The notes under the pieces: model-generated
What the model was told of the DNA's origin: nothing
Databases searched by the model: none
Seen by the model: the letters and a program-made list of their open reading frames with translations, nothing else
Part shown: piece after piece, positions 1-64,000 of the stretch
Numbering within the stretch: the stretch's first letter is position 1
Layout: every line of letters starts with the position of its first letter
Position numbers and translations under genes: made by a program
Origin: Saccharothrix espanaensis DSM 44229
GTDB taxonomy: Bacteria > Actinomycetota > Actinomycetes > Mycobacteriales > Pseudonocardiaceae
Direction of reading: 5' to 3'
Assembly: GCF_000328705.1 (NCBI RefSeq)
Contig: NC_019673.1
Span: 7,823,501 to 7,887,500, forward strand
DNA length: 64,000 nt

Positions 1-340
1 CGCACCCCGCCTCAATCGCCGCGAACACGTACTTCGGCTGGAAGTGGATGTCCGCGATCACCGGGATCTGCGACTTCCGCGCGATCGCCGCCAACGCGTC
101 CGCGTCGTCCTGGGACGGACAGGCCACCCGCACGATGTCGCACCCCGACGCCGTCAACTCCGCGATCTGCTGCAACGTCGCGTTGACGTCCGCTGTCACC
201 GTCGTGGTCATCGACTGCACCGACACCGGGAACTCGCTGCCCACACCGACCGACCCGACCATCAGCTGACGGGTCTTGCGCCGTTCGGACAACACGGGAG
301 GCGGCAATGCCGGAATCCCGAGCATCACGCCGTCACTCAT
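1..340 (-). CDS. ispG: 4-hydroxy-3-methylbut-2-enyl diphosphate synthase, N-terminal part (cut by window edge)
   Basis: IspG (GcpE) is the Fe-S enzyme that converts methylerythritol cyclodiphosphate to HMBPP, the penultimate step of the MEP isoprenoid pathway. Only the first 113 residues are inside the window. They show the typical start of the TIM-barrel domain, with VSVQSMTTT, a [16 protein letters not shown] stretch and [20 protein letters not shown]. The ATG is preceded by GAGAGG at a suitable distance. The gene lies downstream of dxr and the M50 protease gene on the same strand, the order known from mycobacteria and streptomycetes (dxr-rip-ispG). The Fe-S cysteines are in the missing C-terminal part, so activity cannot be judged here. 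Confidence 0.95.
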
Positions 341-365
341 GAACAAACACCTCTCACTGTCGCGA

Positions 366-472
366 GGATCACTGAAGCCTGGTCACTGGAGCCCGGTCAC
401 TGGAAGCCCGGTCACGCGAGCCCCGTCACCGGAGCCGAGTCATCGCCGACCGGGTCACGGGAGTCGGATGGG
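366..472. repeat. Degenerate 14-15 bp tandem repeat between rip and ispG
   Basis: About seven imperfect copies of a 14-15 bp unit with the core GGTCACnGGAGCCC follow one another. They span the end of the rip gene (its stop is at 455) and the spacer before the ispG ribosome binding site. The copies become less similar to the consensus toward the rip end. Function is unknown; the repeat could have arisen by slippage. Confidence 0.7.
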
Positions 473-1648
473 GTTCACGATGTCCGCGGTCACCGTCAGC
501 AGCGTCACGGCGCCACCGACGAAGATCACGAAGTAGGTCAGCGGCAGCAGCCGCAGGTAGTTGACCGGCGCGCCGGCGGGCATCCCACGCAGCTTCCGAA
601 TCCAGTTTCGCACCCGTTCGTACAGGTTGACGGCGATGTGACCACCGTCAAGCGGCAGCAGGGGCAGGAGGTTGAACACACCGACGAAGAAGTTCAGCCC
701 GGCGAGCATCAGCCAGAAGAAGGGCCACAGCCCCTGCTCGACGGCCTCGCCGCCCAGCCGCGACGCGCCGACCACGCTGACCGGCGACTCCAGGTCGCGC
801 TCGCCGCCGCCGATGGCCTTGACCACCGCCGGGATCTTCTCCGGGAACTTCAGCAGCCCGTGCCAGGTGTTGACGAACATGTCGCCGGTGTAGGAGAACG
901 CCGCCCCGACGCCGGTCAGCGCGTTGTACTCGAAGTTGCGCTGCTGCACGACGCCGATCGCGCCGATCTCCCGCTTGTACCGGGTGCCGTCGGTGCGCTG
1001 GAACTCCCGCTCGACCCGGGCCACGTCCGTCGACAGGGTCAGCGTCTGGTCGCCGCGGCGGACGGTGAAGTCCGTGGTGCCGAACCGGTCCCGGGTCGCC
1101 TTGAGCACGTCGGTCCAGGTGGGCGTGGCCACCCCGCCGACGGAGGTGATCTCGTCGCCGGGCTGGAACCCGGCCCGGCCGGCCGGCGAGGTGTCGCCGG
1201 GCGCGCAGTCGGGCCTGCTCACGCTCTGCACGCACGGCGCGACCTCCTGGACGACGGCCGTGTTGCGCAGGTTGGGCATCCCGAGGAAGACGGCCATCAG
1301 GTACAGGATGATGAAACCGAGGATGAAGTGCGTGATGGAGCCGGCGCTCAGGACGACGACCCGCTTCCACGTCTTCTGCCGGTAGAAGGCGCGCTGCTGG
1401 TCCTCGGGGCGCACCTCCTCCAGCGCGGTCATGCCGGTGATCTCGCAGAAGCCGCCGGCCGGGATGGCCTTGAGCCCGTACTCGGTCTCGCCGCGCCGGA
1501 ACGACCAGATCTTCGGCCCGAACCCGATGAAGTACCGGGTCACCTTCATGCCGAACATCTTCGCGGTGGCCAGGTGGCCCAGTTCGTGCAGCGCGATCGA
1601 GATCCCGATCAACAGGGCGAAGAGCAGAATGCCCAAAAAGAAGACCAC
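455..1648 (-). CDS. rip1: M50 family site-2 metalloprotease (RseP/Rip1 type)
   Basis: A 397-residue intramembrane zinc protease. The first membrane helix carries the HEXXH site as HELGH at residues 21-25. A PDZ-like region follows in the middle (around PAGRAGFQPGDEITSVGG), and the third zinc ligand lies in the C-terminal NLLPLLPLDGGH motif. Members of this family cut anti-sigma factors and membrane proteins within the bilayer; mycobacterial Rip1 cleaves several anti-sigma factors. I chose the GTG two bases after the dxr stop, preceded by GAAGGGA, because it places HELGH in the first helix as usual. It sits between dxr and ispG and is probably cotranscribed with them. The substrate here is unknown. 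Confidence 0.93.
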   Translation of the reverse strand: MVFFLGILLFALLIGISIALHELGHLATAKMFGMKVTRYFIGFGPKIWSFRRGETEYGLKAIPAGGFCEITGMTALEEVRPEDQQRAFYRQKTWKRVVVLSAGSITHFILGFIILYLMAVFLGMPNLRNTAVVQEVAPCVQSVSRPDCAPGDTSPAGRAGFQPGDEITSVGGVATPTWTDVLKATRDRFGTTDFTVRRGDQTLTLSTDVARVEREFQRTDGTRYKREIGAIGVVQQRNFEYNALTGVGAAFSYTGDMFVNTWHGLLKFPEKIPAVVKAIGGGERDLESPVSVVGASRLGGEAVEQGLWPFFWLMLAGLNFFVGVFNLLPLLPLDGGHIAVNLYERVRNWIRKLRGMPAGAPVNYLRLLPLTYFVIFVGGAVTLLTVTADIVNPIRLP

Positions 1649-1650
1649 GG

Positions 1651-2871
1651 TCAGTCCCTTCCAGACCCCACCGAAGTGGCCACGAGTTCCCGCGCCCGCG
1701 ACCGGGCCCATTCCTCGGCGGCGAGCACCTCGGCGACGTCGGAGGGCTCGTGCGCCCACCCGTCCGCCTCCGCCAGCACCCGCTCGACCGTGTCCACGAT
1801 GGACGTGAAAGACGTGCCCCCGCCGAGGAACACCGCGACGGCCTCCTCGTTGGCGGCGTTGTAGACGGCGGGCAGGCAGCCACCGCCGGATCCCGCCTGA
1901 CCGGCCAGCCGCACCGCGGGGAAGACCGTGTGGTCCAGCGGTTCGAAGGTCCAGGCAGTCGGTGCCTCGAAGGTACACGGGGTGGTGGCGCCGGGGACGC
2001 GCTCCGGCCAGCCCAGGGCCAGCGCGATCGGCAGCCGCATGTCCGGCGGGCTGGCCTGCGCGAGCGTGGAGCCGTCGGCGAAGGTCACCATCGAGTGGAT
2101 GACCGACTGCGGGTGGACCACCACGTCGAGCCGGTCGTAGCCGACGTCGAAGAGCAGGTGCGCCTCGATCAGCTCCAGGCCCTTGTTGACCAGGGTGGCC
2201 GAGTTGACCGTGATCACCGGGCCCATCGACCAGGTCGGGTGCGCCATCGCCTCGGCGGCGGTGACCCCGGCCAACTCCGCCCGCGACCGGCCGCGGAAGG
2301 GCCCGCCGGAGGCGGTCAGCACCAGCCGGGCGACCTCCTCGCGCCGCCCGCCGCGCAGGCACTGCGCCAGCGCCGAGTGCTCCGAGTCGACCGGCACGAT
2401 CTGGCCGGGGCGCGCCGCCTTGAGCACCAGCGGCCCACCGGCGATCAGCGACTCCTTGTTGGCCAGCGCGAGCGTCGACCCGGTGGCCAGCGCGCGCAGC
2501 GTCGGCTCCAGCCCGATCGACCCGGTGATGCCGTTGAGCACCACGTCCGCGGGCACCTCGTCGACCAGGTCGACCATCGCGGTCGGCCCGGCGAGCACCC
2601 GGGGCAGCTTGAACTGCCCGGACGAGTAGCCGCGCCGCTGCGCCTCGGCGTACAGGGCGAGCGTCACGTCCTCGACGGCCGTGGCCTTGGCCACCGCGAC
2701 GGCGGAGACGCCGAACTCCACCGCCTGCGCGGCCAGCAGGGCGGGGTCCGACCCGCCCGCGGCCAGCCCGGCCACGGTGAAGCGCTCCGGGTTGGCGGCG
2801 ATGACGTCGAGGGCCTGGGTGCCGACCGACCCCGTGGAGCCGAGGACCAGGACCGTGCGTGGTGTGCTCAT
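1651..2871 (-). CDS. dxr: 1-deoxy-D-xylulose-5-phosphate reductoisomerase
   Basis: Dxr (IspC) rearranges and reduces DXP to MEP with NADPH, the committed step of the MEP pathway. The 406-residue product has the usual length. It starts with the nucleotide-binding loop [13 protein letters not shown] (residues 7-19). [20 protein letters not shown] and the [12 protein letters not shown] region are standard family motifs of the metal, substrate and C-terminal helical parts. The ATG was chosen because upstream in-frame codons lack homology-like sequence and the NADPH loop falls at the N-terminus. The gene heads the dxr-rip-ispG operon and is divergent from the small membrane protein gene at 3027, leaving a 155-bp promoter region. 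Confidence 0.96.
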
Positions 2872-3026
2872 CACCGACCATTCTTCCGGAACCAACCTGA
2901 TAGCCCGCACAGCGGTACTCAGGTCACAGAACGATAACGCAGGCGTGGCTTCGCCCGAACGTGGGCATCCCCTGATCAAGAGCCGCCACGGATTCCGCTC
3001 GTGACGGCCATCAGGAAGGAGCCCCC

Positions 3027-3293
3027 GTGGGCATCTTGGGTTGGATCATCCTCGGCCTCATCGCAGGGGCCATCGCCAAGGCCATCATGCCTGGTCGCGA
3101 CCCCGGCGGAATCATCATCACCATGCTGCTGGGCATTGTCGGCGCCATCGTCGGCGGGTTCATCGGCCAGGCCCTGTTCGGCACGGACATCAACACGTTC
3201 TTCAGCCTGAGCACCTGGCTGCTGGCCATCCTCGGCTCGCTGGTCGTACTGGGCATCTACCGGTTGGTCACCGGTAATCGAGCTCGCGCATAG
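3027..3293 (+). CDS. GlsB/YeaQ/YmgE family small membrane protein
   Basis: An 88-residue, very hydrophobic protein of the family annotated as transglycosylase-associated (GlsB/YeaQ/YmgE), often linked to stress. Three membrane helices can be seen: residues 2-20, 27-48 and 57-80. Glycine-rich stretches such as [17 protein letters not shown] occupy the second. The GTG start has an excellent ribosome binding site (AGGAAGGAG). It is monocistronic, with an intrinsic terminator right behind it. The biochemical role of the family is not established; the transglycosylase name is historical and not evidence of enzyme activity. Confidence 0.88.
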
Positions 3294-3322
3294 CGCGTCC
3301 CCCCTCGCGCTGCGCGCGACCA

Positions 3323-3365
3323 GCGCCCTCCGCCGACAAAGCCGTCGGCGGGGGGCGCTTTTTCC
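3323..3365 (+). terminator. Intrinsic terminator after the GlsB-like gene
   Basis: A 15-bp GC-rich stem with one mismatch (arms GCGCCCTCCGCCGAC and GTCGGCGGGGGGCGC, loop AAAGCC) is followed directly by a run of five T on the plus strand. It ends transcription of the small membrane protein gene before the oppositely oriented response regulator gene. Confidence 0.88.
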
Positions 3366-3435
3366 TTTTCCGGGGGTTCCACCACCGCAGACCGCGCCCG
3401 GAACCCTGCCGCAAGCCGCCGACCTGCGGCGACGC

Positions 3436-4086
3436 TCAGCCGGCCAGTCCCGCGTCGCGCGCCAGCAACGCCGCCTGGACCCGGTTGGTCAACCCCAGCT
3501 TCGCCAACAACCGGCTCACGTAGGTCTTCACGGTCGCCTCGCTCATGTGCAGCCGCTGGCCCACGTCGGCGTTGGACATCCCGAGCCCCAGCAGGGACAG
3601 CACCTCGACCTCCCGCTCGGTCAACCCGGCGACCTGCCGCATGGCCTCCTGCCGGCGGGGCTGACCGACCGCGGCGACCATTCCCACCACCCGGCTGGTC
3701 ACCATCGGGGACAGGTACGCCTCCCCGGAGTGAACCGCCCGAACCGCCCGCAACAACTCCTCGGGCGCGGAGTCCTTCAGCAGGAACCCGGCGGCCCCGT
3801 CCGCCAGGGCGCGCACTATGTTGTCGTCCTCGCCGAAGGTGGTGAGCATCACCACCCGCACCGCCGGCGCCACGGCCTTGAGTTCGCGCGCCGCGGCCAG
3901 CCCGTCCAGCCGGGGCATCCGGATGTCCAGCACGGCCACGTCGACCCGCCGCTCCAAGGCGATCCGCACGGCCTCGCGCCCGTCCCCGGCCTCCGCCACG
4001 AGCTCGATGTCCTCGGCGGTGCCGAGGATCGCCTTGATGCCGGCCCGCATCAGCGGTTCGTCGTCGGCGATGAGTACCCGGATCAA
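3436..4086 (-). CDS. NarL/LuxR-type response regulator
   Basis: A 216-residue two-component response regulator. The receiver domain has DD at 8-9, the phosphoacceptor Asp54 (AVLDIRMP), Thr82/83 and Lys104. A C-terminal LuxR helix-turn-helix follows (about 150-210: LTEREVEVLSLLGLGMSNADVGQRL, then SEATVKTYVSRLLAKLGLTNR). The gene lies three bases downstream of the histidine kinase gene and forms a classic pair with it. The best start is a TTG preceded by AGGGGACGTGAAGG; it puts the receiver motif IRVLIADDEP at the N-terminus. Target genes are not evident from the sequence. Confidence 0.93.
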   Translation of the reverse strand: MIRVLIADDEPLMRAGIKAILGTAEDIELVAEAGDGREAVRIALERRVDVAVLDIRMPRLDGLAAARELKAVAPAVRVVMLTTFGEDDNIVRALADGAAGFLLKDSAPEELLRAVRAVHSGEAYLSPMVTSRVVGMVAAVGQPRRQEAMRQVAGLTEREVEVLSLLGLGMSNADVGQRLHMSEATVKTYVSRLLAKLGLTNRVQAALLARDAGLAG

Positions 4087-4089
4087 CCT

Positions 4090-5730
4090 TCACGTCCCCT
4101 GCTGGTGGGAGTTCTTCTCGACGAGCTTGCCGCCGGCGAAGCAGAACCGCACTACCTTGGTCGCCCGCAGCGAGTACTTCTGGTCGTCGGCGACGAAGTA
4201 CTCGCAGGTCGCGCCCTCCGGCTCAGCCGGCGCGGCGGACCGGACGTTGGCGATCAGCGGGTCGGCGCCGACCGGCAGCCGCGCCCGGACCGCCGACTCG
4301 TCGTCCCCCACCCGGACCGAGTCGTACAGCTCGGGCGACACCACCTTCGTGGTCGGCTGACTCCCTATCCACGTGTAGCCGCCGATCACCGCGACCACCA
4401 CGACGCCGGCGAGCGCGATCGACCCGACCCCGGCCCACTTGCGGATGCCGGTCGGCTTGACCCGCTCCACCGGCTCGTCGTCGGCGGGTTCGTCGCCCGC
4501 CGCCGCGGTGTCCTCGTACGGCAGCACGGCCGCGATCCGGAACCCGCCCGCGGGCAGCTCGCCCACGTGCAGCATCCCGCCCGCGAGCCGCACCCGCTCG
4601 CCCAGCCCGATCAGGCCGAACCCGGCACCCTTGGGCGCCTTGACCCGCGGCGGGTTGTTGCGCACCTCCACGACCAGCGCGTCCGGCTCGTACTTGACCG
4701 TCACCTGCACGCTCGCGCCGGACGCGTGCTTGCTGGCGTTGGTCAGGCCCTCCTGCGCGATCCGGTACGCGGCGTGGCTGACCTTCGCGGGCAGCGGGCG
4801 CGGCTGACCGCCGCGCACGAGGCTGACCCGGACACCGGCCCGCCGCGCGCCCTCCACCAGCTCGTCGACGGCGTCGACGGTGCGCCGCACCTGGTCCTCG
4901 TCGGGCTCGTCGCGCCGTAGCACGCCGATCACCCCGCGCAGCTCCTCCATGGCCGTCAGCGCGGCGGAGCGCAGCACCTGCACGGCGTCGCGGTGGCGGT
5001 CGCCGAGGTCGGGGTCCAGCGACAGCGCGCCCGCGTGCACCGAGATCAGGCTCAGCCGGTGGCCCAGGCTGTCGTGCATGTCCTGCGCGATCCGGTTGCG
5101 CTCCCGCAGCCGGACCTGGCGGGAGACCACCTTGCGCTCCCGCACCATGGTCTCCTCGCGGTCGTGCAACGCCGCGACCAGCGCGTTGCGCTGCGCGACG
5201 TACCGGCCGACCAGGAACGGCAGCGCCACCACCATGCCGTACACGGTGAGCATCACGAACGACCCGAACGGCCCGCCCAGCCCCGGCGCGTTGACGTCCC
5301 ACGCGAGCATGTGCAGCGCCAGCCCCAGCGCCGCGGTGACCAGCGACCGCTGCCACGAGACGATCCGGTACCCCGAGCCGTAGGCGAGCAGCAGGATCGT
5401 CGCGACCCCGCCGTGCTCGATGCTGAACACGACCCAGACCCCGAGCAGCAGCGCGATCGCCGGGAACAGCAGCCGCAGCTCGTAGACGGCGACGAAGCCG
5501 ATCCCCATGACGACCATCCACCACGTCGAGACCGGGTCGTGGTTGGCGATGAACCCCGGCCAGACGTCCATCAGGACGATGGCGAGGATCGCCACCAGCT
5601 CCCGGGCGACCCGCCACGGGGTGAGTTCGCGGAAGCGTTCGACGTGCGTGCGGAGGAACGCGGCCGGAGCCGTCCGGATGTCCGCGACCTCCGGACGCAG
5701 TCGCTGCACAACAGACGTCACAAAGGACAA
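4090..5730 (-). CDS. Sensor histidine kinase (HisKA_3) with C-terminal membrane segment and outer domain
   Basis: A 546-residue kinase partner of the response regulator just downstream. Five to six membrane helices occupy residues 40-180. The HisKA_3 dimerisation helix with His219 (RNRIAQDMHDSLGHRLSLIS) follows, then a HATPase domain with the N-box EGLTNASKHA around Asn331 and the G-box GAGFGLIGLGER at 368-379. Unusually, the chain continues into another membrane helix (about 434-455) and an approximately 90-residue outer domain with two cysteines and a YDSVRVGDDESAVRARLP stretch that recalls SmpA-like lipoprotein domains. The TTG start is spaced ten bases from GAGAGG; a GTG at 5721 is the alternative. 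The signal sensed is unknown. Confidence 0.9.
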   Translation of the reverse strand: MSFVTSVVQRLRPEVADIRTAPAAFLRTHVERFRELTPWRVARELVAILAIVLMDVWPGFIANHDPVSTWWMVVMGIGFVAVYELRLLFPAIALLLGVWVVFSIEHGGVATILLLAYGSGYRIVSWQRSLVTAALGLALHMLAWDVNAPGLGGPFGSFVMLTVYGMVVALPFLVGRYVAQRNALVAALHDREETMVRERKVVSRQVRLRERNRIAQDMHDSLGHRLSLISVHAGALSLDPDLGDRHRDAVQVLRSAALTAMEELRGVIGVLRRDEPDEDQVRRTVDAVDELVEGARRAGVRVSLVRGGQPRPLPAKVSHAAYRIAQEGLTNASKHASGASVQVTVKYEPDALVVEVRNNPPRVKAPKGAGFGLIGLGERVRLAGGMLHVGELPAGGFRIAAVLPYEDTAAAGDEPADDEPVERVKPTGIRKWAGVGSIALAGVVVVAVIGGYTWIGSQPTTKVVSPELYDSVRVGDDESAVRARLPVGADPLIANVRSAAPAEPEGATCEYFVADDQKYSLRATKVVRFCFAGGKLVEKNSHQQGT

Positions 5731-5761
5731 CGTTAAAGAACCTCTCCGCGCCGGGCCGCGT

Positions 5762-6574
5762 TCATTGGTCGCGAATCGACTCGACGAAAGTTGACGAGCG
5801 GGCCCGCTTGGCCGCCAACAACACACCGGCGATCAACAGCGCCGCGCTGGCGGCCACCATCAGGGTGGACAGCGCGACGATCTCCGGGGACACCCCGCGC
5901 TTGCTCGCCTGCGCGTACACGAACACCGGCAGCGTCGTGGAGCCCACGCCGGTCAGGTAGCTCGACGTGACCACGTCGTCGAACGACAGCAGGAACGCGA
6001 ACGCCGCGCCCGCCGCCACCGCGGGCGCGAGCAGGGGCAGCGTCACCGTCCGGAACGCCACCAGCGGCCCGGCCCCGAGGTCCGCCGCGGCCTCTTCCAG
6101 CCGGTGGTCCATGCCGGCGACCCGGGCCCGCACCACGACCACCACGAAGCTCAGCGAGAACGCGACGTGCGCCGCGAGCAGCGCCCCGAAACCCAGCGGG
6201 ATGCCGGCGAGCTTCACGCAGAAGCCGAGCAGCGCCACCCCCAGCACCACCTCGGGCACGACCAGCGGCAGGCTCAGCAGCAGCGTCCACAGCCCGCGCC
6301 CCGGGAACGCCCGCCGCAGCCCGAGCGCGGCCAGCGTGCCGACGACCGTCGAGATCACCGCACTGGCCCCGGCCAGCCGCAGCGTCAGCCCCAGCGACTC
6401 CAGCACCCGGGAATCGGCGAAGAGCTCCGCGTACCAGCGGGTGGACAGGCCGGTGATCCGGCTCAGCGAGCGCGACTCGTTGAACGACACCAGCGCCAGC
6501 CACAGGATCGGCACGTACAGGAACAGCAGGACCAGGCCGGCGACCGATCCGAGCACCCACGGCCGGCGGTTCAC
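5762..6574 (-). CDS. potC: Spermidine/putrescine-type ABC transporter permease (PotC-like)
   Basis: A 270-residue inner-membrane permease with about six helices and the cytoplasmic EAA-type loop LEEAAADLGAGPLVAFRTVTLPLL, which contacts the ATPase. It is the second permease of the transporter and corresponds to PotC by size and by its last position in the operon. The GTG start overlaps the stop codon of the potB gene in a GTGA motif, so translation is probably coupled. The histidine kinase gene begins 31 bases downstream on the same strand, so read-through from the transporter operon is possible. Polyamine specificity is inferred from the family only. Confidence 0.9.
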   Translation of the reverse strand: MNRRPWVLGSVAGLVLLFLYVPILWLALVSFNESRSLSRITGLSTRWYAELFADSRVLESLGLTLRLAGASAVISTVVGTLAALGLRRAFPGRGLWTLLLSLPLVVPEVVLGVALLGFCVKLAGIPLGFGALLAAHVAFSLSFVVVVVRARVAGMDHRLEEAAADLGAGPLVAFRTVTLPLLAPAVAAGAAFAFLLSFDDVVTSSYLTGVGSTTLPVFVYAQASKRGVSPEIVALSTLMVAASAALLIAGVLLAAKRARSSTFVESIRDQ

Positions 6575-7437
6575 AGCACGTCCTCCCCGCGCCGCCCGCG
6601 CAGCACCAGCACCACGGCCACCAGGACCAGCAACAACACCGCCATGGCCGACCCGAGCGGCCAGTTGTTGCCGCCCCGGAACTGGTCGTCGATCACGCTG
6701 CCGAACGTCGACTGGTCCACCCCGCCGAGCAGCCGGGGCGTCACGAAGTCGCCGGCGGCGGGCACCAGCACCAGCAGCGCCCCGGCCAGGACGCCGGGGA
6801 ACACGCCGGGCAGGACGACCCGGCGGAACGTCGACACCCGGCCGTGCCCGAGGTCGTAGGAGGCCTCCACCTGCCGGTGGTCGAACCGCTCGCACGCCAC
6901 GTAGAGCGGCAGCACCATGAACGGCAGGAACCCGTAGGTCAGCCCCAGCACCACCGCGCCGTCGGTCAGCAGGAACCCGCCGGGCCGGTCCAGCCCGACC
7001 GCCCCGAGCAGCCGGTTGACCAGCCCGTCGCCGTCCAGCAGCGCCTTCCACGCGTAGATCCGGGCCAGGTGGCTCGACCAGAACGGCACCAGCACGGCCG
7101 CGAGCAGCACGGTCCGGTAGCGGCCGCCGTGCCGGGCGATGAACCACGCCAGCGGGAAGCCGAGCAGCAGGCACAGCGCGGTGGTCGCGCCCGCGTAGGC
7201 GAGCGTGCGCCCGAAGATCGGCAGGAACGCCGGGTCCAGCGCCGTCAGGTACGCCTGCGCCGTCCACGGCAGCACCGCCCGCGCCACGCCGGTGTCCCGG
7301 GTGGCGAAGCTGAACTGGACCACCAGCGCCAGCGGCGCGAGGAGGAAAACGCCCAGCCAGAGGCCGGTGGGGGCGAGCAGACCGGTGGCGACGAGCCACC
7401 TGCGCCGGGATTCGAGCACGAGCGCACATGATGCCAC
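6571..7437 (-). CDS. potB: Spermidine/putrescine-type ABC transporter permease (PotB-like)
   Basis: The first permease of the transporter, about 288 residues, with six predicted helices and the EAA loop VEASYDLGHGRVSTFRRVVLPGV. The first helix begins near WLVATGLLAPTGLWLGVFLL. The frame is open further upstream, so the start is uncertain. The GTG chosen leaves a short cytoplasmic N-terminus; another GTG at 7419 is equally possible. A 240-bp gap separates it from the substrate-binding protein gene, wider than the other spacings in this operon, and that gap contains a broken small ORF on the other strand. Confidence 0.88.
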   Translation of the reverse strand: MASCALVLESRRRWLVATGLLAPTGLWLGVFLLAPLALVVQFSFATRDTGVARAVLPWTAQAYLTALDPAFLPIFGRTLAYAGATTALCLLLGFPLAWFIARHGGRYRTVLLAAVLVPFWSSHLARIYAWKALLDGDGLVNRLLGAVGLDRPGGFLLTDGAVVLGLTYGFLPFMVLPLYVACERFDHRQVEASYDLGHGRVSTFRRVVLPGVFPGVLAGALLVLVPAAGDFVTPRLLGGVDQSTFGSVIDDQFRGGNNWPLGSAMAVLLLVLVAVVLVLRGRRGEDVL

Positions 7438-7485
7438 CTCCGGAATGCCCACCCTCACCGAGCGAACACCGATGTACCGTCCGTC

Positions 7486-7691
7486 GTGGACCTCACCGAG
7501 GACGCCCACGAAGTGCTCGACCACCTGGTCACGGCCCTGGCCCCCGGCTGGAGTTCCGGCTCCGGTCCCCGGGCCTGAAGGTCGCGGCCAGGCTCGCCCG
7601 GCTGGACGAGCCGTACCTGGCGTTCGTCGCGGTGGGCGCGGGGCTTCCGGTCGGCGCGCTGACGCCGGCCCGGCGGATCAGCCGGTCTTGA
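7486..7691 (+). pseudogene. Small ORF apparently broken by a one-base deletion in a C run
   Basis: A GTG-initiated frame (VDLTEDAHEVLDHLVTALAP) stops after 30 codons. The adjacent frame continues with coding-like sequence (LKVAARLARLDEPYLAFVAV, then GALTPARRISRS) up to a TGA at 7689-7691. Adding one C to the five-C run at 7541-7545 would join both into one 68-residue protein. It lies antisense in the gap between potB and the binding-protein gene. I do not recognise the family. A sequencing error in the C run is an alternative to real decay. Confidence 0.35.
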
Positions 7692-8826
7692 CCTTCGTCC
7701 ACGCGTCCGCGTACCGCGCCTCCACCTCGCCGCCGAGGTCCTTGGTGAAGGGCAGCTTCGCGAGCCGTTCCGGCGAGGGGTACACCAGCGGGTCGTCCAG
7801 CAGCTCCTTGTCGATCAACGGCTTCGCGGCGGCGTTCGGGCTGCCGTAGCGAACCGCGTTGGCCAGCGCCGCGCCGACCTCGGGCCCGAGCACGTAGTCG
7901 ATGAACCGGTGCGCGTTGGCGGCGTGCGGTGCGTCCTTCGGGATGCACAGCAGGTCCACGTAGGACAGCCCACCCTCGGCGGGGATGGCGTACCCGATGT
8001 CCGGGTTCGCCCCGCGCGCCTGGAACGCGTCGCCCGAGTACGACTGGGCCAGCGGCACCTGCCCGCCGGTCAGCGGCTCGATCACGTCGGAGGTGATCTG
8101 CCCGATCTTCTTCTTCAGCTCCAGCAGCACCGCCACCGCCTCGTCCAAGTGCTCGGCGTCGGTGGTGTTCGGGTCGTGACCGGCTTTCAGCAGGCCCAGC
8201 GCCAGACCGTCGCGCGCCTCGTCGAGGATCGTGCTGCGGCCCTGCGCGGCGGCCAGGTCGTAGGCGGCGAACCCGGTCACGTCCCCGAGCTGGGACTTCG
8301 AGTACGCCAGCCCGGTCGTGCCCCACGCCCACGGCACCGAGTACGCGTTGCCGGGGTCGTGGTCGGCCTCGGTGAACCGCCGCTCCAGGTTCTTCAGGTT
8401 CGGCAGCAGGTCGTGGTCCAGCGGCGTGAGCAGGCCCGAGCGCAGGAACCGGCGCAGGAAGTTGTCGCTGGGCACGACGAGGTCGTAGCCCGCCGCGCCG
8501 GACGCGATCTTGGCCTCCATCTCGTCGTTGGTGCTGAAGTTGTCGTAGGTGACGTCGATGCCGGCGGCGGTCGTGAAGCCCGACAGCGTGTCCGGGCCGA
8601 TGTAGTCCGTCCAGTTGTAGAAGTTGAGCTTCGGCTCATCCTTGGCGTTGGCCGCCTTCACCTTCGACGTGGCCGCGGTGGTGCTCGTGCTCGGCGCTTC
8701 GCCGACACCGCACGCGCCGGTCGCGGCGAGCCCGAAGAACGCCGCCGAGCGCAGCACCGCCCGACGGGTCACCCGCGCCGAGCCCACGTCCCACAGGCGG
8801 GCGATCCGGAGGTTTCGTTCAGTCAT
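7678..8826 (-). CDS. potD: ABC transporter substrate-binding lipoprotein, spermidine/putrescine type
   Basis: A 382-residue extracytoplasmic binding protein of the PotD/PotF family. The N-terminus has a twin-arginine motif (TRRAVLRS) followed by a hydrophobic segment and a lipobox-like ATGAC, so it is probably exported by Tat and anchored as a lipoprotein. The mature part starts with a family-typical KLNFYNWTDYIGPDTL segment. SYSGDAFQARGANPDIGYAIP and the SYVDLLCIPKDAPH region match the C-terminal lobe. The ATG overlaps the end of potA by eight bases. It delivers polyamines or a related cationic solute to the PotB/PotC permeases; exact ligand not shown by the sequence. Confidence 0.92.
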   Translation of the reverse strand: MTERNLRIARLWDVGSARVTRRAVLRSAAFFGLAATGACGVGEAPSTSTTAATSKVKAANAKDEPKLNFYNWTDYIGPDTLSGFTTAAGIDVTYDNFSTNDEMEAKIASGAAGYDLVVPSDNFLRRFLRSGLLTPLDHDLLPNLKNLERRFTEADHDPGNAYSVPWAWGTTGLAYSKSQLGDVTGFAAYDLAAAQGRSTILDEARDGLALGLLKAGHDPNTTDAEHLDEAVAVLLELKKKIGQITSDVIEPLTGGQVPLAQSYSGDAFQARGANPDIGYAIPAEGGLSYVDLLCIPKDAPHAANAHRFIDYVLGPEVGAALANAVRYGSPNAAAKPLIDKELLDDPLVYPSPERLAKLPFTKDLGGEVEARYADAWTKVKTG

Positions 8827-9970
8827 CAGCGCTCTCCAACAGCACGGTGAAGTCAGGGTCCCAGGCCATCCGCACGGGCTGCCCCGGCGCGCCCGCGTCG
8901 TCGACGCGCCGGGTGTTCTGCACGAACGCGACGAGTTCGCCGCCACCGGGCACGTCGACCACGTACTGCGTCGACACCCCGGTGTACACGACATCGCGCA
9001 CCATGCCGTTGAGCACGCACCAGCCCGACGGCGGTTCGCCCGCCTGGTCGTACAAGTGCACCTTCTCGGGGCGCACGGTCGCCGCGACCCGCTGCCCGTG
9101 CCGCACCTCGCCGTGCAGCACGGCGCGCAGCCTGGTCACGCCCGGCGCGGACAGCTCGACCCACCGACCGTCCACACCGGACACCTCGGCGTCGAGGATG
9201 TTCGAGGTGCCGATGAACCCGGCCACGAACCTGGTCGCCGGGCGCTCGTAGACGTCCTCCGGGTAGCCGACCTGCTCCAGCTTCCCGGCGTTCATCACGG
9301 CGATGCGGTGTGACAGGACCAGCGCCTCTTCCTGGTCGTGCGTGACGTACAGGAACGTCGTGCCGACCTCGCGCTGGATGCGCATCAGCTCCATCTGGAG
9401 TTCTTTGCGCAGCACGGCGTCCAACGCGCCCAGCGGCTCGTCCAGCAGCAGCAACCGCGGGCCCGCGGCCAGTGCGCGGGCGATCGCCACGCGCTGTTGC
9501 TGGCCACCGGACAGCTGCGCGGGCCGGCGCTTGGCGAACTGGCTCAGCCGCACCAGCTCCAAGTGCTCACCGACCGTCTTGCGCAACCGGTCGCTTTTGA
9601 CGCCCTTGCGCTTCACGCCGTACGCCACGTTGTCCCACACCGACATGTGCGGGAACAGCGCGTAAGACTGGAAGACCGTGTTGACGTCACGCCGGTACGG
9701 CGGCACGCCCACCATGTCCACGCCGTCCAGCTCGATCCGGCCCGCGTCCGGGCGCTCGAACCCGGCGACCATGCGCAGCAGGGTCGTCTTTCCGCAACCG
9801 GACGGGCCGAGCACGGAGAAGAACTCGCCTTCGTGGACCCGCAACGTGATGTCGTCCACCGCGGTCTGGTCGGCGAACCGCTTCGACACCCCGTACAGGC
9901 CCACCTCGACGGGCGCGAACGTGTCGGGCGTGGCCCCCTCGGCCGGGTGGAAGCCGGGCTGGTCGGTCAA
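8819..9970 (-). CDS. potA: Spermidine/putrescine-type ABC transporter ATP-binding protein
   Basis: A 383-residue ATPase that powers the transporter encoded downstream. Walker A is GPSGCGKT at 55-62, the Q-loop lies near FQSYALFPHM, the signature is LSGGQ at 153-157, Walker B is LLLLDEP and the switch histidine is in YVTHDQEEAL. A C-terminal TOBE-like domain (about 270-380, with VRPEKVHLY) is typical of the PotA/MalK group. Translation appears to start at a TTG; no better in-frame ATG is available before VGLYGVSKRF. It heads the operon potA-potD-potB-potC. Confidence 0.93.
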   Translation of the reverse strand: MTDQPGFHPAEGATPDTFAPVEVGLYGVSKRFADQTAVDDITLRVHEGEFFSVLGPSGCGKTTLLRMVAGFERPDAGRIELDGVDMVGVPPYRRDVNTVFQSYALFPHMSVWDNVAYGVKRKGVKSDRLRKTVGEHLELVRLSQFAKRRPAQLSGGQQQRVAIARALAAGPRLLLLDEPLGALDAVLRKELQMELMRIQREVGTTFLYVTHDQEEALVLSHRIAVMNAGKLEQVGYPEDVYERPATRFVAGFIGTSNILDAEVSGVDGRWVELSAPGVTRLRAVLHGEVRHGQRVAATVRPEKVHLYDQAGEPPSGWCVLNGMVRDVVYTGVSTQYVVDVPGGGELVAFVQNTRRVDDAGAPGQPVRMAWDPDFTVLLESADD

Positions 9971-10110
9971 CTCGCCGCCTTTCGCTGGTCAAACAGCGGG
10001 TGAGGGTAGACCCCGGCGCGGTGCCGCGCACCTCACGTCTCGCGCACGCCCACCATGTGCGACGATTGCCGCCGTTGGTGAACGTGATCGGGCAGGAAGG
10101 TCGTGCGGCT

Positions 10111-10371
10111 GTGTCTTCGTCCTCGGAACTGGACAAGCGTCCGGCGGTCGACACCCACGACGAGCCGTCGGCCGAGTGGGGTTGGCACGGCACGTTCCCC
10201 AAGGGCATCAGGATCGCCGGCTGGCTGTCCGTGCTGGCGACGTTCTCGCTGCTGATCGGCAACCACGAGGGCCGCGTCGAGAACATCTGGGTGATCGCGT
10301 TCGGCGCCGGCATGGCGCTGCTGCTCATCTGGGAGCAGGTGCGCAGCCGCACCTCGTGGCGCAAGCGCTAG
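10111..10371 (+). CDS. DUF2631 family small membrane protein
   Basis: An 86-residue protein with the DUF2631 signature EWGWHGTFPKGIRIAGWLSV, then NHEGRVENIWVI. Two membrane helices are visible at about 46-60 and 66-79. The family is confined to actinobacteria and has no assigned function. The GTG start is preceded by GGAAGG at ten bases and gives the usual family length; an upstream extension is open but has no family features. It is transcribed divergently from potA and ends 46 bases from the convergent kinase gene. Confidence 0.85.
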   Translation: MSSSSELDKRPAVDTHDEPSAEWGWHGTFPKGIRIAGWLSVLATFSLLIGNHEGRVENIWVIAFGAGMALLLIWEQVRSRTSWRKR

Positions 10372-10417
10372 TCTCCGGGCACATCGGCACCTGAGCCTCC
10401 GGGCTGTTCCCGAGGGG

Positions 10418-11965
10418 CTAGTTTCCGAGCACCCAGCCGAGCTGGAACTCGACGGTCTTGCCCTCGCACGTGGGGCTGAGCGACTCGAAGTGGTGCCCGC
10501 CCAGGTTGCAGCGGAAGATCGCCTGGGCGGGCGCGTCCGCCGGCTTCGCCGTGAAGATGTGCCCCACCAAGCCGTAGACCTGCTGCTTCTCGCAGTCCGA
10601 GGACACCGAGCTCATCCGGTCCCGGCTGTTGGTGATGACGCACGAGTACAGCGGCCGGGTGCCTGGCTCGGGCGTGGCCGCGAGCCTGCCCAGCGGCCCT
10701 TCGGCGGTGTAGCCGGCCGGCACGCCCAGCAGCGTCGACCCGCTGTAGTGCCAGCCCTCGGCGTTGCGGAACCGGGTGAAGACCGACGTCTCGCGCGGCG
10801 GCTTCGTCGTGGTGGTGGGCGCCGGCGGCGGTGCGGCCTGCGCGCTGGTGGTGATGGCCGTCGCGGCGGTCGTGGTGGTGGTGGTGGTCGTGGTCGCTTC
10901 GGTGGTCGGCACGGTGGAAGCCGCCGACGTGGTGACCGACGTCGTGGTCGCGGAGGACTCCCCCGCGACGCCGGACGCACGGCCCGTCTCCGCCTCCGGG
11001 AGCAGCACGAACACCGCCGTGAGCGCGAGCGCCGTGACGACCACCGCGCCGCCCGCGAGCAGCGCGATCCGGCGTCGGGGCCGGGGCTGTTCGTCGTCCC
11101 AGCCGGGCCGGGTGTCGGTCACCGGTGTGACCAGCGAGGTCGGGGCCTCGATGATCACCGTGTCGGCGTCGTGCGCGACCGGCCGGGTGCGCTCGGCGAG
11201 CCGTTCCCGCACCCGGGGCGCGGTCAGCCGGGCTTCGGCGGACTGGGCGAGCAGCCCGAGCACGACCTCAGCCAGCGGCCCGGTGGTGCGGCGCGGGACC
11301 GGCGCTTCGTACATGATCGCGTGCATGGTCGCGGCGGTCGTCTCGCGCAGGAACGGCGAACGCCCCTCGGCCGCGTGGAACAGCGTCGCGCCCAACGCCC
11401 ACAGGTCGGAGGCCGGCGACGGCGGCCGGCCGTGGAACAGCTCCGGGGCCATGTAGCCGGGCGAGCCCATCACGCCGCCGGTCGCGGTGAGGCCGGGGTC
11501 GTCGAGGGCGCGGGCGATGCCGAAGTCGGCGAGCTTCACGCCGCCCTGCGGCAGCACCATGATGTTGCTGGGCTTGACGTCCCGATGCACGACGCCCGCC
11601 GCGTGCGCGGTCTCCAGCGCGTGCAGCACCGCCAGCCCGATCTCCTCGACCCTCGGCGCGGGCAGCGGCCCGGCGCGCATCAGGTCGGCCAGCGTCGGCG
11701 CTTCGACCAGTTCCATCACCAGGTAGGTGGTGCCGTGCTCGGCCAGCACGTCGTGCACGGTGACCACGGCGGGGCTGTTCACCCGGCCGGCCGTGCGCGC
11801 CTCGCGCAGCACCCGTTCCAACTCCGTGCGCGACGAGGTGCGCAGCTCCTTGAGCGCGACCCGGCGACCGATGACCTCGTCCTCGGCCAGCCAGACGACC
11901 CCCATGCCACCCCGGCCGAGCTCGCGGACCGTTCGGTATCGCCCCGCGACCAGCTTCGATTCCAC
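10418..11965 (-). CDS. Membrane serine/threonine protein kinase with threonine-rich stalk and outer domain
   Basis: A 515-residue eukaryotic-type kinase. The kinase domain (residues 8-265) has all key residues: the glycine loop ELGRGGMGVV, Lys39 (VALKEL), HRD at 127-129, DFG at 147-149 and APE near 173. A single membrane helix lies at 299-322. Outside are a Thr/Ser-rich stalk with a run of nine threonines and a cysteine-containing domain of about 115 residues (from GWHYSGSTLLGVPAG to LGWVLGN). There are no PASTA repeats, so this is not the PknB that senses peptidoglycan. The outer domain probably senses an unknown ligand. It is a lone gene divergent from the carbonic anhydrase gene. Confidence 0.93.
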   Translation of the reverse strand: MESKLVAGRYRTVRELGRGGMGVVWLAEDEVIGRRVALKELRTSSRTELERVLREARTAGRVNSPAVVTVHDVLAEHGTTYLVMELVEAPTLADLMRAGPLPAPRVEEIGLAVLHALETAHAAGVVHRDVKPSNIMVLPQGGVKLADFGIARALDDPGLTATGGVMGSPGYMAPELFHGRPPSPASDLWALGATLFHAAEGRSPFLRETTAATMHAIMYEAPVPRRTTGPLAEVVLGLLAQSAEARLTAPRVRERLAERTRPVAHDADTVIIEAPTSLVTPVTDTRPGWDDEQPRPRRRIALLAGGAVVVTALALTAVFVLLPEAETGRASGVAGESSATTTSVTTSAASTVPTTEATTTTTTTTTAATAITTSAQAAPPPAPTTTTKPPRETSVFTRFRNAEGWHYSGSTLLGVPAGYTAEGPLGRLAATPEPGTRPLYSCVITNSRDRMSSVSSDCEKQQVYGLVGHIFTAKPADAPAQAIFRCNLGGHHFESLSPTCEGKTVEFQLGWVLGN

Positions 11966-12108
11966 CCCGACCCCCTAGTCCGGGCAGATCGTATCCGGCC
12001 GCACTTCCCACCCAGTGAACGCCGGTTGCGCACATTCGCATACGACAGTTGGCTCAACGTTGCGCAGCGCACACATTCACTTGCTTTCCGTGAGAGGAAC
12101 TACCCGCG

Positions 12109-12597
12109 ATGTCCGTCACGGACGAACTACTGGCCAACAACGCCGCCTACGTCGAACAGTTCTCCGGCCCGCTGCCGCTGCCCCCGGCCAAGCACGTCGC
12201 CGTGCTGGCGTGCATGGACGCCCGGCTGGACGTGTACCGGGTGCTCGGGCTCAACGAGGGCGAGGCGCACGTCATCCGCAACGCGGGCGGCGTGGTGACC
12301 GAGGACGAGGTCCGCTCGCTGGCGATCAGCCAGCGCCTGCTGGGCACCAAGGAGATCATCCTGATCCACCACACGGACTGCGGGATGCTCACCTTCACCG
12401 ACGACGAGTTCAAGCGGGCCATCCAGGACGAGGTGGGCGTGAAGCCGCCGTGGGCGGCCGAGGCGTTCAAGGACCTCGACGAGGACGTCCGCCAGTCCAT
12501 CGGCCGCATCCGCAACAGCCCGTACATCCCGATCAAGGACTCGATCCGCGGCTTCGTGTTCGACGTGGCGACCGGCAAGCTGGACGAGGTGGTCTGA
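12109..12597 (+). CDS. Beta-class carbonic anhydrase
   Basis: A 162-residue zinc enzyme that interconverts CO2 and bicarbonate. The metal-site motifs of the beta class are intact: Cys35-x-Asp37-x-Arg39 (CMDARLD) and His88-x2-Cys91 (HHTDCG). RNAGGVVTEDEVRSLAIS is the conserved core after the first motif. It belongs to the short actinobacterial type (as in mycobacterial Rv1284). The ATG follows GAGAGGA. It is a single gene with its own terminator behind it. Confidence 0.94.
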   Translation: MSVTDELLANNAAYVEQFSGPLPLPPAKHVAVLACMDARLDVYRVLGLNEGEAHVIRNAGGVVTEDEVRSLAISQRLLGTKEIILIHHTDCGMLTFTDDEFKRAIQDEVGVKPPWAAEAFKDLDEDVRQSIGRIRNSPYIPIKDSIRGFVFDVATGKLDEVV

Positions 12598-12603
12598 CCC
12601 GTC

Positions 12604-12636
12604 GCGCCCTTTCACCCGCCGTGGGTGGAAGGGCGC
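12604..12636. terminator. Hairpin terminator between convergent genes
   Basis: Stem arms GCGCCCTTTCACCC and GGGTGGAAGGGCGC with a five-base loop lie between the carbonic anhydrase gene and the convergent lectin gene. One mismatch interrupts the stem and there is no clear T run, so it is a likely bidirectional terminator. Confidence 0.7.
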
Positions 12637-12649
12637 GTCCGGCCGACTG

Positions 12650-13114
12650 CTACTGCTCGTTCAGGTACCAGCGCTGCTTGCGGTTCTCGGCGTCGCAGTT
12701 CTCCAACCTCAGCGGGTTGTCCAGCCCCTTGTACTCGGCGCAGGTGCCGAACTCCTTGTTCACCAGCAGTCGTGAGTTGCCCGAGCCCCGGCGCGTCCAC
12801 TTCTGCCCGGGGTCGTCGTCGTCGCAGTCGCGGCCCTTGATCCGGTCCCGGTCGACCGCTGTCGCGCACGTGCCGGTGCCGATGTTGCGGAACGTGTCCT
12901 CGTCGTAGTCGTAGATCCACCGCTGGCGGTCCAGGCCGCGGAACTCGCCGGCCGTGACCGGGTTCGTGTCGAAGAACGTCTGCGTCCACACGTCCTCGGA
13001 CCCGTTCGCGCTCTCGATCACGAACACCGCCTCGTCGGCACTCGCCGCCGGGGCGAGGCCCAAGGTCGACACCAGTGCGAGAGCGGCGGCAGCGAATACG
13101 GCCCGACTTCTCAT
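12650..13114 (-). CDS. Secreted ricin-type beta-trefoil lectin domain protein
   Basis: A 154-residue secreted protein. A Sec signal peptide occupies residues 1-27 (MRSRAVFAAAALALVSTLG, cleavage after ASA). The mature part is one beta-trefoil with QxW-type repeats: RQRWIYDYD, GQKWTRRG and KQRWYLNEQ. Cysteine pairs lie in the second and third repeats (GTCATAVD, GTCAEYKG, LENCDAEN). Such domains bind sugars; here there is no attached enzyme, so it may act alone. The ATG has AAAGAGG just upstream. Monocistronic, with roughly 300 bp of upstream sequence that could hold its promoter. Confidence 0.87.
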   Translation of the reverse strand: MRSRAVFAAAALALVSTLGLAPAASADEAVFVIESANGSEDVWTQTFFDTNPVTAGEFRGLDRQRWIYDYDEDTFRNIGTGTCATAVDRDRIKGRDCDDDDPGQKWTRRGSGNSRLLVNKEFGTCAEYKGLDNPLRLENCDAENRKQRWYLNEQ

Positions 13115-13420
13115 AATGCCTCTTTCCGGAAGATGGCGCGGGCGACCGAAACGCCCGCCGGACAGGCCGTTCCACCGAGCCGACAGCGGCACTGCGGCGG
13201 TGTGAGAGCCTTCCGAGCCAGTACAGACCCGGCGGCGGATCGAGCGGAACCCTCGCCACCCCGAACGAACCCCGCTCCACACGCGCAGGTCATAAACCGG
13301 GGGCCACGGTCACCTGCGGTGCACATCGGCACCACCTCATCGAACGAGGTCGCTGCGCCACCCGGTCACGAAAATCGCCAATCGACGTACGCGCGGGTAA
13401 GCCGCACTTCGACGGAAAGC
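13115..13420. other. Upstream region of the lectin gene, no gene seen
   Basis: About 300 bp between the lectin start and the rlmN terminator. Reading frames here have no convincing coding pattern or ribosome binding sites. It presumably holds the lectin promoter, which I could not place with confidence. Confidence 0.5.
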
Positions 13421-13462
13421 ACAATCGCGGTCGCTTCCCGAAGGGGAGGCGACCGCGATTGT
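13421..13462 (-). terminator. Strong stem-loop terminator after rlmN
   Basis: A perfect 14-bp stem (ACAATCGCGGTCGC and its complement) encloses a 14-base loop region that can pair partly again, just behind the rlmN stop on the minus strand. No long T run follows, but position and stability fit a terminator. Confidence 0.8.
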
Positions 13463-13477
13463 TGTCGGAGGTCCAGG

Positions 13478-14584
13478 TCAGCCCTCGGCGGCCAACTGGC
13501 CGCACGCGGCGGCGATCTCCTGGCCTCGGGTGTCGCGGACGGTGCAGGCCACGCCCTGCTCGTTGACCCGGCGGACGAACTCGCGCTCCACCGGCTTGGG
13601 CGAGGCGTCCCACTTCGAGCCCGGCGTCGGGTTGAGCGGGATGACGTTCACGTGCACGAGCTGGCCCAGGTGCCGGCGCAGCAGCTTGCCGAGCAGGTCG
13701 GCCCGCCACGGCTGGTCGTTGATGTCGCGGATCAGCGCGTACTCGATCGACACCCGCCGGCCGGTCCGGTCCGCGTAGCCGCGGGCCGCCTCCAGCACCT
13801 CGGCGACGTTCCACTTCGTGTTGACCGGCACCAGCGTGTCGCGCAGCTCGTCGTCCGGGGTGTGCAGCGACACGGCCAGGCGGACCTGCAGGTTCTCCTC
13901 GGTCATCTTCTTGATCGCGGGCACGAGGCCGACCGTCGACACGGTCACCGACCGCTGCGAGATGCCCAGCCCGGACGGCGCCGGGTCGCAGATGCGGTGG
14001 ACCGCCTCGATCACCCGCTTGTAGTTCGCCAGCGGCTCGCCCATGCCCATGAAGACGATGTTCGACAGCCGACCCGGACCGCCGGGCAGCTCGCCGTCGC
14101 GCATGGCCGCGGCACCCCGGCGCACCTGGTCCACGATCTCCGCGGTCGACAGGTTGCGGGTCAGGCCGCCCTGGCCGGTGGCGCAGAACGGGCAGGCCAT
14201 GCCGCACCCGGCCTGCGACGAGATGCACAGCGTCGCCCGGTCGGGGTACCTCATCAGCACCGACTCGACCAGCGTGCCGTCGTGCGCGCGCAGCAGCGTC
14301 TTGCGGGTCGTGCCCGCGTCGGCCTCGACGCTGCGCAGCTCGGTCCACAGCGGCGGCATGAGGTCGGAGACCAGCTTCTCCCGCGACTCGGCCGGGATGT
14401 CGGTCATCTCGGTCGGGTCGACGGTCAGCCGGCTGAAGTAGTGGTGGGACAGCTGGGCGGCGCGGAACGACTTCTCGCCCAACGCCGCGACGGCCTCTTT
14501 GCGCTGGTCGGCGGTGAGGTCGGCGAGGTGGCGCGGGGGCAGGCCGCGCTTGGGTGCGTCGAAGACGAGGGGGAGTGCAGTCAT
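13478..14584 (-). CDS. rlmN: 23S rRNA (adenine(2503)-C(2))-methyltransferase, radical SAM
   Basis: RlmN methylates C2 of A2503 in 23S rRNA and A37 in some tRNAs by radical chemistry. The 368-residue product carries the 4Fe-4S motif Cys127-x3-Cys131-x2-Cys134 ([12 protein letters not shown]) and the SAM-binding GMGEPLANY. The C-terminal [10 protein letters not shown] contains the catalytic cysteine that forms the methyl-protein thioether. Start at ATG with GGAGGGCG upstream. Divergent from the PadR gene with only 108 bp between them, so regulation of the two may be linked. Confidence 0.96.
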
Positions 14585-14628
14585 AGCGCCCTCCAGTGTC
14601 CCACGTCCGCGCGACCGCTCTCACCGTT

Positions 14629-14654
14629 GCATCGCGATGCGTTCCGATATATCG
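14629..14654. promoter_or_regulatory. Two adjacent palindromes in the rlmN-padR divergent promoter region
   Basis: A perfect 12-bp palindrome GCATCGCGATGC (14629-14640) is followed four bases later by the 10-bp palindrome CGATATATCG (14645-14654). The latter is the AT-richest part of the spacer and could overlap a -10 region. PadR proteins commonly bind such dyads in their own promoters; this is a plausible autoregulatory operator, by inference. Confidence 0.5.
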
Positions 14655-14692
14655 TCGACACGTCACAACCGATCGATGAAGGAGTCAACGAC

Positions 14693-15325
14693 ATGAGGTT
14701 CACCCCCGATCACCACGGCAGGCACGACCGCCACCAGCGGGGACGCGGTTTCGGCGACCCGCGGCGCGGTTTCGGCGGCGGGTTCGGGCCGTTCGGCGGC
14801 CCGCCGGTCCCTCCCGAGCCGCCGGGTTTCTTCCCCGGCGGTCCCCGGGGCCGCGGCCGGCAGCGCAAGGGCAACGTCCGCGCGGCGGTCCTGGCCCTGC
14901 TGGCCGAACGCCCGATGCACGGCTACGAGATGATCCAGGAGATCGGCCGGCGCACCGACGGCCTCTGGCGGCCCAGCCCCGGCTCGGTCTACCCGACCCT
15001 CCAGCTGCTCGCCGACGAGGGGCTCGTCGCGGCCGCCGAGGAGTCCGGCGGCAAGAAGCTGTTCACGCTCACCGAGTCCGGCCAGGCCGAAGCGGCCAAG
15101 CTGGAGGGCGCGCCGCCGTGGGAGCAGGTCAACGACGAGATCGACGTCCAGGCGGCCAAGCTGCGCACGGCGTCGCGGCACCTGGGTTCGGCGATGCACC
15201 AGATGGCCCACGCGGGCACCCGTGAGCAGAAGACGCGGGCCGTCGAGGTCCTCAACGAAGCCCGGCGCAAGCTCTACGCCATCCTCGGCGAGCTGGACGT
15301 CGAAGAGGACACCGAAGAGGAGTGA
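14693..15325 (+). CDS. PadR family transcriptional regulator
   Basis: A 210-residue PadR-like regulator. The N-terminal 55 residues are rich in Gly, Pro, Arg and His (GRGFGDPRRGFGGGFGPFGG), a disordered tail often seen in actinobacterial PadR proteins. The winged helix follows (about 62-135: VRAAVLALLAERPMHGYEMI, then SPGSVYPTLQLLADEGLV). The C-terminal helices (about 150-205) serve dimerisation. AAGGAG precedes the ATG at the right distance. It ends one base before the convergent aldo/keto reductase gene. Regulated genes are unknown; autoregulation is likely. Confidence 0.9.
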   Translation: MRFTPDHHGRHDRHQRGRGFGDPRRGFGGGFGPFGGPPVPPEPPGFFPGGPRGRGRQRKGNVRAAVLALLAERPMHGYEMIQEIGRRTDGLWRPSPGSVYPTLQLLADEGLVAAAEESGGKKLFTLTESGQAEAAKLEGAPPWEQVNDEIDVQAAKLRTASRHLGSAMHQMAHAGTREQKTRAVEVLNEARRKLYAILGELDVEEDTEEE

Positions 15326-15326
15326 G

Positions 15327-16304
15327 CTACCAGCGGCCGTGCACCAACGGCCGCACCAGCTCGTCGTACACCGCCTTGACCTCGTCCTGCGCGGTCACCG
15401 GCGGAAGCTCCGCGGCGGCCGAGTTGGCCCGTGCCTGCTCGGCGTTGCGGGCGCCGGGAATCACCACCGTCACGCCCGGCTGGTCCACGATCCAGCGCAA
15501 CGCGAACTGCGCCATGGTCGCGCCCTCGGGCACCAGGCCGCGCAGCCGTTCCACGGCTTCCAGACCGACCTCGAACGGCACGCCGGAGAACGTCTCGCCG
15601 ACGTCGAACGCCTCGCCGTTGCGGTTGAAGCTGCGGTGGTCGTCGGCACCGAACTCGGTGTCCCGGCGGTACTTGCCGGACAGCAGCCCGGAGGCGAGCG
15701 GCACGCGCGCGATGATCGCGACGCCCGCGTCCGCCGCGGCGGGCAGCACCCGTTCCAGCGGCTTGTGCCGCAACGCGTTCAGGATGATCTGCACACTGGC
15801 GACACCGGGCCGGGCGATCGCCGTCAACGCCTCTTCGGTGGTCTCGACGGACACGCCGTAGGCGGCGATCCGCCCGGCCTGCACCATCTCGTCCAGGGTG
15901 TCGAACACCTCGTCGGTGGAGTACACCGGCGTCGGCGGGCAGTGCAGCTGCACCAGGTCCAGGGTGTCCACGCCCAGGTTCGCCCGCGAGCGGTCGTTCC
16001 ACGCCAGGAAGTTCGCCCGGTTGTAGTTCTCCGGCGCCTGCTCGACCCGGCGGCCCATCTTGGTGGCGACGGTGAGGCCGGCGTCGCCGCGCTCCCGCAG
16101 GAACCGGCCCACGAGGGCCTCGCTGCGACCGTCGCCGTAGACGTCGGCGGTGTCCAGGAAGTTCACGCCCGTGTCGACGGCGGCGTGCAGGATGGCCAGC
16201 GCCTCGGACTCCTCGACCTGGCCCCAGTCGGCCCCGAGTTGCCAGCACCCCAGCCCGATCACGCCGACCTGACGACCCAGCCTGCCCGCGTTCCGGTTCT
16301 CCAC
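15327..16304 (-). CDS. Aldo/keto reductase
   Basis: A 325-residue NADP-dependent oxidoreductase with the (beta/alpha)8 fold. The catalytic Asp and Tyr are in NFLDTADVYGDGRSE, the Lys in VATKMGR and the His in LVQLHCPP. The C-terminal cofactor stretch is TVVIPGARNAEQARAN. It resembles the subgroup that handles small aldehydes and is often annotated by homology only; the substrate cannot be told. The GTG start gives the family's usual N-terminus just before LGRQVGVIGLG. Confidence 0.9.
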   Translation of the reverse strand: MENRNAGRLGRQVGVIGLGCWQLGADWGQVEESEALAILHAAVDTGVNFLDTADVYGDGRSEALVGRFLRERGDAGLTVATKMGRRVEQAPENYNRANFLAWNDRSRANLGVDTLDLVQLHCPPTPVYSTDEVFDTLDEMVQAGRIAAYGVSVETTEEALTAIARPGVASVQIILNALRHKPLERVLPAAADAGVAIIARVPLASGLLSGKYRRDTEFGADDHRSFNRNGEAFDVGETFSGVPFEVGLEAVERLRGLVPEGATMAQFALRWIVDQPGVTVVIPGARNAEQARANSAAAELPPVTAQDEVKAVYDELVRPLVHGRW

Positions 16305-16365
16305 GCGCCCGATCCTAGGTGCACGCTGCGACCGGAACCACTTGCCGAGCCAACCAAGACACAGG

Positions 16366-17112
16366 TCACGGCACCACGAGACCGGACGGCTTGCGGCGGG
16401 TGTGGACGCGGTACCCCACCTCGAACGACAGGCCCGGCGTCTGCGCGACAGCCCGTTCGGCGATCTTCGCGGAGAACTCGATGCGCAGCACCGCTTCCAG
16501 GTCCTCACGCGTCTCGAAGCGCCACAACGCGCGCACCCGGCGCATGACGAACCCCTGTGCCGTGAAGAACTCTTCGACGTCCACGGGGTTGTAGCGGGGC
16601 TCATCGGCGCACAGCCATGGCCCGTAAGGCTCCGCTGAACCGTCGAGGTCCACGATCGCCATCGTTCCACCGGGCCGCAGCACGCGGTCCGCCTCACGCA
16701 ACCCGGGCTCACAACCGGGACCGAAGAAGTAGGCCGTGCGCGCGTGCACGAGGTCCGCGCTGTTGTCCGGCAACGGCAGCCGCTGCGCCGGCCCGGCGAC
16801 CACGGACGCGTTCGGCACGTCAGCGAGCCGTGCCCGAGCCCGCCGCACGAGCGGCGGGTGGGGCTCGACGCCGACCACCTGTCTGGCCCGTCGGGCGAAC
16901 ACCGGCAGGTGGAAACCGTCGCCGCACCCGACGTCGACCACGTCCAGCCCGGCCCAGTCGCACCCCTCGGCGAGGACGCGCCAGATCGCGCCGTCCACGT
17001 CCTGCGCGCGGTTCTCCACCTCGTAGACGTCCGGCCAGTGCCAGATGTTGGGGCTGGGCAGGACGTCGACAGGACGCACGGCGGCCAGCGCGGCGCGGAC
17101 GAATCCCTTCAC
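16366..17112 (-). CDS. Class I SAM-dependent methyltransferase
   Basis: A 248-residue methyltransferase of the Methyltransf_11 type. Motif I is VVDVGCGDGFHLPVF, the acidic residue after strand 2 is in VVGVEPHPP, and VLRPGGTMAIVDLDG is the post-motif III strand. The C-terminal part (from EEFFTAQGFVMRRVRALW) is typical of small-molecule methylases. The substrate is unknown. The GTG start lacks a strong ribosome binding site. It is divergent from the VOC gene with 57 bp between them. Confidence 0.88.
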   Translation of the reverse strand: MKGFVRAALAAVRPVDVLPSPNIWHWPDVYEVENRAQDVDGAIWRVLAEGCDWAGLDVVDVGCGDGFHLPVFARRARQVVGVEPHPPLVRRARARLADVPNASVVAGPAQRLPLPDNSADLVHARTAYFFGPGCEPGLREADRVLRPGGTMAIVDLDGSAEPYGPWLCADEPRYNPVDVEEFFTAQGFVMRRVRALWRFETREDLEAVLRIEFSAKIAERAVAQTPGLSFEVGYRVHTRRKPSGLVVP

Positions 17113-17169
17113 GAATCCAGGGTAGAGCCGTACCGTGATCGTTCCCCCCGGCTCGCAGGAGGTAATGCG

Positions 17170-17985
17170 GTGTCGATTGTCCCGAATTCTCCCGCCCTGG
17201 CCGAATTGCACCACGGCGCACCCTGCTGGGTGGAGCTGCCGACCGTGGACCTGCAGGCGGCCATCGACTTCTACACCGGACTGTTCGGCTGGACCTACGC
17301 CGACATCGCCGGCCACACGGTCGCCGTGGTCGACGGCCTCCCGGTCGCCGAACTGCTGCCCGCCGACGGCGGCTTCGGGTGGACGCTCTACCTGAACACG
17401 CCGCACGCCCGCGCGACCGCGGAGAAGGCGCACTCGATCGGCGGGCACGTCCTGCGCGAGCCGGACGAGGTGAGCACGCTGATCGCGGACCCGACCGGCG
17501 GCGTGATCGGCTTCCGGCACGTGCCGCCGGACTGGCTGTTCGGCACCGACGGCCACGGCGCGTACGCGTGGGCGGAGCTCAACACCCGCGACGGCGCGGC
17601 GGCCGACGAGTTCTTCCAGGAGCTGTGCGGCTTCGAGATGACCCAGATCGGCGACGGCCACGCCGTGGACTACACGATCTGGGCGGTGCAGGGCGACACC
17701 GTGCTGGGCCGGCAGCGGATGGGCAGCGCGTTCACGCCGGACACCCCGACGCACTGGATGGTCTACTTCACCGCCGACCCCGAGATCGGCACCGACTCGG
17801 TCGCGTCCCGGGTGCTGGAACTGGGCGGGCGGGTCACCGTCGAGCCGTACGACAGCCCGTTCGGCCGGGTCACCGTGGTCACCGACCACACCGGGGCGGC
17901 GTTCTCGGTGATCGACCCGTCCCGCGTGGTCCCGCTGTCCGAGGAGGACACCGGCGCGCCGGTGGACGACCCGTACGACGACTGA
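17170..17985 (+). CDS. VOC family protein with two glyoxalase-like modules
   Basis: A 271-residue protein made of two vicinal-oxygen-chelate halves. The first starts at PCWVELPTVDLQAAIDFYTG and the second at GAYAWAELNTRDGAAADEFF. This double-VOC type is common in actinobacteria (hydroxylase or bleomycin-resistance-like annotations) and usually of unknown substrate. AGGAGGT lies upstream of the GTG. Its stop is seven bases from the stop of the convergent cdsA. Confidence 0.88.
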   Translation: MSIVPNSPALAELHHGAPCWVELPTVDLQAAIDFYTGLFGWTYADIAGHTVAVVDGLPVAELLPADGGFGWTLYLNTPHARATAEKAHSIGGHVLREPDEVSTLIADPTGGVIGFRHVPPDWLFGTDGHGAYAWAELNTRDGAAADEFFQELCGFEMTQIGDGHAVDYTIWAVQGDTVLGRQRMGSAFTPDTPTHWMVYFTADPEIGTDSVASRVLELGGRVTVEPYDSPFGRVTVVTDHTGAAFSVIDPSRVVPLSEEDTGAPVDDPYDD

Positions 17986-17992
17986 GGTCCGA

Positions 17993-18841
17993 TCAGGGCA
18001 CGAAGGCGTGCAGCAGCAGCCAGGACACGACGGCGGACGGCAGGAGCGAGTCCATCCGGTCCATCAGACCGCCGTGGCCGGGCAGCAGCGTTCCCATGTC
18101 CTTGAGCCCGAGGTCCCGCTTGATCAGCGATTCCACCAGGTCGCCGGTGGTCGCGGTGACCACCAGCGCCGCGCCGAACAGCACACCGTGCCACCAGACG
18201 CCGTCCAGCATCAGGCCGACGGTGAGCACGCCGCCCACCATGCCCGCGACCAGCGACCCGGCGAAGCCCTCCCAGGACTTCTTCGGGCTGATCGCCGGGG
18301 CCATCGGGTGCTTGCCGAAGAACACGCCCGCCGCGTACCCGCCGGTGTCGGACAGGACCACGCCGATGAGGAACGCCAGCACGCGGAACACGCCGTCCTC
18401 GGGGACCACGAGCATCACCGCGAAGGACGCGAACACGCCCACGTAGACGACCGTGAAGATGGACGCCGTGACGTCCCGGAGGTAGCCGTCCGCGCCGTCC
18501 TTGAGCCGCCAGATCAAGCACACCAGGACCGTCACCACGAACGCGGTCAGCATCCCGTCGCGGCCGAACGGCCAGGCCAGCCACACCACCGCCTGGCCGC
18601 CCAGCAGCACCGGCACCAGCGCGACCTTGATGTCGCCGCCCCGCTTGAGCGCGCCGGTCAACTCGTACATGGACACCGCGACCGCGATCGCGACGACCCC
18701 GACGAACGCCTGGCGCACCGTGAACAGGGCGAACAGGATGACCGCGCCCAAACCGACACCCACGGCGATGGCCGCCCCGAGGTCCCGGCCCGCACGTGAC
18801 GCGCTCTTCCCGGCCGCGCCCTGCTCACCGCCGCCTGACAC
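17993..18841 (-). CDS. cdsA: Phosphatidate cytidylyltransferase
   Basis: CdsA makes CDP-diacylglycerol from phosphatidate and CTP, the branch point of phospholipid synthesis, in the cytoplasmic membrane. The 282-residue product has seven to eight helices. The C-terminal signature is complete: SLIKRDLGLKDMGTLLPGHG followed by GLMDRMDS, with the metal-binding acidic residues. The GTG at 18841 is favoured because TAGGAG lies six bases upstream; a GTG at 18856 is possible. It follows frr in the conserved order rpsB-tsf-pyrH-frr-cdsA. Confidence 0.95.
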   Translation of the reverse strand: MSGGGEQGAAGKSASRAGRDLGAAIAVGVGLGAVILFALFTVRQAFVGVVAIAVAVSMYELTGALKRGGDIKVALVPVLLGGQAVVWLAWPFGRDGMLTAFVVTVLVCLIWRLKDGADGYLRDVTASIFTVVYVGVFASFAVMLVVPEDGVFRVLAFLIGVVLSDTGGYAAGVFFGKHPMAPAISPKKSWEGFAGSLVAGMVGGVLTVGLMLDGVWWHGVLFGAALVVTATTGDLVESLIKRDLGLKDMGTLLPGHGGLMDRMDSLLPSAVVSWLLLHAFVP

Positions 18842-18956
18842 CTGTGCTCCTATCACGGCCGTCGACCGGCCAAGGGAACCACGCGACCGGTCATCCGGCC
18901 GAACGACACCGACGCGACCACCGCGCCCCTTGCTGACCTTCTCCGGCCGCGGCGGC

Positions 18957-19514
18957 CTAGACCTCCAGCAGCTCGGCTTCCTTGTGCTTGACCAGCTCGT
19001 CGACCTGGGCGACGTAACGGTGCGTCACGTTCTCCAGCTCCTTCTCGCCGCGGGAGCCGTCGTCCTCGCCCACCTCGCCGTCCTTGACCAGGCGGTCGAG
19101 CTCCTCCTTGGCCTTGCGGCGGATGTTGCGGATGGACACCTTGGCGTCCTCGCCCTTGGACTTGGCGACCTTCACCATCTCGCGGCGGCGCTCCTCGGAC
19201 AGCTGCGGGATCACCACGCGGATCACCGCGCCGTCGTTGCTGGGGTTCACCCCCAGGTCGGAATCGCGGATGGCCTTCTCGACCTGGTTCAGCTGGGAAG
19301 CGTCGTACGGCTTCACGACCGCCATCCGGGCCTCCGGGATGGCGACGCTGGCCAGCTGGTTCAACGGGGTCGGCGAACCGTAGTACTCGACGACGATGCG
19401 GGAGAACATGGAGGGTGTGGCACGGCCGGTGCGCACCGCCGCCAGGTCCTCCTTCGCCACGGACACCGCTTTTTCCATCTTCTCCTCGGCGTCGAGGAGG
19501 GTCTCGTCGATCAC
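18957..19514 (-). CDS. frr: Ribosome recycling factor
   Basis: RRF, with EF-G, splits ribosomes after termination. The 185-residue protein has standard length. Typical stretches are [20 protein letters not shown] (domain I to II) and [20 protein letters not shown]. The two-domain three-helix-bundle architecture is preserved. The GTG start follows AGGGAG. It lies 47 bases downstream of pyrH and 115 bases upstream of cdsA. Confidence 0.97.
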
Positions 19515-19561
19515 GGCTTGACTCCCTTGGTGTGCGAAGTGCTGCTCGAATCCCAGCAGGT

Positions 19562-20320
19562 CTAGAAGGACGGGCGACCACCGGGGGTGCTCACCAGCGT
19601 GCCGATCTTCTCACCACGCACGGCGCGCGCGATGTTCCCCTCGGTGAGCAGGTTGAACACCATGATGGGCATGTTGTTGTCCATGCACAGGCTGAACGCG
19701 GTCGCGTCGGCGACGTTCAGGCCGCGTTCGAGGACTTCGCGGTGGGTGATGTTGTCGAACATCAGCGCGTCCGGGTCGGTCCTGGGGTCGGCGGTGTAGA
19801 TGCCGTCGACCGCCTTCGCCATCAGCACGACCTCGCAGCCGATCTCCAGCGCCCGCTGCGCGGCCGTGGTGTCGGTGGAGAAGTAGGGCATCCCGGCACC
19901 GCCGCCGAAGATCACCACGCGACCCTTCTCCAGGTGCCGCATGGCCCGGCGGGGGATGTAGGACTCGGCGACCTGGCCCATCGTGATGGCGGTCTGCACG
20001 CGCGTCTCGATGCCGTGCTCGCGTTCCAGGAAGTCCTGCAACGCCAGGCAGTTCATGACGGTGCCGAGCATCCCCATGTAGTCGGCGCGGCTGCGGTCCA
20101 TGCCGCGCTGCTGGAGTTCGGCGCCGCGGAAGAAGTTGCCGCCACCGATCACGACGGCGACCTGGACACCTGTTCGGACGACCGCGGCGATCTGGCGGGA
20201 GACGTTCTGCACGACGTCGGGGTCGACGCCCACCCCGCCACCGCCGAACATCTCACCGCCGAGTTTGAGCATGACCCGGTGGTAACCGTGGCCTGGCTCT
20301 GCGTCTACCTCTGCGCTCAC
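19562..20320 (-). CDS. pyrH: Uridylate kinase
   Basis: UMP kinase phosphorylates UMP to UDP in pyrimidine nucleotide synthesis. The 252-residue protein has the amino-acid-kinase fold, with [13 protein letters not shown] as the phosphate loop, [11 protein letters not shown] and the C-terminal [22 protein letters not shown] directly before the GTG at 20320 decides the start; a longer frame is open but lacks family sequence. Part of the rpsB-tsf-pyrH-frr-cdsA cluster. Confidence 0.96.
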
Positions 20321-20343
20321 AGGTCCTCCTCTGGACACGGCAA

Positions 20344-20375
20344 GGGCGGGGTTGCATCCTCGCGCAACCCCGCCC
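20344..20375 (-). terminator. Stem-loop between tsf and pyrH
   Basis: A perfect 12-bp stem (GGGCGGGGTTGC and its complement) with an eight-base loop sits between the tsf stop and the pyrH ribosome binding site. There is no T run, so it may be an attenuator, a processing site or a weak terminator separating the rpsB-tsf and pyrH-frr units. Confidence 0.65.
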
Positions 20376-20384
20376 TCACGCGAA

Positions 20385-21200
20385 TCAGGCCTCGCCGACC
20401 TCGAACCGGGCGAAGCGGGTCACGGTGACCCCGGCCTCGTCCAGCACAGCCTTGACGTTCTTCTTGGACTCGGTCACGGACGCCTGCTCCAGCAGGACGA
20501 CGTCCTTGAAGAAGCCGTTCACCCGGCCCTCGACGATCTTGGGCAGGGCCGCCTCGGGCTTGCCCTCCTCGCGCGAGGTCTCCTCGGCGACGCGGCGCTC
20601 GGTGGCGACCACGTCGGCCGGCACCTCGTCGCGGGTTAGGTAGCGCGGGCGCATCGCGGCGACCTGCATCGCGGCACCGCGCGCGGCGTCCTCGTTGTCA
20701 CCGGTGTACTCGACCACGACGCCCACGGCGGGCGGCAGGTCGGCGGCACGCCGGTGCAGGTAGGTGGTGACGGTGCCGTCGAAGACGGCGACCTTCGCCA
20801 GCTCCAGCTTCTCGCCGATCTTGGCCGAGAACTCCTGGACCACGGCGTCGACGGACTGGCCGTCGAGGTCGGCGGCCTTGAGCGCCTCGACGTCCGCCGG
20901 GCGGGTGGCCTTGGCGACGGCGACGATCCGGGCGGCGAGCTCCTGGAAGTCGGAGTTCTTGGCGACGAAGTCGGTCTCGCAGCGCAGCTCGATCATCACG
21001 CCGTCCTCGGCGGAGACCAGACCGTTGGAGGTGGTGCGCGCGGCGCGCTTGTCGACGTCCTTCGCACCCTTGATGCGCAGGATCTCGACCGCCTTGTCGA
21101 AGTCGCCGTCGGACGCCTCGAGCGCCTTCTTGCAGTCCATCATGCCTGCGGCGGTGAGCTCGCGCAGGCGCTTCACGTCAGCGGCGGTGTAGTTCGCCAT
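20385..21200 (-). CDS. tsf: Elongation factor Ts
   Basis: EF-Ts exchanges GDP for GTP on EF-Tu. The 271-residue protein begins with the UBA-like domain ([20 protein letters not shown]). The signature [20 protein letters not shown] follows, as do the two core subdomains ([20 protein letters not shown] near residue 185). Length and order match the actinobacterial form. It lies directly downstream of rpsB as in nearly all bacteria. Confidence 0.97.
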
Positions 21201-21256
21201 CGTGCGGTTTTCCGTTCCTTCTGCGGGATACGCGCGGGGGTGTAGCGGTCACCGGT

Positions 21257-21294
21257 GCACGCCGCGCCCGTGGGTGAGGACGGGCGCGGCGTGC
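21257..21294 (-). terminator. Perfect 14-bp stem-loop between rpsB and tsf
   Basis: Arms GCACGCCGCGCCCG and its exact complement flank a ten-base loop in the 101-bp spacer between rpsB and tsf. Partial termination or mRNA processing here would lower tsf relative to rpsB; this is inference from position and stability only. Confidence 0.7.
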
Positions 21295-21301
21295 CGACGG
21301 A

Positions 21302-22162
<861 letters not shown>

Positions 22163-22382
22163 GGCCGGGTTCGCACCTCTTCGTTCAGGCGCACCGGCTG
22201 TCCGCCGGCACGCGTTCCGGTTGGTCGCGGCGGACCGGGTGGACCGCCGCCCTGGTGCCCTTGCCGCCGTCCGAACCGGAGTTGACCTCAGGACCGCCGG
22301 ACGCCGTGACTCGACCACGAGAAGTGGATCAAGTCTGCATTGGCACGCGAAGTCGCCCCGCACTCACACGGGCCGCGAGACG

Positions 22383-22388
22383 AGTGTA
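22383..22388 (-). promoter_or_regulatory. Probable -10 element for rpsB
   Basis: On the minus strand the hexamer TACACT, a good actinobacterial -10, lies about 220 bases before the rpsB start, with a TTCGGT-like -35 about 18 bases further up. That would give a leader of some 210 bases, long enough for S2-mediated control. The assignment rests on sequence likeness only. Confidence 0.4.
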
Positions 22389-22424
22389 CGCCGCCGCGCC
22401 AGGGGCACCGAACCCGCCCCTGAG

Positions 22425-22453
22425 CTGTCCACAGGCGTCCCGGGTTGTCCACA
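22425..22453 (+). promoter_or_regulatory. Pair of DnaA-box-like sequences
   Basis: CTGTCCACA (22425-22433) and TTGTCCACA (22445-22453) stand in the same orientation with 20 bases from start to start. The second is an exact match to the actinobacterial DnaA box consensus. They lie in the spacer between rpsB and the M23 gene. They could be DnaA-titration or transcription control sites, or chance. Confidence 0.4.
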
Positions 22454-22504
22454 GTTCACCAGGTGCCGCTGGTAGACCCGGCCGCCTCCCGGCACGGTGG
22501 ACAC

Positions 22505-23128
22505 ATGGCTCCCACGATCCGAACGCCGCTGGTCCAGACCTTGACAGTAGCCGTGCTGCTGCTGTCGTGGCCCGCCCACCCCGCAGCCGCGGCACCCCGC
22601 CACGCCTGGCCCCTGGCCCCACCACCCCCGGTGCTGAGGACGTTCGAACCCCCACCGACCCCGTTCCGCGCCGGCCACCGAGGCGTGGACCTGGGAGCCG
22701 CCGAGGGCACGACCGTCCTGGCCTCCGCCGACGGCACGGTGCACTTCGCCGGCCCGGTAGCCGGGCGCCACCTGGTGTCGCTGACCCACGAAGGCAACCT
22801 GCGCACCACGTACGAGCCGCTGATCCCGCTGGTCAAGCGCGGCCAACAGGTCGTGAAAGGCACCCCGTTGGGCACCCTGACCCCCGGCCACGCCGGCTGC
22901 CGAACCCCGTGCCTGCACTGGGCCGCCCTACGCCCAACCCCCCGCCGCGCCTACCTGGACCCCCTCAGCCTCCTGTCCCGCCCTCCAGTCCGCCTGCTCC
23001 CCCTACCCACCCAGCTACACCCGACCGAGCACCAAGCACCGAGCACTGACCACCGCGCGCTGGGCCTGGTCAGAAATGCACGACGTGAACGCACACCGGG
23101 CTCTACAAGACCGCACACGAACCCATAA
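22505..23128 (+). CDS. Secreted M23 family peptidase-like protein
   Basis: A 207-residue exported protein: signal peptide at 1-29 (TLTVAVLLLSWPAHPAAAAP), then one M23 (LytM) domain. The metal motif HRGVDLG is present. The later HxH motif appears as PCLHWAALRP, the CLHWG-type variant of many actinobacterial proteins, where the first His is replaced by Cys. The ending is a Pro-rich, partly unstructured tail of about 60 residues. Roles in cell-wall cutting or as an activator of amidases are both known in the family. Its place between rpsB and whiG is conserved in Streptomyces. Confidence 0.85.
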   Translation: MAPTIRTPLVQTLTVAVLLLSWPAHPAAAAPRHAWPLAPPPPVLRTFEPPPTPFRAGHRGVDLGAAEGTTVLASADGTVHFAGPVAGRHLVSLTHEGNLRTTYEPLIPLVKRGQQVVKGTPLGTLTPGHAGCRTPCLHWAALRPTPRRAYLDPLSLLSRPPVRLLPLPTQLHPTEHQAPSTDHRALGLVRNARRERTPGSTRPHTNP

Positions 23129-23279
23129 GCCCTGAGCCCATGGGGTGTGCGCCAATTCAAGGCAAACGATCCGTGCGGGGAACCGGCCTGACAGGGTTCG
23201 TTCGCGGAATGGGCCTGACGAGGAATGGGCTTGGCGGGCTGGGCCGTAGCGGGCTTTCCGACGATCTGCGATCCTGCGA

Positions 23280-24341
23280 TCAGGATTCGAGTTGTTCGTT
23301 GAGCTTGGTGCGCAGGCGCAGGACCGCACGGGTGTGGAGCTGACAGACCCGCGATTCGGTGACGCCGAGGACCTTGCCGATCTCGGCGAGGGTCAGGTTC
23401 TCGAAGTAGTAGAGCGTGACGACCACGCGGTCACGTTCGGCGAGTTGCGCGATGGAGTCGGCGAGCTGGCGACGGCTGTCCTGGTCGACCAGGGTCGCGA
23501 CCGGGTCTTCCGCGCCCTCGTCCGGCAGCGACTCGGCCAGCGACGCTCCCGCGCCGCCGACGCTGCGCCCGGCCGCGATCAGCTCGTCCAGGGCCACGAC
23601 GCTGGTCAGTTGGAGCTGCGCGTACAGCTCGCGCAGCTCGGCCAGGCCGATCTTGAGCTCGGCGGCGAGTTCGCGGTCGGTCGGCGTGCGCTGGAGCCGG
23701 GCGCCGAGCCGTTCCAACGCCCGCTCGACGTCGCGGGCGCGGCTGCGAACCGACCTCGGAACCCAGTCCTGCGAGCGGAGGTCGTCGAGGATCGCGCCCC
23801 GGATCCGCTGCATCGCGTAGGTCTCGAACTTCAGCCCACGTTCAGGTTCGAACTTCTCGATGGCGTCGACCAGACCGAAGATGCCGGACTGGATCAGGTC
23901 CGCCACGTCGACGTGCGCCGGCAACCCGGTACCGACCCGGCCCGCGACGTACTTGACCAACGGCGCGTAGTGCAGCACGAGCCGGTCGCGCAGGACCTGC
24001 TCGTGCGACTGGCCGTACGTGTGCCAGAGCGCGATGATCCCGGCTTCCACGTCGTCGGCCGTACGCGACTCCGACGCCGGGTGCGCGGGCCGACCCGCAG
24101 GCGGCGGGATCACGGCAGGCACCTCAACGGCGGTCACGTCCGCAGCGCCCCCTTCAGCGGCAGGCCCGTCAGCAACACGCACGTCGGCGACAGCCGCGTC
24201 GCCGGCGGGCGTTTCGGTTGCGGGCGTATCGGTTGCGGGCGTATCGGTTGCGGGCGCACGGGACATGGACCGCTCGGCACCTGCACCGCTCACGGCAGGC
24301 ATCGACGCGGCGGGCGCAGCGACCGAGGGCTCTCCCGGCAC
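23280..24341 (-). CDS. whiG: WhiG/FliA-type RNA polymerase sigma factor
   Basis: A sigma-28 family factor. Region 2 (about 110-180) contains [20 protein letters not shown] and the -10 recognition helix [20 protein letters not shown]. Regions 3 and 4 follow, the latter with [20 protein letters not shown]. In Streptomyces, WhiG commits aerial hyphae to sporulation. The family is normally about 260-280 residues; here some 95 Ala/Pro/Thr-rich residues precede region 2, including the pentamer TDTPA repeated. The true start is uncertain: GTG at 24341, ATG at 24302 or 24266, or the ATG at 24928 if the repeat tract at 24424-24683 were in frame. Last gene of the yraN-comM-dprA-xerC operon. Confidence 0.92.
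24203..24255. repeat. 15-bp tandem repeat inside whiG
   Basis: Three and a half copies of a 15-bp unit (CGGTTGCGGGCGTAT on the plus strand) encode the repeated pentamer ATDTP in the N-terminal extension of the sigma factor. Being a multiple of three it keeps the reading frame. Confidence 0.8.
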
Positions 24342-24928
24342 CTCGGCAGCGGGCGGAACTGCGGCGGGGGCGTCCCCGGCGTGCGTGGGCGCGGCAGGCG
24401 GAGCAGCCGGCGGCGAGGCCGAGCTGGGCGAGGCTGGGCTGGGCGAGGCTGGGCTGGGCGAGGCTGGGCTGGGCGAGGCTGGGCGAGGCTGGGCTGGGCG
24501 AGGCTGGGCTGGGCGAGGCTGGGCTGGGCGAGGCTGGGCTGGGCGAGGCTGGGCTGGGCGAGGCTGGGCTGGGCGAGGCTGGGCTGGGCGAGGCTGGGCT
24601 GGGCGAGGCTGGGCTGGGCGAGGCTGGGCTGGGCGAGGCTGGGCGAGGCTGGGCTGGGCGAGGCTGGGCTGGGCGAGGCTGGGCTGGGCGTCGCGGGGGT
24701 GGGTGCGGTGGGCGTCACGGTGTGGCCGTTGGTGTGCGGGGCCTCGGCGGCAGGTCCGGGGTGCGGGTCCTCGTCGGCGACGTGGTGACCGTTCGTCCCG
24801 GTCGGGGCGTGCGCAACCGAGGGCTGCGCCTCCGACGAGGCCCCGACGCGCGCGGCGGAAGGAGAGGTCACGGTTGCGGTCCGCGAACCTCCCCCTGCGA
24901 CGTCAGGAACGGGGGTGGGTTCGGTCAT
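24290..24928 (-). CDS. Out-of-frame 5' part of the whiG gene (Pro/Ala-rich N-terminal segment)
   Basis: An ATG at 24928, overlapping the xerC end by 26 bases and preceded by AAGGCG, opens a frame beginning [14 protein letters not shown]. It runs into the tandem repeat as ASPSP units, changes to SLAQP and then RPAQP units because of two short repeat copies, and ends in a different frame from the sigma domain. On both sides of the repeat the coding-like frame is the ASPSP one, so this is best read as the original N-terminus of the sigma factor, detached by repeat length. Whether it is translated alone is unknown. Confidence 0.45.
24424..24683. repeat. 15-bp minisatellite: 16 full units plus two 10-bp units
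   Basis: The unit CTGGGCGAGGCTGGG is repeated almost without variation: four copies, a 10-bp copy (24484-24493), ten copies, another 10-bp copy (24644-24653) and two copies, 260 bp in all. All three frames are free of stops. 260 is not a multiple of three, so the tract shifts the frame between the two halves of the whiG coding region. Confidence 0.95.
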
Positions 24929-25880
24929 GGATCGCCTTCAGCCGTTCGACGGTGACGTGTGTGTAGAGCTGAGTGGTTGCGAGCGTAGCGTGACCGAGAA
25001 GCTCTTGGACGGTACGCAGGTCCGCTCCCCCTTCCAACAGGTGCGTGGCCGCGGTGTGCCGCAGGCCGTGCGGCCCGATGTCGGCTGTTTCGGGTACCGC
25101 ACCCACTACATCGTGGACAACCCTCCTGGCGGTACGCGGGTCCAACCTCCCGCCGCGCGCACCGACGAACAGCGCGTGTTGTGAACGGTCGCTGACCAGG
25201 GACGATCGACCGTGTTCCACCCAGCGCCGTACTGCCCGTTCGGCCGGTACGCCGAATGGCACGGTGCGTTCGCGCCTACCCTTGCCCAGAACCCGGATCA
25301 CCCTTTGGGAGTAGTCGACGTCGCCGAGGTCGAGACCGCACAGCTCGGCGACCCGAACACCTGTCGCGTACAGCAACTCCACCACGGCTTGGTCACGCAG
25401 CGCAACCGGCTCGCCGGCTTCCGCGGATACTTCCGCGACCGACATCGCGGCCTTCGCCTGGTCCGCCCGCAACACTGCGGGCAGCGTCCGGTGCGGTCGG
25501 GGCGCGACCAGACGGGGCCCGGGGTCGTCGGCGAGCAGGCCGGTCCGCGCCGCCCAGGCGGTGAAGGTCCGGGCGGCGGCCGTGCGCCGGGCGAGCGTGG
25601 TCCGGCTCGCACCCGCACCGTGCTGGGCCGCCAGCCACGAGCGCAGCCCGGCGAGGTCGATCGCCTCCACGGTGGCGTCACCCGTCGTGCCGCCGGCCAG
25701 GTGGACCAGCAGGGAGACCGCGTCGGCCAGGTAGGCGCGGACGGTGTGCGGCGAGAGCGAGCGCTCCATCGCGAGGTGGCGCTGGTAGTCGTCCAAGGCC
25801 GTCGAGACGTCGCCGGGCAGCTCGCGACGCAGGCCGACGAGGTCGACACGACGAGTCCGAGCGGGCGGCGGCGGGGACAT
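24903..25880 (-). CDS. xerC: Tyrosine recombinase XerC
   Basis: XerC/D-type recombinases resolve chromosome dimers at dif. The 325-residue product has the SAM-like core-binding domain (about 25-115) and a catalytic domain with the full set: Arg176, Lys200, His271, Arg274 ([11 protein letters not shown]), His297 and the nucleophile Tyr306 (TTQLYTHV). It lies between dprA and whiG, the position known in other actinobacteria. AGGGGCT precedes the ATG. The rest of the Xer system is outside the window. Confidence 0.94.
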
Positions 25881-25913
25881 AGCCCCTGACGCTGCGCCTC
25901 AGAACGCTCTTGG

Positions 25914-27059
25914 TCAAGTATCGCCACGCGAGATCCCCTCATGAGAGCGCTTCCATCCGGTGTCGACCCGGACCGCCAGTTCGATCAGCTCCAGTTCGGG
26001 GAGCAGCGCCCGGACCCTGGCCAGCTCGACCCCGGATTCCACCGAGACGGCCTCGGCGCTGGTCGCGGAATCCAGCGGCAGCGCCTCGAACACCCGCAGC
26101 GCCTCGCCCTGGGGGAGACCGACTTCGGTGTTCCGCGTGGCCTCGACCAGGTCGACCCCGAGCCGCCCGGTCGACTCGATCACCTCCGCGACGCTGCTCA
26201 CCGCCAGCGCCTCCCCCGACCGCAGCAGGTCGTGGCAGCCTGACGAACTGCTGGACGTGATCGGCCCCGGCACCGCCATCAGCACCCGCCCGAGCGCCGA
26301 CGTGGAGGCCGCGGTGTTCTTCGCACCGCTGCGCCGACCCGCCTCCACGACCACCGTCCCCTCGCCGAACGCCGCGATCAGCCGGTTGCGGGTCAGGAAG
26401 CGGTGGCGGGCGGGTTGGAGGCCGGGCGGGTACTCGGAGACCACGAGCCCGTGGTGCGGGATGCGTTCGAGCAGCCCCTGGTGGCCGCGCGGGTAGGCGA
26501 TGTCGACCCCGCAGGCGAGGACGGCGATCGTCGGCCCGCCGGCCGCCAGCGCCCCGCGGTGCGCCGCGCCGTCGATGCCGTAGGCGGCACCGGACACCAC
26601 CGTCACGCCGGACGCGGCCAGCCCGTGCCCGAACTCGGCCGCGACGTGCTGCCCGTAGCCGGTCGAGGACCGGCTGCCGACCACCGCGACGGCCCGCTCG
26701 GTCAGGGTGGACAGCTCCGCCTCGCCGCGCACCCACAGCGCCAGCGGGGCCACCCCGCAGCGCAGGCCCTGGGCGGCGGCCTGGTCGAGCGCGGTGAACG
26801 GCCACGCGGGCCATTCCTCGTCCTCCGGCACGACCAGCCGCCCACCCAGCTCCGCCATCGCGGCCAGGTCGGCTTCGGCCCGGTCCTCGGCCCGTCGCGC
26901 GGAGGTCTGGCTGTCGACCGCACCAGGCACCTGACCCCGCCGGACCAGCGCGGCCGCCCGCACCGGCCCCACCGCCGAGACGAACGCCGCCAACGCTCCG
27001 GCCGGAGGTTCGGCGACGCGCGACAGGTAAGCGCGCGCCAACCGCACCTCGTCACTCAC
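25914..27059 (-). CDS. dprA: DNA-processing protein DprA
   Basis: DprA loads RecA on incoming single-stranded DNA in transformation; in actinobacteria its role is less clear. The 381-residue protein has a SAM-like N-terminal part, the extended Rossmann core (VAVVGSRSSTGYGQHVA, SGAAYGIDGAAHRGAL, ACGVDIAYPRGH, EYPPGLQPARHRFLTRNRLI) and a C-terminal winged-helix-like end. The GTG start overlaps the end of the preceding ORF. Lies with comM and yraN in a competence-like operon. Confidence 0.94.
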   Translation of the reverse strand: MSDEVRLARAYLSRVAEPPAGALAAFVSAVGPVRAAALVRRGQVPGAVDSQTSARRAEDRAEADLAAMAELGGRLVVPEDEEWPAWPFTALDQAAAQGLRCGVAPLALWVRGEAELSTLTERAVAVVGSRSSTGYGQHVAAEFGHGLAASGVTVVSGAAYGIDGAAHRGALAAGGPTIAVLACGVDIAYPRGHQGLLERIPHHGLVVSEYPPGLQPARHRFLTRNRLIAAFGEGTVVVEAGRRSGAKNTAASTSALGRVLMAVPGPITSSSSSGCHDLLRSGEALAVSSVAEVIESTGRLGVDLVEATRNTEVGLPQGEALRVFEALPLDSATSAEAVSVESGVELARVRALLPELELIELAVRVDTGWKRSHEGISRGDT

Positions 27060-27993
27060 GCCACACCGCCGCAGGTGCGAGCCCGCACGCCGTCCGCCAC
27101 GGGCGGGCCGACTGGCGCGGACAACGACGAGCACCCCGGCACTGTTCGGTCCAGCGACCGCACCGGGTCCGGAGGTGCAGCAGCCAGGCCTGGGTGATCA
27201 GCTCGCACAGCCACGCCTTGCCCCGGCGGAACGGGGCAGCGAGGAAGGCGGCCCGATCGGTGGTGCGGTCGGTGAGGCAGTCAGCGGCCCGGTCGGTGGA
27301 GCAGGTGGCGATGCGGTCAGCGGGGCGGTCGGTGGAGCGGTTGGCGGGGCGGTCGGTTGGGTGGGTGGTGGGGCGGGTGGTCGTGCACTGGGTGGCGGGG
27401 GTGGGCGTGGGCGTGGTGCAGGGCTTTGGGCGTGCGGCGTTGCGGCAGCCCGGTGGAACGTCCCGGTGCGCGTCGCGACGGGTGCTCGGGGGTGGGCTTG
27501 TCGAGGTGGCGCGGGACTCGCATGACGGAGCCGAACGCCCGCGTGGACCCGGTGCGGCGCACGACGGCATCGGTGCGGTTGCCGGTGAGTTCGCGTCGGG
27601 ACCTGGTCGACTCGGAGTCGTGGCGCGCAGACCCGGGTAGGTACAGGTCGCCGGGGTGGTGGGTGGGCACTCGGTCGTGCGTTCGACTTCAGCCTGCTGG
27701 GCGAGTGAACCGGCCACCGCGGACCACGGCGAACCGGTGGGGTGGGCGGCCGAGGCCGAGGTGTCCGGCCCGGTGAGGAACACCTGGTCCACGACCAGGT
27801 GGACCGGAGTTCCCGGCGGCGTCAGGGGATTCGTCAGGTCTGCTCCGGCGGCGTCGGGGCTCGCCGCCTCCGACCGGGTGGCGTCCCGGTCGGTCGTCTC
27901 CGGGCCTTCGGTCAGGGAGCGGGGGAAGTCGGGTGGGAGTGCGGTGGGATTCGGGGTGGTGGCCGGGAGTTCGAGGGGCGGGAGTTCGGTCAC
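27052..27993 (-). CDS. Unrecognised Pro/Thr/Arg-rich ORF between comM and dprA, frame preference shifts twice
   Basis: A 313-codon frame starts with GTG in a GTGA overlap with the 75-aa ORF and ends overlapping dprA. I recognise no domain. Codon third positions suggest that coding switches frame: 27993 to about 27680 in this frame (HLVVDQVFLTGPD), about 27670 to 27317 in the next (VPTHHPGDLYLPGSARHDSE, then SVMRVPRHLDKP), and the last 260 bp in this frame again (GKAWLCELITQAWLLHLRTR). It may be a gene broken by two compensating shifts, two overlapping short genes, or a decaying stretch. A TDRPADR-type repeat occurs near 27250-27350. Confidence 0.35.
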   Translation of the reverse strand: MTELPPLELPATTPNPTALPPDFPRSLTEGPETTDRDATRSEAASPDAAGADLTNPLTPPGTPVHLVVDQVFLTGPDTSASAAHPTGSPWSAVAGSLAQQAEVERTTECPPTTPATCTYPGLRATTPSRPGPDANSPATAPMPSCAAPGPRGRSAPSCESRATSTSPPPSTRRDAHRDVPPGCRNAARPKPCTTPTPTPATQCTTTRPTTHPTDRPANRSTDRPADRIATCSTDRAADCLTDRTTDRAAFLAAPFRRGKAWLCELITQAWLLHLRTRCGRWTEQCRGARRCPRQSARPWRTACGLAPAAVWRE

Positions 27994-28217
27994 GGGGTGC
28001 CTCCGGCGGGCGGGTCGGGCACCTTCCGGGTGCCTTCTTCGGGTCGGGTCGAGCGGATTCGGAGGACCTTTCCGGGCCAGCCGAGGATCCAGCGGTTGAG
28101 GTCTTTCGCGGTTGCCAGGCGGCGGAGGGTCGGTTTCTTCCTCGGGTCGCTCGGTGGTGGTGTCGGGTCCGGCGATGTCCTCGGTGTCAGGCGGGAGAGT
28201 CTCGGGGGTGGGGTCAT
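27990..28217 (-). CDS. 75-aa basic protein of unknown function coupled to comM
   Basis: The ATG overlaps the comM stop (ATGA) and has a very good ribosome binding site, AAAGGAGAAGG, inside comM. The product has a Pro/Arg-rich N-terminus (TPPPRLSRLTPRTSPDPTPP) and a basic core LRRLATAKDLNRWILGWPGK that could bind nucleic acid. I do not know a family for it. The coupling to comM and the position before dprA suggest a link with DNA processing, by inference. Confidence 0.55.
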   Translation of the reverse strand: MTPPPRLSRLTPRTSPDPTPPPSDPRKKPTLRRLATAKDLNRWILGWPGKVLRIRSTRPEEGTRKVPDPPAGGTP

Positions 28218-29731
28218 GGCCTTCTCCTTTCCCGGAATTCCAGGGCCGCGGCCACGTGGTCCGCGGTCGGTTCGTCGGTTTCGGCGAGGTCCGCCAGCGT
28301 CCAGGCGACGCGGAGGCAGCGGTCCGCGCCCCGGCCGGTGAGGGCACCGATCGCCAGGGCCCGGTCCAGCAGGGTGGTCGCGGTCCTGGGGAGGCGGAAC
28401 TCCTTGCGCAGGGCCGGGCCCGGGACTTCCGCGTTGGTCCGCCAGCCGTGCGGGGCCCAGCGGGAGCCGGCCCTGGCGCGCGCCTGGTGCACCCTGCGGC
28501 GGACCACGGCCGTCGGCTCGGGCGTGCCCACCTCGGGGCCGAGCATCACCGTCAGGGGGCGCATGGTCACCCGGAGGTCGACGCGGTCCAGCAGGGGCCC
28601 GGAGAGCTTGCTCTGGTAGCGGCGCTTGGCCGCGGGCAGGCAGACGCAGTCGAGGTCTTTCGGCGGCGCGCACGGACAGGCGTTGGCGGCCAGCACCAAC
28701 TGGAAGCGGGCCGGGTACCGGGCGATGCCGTCCCGACGGGCGATCCGCACCTCCCCGTCCTCCAGGCACGTCCGCAGGGCGTCCAGGCTGCGCGCGCCGA
28801 ACTCGCACGCCTCGTCGATGAACAGCACGCCGCGGTGCGCCCGGCTCACCGCGCCCGGCTTGGCCAGGCCCGAGCCGCCGCCCACCAGGGCCGCCGTCGA
28901 CGTCGACGGGTGCAGCGAGACGAACGGCGGGGTCGCCACCAGCGGGGCCTCCGGGGTGAGCAGACCGGCGATGGAGTGGATCGCGGTCACCCCGATGGCC
29001 TCGTCGGCCGACAGCGGCGGCAGCAGGCTGACCAGGCGTTCGGCCAGCATCGTCTTACCGGTGCCCGGCGGGCCGGTCAGCAGGACGTGGTGGCCGCCCG
29101 CCGCCGCCACCTCCAGCGCCCAGCGGGCCTCGGGCTGGCCGACCACGTCGGACAGGTCCTTGCCGGGCGGCACCGGCGGGGGCTCCGGGTGGGCGCCGGC
29201 CGGGGTCAGGGCCTCGTCCGAGCCCTTCAGCCAGTCGATGACGTCGGTCAGGGTCGCCGCGCCGTGCACCGCGAGGCCCTCGACCAGCGCCGCCTCGGGC
29301 AGCGACGCGGTCGGCACGACCGCTCTGGTCAGGCCGGCCCGCCGGGCGGCCAGCAGGGCGGGCAGCACGCCTCGGACCGTGCGCACGCGGCCGTCCAGGG
29401 CCAGTTCCCCGAGCAGCACGGTGCCGTGCAGGCGGTCGTCCGGGACGGCCTGGGACGCGGCCAGCACCACGCACGCCAGGGCCAGGTCGTAGCCCGAACC
29501 GCCCTTCGGGAGGGTGGCCGGGGACAGGCCCAGCGTCACCCGTTGGGTGGGCCACTCGTGGTCGCTGTTGCGGACCGCGGCCTTCACCCGGTCCTTGGAC
29601 TCGTGCAGGGCCGCGTCCGGCAGGCCCAGCAACTGGGTGCGGACCGAGCCCGCGCCCACGTCGGCCTCGATCTCCACCGGGACGCCGTCGACGCCGAACA
29701 GGGCCACGCACCAAGCGCTCGCGAGGGCCAT
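28214..29731 (-). CDS. comM: YifB/ComM family Mg-chelatase-like AAA+ ATPase
   Basis: ComM is a hexameric AAA+ helicase that promotes branch migration during natural transformation. The 505-residue protein has an N-terminal LonC/S5-like domain (about 1-170), Walker A GPPGTGKT at 220-227, Walker B GVLFIDEACEFG, the insertion typical of Mg-chelatase subunits with four cysteines (ANACPCAPPKDLDCVCLPA) and a C-terminal helical part. The ATG is one base after the yraN stop. Neighbours dprA and xerC are the usual ones. Confidence 0.95.
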   Translation of the reverse strand: MALASAWCVALFGVDGVPVEIEADVGAGSVRTQLLGLPDAALHESKDRVKAAVRNSDHEWPTQRVTLGLSPATLPKGGSGYDLALACVVLAASQAVPDDRLHGTVLLGELALDGRVRTVRGVLPALLAARRAGLTRAVVPTASLPEAALVEGLAVHGAATLTDVIDWLKGSDEALTPAGAHPEPPPVPPGKDLSDVVGQPEARWALEVAAAGGHHVLLTGPPGTGKTMLAERLVSLLPPLSADEAIGVTAIHSIAGLLTPEAPLVATPPFVSLHPSTSTAALVGGGSGLAKPGAVSRAHRGVLFIDEACEFGARSLDALRTCLEDGEVRIARRDGIARYPARFQLVLAANACPCAPPKDLDCVCLPAAKRRYQSKLSGPLLDRVDLRVTMRPLTVMLGPEVGTPEPTAVVRRRVHQARARAGSRWAPHGWRTNAEVPGPALRKEFRLPRTATTLLDRALAIGALTGRGADRCLRVAWTLADLAETDEPTADHVAAALEFRERRRP

Positions 29732-29732
29732 C

Positions 29733-30089
29733 TCAGGCACCCCGCACGTGGTGCAGGCGGATGGGGCCCGACCGCGGCCACAGGATGCCCACCAGGTCGC
29801 AGCGGACGTCCAGGCCGCGCAGGCCGTGCGCGTCACGCCAGCGCAGGCCCATGCCGCGCACGCGGTCGAGCTTGGTCGGGGTGACGGCCTCCAGCGGGCT
29901 GCCGCGGCCGGTGCCCGAGCGGCACTTCACCTCGCACACCACCAGCCGCTCGCGGTCGGTGGCGACGATGTCGAGCTCGCCCTCGGGACAGCGCCAGTTG
30001 CGGGCGAGCAGTTCCAGGCGCTCCTCCTGCCGCAGGTAGCGGCAGGCCACGTGCTCGCCCAGGCGGCCCAGCTCTCGGGTGTCCGGCAT
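29733..30089 (-). CDS. yraN: UPF0102 family YraN-like nuclease-fold protein
   Basis: A 118-residue protein of the UPF0102 family, with the restriction-endonuclease-like core: E in GRLGEHVACRYL, D in GELDIVATD and the E-x-K of VVCEVKCRSGTG. Function is not established; the fold suggests DNA cleavage or repair. First gene of the yraN-comM-...-dprA-xerC-whiG operon. Confidence 0.9.
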   Translation of the reverse strand: MPDTRELGRLGEHVACRYLRQEERLELLARNWRCPEGELDIVATDRERLVVCEVKCRSGTGRGSPLEAVTPTKLDRVRGMGLRWRDAHGLRGLDVRCDLVGILWPRSGPIRLHHVRGA

Positions 30090-30251
30090 GGTGTTGCTCC
30101 GTTCGGCTCAGTCTGCGTGTCGTGATCGACTGTGCCGAAGCGGATCTTGCGGGGCCAGGGGGAACCCGAGATCTGTGGATGGGGTTTCAGGGGCTGTGGA
30201 CAACTGCCCACAACAACGCCTACCTGCGAAAACCGGCCAGAGAGCCGTGAA

Positions 30252-30277
30252 GGGGCTCATCCGGGTGGATGAGCCCC
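30252..30277 (-). terminator. Stem-loop downstream of the DUF2469 gene
   Basis: An 11-bp perfect stem GGGGCTCATCC with a four-base loop lies just behind the DUF2469 stop. Without a T run it is a probable terminator between the rnhB-DUF2469 unit and yraN. Confidence 0.7.
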
Positions 30278-30293
30278 TGGCGACTGGGAACGG

Positions 30294-30617
30294 TCAGGAG
30301 TTGAACGGACCGTCCTCGGGGAGCCTCAGGTCGGGCTTGTCCAGCTCTTCGACGTTGACGTCCTTGAACGTGATGACCCGGACGTTCTTCACGAACCGGG
30401 CGGGCCGGTACATGTCCCAGACCCACGCGTCGGACATCCGCACCTCGAAGTAGACCTCGCCGTCCGCGTTGCGGACCTGCACGTCCACCGAGTTGGCCAG
30501 GTAGAACCGCCGCTCGGTCTCCACGACGAACGAGAACTGGCTGACGATGTCGCGGTACTCCTTGTACAGCGACAACTCCATCTCGGTCTCGTACTTCTCG
30601 AGATCCTCTGCACTCAT
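30294..30617 (-). CDS. DUF2469 family protein
   Basis: A 107-residue protein of the actinobacterial DUF2469 family (like mycobacterial Rv2901c). It starts MSAEDLEKYETEMELSLYKE and contains the conserved FVVETERRFYLANSVDV and WVWDMYRPARFVKNVRVITF. The function is unknown, though the protein is highly conserved. The ATG overlaps the rnhB stop by one base, so the two are coupled. The lepB-rnhB-DUF2469-yraN-comM order is the same as in mycobacteria. Confidence 0.93.
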   Translation of the reverse strand: MSAEDLEKYETEMELSLYKEYRDIVSQFSFVVETERRFYLANSVDVQVRNADGEVYFEVRMSDAWVWDMYRPARFVKNVRVITFKDVNVEELDKPDLRLPEDGPFNS

Positions 30618-31411
30618 TACGCCTCCGCGCGGGTGCTCATCGAATCCGCGCTCCTCCTCGTCGCGAGCCTGCCACCGCTGGTCTGCGGCGATGTTCCATT
30701 CTGGACCACGGTGGCGGAAAGCACGTCACGCGCCACTCGGTGCGGCGCGGTCAACCCGTGCCGGGCCCCCGCCGAGGCCACATTCGCATACGACCAGCGG
30801 TGCTCCGCGCTCGGCCCGTGCTCCAGCAGGGCGGCGGTGTGCTCGGCGGTGCTGTAGCCCTTGTGCACGTCGAACCCGTACACCGGCAGGTCGCCGTGCA
30901 TCTCGGCCATGATCCGGTCCCGGGTGACCTTGGCCAGCACGGACGCGGCCGCGACGCACGCCGCCACCCGGTCGCCCTTGACCACCGGCATGTTCGGCGC
31001 GGTCAGCCCCGGCACCGGGAACCCGTCGGTGAGCACGTAGCCGGGGTGCGCGGACAGCCGCGCGACCGCCCGCCGCATCCCCTCGATGTTCGCCACGTGC
31101 ACGCCGATCAGGTCGACCTCCCACGCCGGGATCACGATGACCGCGTAGTCGACCGCGCGCTTGACCACCACGTCGAAGATCCGGTCCCGCGCGGCGGCGG
31201 TGAGCAGCTTGGAGTCGGTCAGGCCCTCGAACCGGGCCGCGTCACCGGGCTTGAGCACGCACGACGCGACGACCAGCGGGCCTGCGCAGGCACCGCGACC
31301 GGCCTCGTCCACCCCGGCCACCGGGCCGAGGCCGCGCCGGTCCAGCGCGGCCTGGAACGCCCAGATGCCCGCGGTCTGCCGGACCTGCGCCCGAGGCGGC
31401 TTGCGGATCAC
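30617..31411 (-). CDS. rnhB: Ribonuclease HII
   Basis: RNase HII removes ribonucleotides from DNA and RNA from hybrids. The 264-residue protein has the metal-binding GVDEAGRGACAGPLVVAS (Asp35, Glu36), the Asp in YVLTDGFPVPG and a later Asp in AKVTRDRIMAEM. The last 40 residues, after HRWSYANVASAG, extend beyond the usual end and are probably disordered. GTG start ten bases after the signal peptidase stop. Confidence 0.94.
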   Translation of the reverse strand: MIRKPPRAQVRQTAGIWAFQAALDRRGLGPVAGVDEAGRGACAGPLVVASCVLKPGDAARFEGLTDSKLLTAAARDRIFDVVVKRAVDYAVIVIPAWEVDLIGVHVANIEGMRRAVARLSAHPGYVLTDGFPVPGLTAPNMPVVKGDRVAACVAAASVLAKVTRDRIMAEMHGDLPVYGFDVHKGYSTAEHTAALLEHGPSAEHRWSYANVASAGARHGLTAPHRVARDVLSATVVQNGTSPQTSGGRLATRRSADSMSTRAEA

Positions 31412-31420
31412 CAGCCGACC

Positions 31421-32326
31421 CTATCCCAGCCGCGAACGCCGGATCCGGCCCCTGACCCGCCGGCCGAGCAGCAGCACCGGCCACGCCGCGGCCAGCCCGA
31501 CCCCGGCCGGCACCGCGTCCTGCCACACCGGCGCGCCCAGCGCCACGACCTGCGGGTTCTGGTCGGACACGCCGCCCCAGCGGCCCGGCGGGAGCACGAC
31601 CACCCGCGCCTTGCCCACCACCTTGTCCACCGGCACCAGACCGCCCAGCCGGCGGTCGCCCTGGCAGCGCGAGTCGCACGAGTCGTTGCGGTTGTCACCC
31701 ATCACGAACAGGTAGCCGTCCGGGATCTCCAACTCGTCGTAGGAGTCCTGGAAGCTGCCGCGCCCCGGTTCCCAGTAGACGTACGGCTCGTCCAGCGGCT
31801 TGCCGTCGACCAGGAACCGGTTCTTCTCGTCGCAGCACTTCACGGTCTGCCCGCCGACCGCGATGATCCGCTTGACGAAGTCCTCCTTGCTCGCCGTCGG
31901 TATCCCGATCAGCGAGCCCAGCCCCTGGAAGAACCCGACCACCGGGTTCGCCGGCTCGGCCGGCGCGAAGTCGTTGTTGATCCAGGTGTCCGGCCCGTGG
32001 AAGACGACCACGTCGCCCGGCGTGGGGTCGGTGAAGTCGTAGGTGAGCTTGTCGACCAGCACCCGGTCTCCGAAGCACGGCGAGGTGCAGCCGTGCAGCG
32101 TCTGCTCCATCGACTCGGACGGGATCATGTAGACCCGTGCCAGGAATGTCTGGATCAGGAACGCGAGCCCCACCGCGACCACCAGGAGGATCGGCAGCTC
32201 ACGCCAGAACGAGCCTTTCCCCTTCTTCTTCCGCGACCGTTTCCGGAACTCCTCGATCTTCTCCTCGTCGGAGGAGTGCTCGGGGTCCTCGTCGGACGAA
32301 CCGCGGGAAGGTGCGACGTCTACCAC
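31421..32326 (-). CDS. lepB: Signal peptidase I (downstream copy)
   Basis: Type I signal peptidase, 301 residues. An acidic then very basic cytoplasmic N-terminus (RKRSRKKKGKG) precedes one membrane helix at 44-62. The catalytic Ser72 lies in MIPSESMEQTL and Lys152 in DFVKRIIAVGGQ; GDNRNDSCDSR is box E. A C-terminal helix (AGVGLAAAWPVLLLG) makes a second membrane anchor. Four bases separate it from a second copy upstream; the two share most catalytic-domain sequence. Confidence 0.95.
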   Translation of the reverse strand: MVDVAPSRGSSDEDPEHSSDEEKIEEFRKRSRKKKGKGSFWRELPILLVVAVGLAFLIQTFLARVYMIPSESMEQTLHGCTSPCFGDRVLVDKLTYDFTDPTPGDVVVFHGPDTWINNDFAPAEPANPVVGFFQGLGSLIGIPTASKEDFVKRIIAVGGQTVKCCDEKNRFLVDGKPLDEPYVYWEPGRGSFQDSYDELEIPDGYLFVMGDNRNDSCDSRCQGDRRLGGLVPVDKVVGKARVVVLPPGRWGGVSDQNPQVVALGAPVWQDAVPAGVGLAAAWPVLLLGRRVRGRIRRSRLG

Positions 32327-32330
32327 GCGG

Positions 32331-33245
32331 TCAGCGTACCGAGCCGGTGTGTGAGGCCCTGGTCAGCCGGCCCCGGAGCCGGCGGCCGAGGAAGAGCACC
32401 GGCCACGCGGCGGCCAGCCCGACGCCCGCCGGGATCCCGGACTGCCACGCGGGCGCGCCCATGGCCACTACCTGCGGGTTGTGGTCGCCGATGCCGCTCC
32501 AGCGGGCCGGCGGCAGCACGATCGCGCGCGCTTTGCCGATCACTTCGGACTCCGGAACGGCCCCGTTCACGCCGCCGGAACCCTGGCAACGGGAGTCGCA
32601 CGAGTTCGTCCGGTTGTCACCCATCACCCAAAGGTGTCCCTCGGGGACCTTCACGGGCTCGAACGGGTCCTGGCTCTCCGGGCCGGTGCCGGGCTGCCAG
32701 TAGACGTAGGGCTCGTCCAGCGGCTTGCCGTCGACCTTGACCCGGTGCTGCTCGTCGCAGCACTCGACGGTCTGCCCGCCCACGGCGATCACGCGCTTGA
32801 CGAAGTCGCGCTCGTCCGGCGGCGCGAGGCCGATCAGCGACAGGCCGGACTGGAAGACCCGCACGACGGGGTTGTCCGAGCGGGCCGACTGGAAGTCGTT
32901 CGCGGTCCACGCGGGCGGCCCGCGGAAGACGACGACGTCGCCCGGCTCGATGTCGGAGAAGTCGTAGACCAGCTTGTCCACGAGCACCCGGTCGCCGAAG
33001 CACGGCGAGGTGCAACCGTGCAGCGTCTTCTCCATCGACGCCGACGGGATCACGTACACGCGCGCGAGGAACGTCTGGATCAGGACGGTGAGCACGAGCG
33101 CTGTGCCGAGGAGAACGAGGACCTCGCGCCACAGCGGGGCCTTCTTCTTTTTCTTGCCCTTACCGCCCGATGCCGAGTCCGGAGTGGACTCGGCATCGGG
33201 TTCCCGACCGTCTTCGTCAGCGGAGCTGTGCGCGGGTTCTGCCAC
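32331..33245 (-). CDS. lepB: Signal peptidase I (upstream copy)
   Basis: Second signal peptidase I, 304 residues, parallel in architecture to its neighbour: lysine-rich N-terminus (GKGKKKKK), helix at about 42-60, catalytic Ser70 (VIPSASMEKTL), Lys150 (DFVKRVIAVGGQ), GDNRTNSCDSR and a C-terminal membrane helix. The tandem pair looks like a local duplication. Substrate preference may differ between copies. The GTG start is 34 bases after the rplS stop. Confidence 0.95.
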   Translation of the reverse strand: MAEPAHSSADEDGREPDAESTPDSASGGKGKKKKKAPLWREVLVLLGTALVLTVLIQTFLARVYVIPSASMEKTLHGCTSPCFGDRVLVDKLVYDFSDIEPGDVVVFRGPPAWTANDFQSARSDNPVVRVFQSGLSLIGLAPPDERDFVKRVIAVGGQTVECCDEQHRVKVDGKPLDEPYVYWQPGTGPESQDPFEPVKVPEGHLWVMGDNRTNSCDSRCQGSGGVNGAVPESEVIGKARAIVLPPARWSGIGDHNPQVVAMGAPAWQSGIPAGVGLAAAWPVLFLGRRLRGRLTRASHTGSVR

Positions 33246-33279
33246 GTTGGCAGGCTACTGGTCGGGCGTGAACCAGGCG

Positions 33280-33639
33280 TCAGGAGGCCGGCTTGGCGTC
33301 CCGCTTCTCCTTGATCTTCGCGGCCTTGCCGCGCAGGTCGCGCAGGTAGTACAGCTTCGCGCGGCGCACGTCGCCGCGGGTGGCGACCTCGATCTCGGAG
33401 ATGTTCGGGGAGTGCACCGGGAAGGTGCGCTCGACGCCGACGCCGAACGAGACCTTGCGGACGGTGAAGGTCTCGCGGATCCCGCCGTTCTGGCGGCGGA
33501 TCACGACGCCCTGGAACACCTGGACCCGCTCGCGGGAGCCCTCGATGACGCGGACGTGGACCTTCAGCGTGTCGCCCGGCCGGAAGCTCGGGATGTCGGA
33601 GCGCAGCGACTGGGCGTCAAGAGCGTCCAGGGTGTTCAT
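33280..33639 (-). CDS. rplS: 50S ribosomal protein L19
   Basis: L19 lies at the 30S-50S interface. The 119-residue protein contains [40 protein letters not shown] and [16 protein letters not shown], all standard. The ATG giving [10 protein letters not shown] is supported by GAGGA upstream; a longer frame is open but not homologous. Downstream of trmD in the conserved rpsP-khpA-rimM-trmD-rplS group. Confidence 0.97.
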
Positions 33640-33827
33640 CGGTGGTCCGTCCTCGTCCTCACGTGTAATGCGTACTCCCCCGAGGCGCGTACTTGCCAAG
33701 GTCGCTCATGGCCTTGCCAAGGTGTCACACATCCGCGTGGGGGCGGGCTTTGCGGCGCACCCCGGTTGACCGGGTGCAGCAACCTGTCCAGTGTGCCAGA
33801 CGAGGCGGGCCGCGACGAAATCGGGGG

Positions 33828-34568
33828 TTACCGCAGCTCGTCCAGCAGCTTGCGGTCGTGCTTGTCCAGCGCGCCCTCGGGCAGGGCGTCGAGCAGTTCC
33901 GGGCGGCGCTCCCACGTGCGGCGCAGCGCCTGGTCACGCCGCCAGCGGTCGATCGCCCGGTGGTTGCCCGAGCGCAGCACGTCCGGCACCGCCAGCTCGC
34001 GCCACACCTCGGGCCGGGTGTACGACGGGCCCTCCAGCAGGCCGTCGGAGAACGAGTCCTGCGCGGCCGACGCCGGGTTGCCCAGCACGCCGGGCAGCAG
34101 CCGGACCACGGCCTCGACCACGACCAGCACCGCCACCTCACCGCCGACCAGCACGTAGTCGCCGAGGGAGACCTCGTCGACGCGCATCCGGCGGGAGGCG
34201 TCGTCCACCACCCGCTGGTCGATGCCCTCGTACCGGCCGCACGCGAACACCAGCCGCGACTCGGCGGCGTACTCGTGGGCCAGCTCCTGGGTGAACGGCC
34301 GCCCGGCGGGCGTGGGCACGACCAGCCTCGGCGGCGGGTCGCCCGCGCACACCTCGTCCAGCGCCGCACCCCACACCTGGGGCTTCATCACCATGCCCGG
34401 ACCACCGCCGTAAGGGCTGTCGTCCACGGCCTTGTGCACGTCGTGCGTCCAGTCGCGCAGGTCGTGCACGCCGACGCTGATCAGGCCCTTGTCGATGGCC
34501 TTGCCGAGCAGCGCGGCGCGCAGCGGCTCCAGGTACTCCGGGAAGATCGTGACGACGTCAATCCGCAT
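33828..34568 (-). CDS. trmD: tRNA (guanine(37)-N1)-methyltransferase
   Basis: TrmD methylates G37 of tRNAs with a G36 and so prevents frameshifting. The 246-residue protein has the SPOUT trefoil-knot motifs: [24 protein letters not shown] and [13 protein letters not shown]. The C-terminal HYR-like [20 protein letters not shown] is present. The ATG overlaps the rimM end by 11 bases. Confidence 0.96.
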
Positions 34569-35076
34569 CGAGGAGACCTTCGGGCGGGTCGAGCACCACG
34601 CGTCCACCGCGCACGTCGACGGTGGGCACGATCTGGCGCACGAACGGCACCAGCAGCTCACCGCCCTCCGCGCGGTCGACCACCAGCAGCTCGCCTCCCG
34701 GACCGTGCGCGATCTCGCGCACCTTGCCGATCTCGGTGCCGTCGAGCAGTTCGGCCCGCAGACCTTCCAGCTCGTGGTCGTAGAACTCGTCCGGGTCACC
34801 GGTCGGCGGCAGGTCATCGGTGCTGGCCAACAGCAGCGTCCCCCGCAGCGTCTCGGCGACGTCCCTGGTCAGGACCTCTTCGAAACGCACCAGCAGCCGC
34901 CCGGAGTGGTTCCGGGCGGCTGCGACGGTAACGGTGCGGGACGTGCCGTCGCGCAGCTTCGCGATCAGCGCCGAACCGTGCGCGAACCGCAGTTCGGGCG
35001 AGTCGGTGCGCACGTCCACGGCGAGTTCGCCGGTGATCCCGTGCGCCTTGGCCACACGGCCGACGACGACGTCCAT
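34558..35076 (-). CDS. rimM: Ribosome maturation factor RimM
   Basis: RimM binds S19 and helps mature the 30S head. The 172-residue protein has the N-terminal RimM domain ([20 protein letters not shown]) and a C-terminal PRC-barrel ([10 protein letters not shown], then [13 protein letters not shown]). It lies between khpA and trmD as usual and overlaps trmD. Confidence 0.95.
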
Positions 35077-35084
35077 GCGCGCGC

Positions 35085-35324
35085 TCAGCGGTCGGTGTCG
35101 ACCACGTCGACGCGCACGCCACGCCCGCCGATCCCGGCCATCACCGTGCGCAGGGCCGTCGCGGTGCGACCGCTGCGACCGATCACCTTGCCGAGGTCGT
35201 CCGGGTGGACGTGGACCTCGAGGGTGCGACCGCGCCGGGTCGTGACCAGGTTCACCCGGACGTCGTCCGGGTGGTCGACGATGCCCCGAACGAGGTGTTC
35301 GAGGGCGTCAGCCAACAAGCTCAC
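35085..35324 (-). CDS. khpA: KH-domain RNA-binding protein KhpA
   Basis: A 79-residue single type II KH domain with the GxxG loop in [17 protein letters not shown]. KhpA with KhpB (Jag) binds small and messenger RNAs in Gram-positive bacteria. The start overlaps the rpsP stop by four bases. Formerly annotated UPF0109. Confidence 0.93.
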
Positions 35325-35746
35325 GCCTCGTCCTTGGGGGCCTCGGCCTCGTCGCTCTTCTTGGCCTTCTTCTTCGGCGTGGTGGCCTCGGTCGTCGGCG
35401 CGTCGCCGGCGGCGGCGAGCGCGGCGGCGAACAGCTCCGCCTTGCTCGTCTTCGGCTCCTTGACCTTCAGCGTGCCCTCGGCGCCCGGCAGGCCCTTGAA
35501 CTTCTGCCAGTCACCGGTGATCTCCAGGATCCGCTGCACGGACTCGGTCGGCTGCGCGCCGACGCCCAGCCAGTACTGCGCCCGGTCGGAGTCCACCGCG
35601 ATGAACGACGGCTCTTCCTTCGGGTGGTACTTGCCGATCGTCTCGATGGCCTTGCCGTTGCGGCGGGTGCGCGCGTCGGCGACGACGATGCGGTAGTACG
35701 GCTGACGGATCTTGCCAAGCCGCTGAAGCTTGATCTTGACGGCCAC
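35321..35746 (-). CDS. rpsP: 30S ribosomal protein S16
   Basis: S16 of the small subunit, here 141 residues. The ribosomal core (about 1-85) has the invariant [20 protein letters not shown] and ERAQYWLG-like [19 protein letters not shown]-terminal tail rich in Ala, Lys and Glu ([19 protein letters not shown]) is typical of actinobacteria. First gene of its operon. Confidence 0.96.
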
Positions 35747-35897
35747 GGGTGTGGGTACTCCTCAGGCTCTCGTTTGCTCAGGTGCGGGCACTCCTCGCCC
35801 GCGTGGGGCACGAGCGGGAAAGCCCAAAGGTCTGGGCGCCATGGCACGGTGAGAGGGACCGACCGCGGCGAACAACAGGCCATTCTGCCAGACAGGT

Positions 35898-36653
35898 CTA
35901 CCCGGCCACGAATCGGCCCACGGCTACGCCCGCCTCGGTCAGCGCTGTCCGCACCGATCGGGCGTGGTCCACGGCACCCGGAGTGTCCCCGTGCAGGCAG
36001 ATGGAGTCCACCTCGGTGGCGAGGGTCTCACCCGAAATCGCGATCAGTTCACCGCGTCGAGCGAGCCTCAGGACCTGTTCGAGGACTTGCTGCGTGTCGG
36101 TCAGCACAGCACCGGGCTGCGTGCGCGGCACCAACGTGCCCTCGGGCGTGTAGGCGCGGTCCGCGAACGCCTCACACACCGCGCGCAGGCCCGCGCGTGA
36201 CGCGTGGTGCAGCAGACGCGAACCGGGCAGACCCAGCACGGGCAGTTCGCCGAACGCCTTCACGCCCGCCACAACCGCCTCGGCCTGCTTGTCGTGGTGC
36301 ACGGTCGCGTTGTACAGCGCGCCGTGCGGCTTCACGTAAGACACCGCCGTACCCGCAGCGCGTGCACACGCGTCCAGCGCACCGATCTGGTAGAGCACCT
36401 CGTCGGCCAGTTCGGTCGGGTCGGCGTCGATGAACCGCCGACCGAACCCCGCGAGGTCGCGGTACGACACCTGCGCACCCACGGCCACCCCACGCTCAGC
36501 GGCCCGCGCACACACCCGACGCATGGTCGAAGGATCGCCCGCGTGGAACCCGCACGCGACGTTCGCACTGGTCACAACGTCGAGCAACGCGTCATCGTCG
36601 CCCAACCGCCAGATCCCGAACCCCTCGCCGAGATCGCTGTTGAGGTCGATCAC
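35898..36653 (-). CDS. pxpA: 5-oxoprolinase subunit A (LamB/YcsF family)
   Basis: PxpA, with PxpB and PxpC, opens 5-oxoproline using ATP. The 251-residue protein has the family start VIDLNSDLGEGFGIW, SANVACGFHAGDPSTM, YVKPHGALYN and the C-terminal ICLHGDTPGAVDHA. PxpB and PxpC are not in the window, which is unusual because the three are commonly together. The GTG start overlaps the end of the upstream CPBP gene (GTGA). Confidence 0.92.
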   Translation of the reverse strand: MIDLNSDLGEGFGIWRLGDDDALLDVVTSANVACGFHAGDPSTMRRVCARAAERGVAVGAQVSYRDLAGFGRRFIDADPTELADEVLYQIGALDACARAAGTAVSYVKPHGALYNATVHHDKQAEAVVAGVKAFGELPVLGLPGSRLLHHASRAGLRAVCEAFADRAYTPEGTLVPRTQPGAVLTDTQQVLEQVLRLARRGELIAISGETLATEVDSICLHGDTPGAVDHARSVRTALTEAGVAVGRFVAG

Positions 36654-37426
36654 CCCGGCATCACTCCCAACGAGACGAGCAGCAGCGTCAGACCGGGCAG
36701 GAAGTTGTTGATCACGTGCGCCACCACGCTCGCCGTGAGCCGGCGGGTGATCAGCCGGGCGATGCCGATCGGCAGGGCGACCACGATCAGCAGCGACGTG
36801 CGCAACGGCTCCAGGTGGCTGGCCGCGAAGATCAACGTGGTGAGCACGAAGGCCGCCCACTGGCTCCAGCCCTGGCGCTCGATCGCGCCCCACAACAGCC
36901 CCCGGTAGATCAGCTCCTCGCAGATAGGCCCGACGAAGCAGACGTAGAGGAACATCGCGATGGCCGCGCCCAGCGGCAGCGCCGCGCCGTCCACCAGTTC
37001 GCCGATCGCCGACGTGGCGTTGTCGGTGCCGACGATCCGCGACCAGATCACCGCGGCCAGGTAGGTCAGCACCATCCCCAGCAGGCCGAGCTTCAGGCCG
37101 ATCTTGACGTCCGCCCAGTTCCACGACAGCCGCAGGTCGATCAGCGGCCCGTTGCCGCGGACCCGGGTGATCACCACGGCCAGCGCGGCGGCCAGCACCG
37201 TGGGCACCATCGAGCCGATCAGGATGAACGCCACCGAGCCGAACGGGTCCGTGCCGTTGGTCGACGCGATCGCCGTGATGAACACCGCCGACAGGATGAA
37301 GACCGCTTCGACCAGCAGGAACGCGCCAAAACCCCACCGCTGCCCCACCCGTTCGGGCGACGGCTCACGGCCGACCGCGCGGACTCCGGCGATGAGGCCT
37401 GTCGGGGGTTCATCCGGTGGGTTCAC
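36650..37426 (-). CDS. CPBP (CAAX-type) intramembrane metalloprotease, copy 1
   Basis: A 258-residue membrane protein of the CPBP/Abi family with about seven helices. The putative active-site motifs are CEELIYRGLLWGAIER (EExxxR), FAASHLEPL (His) and HVINNFLPG. Such proteins act as prenyl-protein proteases or are linked to bacteriocin immunity; the substrate here is unknown. The GTG at 37426 with AGGG upstream was chosen. Followed in overlap by pxpA and preceded by a second CPBP gene. Confidence 0.88.
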   Translation of the reverse strand: MNPPDEPPTGLIAGVRAVGREPSPERVGQRWGFGAFLLVEAVFILSAVFITAIASTNGTDPFGSVAFILIGSMVPTVLAAALAVVITRVRGNGPLIDLRLSWNWADVKIGLKLGLLGMVLTYLAAVIWSRIVGTDNATSAIGELVDGAALPLGAAIAMFLYVCFVGPICEELIYRGLLWGAIERQGWSQWAAFVLTTLIFAASHLEPLRTSLLIVVALPIGIARLITRRLTASVVAHVINNFLPGLTLLLVSLGVMPG

Positions 37427-37440
37427 AGCAAACACCCTAA

Positions 37441-38151
37441 TCAGGAGGCGCCTACGTAGAGGTAGACGGCGGGGAGCAGGTTGTTGGCGGCGTGCGCGAC
37501 GACGCTGGCCGAGACGCGGCCGGTGATCATCCGAGCCGCTCCGATGGCGAGCCCTTGGGCGAACAGGCTGATCGTGCGCCACGACTCCTCGTGCAAGAAC
37601 GCGAAGATCAGCGCCGTAAGACCGAGGATGACGATTTTCGGGACCTTGTAGTGCTCCAACGCGTTCCACAACGCGCCACGGGTGAGCAGTTCCTCGGTGA
37701 GCGGCGCGCCGAGGAACACGAACAGGGCCGCCAACGCCAACCACACCGACCTACCGCCGGACAGCGACTCGATCTGGTCGAGCGAGGAGTCCCCGTCGCG
37801 GTAGATGGAGAGCAGCAGCACGCCGAGCACCCACGCCGCCAGCAGCGACGCACCGCCGCACAACAGGCCGACCTTGATGTCGTGGGCGCGCGGGACCAGG
37901 CCGAAATCCCGGTCAGGGCCGTTGCCGCGCCACCAGGAGAAGACCGCGGGGCCGAGTCCCAGCAGGACGTTCGGCAGGAAGAGCAGCAGCAGCAACGGCC
38001 CGAGCACGGGCGGGTCGGTGATGTCGACCTCGGCGAACCGGTCGGCCGTGACGGCCGTGAACACCAGCGTGGACAGGTGGTACCCGGCCAAGCCCACGAA
38101 GAAGGCGAGGAAGCCCCAATGCGCCCGCCCGGTGTCCTGCTGTTCCTCCAC
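37441..38151 (-). CDS. CPBP (CAAX-type) intramembrane metalloprotease, copy 2
   Basis: A 236-residue paralogue of its neighbour, with six to seven helices and motifs TEELLTRGALWNALEH, FAFLHEESWR and HAANNLLPAVYLYVG. All presumed catalytic Glu, Arg and His are kept. The two copies are only moderately alike, so the duplication is old or they were recruited separately. GTG start. Confidence 0.87.
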   Translation of the reverse strand: MEEQQDTGRAHWGFLAFFVGLAGYHLSTLVFTAVTADRFAEVDITDPPVLGPLLLLLFLPNVLLGLGPAVFSWWRGNGPDRDFGLVPRAHDIKVGLLCGGASLLAAWVLGVLLLSIYRDGDSSLDQIESLSGGRSVWLALAALFVFLGAPLTEELLTRGALWNALEHYKVPKIVILGLTALIFAFLHEESWRTISLFAQGLAIGAARMITGRVSASVVAHAANNLLPAVYLYVGAS

Positions 38152-38247
38152 TCGACCGAACGTAGCGGCACGGCCCGCGACCGCACCGCCCAGGGCGGCC
38201 CAAGATCACTCTGACGGACGCGCGCCCGAACGGGAGGGGCCGCGGGA

Positions 38248-39324
38248 TCAGTGGATCCGGCCGCGCAGCATCACCAGGGCCGGGTGGCGCAGGGCGGCGA
38301 GGTCGTCGCGCGGGTCGTCCCGGTACACGACGACGTCCGCCGCGGCACCCTCCACCAGGGACGGGAAGCCCAGCCACTCGCGCGCGGCCCAGGACGCGGC
38401 GGCCAGCGCGTCGTGCCGGGACAGGCCGACGCCGTGCAGCGCCTGGATCTCGTCCACGATCCGGCCGTGCCTGATGCCGCCGCCCGCGTCCGTGCCCGCG
38501 AAGACCGGCACGCTGGCCTCGACCGCGGCCGCGATGACCGCCTTGTTGCGCGCGTAAAGATCACGCATGTGGGTGGCGTACGCGGGAAACTTTTCGGCCC
38601 CGGACGCGGCGATGTCCGGAAAGTTCTCGATGTTGATCAGGGTCGGCACCAACGCGGTGCCGGCGGCGGCCATCGTCGCGATGGTGTCGTCGGTCAGGCC
38701 GGTGCCGTGCTCGATGCAGTCGATGCCGGCGGCCAGCAGGCCGGGCAGGGCGTCCTCGCCGAACACGTGCGCGGTGACCCGCGCGCCGCCCTCGTGCGCC
38801 ACCTTGACCGCCCGCGCCAGCACGTCGTCGGACCACAGCGGGGCCAGGTCGCCGGTCGACCGGTCGATCCAGTCGCCGACCAGCTTCACCCAGCCGTCGC
38901 CCTGCGCGACCTGCTCGGCCACGGCGCCCGGCAGGTCCTGCTCGTCCTCCAGCTCGACGCCCAGGTACTTGATGTAGCGCCGGGGCCGGGCGATGTGCCG
39001 GCCCGCGCGGATGATCCGGGGCAGGTCCAGCCGCTCCTGGAGCGGGCGGGTGTCCAGCGGCGAACCGCAGTCGCGGATCAGCAGCGTGCCCGCCTCGCGG
39101 TTGAGCAGCGCCTGCTCGACCGCCTCCGGCAGGTCGACCGCGCCCTTCGAGCCGAGGCCGACGTGGCAGTGCGCGTCGACCAGGCCGGGCACCAGGTAGC
39201 CGCCGTCCACGACGGTCCGCGCGCCCGGCACCGGCTGCGTGCGGATGCGGCCGTTGACCACCCACAGGTCGCGCGGCTCACCGCCGTCGGGCAGGACGAC
39301 ACCGCGCAGGTGCAGCCCGGTCAC
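38248..39324 (-). CDS. Amidohydrolase family protein
   Basis: A 358-residue metal-dependent hydrolase. The N-terminal beta domain leads to the metal motif GLVDAHCHVGLGS. A Lys in GDGWVKLVGDWID, His in VTAHVFGED and IEHGTG, and Asp in FAGTDAGGG complete the site seen in imidazolonepropionase-like enzymes. The C-terminal GAAADVVVYRDDPRDDL is usual. Substrate unknown. The GTG start overlaps the ffh stop (GTGA); this pairing with ffh is common in actinobacteria. Confidence 0.9.
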   Translation of the reverse strand: MTGLHLRGVVLPDGGEPRDLWVVNGRIRTQPVPGARTVVDGGYLVPGLVDAHCHVGLGSKGAVDLPEAVEQALLNREAGTLLIRDCGSPLDTRPLQERLDLPRIIRAGRHIARPRRYIKYLGVELEDEQDLPGAVAEQVAQGDGWVKLVGDWIDRSTGDLAPLWSDDVLARAVKVAHEGGARVTAHVFGEDALPGLLAAGIDCIEHGTGLTDDTIATMAAAGTALVPTLINIENFPDIAASGAEKFPAYATHMRDLYARNKAVIAAAVEASVPVFAGTDAGGGIRHGRIVDEIQALHGVGLSRHDALAAASWAAREWLGFPSLVEGAAADVVVYRDDPRDDLAALRHPALVMLRGRIH

Positions 39325-40859
39325 TTCTTCGGGAACTTCAGCTTCGACGGGTCGAACCCGGCCGGGAGCTGGTCCAGCCCGCCGGCGCCCGGCGGCAGCT
39401 CCGGCATCCCGCCCGGCGGCAGGCCGGGAGGCATCCCGCCCGGCATCATGCCCGGGAAACCGCCGCGGACCTTCGGCGGCGTCGGGCCGCGCCCCTTGCC
39501 CTTCTTCCCCTTCTTGCCCTTGCCCTTCCTGCTGTTGGGCCGGGCACCGGGCAGACCGAACCGGCCGGCCATCTGCGACATCATCTTGCGAGCGTCGAAG
39601 AACCGGTTGACCAGGTCGTTCACATCGCTGACCCGGACACCGGAGCCGTTGGCGATGCGCAGCCGGCGGGAGGCGTTGATGATCTTCGGGTCGTCCCGCT
39701 CGGCGGGCGTCATGCCCCGGATGATCGCCTGCACGCGGTCCAGGTGCTTCTCGTCCAGGTTCGCGAGCTGGTCCTTCATCTGGCCCGCGCCGGGCAGCAT
39801 GCCCAGCAGGTTCGCGATCGGGCCCATCTTGCGCAGCGCGAGCATCTGCTCCAGGAAGTCCTCCAGCGTGAGCTGGCCGGACCCCATCTTCACCGCGGCA
39901 GCCTCGGCCTGGTCCGCGTCGAACGCCTGCTCGGCCTGCTCGATCAGGGTCAGCATGTCGCCCATGCCGAGGATCCGCGACGCCATCCGGTCGGGGTGGA
40001 AGACGTCGAAGTCCTCCAGCTTCTCGCCGTTGGACGCGAACAGGATCGGCTGGCCGGTCACCTCGCGCACGGACAGCGCCGCACCACCGCGGGCGTCGCC
40101 GTCGAGCTTGGTCAGCACGACACCGGTGAAACCGACGCCCTCGCTGAACGCGGTCGCCGTGTTCACGGCGTCCTGACCGATCATCGCGTCGACCACGAAC
40201 AGCACCTCGTCGGGCTGCACGGCGGCGCGGATGTCGATCGCCTGGCGCATCATCTCCTCGTCGACGCCCAGCCGGCCGGCGGTGTCGACCACGACCACGT
40301 CGTGCTGGGCCCGCTTGGCCTCCTCGATGCCGCGGCGGGCCACCTCGACCGGGTCGCCCACGCCGTTGCCGGGCTCGGGCGCGAACACCGGGACACCGGC
40401 CCGCTCGCCGACGACCTGGAGCTGGGTGACCGCGTTCGGGCGCTGGAGGTCGCAGGCGACCAGCATCGGCGTGTGCCCCTGGCCGCGCAGCCACTTGGCG
40501 AGCTTGCCCGCGAGAGTGGTCTTACCGGCGCCCTGGAGGCCGGCGAGCATGATCACCGTGGGCGGGTTCTTGGCCAGGTTCAGCCGGCGCGTCTCGCCGC
40601 CGAGGATGCCGACGAGCTCCTCGTTGACGATCTTGACGACCTGCTGCGCCGGGTTGAGCGCCTGGGAGACCTCGGAGCCCTTGGCGCGTTCCTTGATCGA
40701 GGCGATGAACGTCCGGACGACGGGCAGCGCGACGTCCGCCTCCAGCAGCGCCACCCGGATCTCGCGTGCGGTGGCGTCGATGTCGGCCTCGGACAGCCGC
40801 CCCTTGCCCCGCAGGTTCTGCAGGACCGAGGTGAGCCGGTCGGAAAGGGTGTTGAACAC
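39321..40859 (-). CDS. ffh: Signal recognition particle protein Ffh
   Basis: SRP54 homologue that targets membrane proteins. The 512-residue protein has an N domain, a GTPase G domain with GLQGAGKTT, VDTAGRLGVDE and LTKLDGDARGG, and the Met-rich M domain that binds signal peptides and 4.5S RNA. The C-terminus is long, with a lysine-rich stretch and a Gly/Pro/Met tail (GGFPGMMPGGMPPGLPPGG). The GTG at 40859 gives the family start FNTLSDRLTSVLQNL. Its receptor gene, ftsY, begins to appear at the right edge. Confidence 0.97.
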   Translation of the reverse strand: MFNTLSDRLTSVLQNLRGKGRLSEADIDATAREIRVALLEADVALPVVRTFIASIKERAKGSEVSQALNPAQQVVKIVNEELVGILGGETRRLNLAKNPPTVIMLAGLQGAGKTTLAGKLAKWLRGQGHTPMLVACDLQRPNAVTQLQVVGERAGVPVFAPEPGNGVGDPVEVARRGIEEAKRAQHDVVVVDTAGRLGVDEEMMRQAIDIRAAVQPDEVLFVVDAMIGQDAVNTATAFSEGVGFTGVVLTKLDGDARGGAALSVREVTGQPILFASNGEKLEDFDVFHPDRMASRILGMGDMLTLIEQAEQAFDADQAEAAAVKMGSGQLTLEDFLEQMLALRKMGPIANLLGMLPGAGQMKDQLANLDEKHLDRVQAIIRGMTPAERDDPKIINASRRLRIANGSGVRVSDVNDLVNRFFDARKMMSQMAGRFGLPGARPNSRKGKGKKGKKGKGRGPTPPKVRGGFPGMMPGGMPPGLPPGGMPELPPGAGGLDQLPAGFDPSKLKFPKK

Positions 40860-40895
40860 GATGCCGCCAGACCTCGCACGTCGTCGGACCAATGA

Positions 40896-41462
40896 CTACC
40901 CGTCAGCGTAGCCGCTCCGGGTGACCGACAGTCGCAGCCGGTCGTCCCGGGTCAGCACGGTCAACGCCTGCCACCCCCGCGGCGCCTTGCCGGCGGCGAA
41001 GCGCTCGCGCAGCGCGGCGGCGCGGCGGACGTGCCGCGAGAACGACCGCGACCGGATCAGCCGACCCCGCTGGACCTGCCCGGACAGCGCCTGCTCCGGG
41101 CTGGCGTCGAGCCACATGAAGTGCCGGGGCCGCCAGGAGGCCAACCCGACCAGCACCAGCCCGGCACGGGTCGTCGGGCGGGTGGACGGTTCGTGGACGA
41201 GGAGGAGGTCGGAGGAGGTCAAGGCGAACCAGAGGATGCGGGAGCGGTGCGCCAAGTGGACCAGCGGACGGTAGAAGCGGTAGGGCAGCGTGGCGGGGAA
41301 CACGCCCCGGAGGTAGGCGCGCACCTGGTCGGAGTCCAACACGATGGCGGACGCACCCCCGGTGTCGACCCCGGCGAGCAACGTCGTCTTCCCCGCGCCA
41401 GGCAGCCCGGCCAGCACAACGAGAGCTCGTGGCGCTACGGCGACGGCGTTCATCACACCCAT
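40896..41462 (-). CDS. P-loop kinase-like ATPase
   Basis: A 188-residue protein with Walker A GLPGAGKTT near the N-terminus and a DSDQVR element after strand 2, as in zeta-toxin/AAA_33 kinases and shikimate-kinase-like enzymes. The lid region has many arginines (RLIRSRSFSRHVRRAAALRE), typical for this group. Substrate unknown. The start could be ATG at 41462 or 41453; neither has a strong ribosome binding site. It lies upstream of ffh on the same strand with a 36-bp gap. Confidence 0.82.
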   Translation of the reverse strand: MGVMNAVAVAPRALVVLAGLPGAGKTTLLAGVDTGGASAIVLDSDQVRAYLRGVFPATLPYRFYRPLVHLAHRSRILWFALTSSDLLLVHEPSTRPTTRAGLVLVGLASWRPRHFMWLDASPEQALSGQVQRGRLIRSRSFSRHVRRAAALRERFAAGKAPRGWQALTVLTRDDRLRLSVTRSGYADG

Positions 41463-41626
41463 ACTAAAGAGACGTTTCGGACGGCCAGGAGTTCCCGGAC
41501 ACGGCGACAGCCCACCACGAGCCGAAGAGCCGGCCCCCAGTCACAGCGCCCACCCCGACCCACCGCACAACCACACCCCACCCGACCACCACACCCCACC
41601 CGACCACCGCGATCCACCCGACTACT

Positions 41627-41759
41627 GCGTCGTGTCATCCCCGTACGGCCTGCGCGCAGCGAACCGCGCTTGGTCTGGACGTGCAAGCACGCCCTTCGCT
41701 TGCACGTCCAGACCAAGGGTGGTTGTCTCCGACCAGGCCGTACGGGGATGACACGACGC
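41627..41759. repeat. 133-bp two-stage palindrome
   Basis: Two nested perfect inverted repeats share one centre. The inner arms of 20 bp (41669-41688 and 41698-41717; arm starts CTTGGTCTGGACGTGC) have a nine-base loop. The outer arms of 26 bp (41627-41652 and 41734-41759) start GCGTCGTGTCATCCCC. Between inner and outer arms lie 16 unpaired bases on each side. As RNA it would form a long hairpin with one symmetrical interior loop; as DNA it could extrude a cruciform. Confidence 0.93.
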
Positions 41760-41924
41760 CCACCCGCTCACTCATCCTTGGTGGCCTGCCCGTCCGGCGA
41801 GGACGCTTTTGGCTTTTGCCGACGGCGTGCGCTTCACCAGCACCTCTGAAGGCTTGTGGCGTGGCCTCCGGCCCCCGACACCATCATCCCATGCACCACC
41901 GACAAACGCGCTAACGCTGAGTCC

Positions 41925-42053
41925 CCACCCCGCGACCCACCCCCGCGACCCACCCCCGCGACCCACCCCCGCGGTCCACCCCCGCGACCCCACCGCGCGA
42001 GCCACCCCGCGACCCCACCCTGCGAGCCACCCTGCGACCCACTCTGGGAGCCC
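41925..42053. repeat. Degenerate C-rich 11-13 bp tandem repeat
   Basis: About ten copies of a unit near CCCCCGCGACCCA follow each other, exact at first and drifting to CTGCGAGCCACC later. No protein-like frame runs through it. Probably a slippage product. Confidence 0.75.
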
Positions 42054-42241
42054 ACCAAGCCTTCCTTCGGCAATTCGTCGCCACACGCCCCGCGTCCGCG
42101 TGACCAGCTTCGCCACCCGACCAAGGCGACCGAAACGACCAAGACGACCTCTGAACCGCCATCCATACAGCTCCGAGCGCGACACACAGAGACCTGCACG
42201 ACCGCAAGCACAGCACCGCCGTGCCAGCCGCTCTAGAGCAA

Positions 42242-42282
42242 ATCCGGGGGCGGTCCAACCCCTCAGTGGACCGCCCCCGGAT
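42242..42282 (-). terminator. Strong terminator hairpin downstream of glnD
   Basis: A perfect 16-bp stem (ATCCGGGGGCGGTCCA and complement) with a nine-base loop, followed by TTTGCTC on the minus strand. It ends the amtB-glnK-glnD operon. Confidence 0.85.
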
Positions 42283-42412
42283 CTTTCGTCGGTGACGCTC
42301 CTTCCGCCGTGTTCCGGCGGCCCCCTGCGTCACAGCAGAGAGCCTGCCGTGGGACCGGGGTGCAGGTCAGCGTGACGACCCGCGTCGGTTGTGCGTAGAG
42401 CTACGCAACCGG

Positions 42413-44815
42413 TCAGGTGGCTGCCGACAGGACCGCTCGTTCCACCTTCCGGCGGAGTTCCCCGTCCAGGCCGGTTCGGGCCGCTATCGCGAACGCGTCG
42501 ACCACCGTCGACCCCAGGGTGGACACCCTGGCCCACACCACGTCCACTCCGGACCGTTCCAGCGCGTCCGCGACCTTGTGCAGCAGGCCGATCCGGTCGG
42601 CTGCCCGCAACTCCAGCACCACCCCACCTGTCGACTCGTCGTCGAACCACAGCACCTTCGCCGGCGGTGGGTCCTGGGGTGGGCCTCCGTAGTCGCGTTC
42701 TTTCGCCGCCAGCTTCTCCCCCAGCGGGAACGAGCCGTCGATCGCCCTGGTCAGTTGTTCCCTCAGCAACGTCACGTCCGGCAGGGAGCCGAACCTCGGC
42801 GAGACCGTGAACACGTCCACCGCCGCGCCTTCGTACGAGCGCAGCGCCGCCGTGTGCACCTCCAGCGAGTTCAACGCCAGCACCCCCGCCGCGCGCGACA
42901 GCAACCCGGGACGGTCGGGGGCCACGACGGTCACCGTCGCCGCGTGGCCTTGGGGATCGACGAGCACGTCCGGCTTCCCGGACGCCGCCACGGCCACCGC
43001 CAAGTCCTGCTGGCGCCGCTCCAACGGCTCGGGCTTGGGCAGGGGGTCGCCCGCCATCGCGGTCCGGCAGCGGGCGACCAGGTCGCCGATCAGCGACGCC
43101 TTCCAGTCCGACCACACGCCCGGACCGGTCGCCGAGGCGTCGGCTTCGGCCAACGCGTGCAGCAGTTCCAGCAACACGGCGTCGCCGCCCAGGGTGTCGA
43201 CCACCCGCCGGACGGTCGCCTCGTCCTCCACGTCCCGCCGCGTCGCGGTGTGCGGCAGCAGCAGGTGGTGCCGGACGAGCGCGGACACCGTCACGACGTC
43301 CTGCGGCCACAGGCCCAGGCGTTCGGCGACCTGCGTCGTCAACGCCGCGCCCACCTCCGAGTGGTCCTGTTGACGTCCCTTGCCGATGTCGTGCAGCAAC
43401 GCCCCCAACAACAACAAGTCCGGTCGGGACACACGGGTGACCAGACGCGCCGCGTGCGCCGTCGTCTGCACGAGGTGCCTGTCGACCGTCCACATGTGAG
43501 CAGCGTCGCGCGGTGGAAGGTCGCGCACCGCACCCCATTCGGGGAACAGCCGCCCCCACAGGCCGGTGCGGTCCAACGCCTCCACCACGTCGATCAGGCC
43601 CGATCCGCTGCCCAGCAGCGCCAGCAGTTCGTCGCGCGCTTCCCTCGGCCACGGCTGGCGCAGCTCCGGCGCGGTGTCGGCGAGACGGGTCAGCGTCCCG
43701 GCCGCGATCGGGTGTTTGGTGCGCGCCGCCGCCGTCGCGACCCGCAGCAGCAGCGCCGGGTCCCGGCTGGGCATCGCGTCCCGGGCCAGCGCCACCTCGG
43801 TGCCGTGCAGCACCACCCCTTCGTCCAACGGCCGGCGCGCCGGCGTCCGGCGCAGTGGCGAGCGGGCGAAGACGCCCAGGCCGCGTTTGGGCACGGCGGC
43901 ACGGGCCGTGCGCATCGACACGTCCACGGCGTACACGATCGTGCGGGCCGCCGACGACATCGCGCGCGCCAGCGCGAACCGGTCGGCCAGCCCCAGCGCG
44001 GCGGCGACCTCGTCACCGTCCTGCGCGCGCAGGACGTCCCTCGGCCGCCCTGCCACCCGGCGCAGTTCGGTCCGCACGTCCAGCAGCAGCCGGCGGGCTT
44101 CGTCCACGTCGGCCGACGGGCGGTCGGTGAGCTGGGCCGCCGACAGGGCGTCGAGCAGGGTCACGTCCCGCAGCCCGCCGCGCCCGTGCTTGAGGTCCGG
44201 CTCGACGCGGTGCGCGATCTCGCCGCTGCGGGCCCACCGCCGTCGCGCCGATTCGGCCAGCTCGTCCAGCCTGGTCCGCGCCCCGGACCGCCACGCCTGG
44301 CGCGCACTCTCGGCCAGCCGCCCGCTGACCTCCGCGTCGCCCGCGATGTGCCGCAGGTCGAGCAGCCCGAGCGCGGTCCGCAGGTCGCCGGCCGCGACGC
44401 GCAGCGCCTCGCCGACCGTGCGCACCGAGTGGTCCAGGCCGATGCCCGAGTTCCACAGCGGGTACCAGAGCTTTTCGGCGACCGCGTCGACACTCTTGTT
44501 CCCGTTGTGCACCAGGACCAGGTCGAGGTCCGAGTACGGCACGAGTTCACGCCTGCCCAGCCCTCCGACGGCAACCAGGGCCAGCCCGCTGCCCCGCCCA
44601 CCGACACCCGCCTGCGAGGCATGCGCGGTCAACCAGAACTCGTGCAGGTCCACCAGCGCCTCGCGCAGCGACTCCCCCGTCAACCGGCGGCGACCTGGCG
44701 CGAGCAGTCGATCCCGTGCCCGCACCAGGTCGTCAGCCGTGACGACGGCCGTCCCGACGTTGTCCACCACGGCCGTCCCCCGTTCCCGCAGAGCCTCCGA
44801 CAGAGCGTCTTCCAC
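42413..44815 (-). CDS. glnD: PII protein uridylyl-/adenylyltransferase GlnD
   Basis: GlnD modifies and demodifies the PII protein in response to nitrogen state; in actinobacteria the modification is adenylylation. The 800-residue protein has the nucleotidyltransferase site GGLGRRE at 84-90 with Asp96 and Asp98, a central helical part, an HD domain (GALLHDIGKG), and two C-terminal ACT domains (VVAPDRPGLLSRAAGVLA and LRAADRIGLLHKVADALE) that sense glutamine. Last gene of the operon. Confidence 0.96.
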   Translation of the reverse strand: MEDALSEALRERGTAVVDNVGTAVVTADDLVRARDRLLAPGRRRLTGESLREALVDLHEFWLTAHASQAGVGGRGSGLALVAVGGLGRRELVPYSDLDLVLVHNGNKSVDAVAEKLWYPLWNSGIGLDHSVRTVGEALRVAAGDLRTALGLLDLRHIAGDAEVSGRLAESARQAWRSGARTRLDELAESARRRWARSGEIAHRVEPDLKHGRGGLRDVTLLDALSAAQLTDRPSADVDEARRLLLDVRTELRRVAGRPRDVLRAQDGDEVAAALGLADRFALARAMSSAARTIVYAVDVSMRTARAAVPKRGLGVFARSPLRRTPARRPLDEGVVLHGTEVALARDAMPSRDPALLLRVATAAARTKHPIAAGTLTRLADTAPELRQPWPREARDELLALLGSGSGLIDVVEALDRTGLWGRLFPEWGAVRDLPPRDAAHMWTVDRHLVQTTAHAARLVTRVSRPDLLLLGALLHDIGKGRQQDHSEVGAALTTQVAERLGLWPQDVVTVSALVRHHLLLPHTATRRDVEDEATVRRVVDTLGGDAVLLELLHALAEADASATGPGVWSDWKASLIGDLVARCRTAMAGDPLPKPEPLERRQQDLAVAVAASGKPDVLVDPQGHAATVTVVAPDRPGLLSRAAGVLALNSLEVHTAALRSYEGAAVDVFTVSPRFGSLPDVTLLREQLTRAIDGSFPLGEKLAAKERDYGGPPQDPPPAKVLWFDDESTGGVVLELRAADRIGLLHKVADALERSGVDVVWARVSTLGSTVVDAFAIAARTGLDGELRRKVERAVLSAAT

Positions 44816-44839
44816 AGAACGCCTCCTACAGAGCGTTCC

Positions 44840-46518
<1,679 letters not shown>

Positions 46519-46586
46519 GTCGACCTCCACTGCACGTCGGTTGCAGGGAGCATCGGGACGTCCTGTTTCACCGGGCCGCGCGCCAG

Positions 46587-46634
46587 GTTTCGCGGCGGTG
46601 AACTGTCCGGGGCTTGGTGTTACGGGCAGGTTTC
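46587..46634 (-). promoter_or_regulatory. Possible GlnR-binding boxes upstream of amtB
   Basis: Read on the minus strand, GAAAC-n6-GTAAC (46634-46619) and TTCAC-n6-GAAAC (46602-46587) occur, resembling the actinobacterial GlnR half-site pattern gTnAc-n6-GaAAc. The two pairs are 16 bases apart, one base off an ideal 11-bp helical register. They lie 70-115 bases before the amtB start, where GlnR acts in Streptomyces and mycobacteria. Confidence 0.5.
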
Positions 46635-46850
46635 CAGAGGTTGAAGGGCGGACGTTCGCCGGTGATCGTGGCCGGACACCGTGGAATCGCCGGTGACGTT
46701 CGGCTCGACCGCACCGCTCCTGTCGGGGGATCGCGATCCTGGAGACGTGCCGGCCACGACGGTGGGTCACTTTCGCGACGTGCGCCCGCAAGAGCCGTCA
46801 TCCGGCCAGGCAGCCGCCGATGCACCCCAAGCAGCCGGGACAACACGGAC

Positions 46851-46883
46851 GGGCCGCCCCTCGTACGCAACGAGAGGCGGCCC
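46851..46883 (-). terminator. Stem-loop downstream of the secreted peptidase gene
   Basis: Arms GGGCCGCCCCTCGT and ACGAGAGGCGGCCC with a five-base loop and a single mismatch, between the peptidase stop and the amtB upstream region. No T run. Probably the terminator of the peptidase gene. Confidence 0.7.
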
Positions 46884-46948
46884 GTCGTGGTGCGGACCGA
46901 CCGAGCCGACCGGCAACCCAGCCGACCCAGCCGACCCAGCCGGCAGGA

Positions 46949-48496
46949 CTAGCCGAGCCAGCCGGGCAGGCCGGGCTTCGGGCCGGCCGGGAGGCGCGGA
47001 GCCTCGGCGACGCGGGCGGCTCCGATCGGCGGTTCGACCGCCGCGCAGCGGGTGCCGTGCCGGGGCACGCGCTGCTGGATCAGGTAGTCGTCGGTCGTCT
47101 GCTGGGTGCACTGGCTGCGGTCGTAGACGCCGTGGCCCCAGCCCTCGTAGGTGACCAGGACCGTGGTGTCACGGCTCTGCCGGTTGGCGTTGACGGCCCA
47201 CTCGTAGCCCGTCGCCGGGTCGTGCAGGGCGTTGAGCATCAGGATCTTGGGCGCGTTCTTGATGTGCAGCCGGTGCTGCGGGTTGTTGACCTTCTCCGGC
47301 AGGCCGATGCAGCCGGTCATCGCCGAGTGGCCCAGGGCCGAGCCGCGCATGTGCGGCGCGATCTGGTTGGCCCGGCGGACCAGCGTCGAGAACTCGCGCT
47401 GGTTGTGCACCCGGATCCCCCAGTCCTGGCAGAACACGGCCGGGAACGGGTTCTCGACGGTCTCGGCGGTCTTGACGGCGAACGCCGCCGGGGTGGTGGG
47501 GGCGGTCGCGAGGTCCAGCAGGAGCTGGGCGAGCGGCTGCCAGCCCGGACCGTAGAACGAGCGGAACGCGACACCGATGATGTCGTCGGCGGTGACCTTG
47601 TAGGTCGGGTCGTTCGGGTCGGTGATCTCGCCGCGATCCGCCTTCGCCAGCAGATCGTCCCAGAACTTCGCGACGTCCCGGCCGTGCAGCGCGCACGCCT
47701 CGGTCCGGTCGCACCACTTCACGAACTCGGTGAACGAGTCCTCGGCCGTACGCGCCTCGGTCTCGTTGAACCGCCACGTGTCGAGGCTGTGGTCCATGTT
47801 GGAGTCGATCACCATCGTGCGGATGTTGCGCCCGTAGCGCTCGGCGTACTGCTGGCCGATGAGCGTGCCGTACGAGACGCCGTAGTAGTTGATCTTCCGC
47901 TCACCCAGCGAGCGGCGCAGCGCGTCGATGTCGTTGACGACGCCGATCGTGTCGGCGTGGTCGTACATCGGGCCGGTCTGCGTGCGGCAGTCCGCCGCCA
48001 GCTCCCGGTTGTAGCGGCCGAGCTTGTCGAACTCGGCCTGGTTGGTCGGGTACGTCGACGGCTGGCGCAGGAGCACGTCGAGGGAGCACTTGACCGGCCG
48101 GCTGCGCGCGACGCCGCGCGGGTCGAAGCCGATGATGTCGAACCGCTCCTGCACGGCGGTGCTGAAGTACCGGTTGGCGCCCAGGGCGAAGTCCACGCCG
48201 GAGCCACCGGGGCCGCCGGGGTTGATCACCAGCACGCCGATCCGCTTGGCCGGGTCGGTGGCCTTGCGGCGGGCCACGGCGAGGTCGAACTCCTCGCCGC
48301 GCGGCTTGGCCCAGTCGATGGGGAGTCTCAACGTGCCGCACTCGACTTCGGCCAGCTCCGGACACGGCTTCCAGTCGACGGCGGCGGTGTCCGGGCCTTG
48401 CGCTTCGACGGGGTCGGCCGAGGCGGTCGACGCCATGCCGACGACGAGCGCGACAGCCGTGCCCACACCGCCTAATGCGCGGATGATCGGTCGCAC
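46949..48496 (-). CDS. Secreted alpha/beta hydrolase, tripeptidyl aminopeptidase type
   Basis: A 515-residue exported serine hydrolase. Signal peptide at 1-27 (AVALVVGMASTASA). The alpha/beta core has the oxyanion motif NPGGPGGSG, the nucleophile elbow YGVSYGTLIG and FDPRG after strand 4. The C-terminal TAP_C-like part contains the Asp in LNALHDPATGYEWA and the His in GWGHGVYDRSQC. This resembles Streptomyces SlpD/SlpE and tripeptidyl aminopeptidase, which trim peptides outside the cell. GTG start behind GGAGG. Confidence 0.92.
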   Translation of the reverse strand: MRPIIRALGGVGTAVALVVGMASTASADPVEAQGPDTAAVDWKPCPELAEVECGTLRLPIDWAKPRGEEFDLAVARRKATDPAKRIGVLVINPGGPGGSGVDFALGANRYFSTAVQERFDIIGFDPRGVARSRPVKCSLDVLLRQPSTYPTNQAEFDKLGRYNRELAADCRTQTGPMYDHADTIGVVNDIDALRRSLGERKINYYGVSYGTLIGQQYAERYGRNIRTMVIDSNMDHSLDTWRFNETEARTAEDSFTEFVKWCDRTEACALHGRDVAKFWDDLLAKADRGEITDPNDPTYKVTADDIIGVAFRSFYGPGWQPLAQLLLDLATAPTTPAAFAVKTAETVENPFPAVFCQDWGIRVHNQREFSTLVRRANQIAPHMRGSALGHSAMTGCIGLPEKVNNPQHRLHIKNAPKILMLNALHDPATGYEWAVNANRQSRDTTVLVTYEGWGHGVYDRSQCTQQTTDDYLIQQRVPRHGTRCAAVEPPIGAARVAEAPRLPAGPKPGLPGWLG

Positions 48497-48609
48497 AGAT
48501 TCCTCCCTCTGTCACCCGGATGGGTTTTCGCAGGCTTCCAGGGGGTGAACTGCGGCACAACCGACTGAAGTCGGACACGGGGTACGCCGGAGGGTTGACT
48601 GCTTCCAGG

Positions 48610-49605
48610 CTAACGGGTGAGTACGCGGAAACGTTGCGTGATGGTCTCCAAGCCGCTCGGGGTGAGCGCGCCGACCAGCCGCAACCGGGCCATCCCGCCG
48701 TCCGGGTAGATGTCCAGCCGGGCGTGCGTGGCCTCGGGGCCGGTGACCCGGAACCGGTGCCGGGTGTCGGGCTGCAACCGGGTCCGGGGCAGCAGGTCGA
48801 CCCAGTCGCCGCCGGTCCGCTCGTCGCGCACCCGCACCGACGCCCAGCCCGGCGCGTTGCCCTTGAAGTGGCTGGTGTCCAGCTCGGCCAGGCGCACCGC
48901 GCCGGGCGCGGCCAGCGCCAGCTCCACCCAGTCGTTGCCGTCGTCGCGGCGGCGGGCGGTCTCCCAGCCCTCGCCCATCACCGCCGCCGGTCCGGGCGCG
49001 ATCAGGTTGGCCGGGTCGCTGTAGAACGTGTTGCTGCACCCGGTGACCGACGCGCCGTTCTCCAGCGCCGCCAGGTCGACCGCCTCGGGCACCAGCAGGT
49101 CCGGGTCCGGCACGGGCGAGCCGTACACGCGCAGCCGCGCCACGCCGCCGTCCGGGTGGATGGTCAGCCGGACGTGCGTGAACCGCTTCTCCACCGCCAC
49201 GTCGAAGTGGTGCTTGCGGTCGCCCTCCAGCGGCGACCTCGGGACCACGACCTCCCAGCCGGTCAGCTCGTCCGGGCTCGGGTGGCCCGGCGCGCGGGTC
49301 GCCTCGACGGTCGCGGCCGGCGGGTAGTTGCCCTTGAAGAACGCGGTGTCCACCACGACGCCCCGGATCACGCCCGGCAGTCCCAGCCGGACGATCGCGC
49401 TGTCGTCGCCGGGTTCGCGCCGCCGGCGGGTCTCCCAGCCGTCGTAGACCTGTCCCTTGTGGCCGAACGTGGCGGGCCGGTAGCCGGGCTCGGCCCGGGT
49501 GATCAGGTTCTCCCGCTCGGCGAACAGCTCGTCGTTGGCCCACGCCACGGTGCCGCCCGCCGCGCGGGAGGCGAGGTCGGGCAGCCGGGTCCAGCTCGGG
49601 GTCAT
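48610..49605 (-). CDS. alc: Allantoicase
   Basis: Allantoicase splits allantoate to ureidoglycolate and urea. The 331-residue protein consists of two similar jelly-roll halves. Each has the same pattern: [20 protein letters not shown] with [10 protein letters not shown] in the first half, and [19 protein letters not shown] with [10 protein letters not shown] in the second. The metal/substrate residues in these loops are kept. The ATG overlaps the allantoinase stop (ATGA). Last step visible here before glyoxylate release. Confidence 0.94.
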
Positions 49606-50900
49606 GTCTCTCCTCTGCTCAGCAACCGTCCTCGGGGCTCGTCGCCGGTGACCGGCCGGCCGCGCAACCAGGTCTGGCGCACCACGCCGGCCAGCGGTCG
49701 GCCGTGGTAGGGCGTCACCGGGTTGCGGTGGTGCAGCCGGTTGCGGTCGACCACGAACGCGTCGTCGGGGGCGAACACCGCGAAATCGGCGTCGGCGCCC
49801 TCGGCGATGCGGCCCTTGCGGCGCAGGCCCACCAGGTCGGCCGGTTTCCGCGCCATCCACTCGACCACGTCGGGCAGCGCGTGCCCGCGCCGCCGGGCCT
49901 GCGTCCACACCGCCGGCAGTCCCAGTTGGAGGCTCGCGATCCCGCCCCACGCGGTGGCGAAATCGCCTTCCTTCAACTCCGGCGTGCACGGCGAGTGGTC
50001 GCTGACCACCAGGTCCACCACGCCGTCGCGCAGCCCCCGCCACAGCTGCTCGCGGTTGGCCGCGTCGCGGATCGGCGGGCAGCACTTGAACTGGGTGGCG
50101 CGGTCGGCGATCTCCTCGGCCACGAACGTCAGGTAGTGCGGGCAGGTCTCGGCGGTCAGCCGCAGCCCCTCCGCCTTGGCGTCGGCGACCAGCGCCAGCG
50201 CCGAGCCCGACGACAGGTGCAGCACGTGCACGCGCGCCCCGGTCTCCCGGGCGACGCCGACCAGGTCGGCGATCGCGTGGTCCTCGGCCCGGTGCGGCCG
50301 GGACGCCAGGAACCCGGCGTAGTCGGGCCCGGACTCGGTCACGTCGTGCGGGTGCTCGGCGTGCACGATGGTGAGCGCGTCCGGCAGCGCGGTCAGCGCG
50401 GCGGTCAGGTCGGGCAGCTCCACGTGCGGGAACTCGTCCACCCCGGAGTGGATCAGGAAGCACTTGAACCCGAACACGCCCGCGTCGTGCAACGGTCGCA
50501 GGTCCGCCGCGTTGCCGGGCACGATCCCGCCCCAGAACCCGACGTCGACGTGCACCGCGCCGCGCGCCGCCGCCCGCTTGACCTCCAGCGCGGCGACGTC
50601 CGTGGTGGGCGGCAGGCTGTTGAGCGGCATGTCGACGACCGTGGTCACGCCGCCGGCCGCCGCCGCGCGGGTGGCCGTGCCGAAACCCTCCCACTCGGCC
50701 CGGCCGGGGTCGTTGACGTGCACGTGGGTGTCCACCAGGCCGGGCAGCAGGACCTCGTCGTCGGCCAGCTCGACCACGCGGTCCCCGTCCAGCCGGCCGA
50801 TCCCGGTCACGGCCGCGATCCGGCCGTCGCGCACGCCGACGTCGGCGGCCACCTCACCGTCCGGCGTGATCACCCGGGCAGCCCGTAACACCAGGTCCAT
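49602..50900 (-). CDS. allB: Allantoinase
   Basis: Hydrolyses allantoin to allantoate. The 432-residue amidohydrolase has the metal motif [10 protein letters not shown] (His59, His61), the carboxylated Lys in [10 protein letters not shown], His in [10 protein letters not shown] and VLHLSSG, and the Asp in VVSDHSPCT. The start at ATG is supported by GGGAGA nine bases upstream. Six bases separate it from the short hybrid ORF upstream, so both likely share a promoter. Confidence 0.95.
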
Positions 50901-50905
50901 GGCGG

Positions 50906-51196
50906 TCACTCTCCCAGCCACCCGGCCGCGATGCGACCACCCGGCCGGGCCGGGTGGGAGGGCTTCGGCACGGCCACCACCGGCACGCCCCTCGCCACCC
51001 CGGCGGGTGCCTTGCCGTGCAACGTCTGGGCGTCCAGCGACCCCTCGCCGGCAATCACCAGCCGTGCGTCCGCCAGTGCCGCGTCTTCGCGCCACCGCAG
51101 CACGACCGCGTCGAACCCGGCCGCCTTCGCCGCCGCCGGCCGGTCGAGCAGCGGGAGGTCGGTGCACAAGATCGACAGGTCGACGTCGGACCACAT
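50906..51196 (-). pseudogene. Hybrid remnant: hydroxypyruvate isomerase N-terminus joined to glycerate kinase C-terminal part
   Basis: A 96-residue ORF with a very good ribosome binding site (GGAAGGAAAG). Residues 1-35 ([20 protein letters not shown], then GFDAVVLRW) look like the start of hydroxypyruvate isomerase. From [20 protein letters not shown] through [18 protein letters not shown] it matches the C-terminal part of glycerate kinase (GlxK). Both are glyoxylate-branch enzymes normally several hundred residues long and encoded near allantoin genes. The join is in frame without a stop, which suggests an internal deletion that removed everything in between. It probably has no enzymatic activity. 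Confidence 0.65.
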
Positions 51197-51211
51197 GGCT
51201 TTCCTTCCACA

Positions 51212-51233
51212 TTACGGAAGCTGCCTTCCGTAA
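51212..51233. promoter_or_regulatory. Palindromic operator in the uraD-allantoin divergent promoter region
   Basis: A perfect 9-bp inverted repeat TTACGGAAG with a four-base spacer lies 16 bases before the hybrid ORF that heads the allB-alc operon. The GGAA...TTCC symmetry resembles operators of IclR-family repressors such as AllR. The IclR gene at 61327 is the natural candidate to bind. Confidence 0.6.
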
Positions 51234-51311
51234 AGAGAGAGCGTAAGACGGTATGGCAGGCCACGCAAGACTGTTGACACTTCCCGCAGCCCGCTCGTAC
51301 CGTCGCTGAAT

Positions 51312-51327
51312 CGGAATCGTGTTTCCG
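51312..51327. promoter_or_regulatory. Second CGGAA-n6-TTCCG operator-like site before uraD
   Basis: CGGAATCGTGTTTCCG is a 5-bp inverted repeat with a six-base centre, 24 bases before the uraD start. It shares the GGAA/TTCC half-sites with the palindrome at 51212-51233, so both divergent transcripts may be repressed by one IclR-type regulator. Confidence 0.5.
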
Positions 51328-51350
51328 CGATACAGAAGTTGGGAGCCTCT

Positions 51351-51851
51351 GTGCCCGGTTTAGCCGACTTCAACGCCGCGCCGGCGGCGGATCTCCGTCC
51401 GCTGCTCACCGAATGCCTCGCCGTGCCGCGCTGGGTCGACGCCGTGATCGCGGGCCGCCCGTACGCCTCGGAGGAGGCCCTGCTCGCCGGGGCCCGGGTC
51501 GACCTGACCGACGACGAGGTGCGCGCGGCGATCGCCGGACACCCGAGGATCGGCGAGAAGTCCGCGCGCGGCGGCGTCGCCGCGCGGTGGTCGGCCGCCG
51601 AGCAGTCCGGCGTCGACCCATCCCTGGCCGACCGGCTCAAGGCGGCGAACGCGGCCTACGAGGACCGGTTCGGGCACCTCTACCTGGTGTGTGCGACCGG
51701 GCTGTCCGGAGAGCGGGTGCTGGCCGACCTGACCGCGCGCTTGACCAACCCGGAGCGGGACGAGTTGCGCGTGGTCAACGGGGAACTGGCCAAGATCGCC
51801 GCGCTGCGCCTGCGGAAGGTGCTCCACCCCGACGACACCCGAGGGAGCTGA
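51351..51851 (+). CDS. uraD: 2-oxo-4-hydroxy-4-carboxy-5-ureidoimidazoline decarboxylase
   Basis: OHCU decarboxylase yields S-allantoin, the last step of urate breakdown. The 166-residue protein has the catalytic His64 in GHPRIGEK, the Glu-rich [18 protein letters not shown] and [23 protein letters not shown] start with GGGAG upstream. Uricase follows three bases later. The 5-hydroxyisourate hydrolase gene usually placed between them is absent. Confidence 0.95.
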
Positions 51852-51854
51852 CCG

Positions 51855-52733
51855 ATGGCCATCGTCTTGGGGCCCAACCAGTACGGCAAAGCGGAGAACC
51901 GGCTCGTGACGGTGACCCGGGACGGCGCGGTCCACACCGTCCGGGACTTCACGGTCAGCACCTCGCTGCGCGGCGACCTGGAGGACACCCACCTGACCGG
52001 CGACAACGCCAAGGTGCTGGCGACCGACACGCAGAAGAACACCGTGTACGCGTTCGCCAAGCAGGCCCCGGTCGGCGAGATCGAGGACTTCGCGCTGCGC
52101 CTGGGACGGCACTTCGTGTCGACGCAGGAACCGATCAGCGGCGCGCGGATCCTGATCGACGAGCACTCGTGGCAGCGCATCGAGGGCCACGACCACGCGT
52201 TCGTGGCGGGCGGGGACGAGAAGCGCACCACCGCCGTGACGGTCGAGGGTTCCCGGGCGTGGGTGGTGTCGGGCCTGACGGACCTCGTGGTGCTCAAGTC
52301 GACCGGTTCGGAGTTCCACGGCTACCCGCGCGACCCGTACACCACGTTGCGCGAGACCACCGACCGGATCCTGGCGACCTCGGTGACCGCGCGGTGGCGC
52401 TACCAGGGCACCGGGATCGACTGGGCGACGAGCTTCGGCGAGATCCGGTCGATCATGCTGCGGACGTTCGCGGCCAAGCACAGCCTGTCGTTGCAGCAGA
52501 CGTTGTACGCGATGGGCGAGGCGGTGCTGCGGGCCCGGCCGGAGGTCGCCGAGGTGCGGCTGTCGATGCCCAACAAGCACCACTTCGAGGTGGACCTGAG
52601 CGCGTTCGGGCTGGAGAACCACAACGAGGTCTTCTACGCCGCCGACCGGCCTTACGGGCTGATCGAGGGTTCCGTGCTGCGTGACGACGCCGAGGACGCC
52701 GGTTCCGCCTGGCTCACCCTGCCCGCGTTCTGA
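51855..52733 (+). CDS. pucL: Factor-independent urate hydroxylase (uricase)
   Basis: Oxidises urate to 5-hydroxyisourate without cofactor. The 292-residue protein shows two T-fold domains. Marks include the catalytic Lys near NQYGKAENRLVTV, the Thr-containing VLATDTQKNTVYAFAK, GARILIDEHSWQRI and the C-terminal SMPNKHHFEVDLSAFGLENH with the His/Asn active-site residues. GGGAGC precedes the ATG. Cotranscribed with uraD. Confidence 0.96.
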   Translation: MAIVLGPNQYGKAENRLVTVTRDGAVHTVRDFTVSTSLRGDLEDTHLTGDNAKVLATDTQKNTVYAFAKQAPVGEIEDFALRLGRHFVSTQEPISGARILIDEHSWQRIEGHDHAFVAGGDEKRTTAVTVEGSRAWVVSGLTDLVVLKSTGSEFHGYPRDPYTTLRETTDRILATSVTARWRYQGTGIDWATSFGEIRSIMLRTFAAKHSLSLQQTLYAMGEAVLRARPEVAEVRLSMPNKHHFEVDLSAFGLENHNEVFYAADRPYGLIEGSVLRDDAEDAGSAWLTLPAF

Positions 52734-52738
52734 CCCCG

Positions 52739-52768
52739 CCGCCCCGGTCCTCCGTGGCACCGGGGCGG
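52739..52768. terminator. Terminator hairpin between uricase and the convergent membrane protein gene
   Basis: A perfect 10-bp stem CCGCCCCGGT with a ten-base loop, followed by TTCTG on the plus strand. It lies in the 42-bp spacer between convergent genes and probably serves both. Confidence 0.75.
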
Positions 52769-52775
52769 TTCTGCG

Positions 52776-54125
52776 TCATTCGGGCTTGGGGTGCTCGTAC
52801 CTCAGCAACGCCGGATCGGCCACACCGCCCCGGTACAGGAACTGGCTCAGGCCGTTCCACACCCGCTGCTCCTCCGCCGAGGTCTCCGGCGGCTTGATCC
52901 GCAACTCCGCCAACAGGTTCCACCGGTAGAGGTCGAACGCGGTCCGCAGCCGCTCGGTGTACGCCAGCGTCGCGTGCGTCGCGTTGCGGTACAGCCCGTA
53001 GGACAGGATCACCAGCGCGATCGTCCACAGCAGACCGACCTCCGCCCGCAACACCGGCTGCCAGAACCCGCTGAACGTGTGCACCAGGGCGAACCCGCCG
53101 CCCGCCACCACCAGCGGCAGCATCCGATAGTTCACCCGGAGCAGCGCGTACCCGACCACCGCCACGGCCACCACCGTCAGCCACGCCGCCAAGCCCTCGA
53201 TCCTGGGCAGCCGCCACACCAGCCACCACGTCACCGGCACGCCGAACAGCGGCGCGAACACCGCCATGGTCAACAGCAGGTCGACCGACACCTTGGCGTC
53301 CTTCACCGCGTCGGCGAACTCCTTGGGCAGCACCGGCTGCAACCGCGTCCACATCACCACCGCGTCCAACCCGTACCGCGTCGACGGGTGCTGCTCCGCC
53401 GCCCGCACCACGTTCCCCATCCGGGTCGGCCGCACGTCCCCGGGCGGCTGCGGGAACCACAGGAACAGCTCCTGCTGCACCGCCGCACGCCGATCGCGCA
53501 CCCCGTGCTCGACCGCCGCCAGGTGCGCGTCGAGGTCCAGCGCCAGGCCGGTGACCGCTTCCACGTCCGCCGGCCGGTCCCGGACACCGCGCACCAGCCC
53601 GGCCAGCAGCACCGCCGTGCCCACCGGCCACTCCGAGGAGTCCCGCACCGCCCGCAACGTCGTGACCGCCGCCGCGAACTCCGCGTCCGACAACGGCCCG
53701 GACGCGGCGTCGTCGGGACGGGGCAGCGACGCGCGCTCGACCGCCAGCGCCTCCTCCTCGCGCTGCAACTCGGCGTCGCGCTCGATCAGCGCCCGCCGCG
53801 CCTTGCGGTGCGCCTTGGTGCGCGACCGCGCCACCGGGGCCGCCCACGCCGGCCAGTGCCCCTGGCACACCCGGTCCTGCCACTCGCGGAGGTTGCCCAG
53901 CAGGAACGTCAGGAACGACACCAGCGCCAGGAACCCGACCAGCAGCACCGCCTGGACCGTCACGTCCAGCGCGCCCCAGGCCCCGACCGCGCCGGCCACG
54001 CCCGCCACCGTCGTCCACACCACGACGACCGTGCCGCCCAGGAAGGCCAGCACCGGGAAGAACGACGAGATCAGGGCGCGCTTGTCGAAGTAGCCCGTGA
54101 CCTCCCGCAGCACCGAGGCGAACAT
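52776..54125 (-). CDS. Multi-pass membrane protein of the CHAT cassette, function unknown
   Basis: A 449-residue protein I cannot assign to a family. Two helices at about 15-65 (SFFPVLAFLGGTVVVVWTTV and VLLVGFLALVSFLTFLLG) are followed by a charged, partly coiled-coil cytoplasmic part (RSRTKAHRKARRALIERDAE). A long soluble middle region comes next. About four more helices lie between residues 275 and 390. The C-terminal tail is soluble. Its ATG overlaps the stop of the CBS-like gene by one base (TGATG), so it is translated with that gene and the TPR/CHAT gene. It may be the membrane effector or anchor of the cassette; that is inference. Confidence 0.75.
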   Translation of the reverse strand: MFASVLREVTGYFDKRALISSFFPVLAFLGGTVVVVWTTVAGVAGAVGAWGALDVTVQAVLLVGFLALVSFLTFLLGNLREWQDRVCQGHWPAWAAPVARSRTKAHRKARRALIERDAELQREEEALAVERASLPRPDDAASGPLSDAEFAAAVTTLRAVRDSSEWPVGTAVLLAGLVRGVRDRPADVEAVTGLALDLDAHLAAVEHGVRDRRAAVQQELFLWFPQPPGDVRPTRMGNVVRAAEQHPSTRYGLDAVVMWTRLQPVLPKEFADAVKDAKVSVDLLLTMAVFAPLFGVPVTWWLVWRLPRIEGLAAWLTVVAVAVVGYALLRVNYRMLPLVVAGGGFALVHTFSGFWQPVLRAEVGLLWTIALVILSYGLYRNATHATLAYTERLRTAFDLYRWNLLAELRIKPPETSAEEQRVWNGLSQFLYRGGVADPALLRYEHPKPE

Positions 54126-54685
54126 CAGGCGTCGGCTTCCATGACGCCGTGGAAGAAGACCCGCCGGCAGTTCGGCGGCCGCCCGCCCTCCCCCGGCGCG
54201 CGCGGCAGCTGGAACGACGGCGGCGCGCACTTGCGGCACACGTACCGCAGCGCCGGCACGGTCGGGTTGCCCACCCGGACGGCCGGGCTGTCCAGCGCGT
54301 CCAGCGGCAGCGCGTCGGCGATCGCCGCCCTCGGCACCACCCCCGCCGGCAGGCCGTCCCGCTCCACCAGCACGAACCGCAGCCGCTCGCGCACCACCAG
54401 GTCGGCCAGGTCGAACAGCTCCTCGGGGCCGAGCTCGTCGGGGTCGCCGCCGACCACGACCAGCGTCGGGAACCGGTGGGCGAGGGCGGTCAGCGTCTGC
54501 GACGTCTCGCCGAGCTCGGCCAGCTCCGCCCGGCCGAGCACGCCCAGCGGGTTGCCGTCGGCGGTCACCACCACGATGTACTCGGCGTTCACCCGCTCCC
54601 GCGCGGCTCTCGCCTGGGGCACCTCGACGTCGTCCCGCACGACCACGTGGCTCTTGGTCAACGTGGACAACAGCACCGGCCTCAC
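54125..54685 (-). CDS. CBS-pair-like protein with C-terminal cysteine cluster
   Basis: A 186-residue protein. Two stretches have the pattern of CBS motifs: YIVVVTADGNPLGVLGRAEL (about 37-57) and FVLVERDGLPAGVVPRAAIA (about 107-127). CBS pairs usually bind adenine nucleotides. The C-terminus has Cys-x2-Cys (YVCRKCAPP) and a further Cys (PPNCRRV), which could hold a zinc. The GTG start overlaps the stop of the TPR/CHAT gene (GTGA), and its own stop overlaps the membrane protein gene. A regulator or adaptor role in the cassette is inferred. Confidence 0.65.
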   Translation of the reverse strand: MRPVLLSTLTKSHVVVRDDVEVPQARAARERVNAEYIVVVTADGNPLGVLGRAELAELGETSQTLTALAHRFPTLVVVGGDPDELGPEELFDLADLVVRERLRFVLVERDGLPAGVVPRAAIADALPLDALDSPAVRVGNPTVPALRYVCRKCAPPSFQLPRAPGEGGRPPNCRRVFFHGVMEADA

Positions 54686-57600
54686 CGCCAATCACCCACG
54701 AGCACGAATGCCGCCCAATGGTAGGGATGCGCGAAAGGCCGCGCGGCGTAATCCACCGGCGGCGGGGATTCCGCTTTCAGCGCCAACAGGTTGAGCCGAC
54801 GCGCGGCACGCTCGCGCAGCCGTCGGGCGCAGCCGCCCCGGGTCCCGGCCAGCGCGGGCCCGACCTCCCGGCACGTCGCCGCGGCCCGCCCCAGGTCGCC
54901 CGCCGCCGTCTGCGCGCCGGCCCGGTCAAGCAGCAGTCCGGCGGCCGCGACCGGGTCGACGACGCCGGTCAGCCGGTCGTCGCAGTACGCCACGACCTCG
55001 CGCGCGGCGGTCGCGGCCAGTGCCACCTGCGCGTCGCGCAGCGCGTCGGCCAGGCCCGCGCCGGCCCGCAGCCGGGTGTAGAAGTCGGCCATCAGCAGGG
55101 TCGTGGACAGGTCGTCCACCTCCCACAGGCTCACCACGACCGACGGCACGCCTGCGTGCAGCACCGCGCGGGCGAAACCGGCCGGGTCGTCGCCGAAGCC
55201 GCTCGCGCTCCACGTCACCAGGCCCGGGGTGCGGTCGGGCCCGCCGATGTCCGAGGCGGTCAGCTCGTGGCCGTCGGCCAACAGGACGGCCGGTTCGCCG
55301 TCGCCCCGGCCCCGGCACGCCAGGTGGAGCACGTCCGCACCGACGGCCGGCAGCCGGGTCGCGTCGACGCCGAGCACGGGTCGGGTCCCGAACACCGCCG
55401 CCACCCGCGCGGCTTCCTCCCGGGAGTGCACGAGGTCGCCGCGCGAGTCACCGAGCACCACCGCCGTGTCCCACCGCCGGTCCGGCCGACTGGGCGGCAG
55501 CGTCGCGGACGGCAGCCGGCACACCGGGTTCCGGCCGAGCAGCAACGCGTGCAACGGCAAGTGGTGCAGAACCTCGTGCGGCACCAGGACGATCACGTCA
55601 CCGGGCGCGCAGCGGTCGGTGATCGGCGCGACCATCGGCCCGAACGCCACCGCGAACGCCTCCTGGTCCAGCTCCCGGACCGACCGGTCGAAGAACCACC
55701 CGACCAGCTCGTCGGACTCCGCTTCCCACTGGTGGACCTCGGGTTCCGCGCGGCCCGGGGACAGCACGAACAGCAGGACCCGGTCGGCCGCCACGAAGAA
55801 CTCGGCCAGCACGCACCCGTCCGGCACGCGGACCTCGGCACCGGGCGAGGGGTCCGCGCCCGGCCGGTCGAACTCGTGGGCCTTGGCCCGCCGCACGAGT
55901 TCCCACGCGCCCGCCGGGTCGCCGGCCGCCAGCGCCACCAGCACCGCCTGCTCGTACACCCACAGGTGGGTCGCCTCCCACGACAGCCGGGCGGCCCGGT
56001 CGAGCAGCCCGCCGCGCACGTCCTCGGCGATCGCCAGCGCCGCCCGGAACCCGGCCGCCGCGGCCCGGTGCTCGCCCAGCCCGGTCAACGCGACCGCGCG
56101 CATCGCGTGCCGGTTGAGCAGCAACGACGACGGGGCGCCGGCGGGCAGCGGGTAGCGGTCGATCAGGTCGAGCACCGCGGCCGGCTCGGCCCGCTCCAGG
56201 TGCACCGAGATCAGGTTGGTGACGAACACCGAGGCGTCGTAGGAATCCGGCTCCACGGTGGGCAGGACGCGCTCCAGCACACCCGCCGCCGCGTCGAACT
56301 CGCGCCGGCTCAGGTGCAGGGTCGCCTCCAGGTTGGCCAGCCGGGTCCGGTCGGCGCGCCCGGCCAGGCCGGTCAGCCGGGGCAGCTGGGCGACGGCCTC
56401 GTCCAACCGGCCGACGTCGCGCAGCAACGTGGTGCGCCGGTACAGGTGGTCGAAATCGTCGTCGCCGAGCCCGTGGTCGGCCGCCTCCAGCGCGCCGTCC
56501 AGGTCGCCGAGCCGGTGCAGCGCCCGCGAGCGGTGGACGGCGATCGACTTCCGCAGTTCGGTGTGCACCGCCGCGGTCAGCTCCACGTGGTCGAAGTCCA
56601 GCCCGGACAACGGCTCTGGGAACTCACCGCGGAACCGGTCACCGGGCGTGCGGCCGACGTCGTCGAGCGCCTCTTCCGCGCCCGCCACCAGGTCCAGCGC
56701 CGCCGGCACCTGGTAGAGCCGCAGGTGCACCTCCGCCAGCCGCAGGTCCACCAGCGCGCCGAACACCGGCAGGTCGTGGATCCGGGCCCGCAGCGCCGCC
56801 AACGCGGTCAGCGACGACTCGCCGCGCGCCGGTTCCTCCTCCGGCGGCAGGGCGCGCGACCACCCGGCGAGCAGGTCGGCCACGTCCGGCAGCGCCGCCG
56901 CCAGGTCCGCGCCACCGGGGCCGAAGCCGCGCGGCAGGTCCCGGGCGTGCACCAGGAAGTCCCGGATCGGCGGCAGCGCGCAGGCCCGGTCCACCAGCCA
57001 CCGCAGGTGGTGCCGCGGGTGGGGCTCGTCGGGCGCCATCAGCACCGCGTCGGTCAGCCGGCCGACGGCGTCGAGCACGCGGCGGCCGGAGAACCCGTCG
57101 TTCCACTCGTCGTCGGCGGCGCTGTGGGTGACCTGCGCCAACCCCAGCCACGCCACCACCTGCCAGTCGCCGGGCAGCCGCCGGTGGGCTTCAGTCAGCT
57201 CCTCCACGGCCCGCGCGGGGTCGCGCAGCCGCAGCAGGGCGTGGCCGAGCGCCTTGGCCGTGCCGCCGTGGGTCGGGTGCCGCTCGCGCAGACCGGTCAA
57301 CGCCTCCACGGCCCGCGCCGGCTCCAGCAGCGCCAGCGCGTCGAGGTCCGCCGCCGCCGCGTCCAGCAGGTCCGCCGCCTCGTAGGCGGTGGCCCGGGAC
57401 AGCAGCGCCTCGGCCGACTCGTGCCGGTCGAGCTGCGCGGTGAAGCAGACGATCGCCCTCGGGTAGTCGCCCCCGTCGAACGCGAGGTCGCCCAGCACCG
57501 CGTACGCCGCGCCGGCCGTCGGCTCGTCACCGGTGTCGGCGAGCACCCGAGCCCCGGCCGCCGCCTCCGCGAGCCGGCCCAGGTCCACCAACAGGTTCAG

Positions 57601-58461
57601 CCGCAGCACGGCGGCGAAGTCCGCGAGGTCGCGCGCCACCCGCGCGGTGCCGATCACCTCGTCCACGTCGGCCAGGGCGTCCTCGGCACGGCCGTCCGCC
57701 GCGTGCATCCGCGCCCGGAAGCACCGGTAGCGCGCCTCGTCCGGGGCCAGCTCGATCGCCTGGGTCAGCGCCGCCACGGCCTCGGCCCGCCGGTCGACGT
57801 GGAACAGCGAGCCGCTGAGCGAGACCAGCGGGCCCGGCAGGTCCGGGACCAGCTCGGCGAGCCGGGTCAGCGCGCGCACGGCGGCCTCGTGGTGCTCCAG
57901 CCGCGCCGCCGAGTGGCCCAGGAAGTACCACGGCACCGGGGAGTCCGGGTAGCACCCGGCGAACCCGTCGGCCAGCGCCTCGGCCGCGGCGAAGTCCTCG
58001 CGCCGGTAGTAGAGGTCGTGCGCCACGTCGGTCAGCACCTCGTGGATGGTGGTCGGGTCCGGCTCGTCGACCCGCACGCCCTTCGCGCGCAGGACCCCGT
58101 TGCGGGACACCAGGTCCAGCACCGCCGCGGCGTGCTCGGCGGCCACCTCCGGCCGGTCCGCCCGCAGGTGCAGCACGGCCAGCCGCAGCACCGACCCGAG
58201 TTCGGCCGCTGCGGCGCCCGCCCGGCGGGCCAGCGCGCGAAGGTCCTCCCACGGCCCGGTGCGCTCGGCGGGCTCCAGGACGTCCTCGGTCAGCGCGTCC
58301 AGCTCATCGGTGAGGACCGCGGTCCACGCCAGGGCGTCGCCGTCACCCCGGTCGAACCGGCGGCGGGCCTCGGCCAGCCCGCCCGCGACGATCAGCACGG
58401 CCTGGTCGTGGTTCCCCTCGGCCAGCGCCCGCCGGGCGAAGGCCAGCCGGTCGGCGAACAT
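54682..58461 (-). CDS. Large TPR protein with degenerate CHAT domain
   Basis: A 1259-residue soluble protein. Residues 1 to about 880 are helical TPR-like repeats (for example ALADGFAGCYPDSPVPWYFL and AVAALTQAIELAPDEARYRC). The C-terminal third is a CHAT (caspase-like) domain: VLAEFFVAADRVLLFVLSPG, PGDVIVLVPHEVLHHLPLHA, VVSLWEVDD and the closing HPYHWAAFVLVGDW. At the catalytic positions, the usual (A/C)HG has Arg1050 instead of His (LHLACRGRG), and the usual LSAC has Ser1087 instead of Cys (TWSASGFG). So peptidase activity is doubtful. Insertion of about 85 residues precedes the last strand. First gene of a coupled three-gene cassette. Confidence 0.85.
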   Translation of the reverse strand: MFADRLAFARRALAEGNHDQAVLIVAGGLAEARRRFDRGDGDALAWTAVLTDELDALTEDVLEPAERTGPWEDLRALARRAGAAAAELGSVLRLAVLHLRADRPEVAAEHAAAVLDLVSRNGVLRAKGVRVDEPDPTTIHEVLTDVAHDLYYRREDFAAAEALADGFAGCYPDSPVPWYFLGHSAARLEHHEAAVRALTRLAELVPDLPGPLVSLSGSLFHVDRRAEAVAALTQAIELAPDEARYRCFRARMHAADGRAEDALADVDEVIGTARVARDLADFAAVLRLNLLVDLGRLAEAAAGARVLADTGDEPTAGAAYAVLGDLAFDGGDYPRAIVCFTAQLDRHESAEALLSRATAYEAADLLDAAAADLDALALLEPARAVEALTGLRERHPTHGGTAKALGHALLRLRDPARAVEELTEAHRRLPGDWQVVAWLGLAQVTHSAADDEWNDGFSGRRVLDAVGRLTDAVLMAPDEPHPRHHLRWLVDRACALPPIRDFLVHARDLPRGFGPGGADLAAALPDVADLLAGWSRALPPEEEPARGESSLTALAALRARIHDLPVFGALVDLRLAEVHLRLYQVPAALDLVAGAEEALDDVGRTPGDRFRGEFPEPLSGLDFDHVELTAAVHTELRKSIAVHRSRALHRLGDLDGALEAADHGLGDDDFDHLYRRTTLLRDVGRLDEAVAQLPRLTGLAGRADRTRLANLEATLHLSRREFDAAAGVLERVLPTVEPDSYDASVFVTNLISVHLERAEPAAVLDLIDRYPLPAGAPSSLLLNRHAMRAVALTGLGEHRAAAAGFRAALAIAEDVRGGLLDRAARLSWEATHLWVYEQAVLVALAAGDPAGAWELVRRAKAHEFDRPGADPSPGAEVRVPDGCVLAEFFVAADRVLLFVLSPGRAEPEVHQWEAESDELVGWFFDRSVRELDQEAFAVAFGPMVAPITDRCAPGDVIVLVPHEVLHHLPLHALLLGRNPVCRLPSATLPPSRPDRRWDTAVVLGDSRGDLVHSREEAARVAAVFGTRPVLGVDATRLPAVGADVLHLACRGRGDGEPAVLLADGHELTASDIGGPDRTPGLVTWSASGFGDDPAGFARAVLHAGVPSVVVSLWEVDDLSTTLLMADFYTRLRAGAGLADALRDAQVALAATAAREVVAYCDDRLTGVVDPVAAAGLLLDRAGAQTAAGDLGRAAATCREVGPALAGTRGGCARRLRERAARRLNLLALKAESPPPVDYAARPFAHPYHWAAFVLVGDWR

Positions 58462-58515
58462 GGGACCTCCCGGGAGTGGCCGTCCCCCCTTGGGTCGCCG
58501 GGGATCGCCGCCCTG

Positions 58516-59712
58516 TTACGAACGCCGGGCCAGCGCCCGCAGCCCGGCCGGGTCGAGCCCGGTGATGCGCCGGACCTCGGCCGCGTCCAGCGCACCGCAG
58601 TCCACCGCGCGCAGGAACGACGACGACAGCGCCTGGGCGGTCGCCGGTTCGTCCAGCACGGTCCCGCCGGCGCGGGAAACGTAGGCCCGGAGCCGTTCCG
58701 CGTCGGCCCGTGCGCCGTCGAGGTAGTGCGCGTACACCGCGGCGTACCGGGTGACCAGCTGCGCCGGGTGCAGGTCCCAGCCCTGGTGGAAGCCGTGCGC
58801 CAGGGAACGGCGGACCAGCCCGTAGTGCGTGCGCCAGCCGTGCTCGACGGCGTCGCCCACCGGCAGCACGTTGGTCGAGCCGTCGGACAGCTCCACGCCC
58901 CGGCCGGCCGCCGAGACCTGCATGACGTGCCGGGCGAAGTCGCACGCCCCGTGCGCCAGGTGCTGGTGCGCCGCGCCGAGCCCGCAGCCGGCCGTGTAGT
59001 CGTAGGTGCCGAAGTGCAGCCCGCTCACCCGACCCCGGCCGGCCTCGATGAACGCCGGGATCGCCAGCCGGCCCCGGTCGTCCACGACGGACTGGGTGGT
59101 CTCGACCTGGATCTCGAACCGGAGGTCGCCGCCGAGCAGGTCGAGGATCTCGCCCAGCACCTCGACCTGCGCCACCGACGTGACCTTGGGGAAGGTGATC
59201 ACGAAGTTCGCCGGCACCTCGCCCAGCGCGGTCAGGAAGACGTCCAGCGTCCGGATGCCGCGCTCGCGCAGCGCCGCGGTGTCGAACGACTTCATCCGCA
59301 GGCCGAAGCGCGCCGGGGCACGTCCCTCGGCCAGCCAGCCGGCGACCACCCGGGCGGTGCGCTCCGCGTCGTCGTCCTCGGTGGGCGGCGCGCCGTAGCC
59401 GTCCTCGAAGTCGATCCGGAGGTCCTCCACGGGTTCGGCGGCGAGCTTGGCCGCCACCTTGGCGTGCAGCACCTCGGCCGATTCGACCGGCAGGTCCAGC
59501 ACCCGGGCCAGGTCGGCGGGCGTGGGCGCGTGCGCCGCCAGCGCCGCGAGCGCTTGCGCGCCCCACTCGTCCGGCGTGCCGGCGGTGACCTCGTCGGCCG
59601 GGACGTAGCAGGTGTGCACCGGCTGGCGGCCTTCCGGAGCCCGCCGGACCACGTCGACCAGCCGTGCGGTGGCCGCCGCCACCGCCGCCGGGTCCAGCGA
59701 CGTGCGGGGCAC
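58516..59712 (-). CDS. DUF6986 family aldolase/citrate-lyase-like protein
   Basis: A 398-residue protein of the HpcH/HpaI-CitE-like superfamily. It has RIDFEDGYG (metal Asp/Glu), FVITFPKVTS, RFEIQVETTQS and the GLHFGTYDYTAGCGL loop. The family (DUF6986) occurs beside malate synthase in actinobacteria. It may cleave or make a small hydroxyacid in glyoxylate metabolism; the reaction is not established. It starts one base after the aceB stop and is surely cotranscribed. Confidence 0.85.
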   Translation of the reverse strand: MPRTSLDPAAVAAATARLVDVVRRAPEGRQPVHTCYVPADEVTAGTPDEWGAQALAALAAHAPTPADLARVLDLPVESAEVLHAKVAAKLAAEPVEDLRIDFEDGYGAPPTEDDDAERTARVVAGWLAEGRAPARFGLRMKSFDTAALRERGIRTLDVFLTALGEVPANFVITFPKVTSVAQVEVLGEILDLLGGDLRFEIQVETTQSVVDDRGRLAIPAFIEAGRGRVSGLHFGTYDYTAGCGLGAAHQHLAHGACDFARHVMQVSAAGRGVELSDGSTNVLPVGDAVEHGWRTHYGLVRRSLAHGFHQGWDLHPAQLVTRYAAVYAHYLDGARADAERLRAYVSRAGGTVLDEPATAQALSSSFLRAVDCGALDAAEVRRITGLDPAGLRALARRS

Positions 59713-59713
59713 G

Positions 59714-61243
59714 TCAGCCGATCCGCTCGTAGGCCGGCAGGGTCAGGAAGTCCACGAAGTCGTCGGCCAGGGCGACCTGCTCGAACAGCTCCACGGCCAG
59801 GTCGAGGTGCTCGCCGTCGAGCCTGCCCCGCACGTCCCGCAGCACCGCGCGGACCAGCTCCGCGGTGACCGGCGTGCCGTCGTCCATCGCCACGCCGTTG
59901 TGCACCCACTGCCACAGCTGGGAACGGGAGATCTCGGCGGTCGCCGCGTCCTCCATCAGGTTGTGGATCGCCGCCGCGCCGTTGCCGCTCAGCCACGACA
60001 CCAGGTAGCGCACGCCGACGTCCACAGCGCTCTCCACGCCGGCCCGCGTCACGCCGCCGCCCGCGGACGCGAAGTCCAACAGCTGCTCGGCGGTGACCTC
60101 CACGTCGTCGCGCAGCACGTCGAGCTGGTTGGGCCGGTCGCCCAGCCGGGCGTCGAAGAGCTCCCGGCACACCGGGACCAGGTCGGGGTGGGCCACCCAG
60201 CTGCCGTCGAAGCCGTCACCGGCCTCCCGGGACTTGTCGTCGCGGACCTTGGCGAGCGCCTGCGCGGTCACCTCGGGGTCGCGGCGGTTCGGGATGAACG
60301 CGGCCATGCCGCCCATGGCGAACGCCCCGCGCTTGTGGCACGTGCGGACCAGCAGCTCGGTGTAGGCGCGCATGAACGGCGCGGTCATCGTCACGCTGTT
60401 GCGGTCCGGCAGCACGTACTGCGCGCCCTGGTCGCGGAAGTACTTGATGATGCTGAACAGGTAGTCCCAGCGGCCCGCGTTGAGGCCGGACGCGTGGTCG
60501 CGCAGCTCGTAGAGGATCTCCTCCATCTCGAACGCGGCCGGGATGGTCTCGATCAGCACGGTGGCGCGGATCGTGCCGTGCGGGACGCCCAACGTGGCCT
60601 GCGCGGCGGTGAACACGTCGTTCCACAGCCGGGCTTCGAGGTGGCTCTCCATCTTCGGCAGGTAGTAGTACGGCCGGCCGAGCGCGGCGTTGTGGAAGAA
60701 GTGCAGGCCGAAGTCCACGAGCGCGCCGACCGCCGGCACGCCGTCGACCTCGATGTGCCGCTCGGGCAGGTGCCAGCCGCGCGGCCGGACCACGATGGTG
60801 GGGCGCTCGCCGTCCTTGAGGGTGTAGTGCCTGCCCTCGGGCGAGTGGTGCTCGACCGTGCCGCGGGCGGCGTCGTAGAGGTTGACCTGACCGGAGACGA
60901 CGTTGTGCCAGTGCGGCGTGTTCGCGTCCTCCAGGTCGGCCAGCCACACCTTCGCGCCGGAGTTGAGGGCGTTGACGGTCATCTTGCGCTCGGTGGGTCC
61001 GGTGATCTCCACCCGGCGGTCCCGCAGCGGTGCCGGCGCCTCGGCGACCCGCCAGTCCCCCTCACGGACGTGCCTGGTCTCCTCGGCGAACCCGAGCCGA
61101 CCGCGCTCGGACCGGCGGGCGAGCAGCTCGTCCCGGGTGGCGGCGAACGCGCGGTGGAGGCCGGCGACGAACTCCAGGGCGTCCGGCGTGAGGATCTCGT
61201 CCCCACGCTCGACGTCGCCCCCGAGCACGCGGATACCGGTCAT
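59714..61243 (-). CDS. aceB: Malate synthase A
   Basis: Condenses glyoxylate with acetyl-CoA to malate. The 509-residue protein belongs to the short (A) isoform. It contains LADLEDANTPHW, VRPRGWHLPERHIEVDG, PKMESHLEARLWNDV, ATVLIETIPAAFEMEEILYE (catalytic metal Glu) and GRWDYLFSIIKYF, all typical. In this setting it uses glyoxylate from allantoin breakdown. AGAGGTGGG precedes the ATG. Divergent from the IclR gene. Confidence 0.96.
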   Translation of the reverse strand: MTGIRVLGGDVERGDEILTPDALEFVAGLHRAFAATRDELLARRSERGRLGFAEETRHVREGDWRVAEAPAPLRDRRVEITGPTERKMTVNALNSGAKVWLADLEDANTPHWHNVVSGQVNLYDAARGTVEHHSPEGRHYTLKDGERPTIVVRPRGWHLPERHIEVDGVPAVGALVDFGLHFFHNAALGRPYYYLPKMESHLEARLWNDVFTAAQATLGVPHGTIRATVLIETIPAAFEMEEILYELRDHASGLNAGRWDYLFSIIKYFRDQGAQYVLPDRNSVTMTAPFMRAYTELLVRTCHKRGAFAMGGMAAFIPNRRDPEVTAQALAKVRDDKSREAGDGFDGSWVAHPDLVPVCRELFDARLGDRPNQLDVLRDDVEVTAEQLLDFASAGGGVTRAGVESAVDVGVRYLVSWLSGNGAAAIHNLMEDAATAEISRSQLWQWVHNGVAMDDGTPVTAELVRAVLRDVRGRLDGEHLDLAVELFEQVALADDFVDFLTLPAYERIG

Positions 61244-61259
61244 GGGTGGCCCACCTCTC

Positions 61260-61290
61260 TTGCGGCTGGTTCTACTCTGCGGACTATAGT
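61260..61290 (+). promoter_or_regulatory. Probable promoter of the IclR gene
   Basis: TTGCGG (61260-61265) and TATAGT (61285-61290) are spaced 19 bases apart and lie 37 bases before the start codon. It is the only AT-rich -10-like element in the 83-bp spacer shared with aceB, so binding of the regulator here would affect both genes. Confidence 0.45.
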
Positions 61291-61326
61291 TTTTGCATCG
61301 CGGAACGGCAACGAAGGGTGATCCGG

Positions 61327-62079
61327 ATGGCGCGGGAGTCCACGGGCGTGCAGTCCTTGCAGCGCGCCTTCGACCTGCTGGAACGGCTGGCCGACGCGGG
61401 CGGCGAGGCGAGCCTGTCGGAACTGGCCGCCTCCTCCGGCCTGCCGCTGCCGACGATCCACCGGCTGATCCGCACCCTGGTCACGCTGGGGTACGTGCGG
61501 CAGAACAGCAACCGCCGCTACACCCTCGGCTCGCGACTGATCCGCCTCGGCGAGAGCGCGTCGCGGCAGTTCGGCACCTGGGCGCGGCCGTTCCTGGCCC
61601 GGCTGGTGGACCAGGTCGAGGAGACCGCGAACCTGGCCGTGCTGGACGGCGACGAGGTGGTCTACGTGGCGCAGGTGCCGTCCCGGCACTCGATGCGGAT
61701 GTTCACCGAGGTGGGCCGCCGACTGCTGCCGCACGGCACCGGCGTGGGCAAGGCGATGCTGGCCCAACTGCCGCGCGAACAGGTGCGCGCCCTGCTGGAC
61801 CGCACCGGGCTGCCCGCGTACACGCCCAACACCATCACCGACGCGGGTGAACTGCTGGCGTCGCTGGACCGGATCGCCGAGCAGGGCTACGCGCTCGACG
61901 AGAGCGAGCAGGAACTGGGCGTGCGGTGCATCGCGGTCCCGCTGATCGGCGCGCCCACGATGGCCGCCGTGTCGGTGTCGGGCCCCGAGGGCAGGCTGAC
62001 CAAGGACGCGGTCGACCGGATCCTGCCCGAGGTGCTGGCCATCGCCCGCGGCCTCGCCGACCAGGCCGCACTCGCCTGA
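61327..62079 (+). CDS. IclR family transcriptional regulator (AllR-like)
   Basis: A 250-residue regulator: winged helix at 8-70 (SLQRAFDLLERLADAGGEAS, then GLPLPTIHRLIRTL) and a GAF-like effector domain at about 80-245 (VAQVPSRHSMRMFTEVGRRL, LGVRCIAVPLIGAP). IclR proteins in this position repress purine/allantoin and glyoxylate genes and release DNA on binding allantoin or glyoxylate. It likely controls aceB-DUF6986 and the uric acid genes 10 kb away. The ATG at 61327 follows AAGGG at a proper distance. Confidence 0.92.
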   Translation: MARESTGVQSLQRAFDLLERLADAGGEASLSELAASSGLPLPTIHRLIRTLVTLGYVRQNSNRRYTLGSRLIRLGESASRQFGTWARPFLARLVDQVEETANLAVLDGDEVVYVAQVPSRHSMRMFTEVGRRLLPHGTGVGKAMLAQLPREQVRALLDRTGLPAYTPNTITDAGELLASLDRIAEQGYALDESEQELGVRCIAVPLIGAPTMAAVSVSGPEGRLTKDAVDRILPEVLAIARGLADQAALA

Positions 62080-62189
62080 CCTGAGCACACGCGCGGCGGA
62101 GGACCCGGCGGCCCTCCGCCACCTCGGCGTCCCGCCGGCACTGTGATCGACCGGACTTCCCGGCATCCGGACCGACGCCGGGATACCCG

Positions 62190-62228
62190 TTGACCCGATT
62201 AGATTCATGCGCATACAGTTAATGCGCA
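62190..62228 (+). promoter_or_regulatory. SMR operon promoter with overlapping palindrome
   Basis: TTGACC (62190-62195) and TACAGT (62214-62219), 18 bases apart, form a good promoter. The palindrome TGCGCAT-n7-ATGCGCA (62208-62228) covers the -10 region. A repressor bound there would block transcription; the MarR protein encoded at the end of the operon is the obvious candidate. Confidence 0.65.
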
Positions 62229-62267
62229 AGCAACCAGATCGTCCGTCCACCACAGAGAGTCGGTCCG

Positions 62268-62588
62268 ATGCACTGGCTGTACCTGGCGATCGCCACCGTC
62301 TTCGAAGTCGCGTTCGCCCTGGGCACCAACGCGACCAAGGGCTTCACCCGGCTGGTCCCGTCGATCGTCACCCTGGTCGCCGCCGCCGGCGGCATCTACT
62401 TCCTGTCCCTCGCCCTGCGCACCCTCGACGTCGGCGTCGGCTACACGATCTGGACCGGCATCGGCTCGGTCGGCACGGTCGTGCTCGGCGTCCTGCTGTT
62501 CAAGGAGCGCCTCACCGGTGCCCGGGTCCTGTGCTTCGGCGCGATCGTGCTCGGCGTCATCGGCCTGCGCGTCGCCGCCGGTGTCTGA
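62268..62588 (+). CDS. SMR family multidrug efflux protein, subunit 1
   Basis: A 106-residue small multidrug resistance protein with four helices. Glu13 in helix 1 (ATVFEVAFALGTNATKGF) is the conserved proton/substrate residue. The GVGYTIWTGIGSVGTVVLG stretch of helix 3 and FKERLT of the last loop are typical. The pairing with a second SMR gene suggests a heterodimer like EbrAB or YkkCD. Confidence 0.92.
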   Translation: MHWLYLAIATVFEVAFALGTNATKGFTRLVPSIVTLVAAAGGIYFLSLALRTLDVGVGYTIWTGIGSVGTVVLGVLLFKERLTGARVLCFGAIVLGVIGLRVAAGV

Positions 62589-62622
62589 CCTCCCCTCCCC
62601 ACGAACCCGGAAGAGCGAGAAC

Positions 62623-62997
62623 ATGACCGAGCAGACCCCGACGGCCACCCCCGCGCAGACCGACGTGCGCTCGTGGACGTACCTGCTGATCGCGGCAGTC
62701 TTCGAAGTGGTGTTCGCGCTGGGCACCAACGGTTCCGACGGCTTCACCCGGCTGGGCTGGTCCATCACCACCGTGCTGGCCGCCGCCGGCGGCATCTTCT
62801 TCCTCTCCCTCGCGCTCAAGACGCTGGACGTCGGCGTGGGCTACACGATCTGGACCGGCATCGGGTCGGTGGGCACCGTCGTGTTCGGCACGCTCGTCTT
62901 CGACGAGTCGCTGTCGCCGCTGAAGGTCGCGTGCTTCGTGCTGATCATCGGCGGCGTCGTCGGCCTCAAGATGACCTCCAAGCCCGCGACCGCGTGA
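62623..62997 (+). CDS. SMR family multidrug efflux protein, subunit 2
   Basis: A 124-residue partner with an N-terminal soluble tail of about 17 residues before four helices. Glu28 (AAVFEVVFALGTNGSDGF) is conserved. Helix 3 repeats GVGYTIWTGIGSVGTVVFG nearly exactly, so the two genes come from a duplication. The loop charges differ (FDESLSPLK versus FKERLTGAR), as expected when two SMR subunits insert in opposite directions. Confidence 0.92.
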   Translation: MTEQTPTATPAQTDVRSWTYLLIAAVFEVVFALGTNGSDGFTRLGWSITTVLAAAGGIFFLSLALKTLDVGVGYTIWTGIGSVGTVVFGTLVFDESLSPLKVACFVLIIGGVVGLKMTSKPATA

Positions 62998-63494
62998 TGC
63001 CCGGCCACCCGACGACGCGTGGCGGGCCGAACCCACCGGTGGCCCTCTCCGGTGACGGACAGCTGTGGGCCCGGGTGTCGGCGTTGCACACCCGGGTCGG
63101 CGCGGCCGTGCGGAAGGTGCTCCGGCAGCGGGCCGACATCGGCTTCTCGGAGTTCCTGGCGCTGATCGCCCTGGCCGGCTCACCCCTGGGCGAACTGCAC
63201 ATGCAGGACCTGGCCGAGGCGACCCTGCTCAACCAGAGTTCGGTGAGCCGGCTGGTCGTCCGGCTGGAGCGGACCGGCCTGACCGAGCGCCGGACCTGCG
63301 AACGCGACCGGCGCCGCGTCTACACCGGGATCACCGGGGCCGGCCGGGACGTCCTCGCCGACGCGCTGCCGGCCTACGAGGCGGCGCTGCGCGACACCTT
63401 CGGCCGCCTCGACGTGGACGGCGACCTCGGCCCGCTGCTGGCGAAGCTCCGCGACCGGCCACCGGCAACGGCGCGGGTTCCCTCGATCGGATGA
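62997..63494 (+). CDS. MarR family transcriptional regulator
   Basis: A 165-residue winged-helix regulator. DNA-binding part: LGELHMQDLAEATLLNQSSV, SRLVVRLERTGLTERR and the wing CERDRRRVYTGITGAG. The ATG overlaps the stop of the second SMR gene by one base, so regulator and pump are made together. It probably represses its own operon through the palindrome at 62208-62228. Confidence 0.9.
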   Translation: MPGHPTTRGGPNPPVALSGDGQLWARVSALHTRVGAAVRKVLRQRADIGFSEFLALIALAGSPLGELHMQDLAEATLLNQSSVSRLVVRLERTGLTERRTCERDRRRVYTGITGAGRDVLADALPAYEAALRDTFGRLDVDGDLGPLLAKLRDRPPATARVPSIG

Positions 63495-63537
63495 CCCGGA
63501 CCGGCCGAACCCGCGCCCGCAGGCGAAGATCTCCGGC

Positions 63538-63903
63538 GTGGGAACGACGTATGAAGGCCGCACGCTCACCCTGCACTGGGACGACCGCCAGGTGGTGGGC
63601 CGCTGGTGCGACGGCGGCGAACTGGACGCGGTGCCCGCCACGCCGGCCGACGACCGGGTGCGCTGGCTGGTGGACCTGATCGGCGAGTACCGCCGCGCCT
63701 ACCCCGGCGCGCGGGTGCGGGCCACGAACCGCGACGGCTGGCGGGAACCGGTGCGCGGATCACTCCAGCACGTGGTCCCGCAGGCGCGCCGCACCCCGCC
63801 CGCCTACGTGGTGCGCTCACCGCTGGAACCGCTGCACTACCACGTGATCCCCGCGCAGCGGCAGGTCAAGGAGTGCTGGCACCGCTGCGCCGGCGTGAAC
63901 TGA
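63538..63903 (+). CDS. Hypothetical protein, 121 aa
   Basis: No family recognised. The protein is soluble, basic and rich in Trp, Arg and His (TLTLHWDDRQVVGRWCDGG, VPQARRTPPAYVVRSPLEPL). It has two Cys near the end (ECWHRCAGVN). GTG start with GAAGATC upstream. It lies 43 bases after the MarR gene and may be part of that transcript. Composition agrees with neighbouring genes. Confidence 0.6.
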   Translation: MGTTYEGRTLTLHWDDRQVVGRWCDGGELDAVPATPADDRVRWLVDLIGEYRRAYPGARVRATNRDGWREPVRGSLQHVVPQARRTPPAYVVRSPLEPLHYHVIPAQRQVKECWHRCAGVN

Positions 63904-63912
63904 CCGCCCCGA

Positions 63913-64000
63913 TCAGCCGAGCAGGGCGTCCACGAACGCGACGGGCTCGAACGGGGCCAGGTGGTCGGCACCCTCGCCCAGCCCCACGAGCTTCACCGGC
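63913..64000 (-). CDS. ftsY: Signal recognition particle receptor FtsY, C-terminal end (cut by window edge)
   Basis: Only the last 28 codons and the stop are present. They read KLVGLGEGADHLAPFEPVAF and then VDALLG, the typical FtsY ending that follows the last GTPase motif. FtsY is the membrane receptor for Ffh-bound ribosomes; ffh is at 39321. In mycobacteria ftsY directly precedes amt-glnB-glnD-ffh, so here 17 kb of other genes lie in between. Confidence 0.9.
   Translation of the reverse strand, partial: PVKLVGLGEGADHLAPFEPVAFVDALLG

Follow-up and report, generated by a model that had tools for sequence, protein, structure and literature searches.

The window, by which we mean the whole 64,000-nucleotide stretch of the Saccharothrix espanaensis DSM 44229 chromosome that was analyzed, carries a whiG gene in which a 260-bp tandem repeat tract lies between a conserved start codon and an intact, conserved sigma core. 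Compared with a regular array, the tract lacks two copies of CCCAG, and the net shift parts the ATG at 24928 from the core. Quite possibly, and this is the interpretation that we tentatively prefer, the strain carries a recent, genuine frame-breaking allele in a single whiG gene with a hypervariable linker, so that WhiG output would be lost or lowered.

Results

The whiG locus

On the minus strand, the gene order is a dprA-like gene, xerC and whiG, followed beyond a plus-strand peptidase-like ORF by rpsB, tsf and pyrH; the names of the neighbors other than xerC and whiG were assigned by eye from ORF translations. The best-scoring model for the xerC product was NCBIfam XerC, at 309.9 bits and under its cut-off of 335.15. 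The sigma core scored 270 bits against the FliA/WhiG family model TIGR02479 (NCBIfam FliA_WhiG), above the cut-off of 189.6, and its best-scoring model was the WhiG equivalog NF004935, at 331 just under the cut-off of 343. Its best match in the PDB was 6pfj_A (residues 6-251 of 256, E 3e-86), an entry named RNA polymerase sigma factor that we take to be the Streptomyces RsiG-WhiG complex. The assignment to a WhiG-type sigma factor made in the initial annotation is borne out by the family model and by this match. The gene thus resembles Streptomyces WhiG in having a FliA/WhiG-family core matched over nearly its whole length, and differs from it and from the rest of the family in that its linker carries a frame-breaking minisatellite. 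The features of the locus are as follows.

24903..25880 (-): xerC, tyrosine recombinase (open frame; NCBIfam XerC), with its 3' end overlapping the first whiG codons
24868..24998 (-): xerC/whiG junction, single copy, synonymous sites strongly conserved (4-fold-site comparison)
24926..24928 (-): conserved whiG start codon ATG, 26 bp before the xerC end
24689..24928 (-): N-terminal WhiG segment ahead of the tract, ATG frame (codon-usage score)
24429..24688 (-): frame-breaking 15-bp tandem repeat tract, 260 bp
24634..24643 (-): first short (10-bp) unit in the direction of the gene, exact position register-dependent
24474..24483 (-): second short (10-bp) unit in the direction of the gene, exact position register-dependent
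24290..24928 (-): frame actually opened by ATG 24928, 212 codons; its TGA overlaps GTG 24293 of the sigma frame
24051..24428 (-): remainder of the variable WhiG linker, read in the sigma frame; candidate internal starts at 24341, 24302, 24293 and 24266
24205..24256 (-): second 15-bp repeat in the linker, in-frame, 3.5 copies, PATDT (TRF and translation)
23280..24050 (-): WhiG sigma core with stop codon (NCBIfam FliA_WhiG; PDB 6pfj_A; dN/dS)

The repeat tract and the frames that cross it

Read along the minus strand from 24688 to 24429, the tract splits completely into three units of 15 bp, one of 10 bp, ten of 15 bp, one of 10 bp and three of 15 bp. The sixteen 15-bp units share one sequence, CCCAG-CCCAG-CCTCG, and removal of one CCCAG from it gives the 10-bp units. 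The initial annotation had counted the same 16 and two units and placed them at 24424-24683, which describes these 260 bp in another rotation of the register. Each short unit is separated from unique flanking sequence by about 45-55 bp. The tract has the top TRF score (474) among 24 rows in the window, and a 21-base repeat pattern searched with up to 2 mismatches matched the 9.36-Mb genome 19 times, 18 of them inside the tract and the single outside match with 2 mismatches. A chance repeat was ruled out on the basis of this score and of the presence of the array at one genomic place only.

Translated from ATG 24928, the start of the tract reads in the ASPSP phase; the phase then changes to SLAQP and finally to Pro/Ala/Gln/Arg, and the frame closes after 212 codons at 24292-24290. 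The sigma frame, which upstream stays open as far as a stop at 24905, exits the tract reading ASPSP, and the tract is free of stop codons in the two frames read. No single uninterrupted frame joins the conserved start to the core: 24928 and 24341 are 587 bp apart (2 mod 3), and the two 10-bp units place start and core in different frames. In these respects the frame translation agrees with what had been proposed earlier, including the shared ASPSP phase at entry and exit. Steps of 15 bp are frame-neutral, and only gain or loss of 10-bp units shifts the frame. The earlier proposal that the number of short units sets the frame holds for a change from two to zero or from two to three, either of which restores it; loss of one short unit alone does not.

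Over 24902-24689, ahead of the tract, the codon-usage score favors the ATG frame (-5.1 vs -24.7 and -40.7 for the other two). Past the tract, codon usage and GC3 are not decisive overall in placing the frame: the scores up to 24341 are -8.2 for the sigma frame, -4.9 for the ATG frame and -5.7 for the third, which is against the sigma frame there, and those up to 24106 are -19.1 for the sigma frame vs -24.3 and -37.6. Pairing with the anti-Shine-Dalgarno sequence reaches -4.7 kcal/mol at 24928, only slightly above background (median -3.7, 10th percentile -7.9), and is better at 24266 (-6.2 kcal/mol); it is absent at 24341, 24302 and 24293 (0.8, 1.3 and 0.0 kcal/mol). The internal starts named in the initial annotation, 24341, 24302 and 24266, are indeed in the sigma frame, but the list was incomplete, since GTG 24293 is also present. 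Linkers beginning at 24302, 24293 and 24266 would comprise 84, 81 and 72 residues.

The ancestral frame in relatives

Protein similarity yielded 80 loci, and another 30 came from searching 25 genomes of the genus, among them the window's own; two of these 110 (L037 and L038) proved to be other sigma factors and were dropped, leaving 108 with a usable WhiG core. An ATG lies at the junction, 26 or 29 bp ahead of the xerC end, in 101 of the 108, the window's copy included, and the remaining seven (L088, L090, L092-L096) have another type of junction. The only one of the 101 in which this ATG and the sigma core are out of frame is the window's own copy (L009); the remaining 100 have both in one frame. 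As judged by this comparison, the ancestral gene product is the long form that begins at ATG 24928, since none of the 100 other loci with the ATG has it out of frame with the core; the suggestion that the long N-terminus belongs to a real gene product is upheld to this extent.

Removal of 17 duplicates reduced the 100 in-frame loci to 83 distinct sequences, among which we found 41 linker lengths, ranging from 43 to 303 residues with a median of 79. Tandem repeats are found in other linkers too, where the period ranges from 6 to 63 bp and is most often 15 bp; a few TRF periods (8, 11, 13 and 17) are not multiples of three, yet the frames hold. From these sequences the whiG linker appears free to change in length, and S. 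espanaensis is the only case seen in which the linker breaks the frame. The tract itself has no counterpart: in the comparison among relatives that the initial annotation had called for, the exact unit, in any rotation, occurred in none of the 83 distinct linkers. We also considered that the true start is internal and the tract merely upstream DNA, but this is disfavored by the xerC-overlapping ATG, which is in frame in 100 of 100 loci despite the 41 linker lengths. Conservation of the N-terminal peptide was dropped as proof of translation, because synonymous sites there are conserved as well; the argument from frame remains.

This synonymous conservation extends across the xerC/whiG junction. 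When the window is compared with 25 close loci, 0-9% of the 4-fold sites in the junction differ, vs 42% in the whiG core, in non-independent comparisons restricted to codons alike in their first two bases. The differences number 7/197 at the xerC end, 0/124 in the overlap (where two frames constrain the DNA), 29/333 in whiG codons 8-22, 2/169 in codons 23-35 and 685/1628 in the core. Further upstream xerC is intermediate and uneven (430/1667 and 860/2302, with single blocks down to 0.04). From about -66 to +24 around the ATG, most sites have the same base in at least 90% of 81 distinct family sequences. The junction block has no second copy in the genome (next best match 20 bp, E 0.16), no match in Rfam at E<=1, no unusual fold (z-score 0.28), and no match to a sigma-70-type promoter or a terminator. 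Our guess is that it holds a conserved whiG promoter or a regulator site inside xerC.

Constraint on the WhiG core

The core of the window's gene gave dN/dS values of 0.022-0.080 (median 0.047) against nine relatives, two of the 11 chosen (L019 and L031) having been left out of the table. The values among those nine relatives were 0.033-0.131 (median 0.055), and those of the window fall within or below them. By this measure the core is under strong purifying selection, either still or until very recently, so the frame break should be young or spurious. The relaxed constraint of a pseudogene is not seen, and if the gene is inactive it has become so only very recently. A second WhiG in the S. 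espanaensis genome was not found at E<=1e-45, where there was one match only.

Broken whiG genes in other strains

Breaks were counted in the 83 distinct sequences, a set that leaves out eight of the 108 loci (the window's copy and the seven with the other junction). The whiG core is broken in six of the 83, vs none of 80 for the adjacent xerC, whose open frame spans at least 313 codons in all 80 loci where it could be measured (three of the 83 had no measurable xerC open frame and were dropped). Three of the cores are frameshifted (L032, -1 nt; L033, +1 nt; L085, +1 nt near the C-terminus) and three carry nonsense changes (L070, CAG to TAG; L071 and L072, CGA to TGA at one shared codon), and they belong to genomes of the genus Saccharothrix, Lentzea and Umezawaea. 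L071 and L072 come from two Lentzea species, share the change at core codon 109 (counted from 0) and are otherwise intact in whiG; the core closest to L071 among 12 others compared, L063, is intact. Fisher's test for breakage of whiG against xerC gave p = 0.029, or 0.014 with the window counted, a statistic that is weaker than it looks because the codon change shared by L071 and L072 may be one event. Sequencing mistakes may account for some of the 1-nt indels.

A wider draw of 140 genomes of the family had a whiG match in 136 (none in G035, G072, G125 and G129). Three of the 136 are broken: G126 (= L070), G110 (= L085) and G071 (= L129), a count based on inspection of five odd-looking matches and leaving out the divergent matches of one genus (g5). 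Apparent premature stops in G120 and G085 were rejected, as full-length matches to residue 253 or 254 are stop-free and the stops terminal. For xerC, six of the 140 genomes had no match and none of the 134 matches, taken as they stood, had an internal stop; many of these begin at residue 47-78 and one (G157) ends early (292 of 312).

Because six of 83 cores are broken vs none of 80 xerC frames, loss of whiG seems, on these genomes and with a modest statistical signal, to be tolerated in sequenced strains of the group. The recurrence suggests that in culture whiG can be dispensed with, or that selection even acts against it.

As side observations, the breaks in L032 (= G023), L033 (= G008), L085, L070 and L129 may be recurrent whiG loss in cultures or assembly errors. 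In each of the assemblies of G009 (L023/L034) and Saccharothrix luteola (L051/L052), the whiG locus occurs twice, on two contigs and with no difference over the part compared, probably through duplicated assembly or contamination.

Discussion

A possible recent frame-breaking allele

Part of our best explanation is that the tract is a young (CCCAG CCCAG CCTCG)n minisatellite gained in the fast-evolving, Pro/Ala-rich N-terminal linker of WhiG. Replication slippage in it would have made the frame-breaking allele, recently and in the sequenced clone. Ribosomes starting at ATG 24928 would then terminate at 24290, having made a repeat peptide of 212 residues, and a shortened WhiG would be made in reduced amounts from internal starts, either by reinitiation at 24302 or 24293 or from 24266; with the peptide ending at 24290 and WhiG only shortened and reduced, output in the strain would be lost or lowered. 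Some N-terminally shortened WhiG, with a linker of 72 to 84 residues, is likely made, because 24266 pairs at -6.2 kcal/mol and the overlap of TGA 24290 with GTG 24293 allows reinitiation. The form from 24266 may keep function, because its 72-residue linker is within the normal family range.

The ancestral frame, the identity of the units, the single WhiG, the recurrent core breaks elsewhere, the nearness of both short units to unique flank and the lack of anti-Shine-Dalgarno pairing at 24341, 24302 and 24293 all speak for a broken allele. Against it stand the absence of any decay in the core, reads about as long as the tract, such that an unseen third short unit would leave the gene intact, and the wider draw, where only three of 136 are broken and two of these are already among the 83. 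Spontaneous whiG loss-of-function mutants of Streptomyces have a white phenotype. They resemble the S. espanaensis allele in combining an otherwise intact core with a recent disabling mutation, and differ in the kind of lesion, which here would be slippage of a linker repeat and not a 1-nt indel or nonsense change in the core. Should the allele be real, the type strain of a saccharomicin producer lacks a normal WhiG, which bears on its development; it also adds to several whiG breaks in sequenced strains and counsels caution when development is deduced from collection strains.

Possible sequencing or assembly error

A somewhat unlikely alternative is that the break was introduced by sequencing or assembly, that the true number of short units (none or three) keeps the frame, and that the strain makes an intact WhiG, about 540-550 residues long, that carries ASPSP repeats in its linker. 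As published, the chromosome of DSM 44229T (9,360,653 bp in a single contig) was assembled from 454 reads (1,536,941 reads, 404,849,780 bp) into 352 contigs, whose gaps were closed via fosmid and PCR walking (PMC3469384). The mean read length computed from these published totals (PMC3469384) is 263 bp, against a tract that is 260 bp long and very GC-rich, and both these reads and the way the contigs were closed leave room for error. The purifying selection on the core and the in-frame ATG of all 100 relatives' loci also fit such an error. Because the mean read length is close to that of the tract, the number of middle units is uncertain; full units are irrelevant to the frame, and miscounts of 15 bp would leave it unchanged. 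Errors in 454 data are typically homopolymer miscounts, which the 5-bp losses seen here do not resemble. Each short unit should moreover be anchored by reads, because it lies so near unique flank, and many reads should cover it. An extra short unit hidden in the middle of the tract is the plausible form that the artefact could take.

The proposed length-controlled switch

The initial annotation had proposed that the tract is a length-controlled switch. Here, slippage or recombination in the tract would toggle the whiG frame between cells and make commitment to sporulation bistable, which we regard as unlikely. The perfect repeats offer many slippage partners, and the tract is stop-free in the two frames read. 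We modeled every one-step deletion or duplication that perfect repeats sharing at least 20 bp could mediate: among 82 distinct products, 28 restored the frame (5 deletions and 23 duplications), 26 left it unchanged and 28 moved to the third frame. These modeled products imply that the tract can mutate back to an open gene, and that part of the proposal stands. In the model, frame is restored by gains of 15k+10 bp or losses of 15k+20 bp and never by a 15-bp step. The single-unit step is thus frame-neutral, and the smallest restoring step is either a 10-bp duplication with only 15 bp of homology or one of 25 bp with at least 20. The conservation of a switch is not demonstrable, because no relative's linker among the 83 has the exact unit, and the one S. 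espanaensis sequence analyzed gives a single allele. In these modeled terms the architecture of the tract is not that of an efficient switch, and a frame-neutral 15-bp step fits tolerance at the protein level better than it fits an evolved switch. A plain loss-of-function allele needs no switch, because whiG is broken by unrelated small mutations in six of 83 relatives.

The units of phase-variable repeats are usually not divisible by three, which the 15-bp unit is. Of the hallmarks of a contingency gene, a frame-changing coding repeat is present in the model, and a unit not divisible by three and a tract conserved in relatives (83 distinct linkers) are lacking. The likeness to phase-variable genes such as mod of Haemophilus influenzae, which varies by slipped-strand mispairing in a coding repeat (PMC3711429), is that a repeat in the ORF decides the frame by its length. 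The difference is that only changes of 10-bp units do so in whiG, of which a single allele is seen, and that most known phase-variable cases, as that account has it, are surface-exposed proteins (PMC3711429), in contrast to a developmental regulator. If the tract does switch, a master regulator of actinomycete development would be turned on and off by a repeat, an arrangement of which we found no report in the literature searched, mostly open-access papers; the matches listed for phase variation in Streptomyces included none on whiG, as judged by title or the start of the abstract. That slippage in the whiG linker serves as heritable bet-hedging, by which a clonal mycelium is split into sporulation-competent and sporulation-incompetent cells, we consider quite unlikely.

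A stable two-piece gene, in which a 212-codon leader ends at TGA 24290 and reinitiation at 24302 or 24293 gives a shorter functional WhiG, is improbable: the start/stop overlap GTGA at 24293-24290 and linkers of 84 and 81 residues near the family median would suit it, but Shine-Dalgarno pairing is absent at both starts, the family N-terminus would be missing, and the overlap is weak evidence because at this frame offset any TGA after A or G gives it, which would be expected about half the time.

Other repeats in the window

Elsewhere in the window, a 13-bp tandem repeat with 9.4 copies, CCCACCCCCGCGA, lies at 41924-42042 and is apparently intergenic. Just before it, at about 41635-41765, is a long imperfect inverted repeat with arms of about 60 bp (by eye), possibly a terminator or a small mobile repeat. 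Tandem repeats of 12, 36 and 24 bp occur at 27248-27418, upstream of the dprA-like gene.
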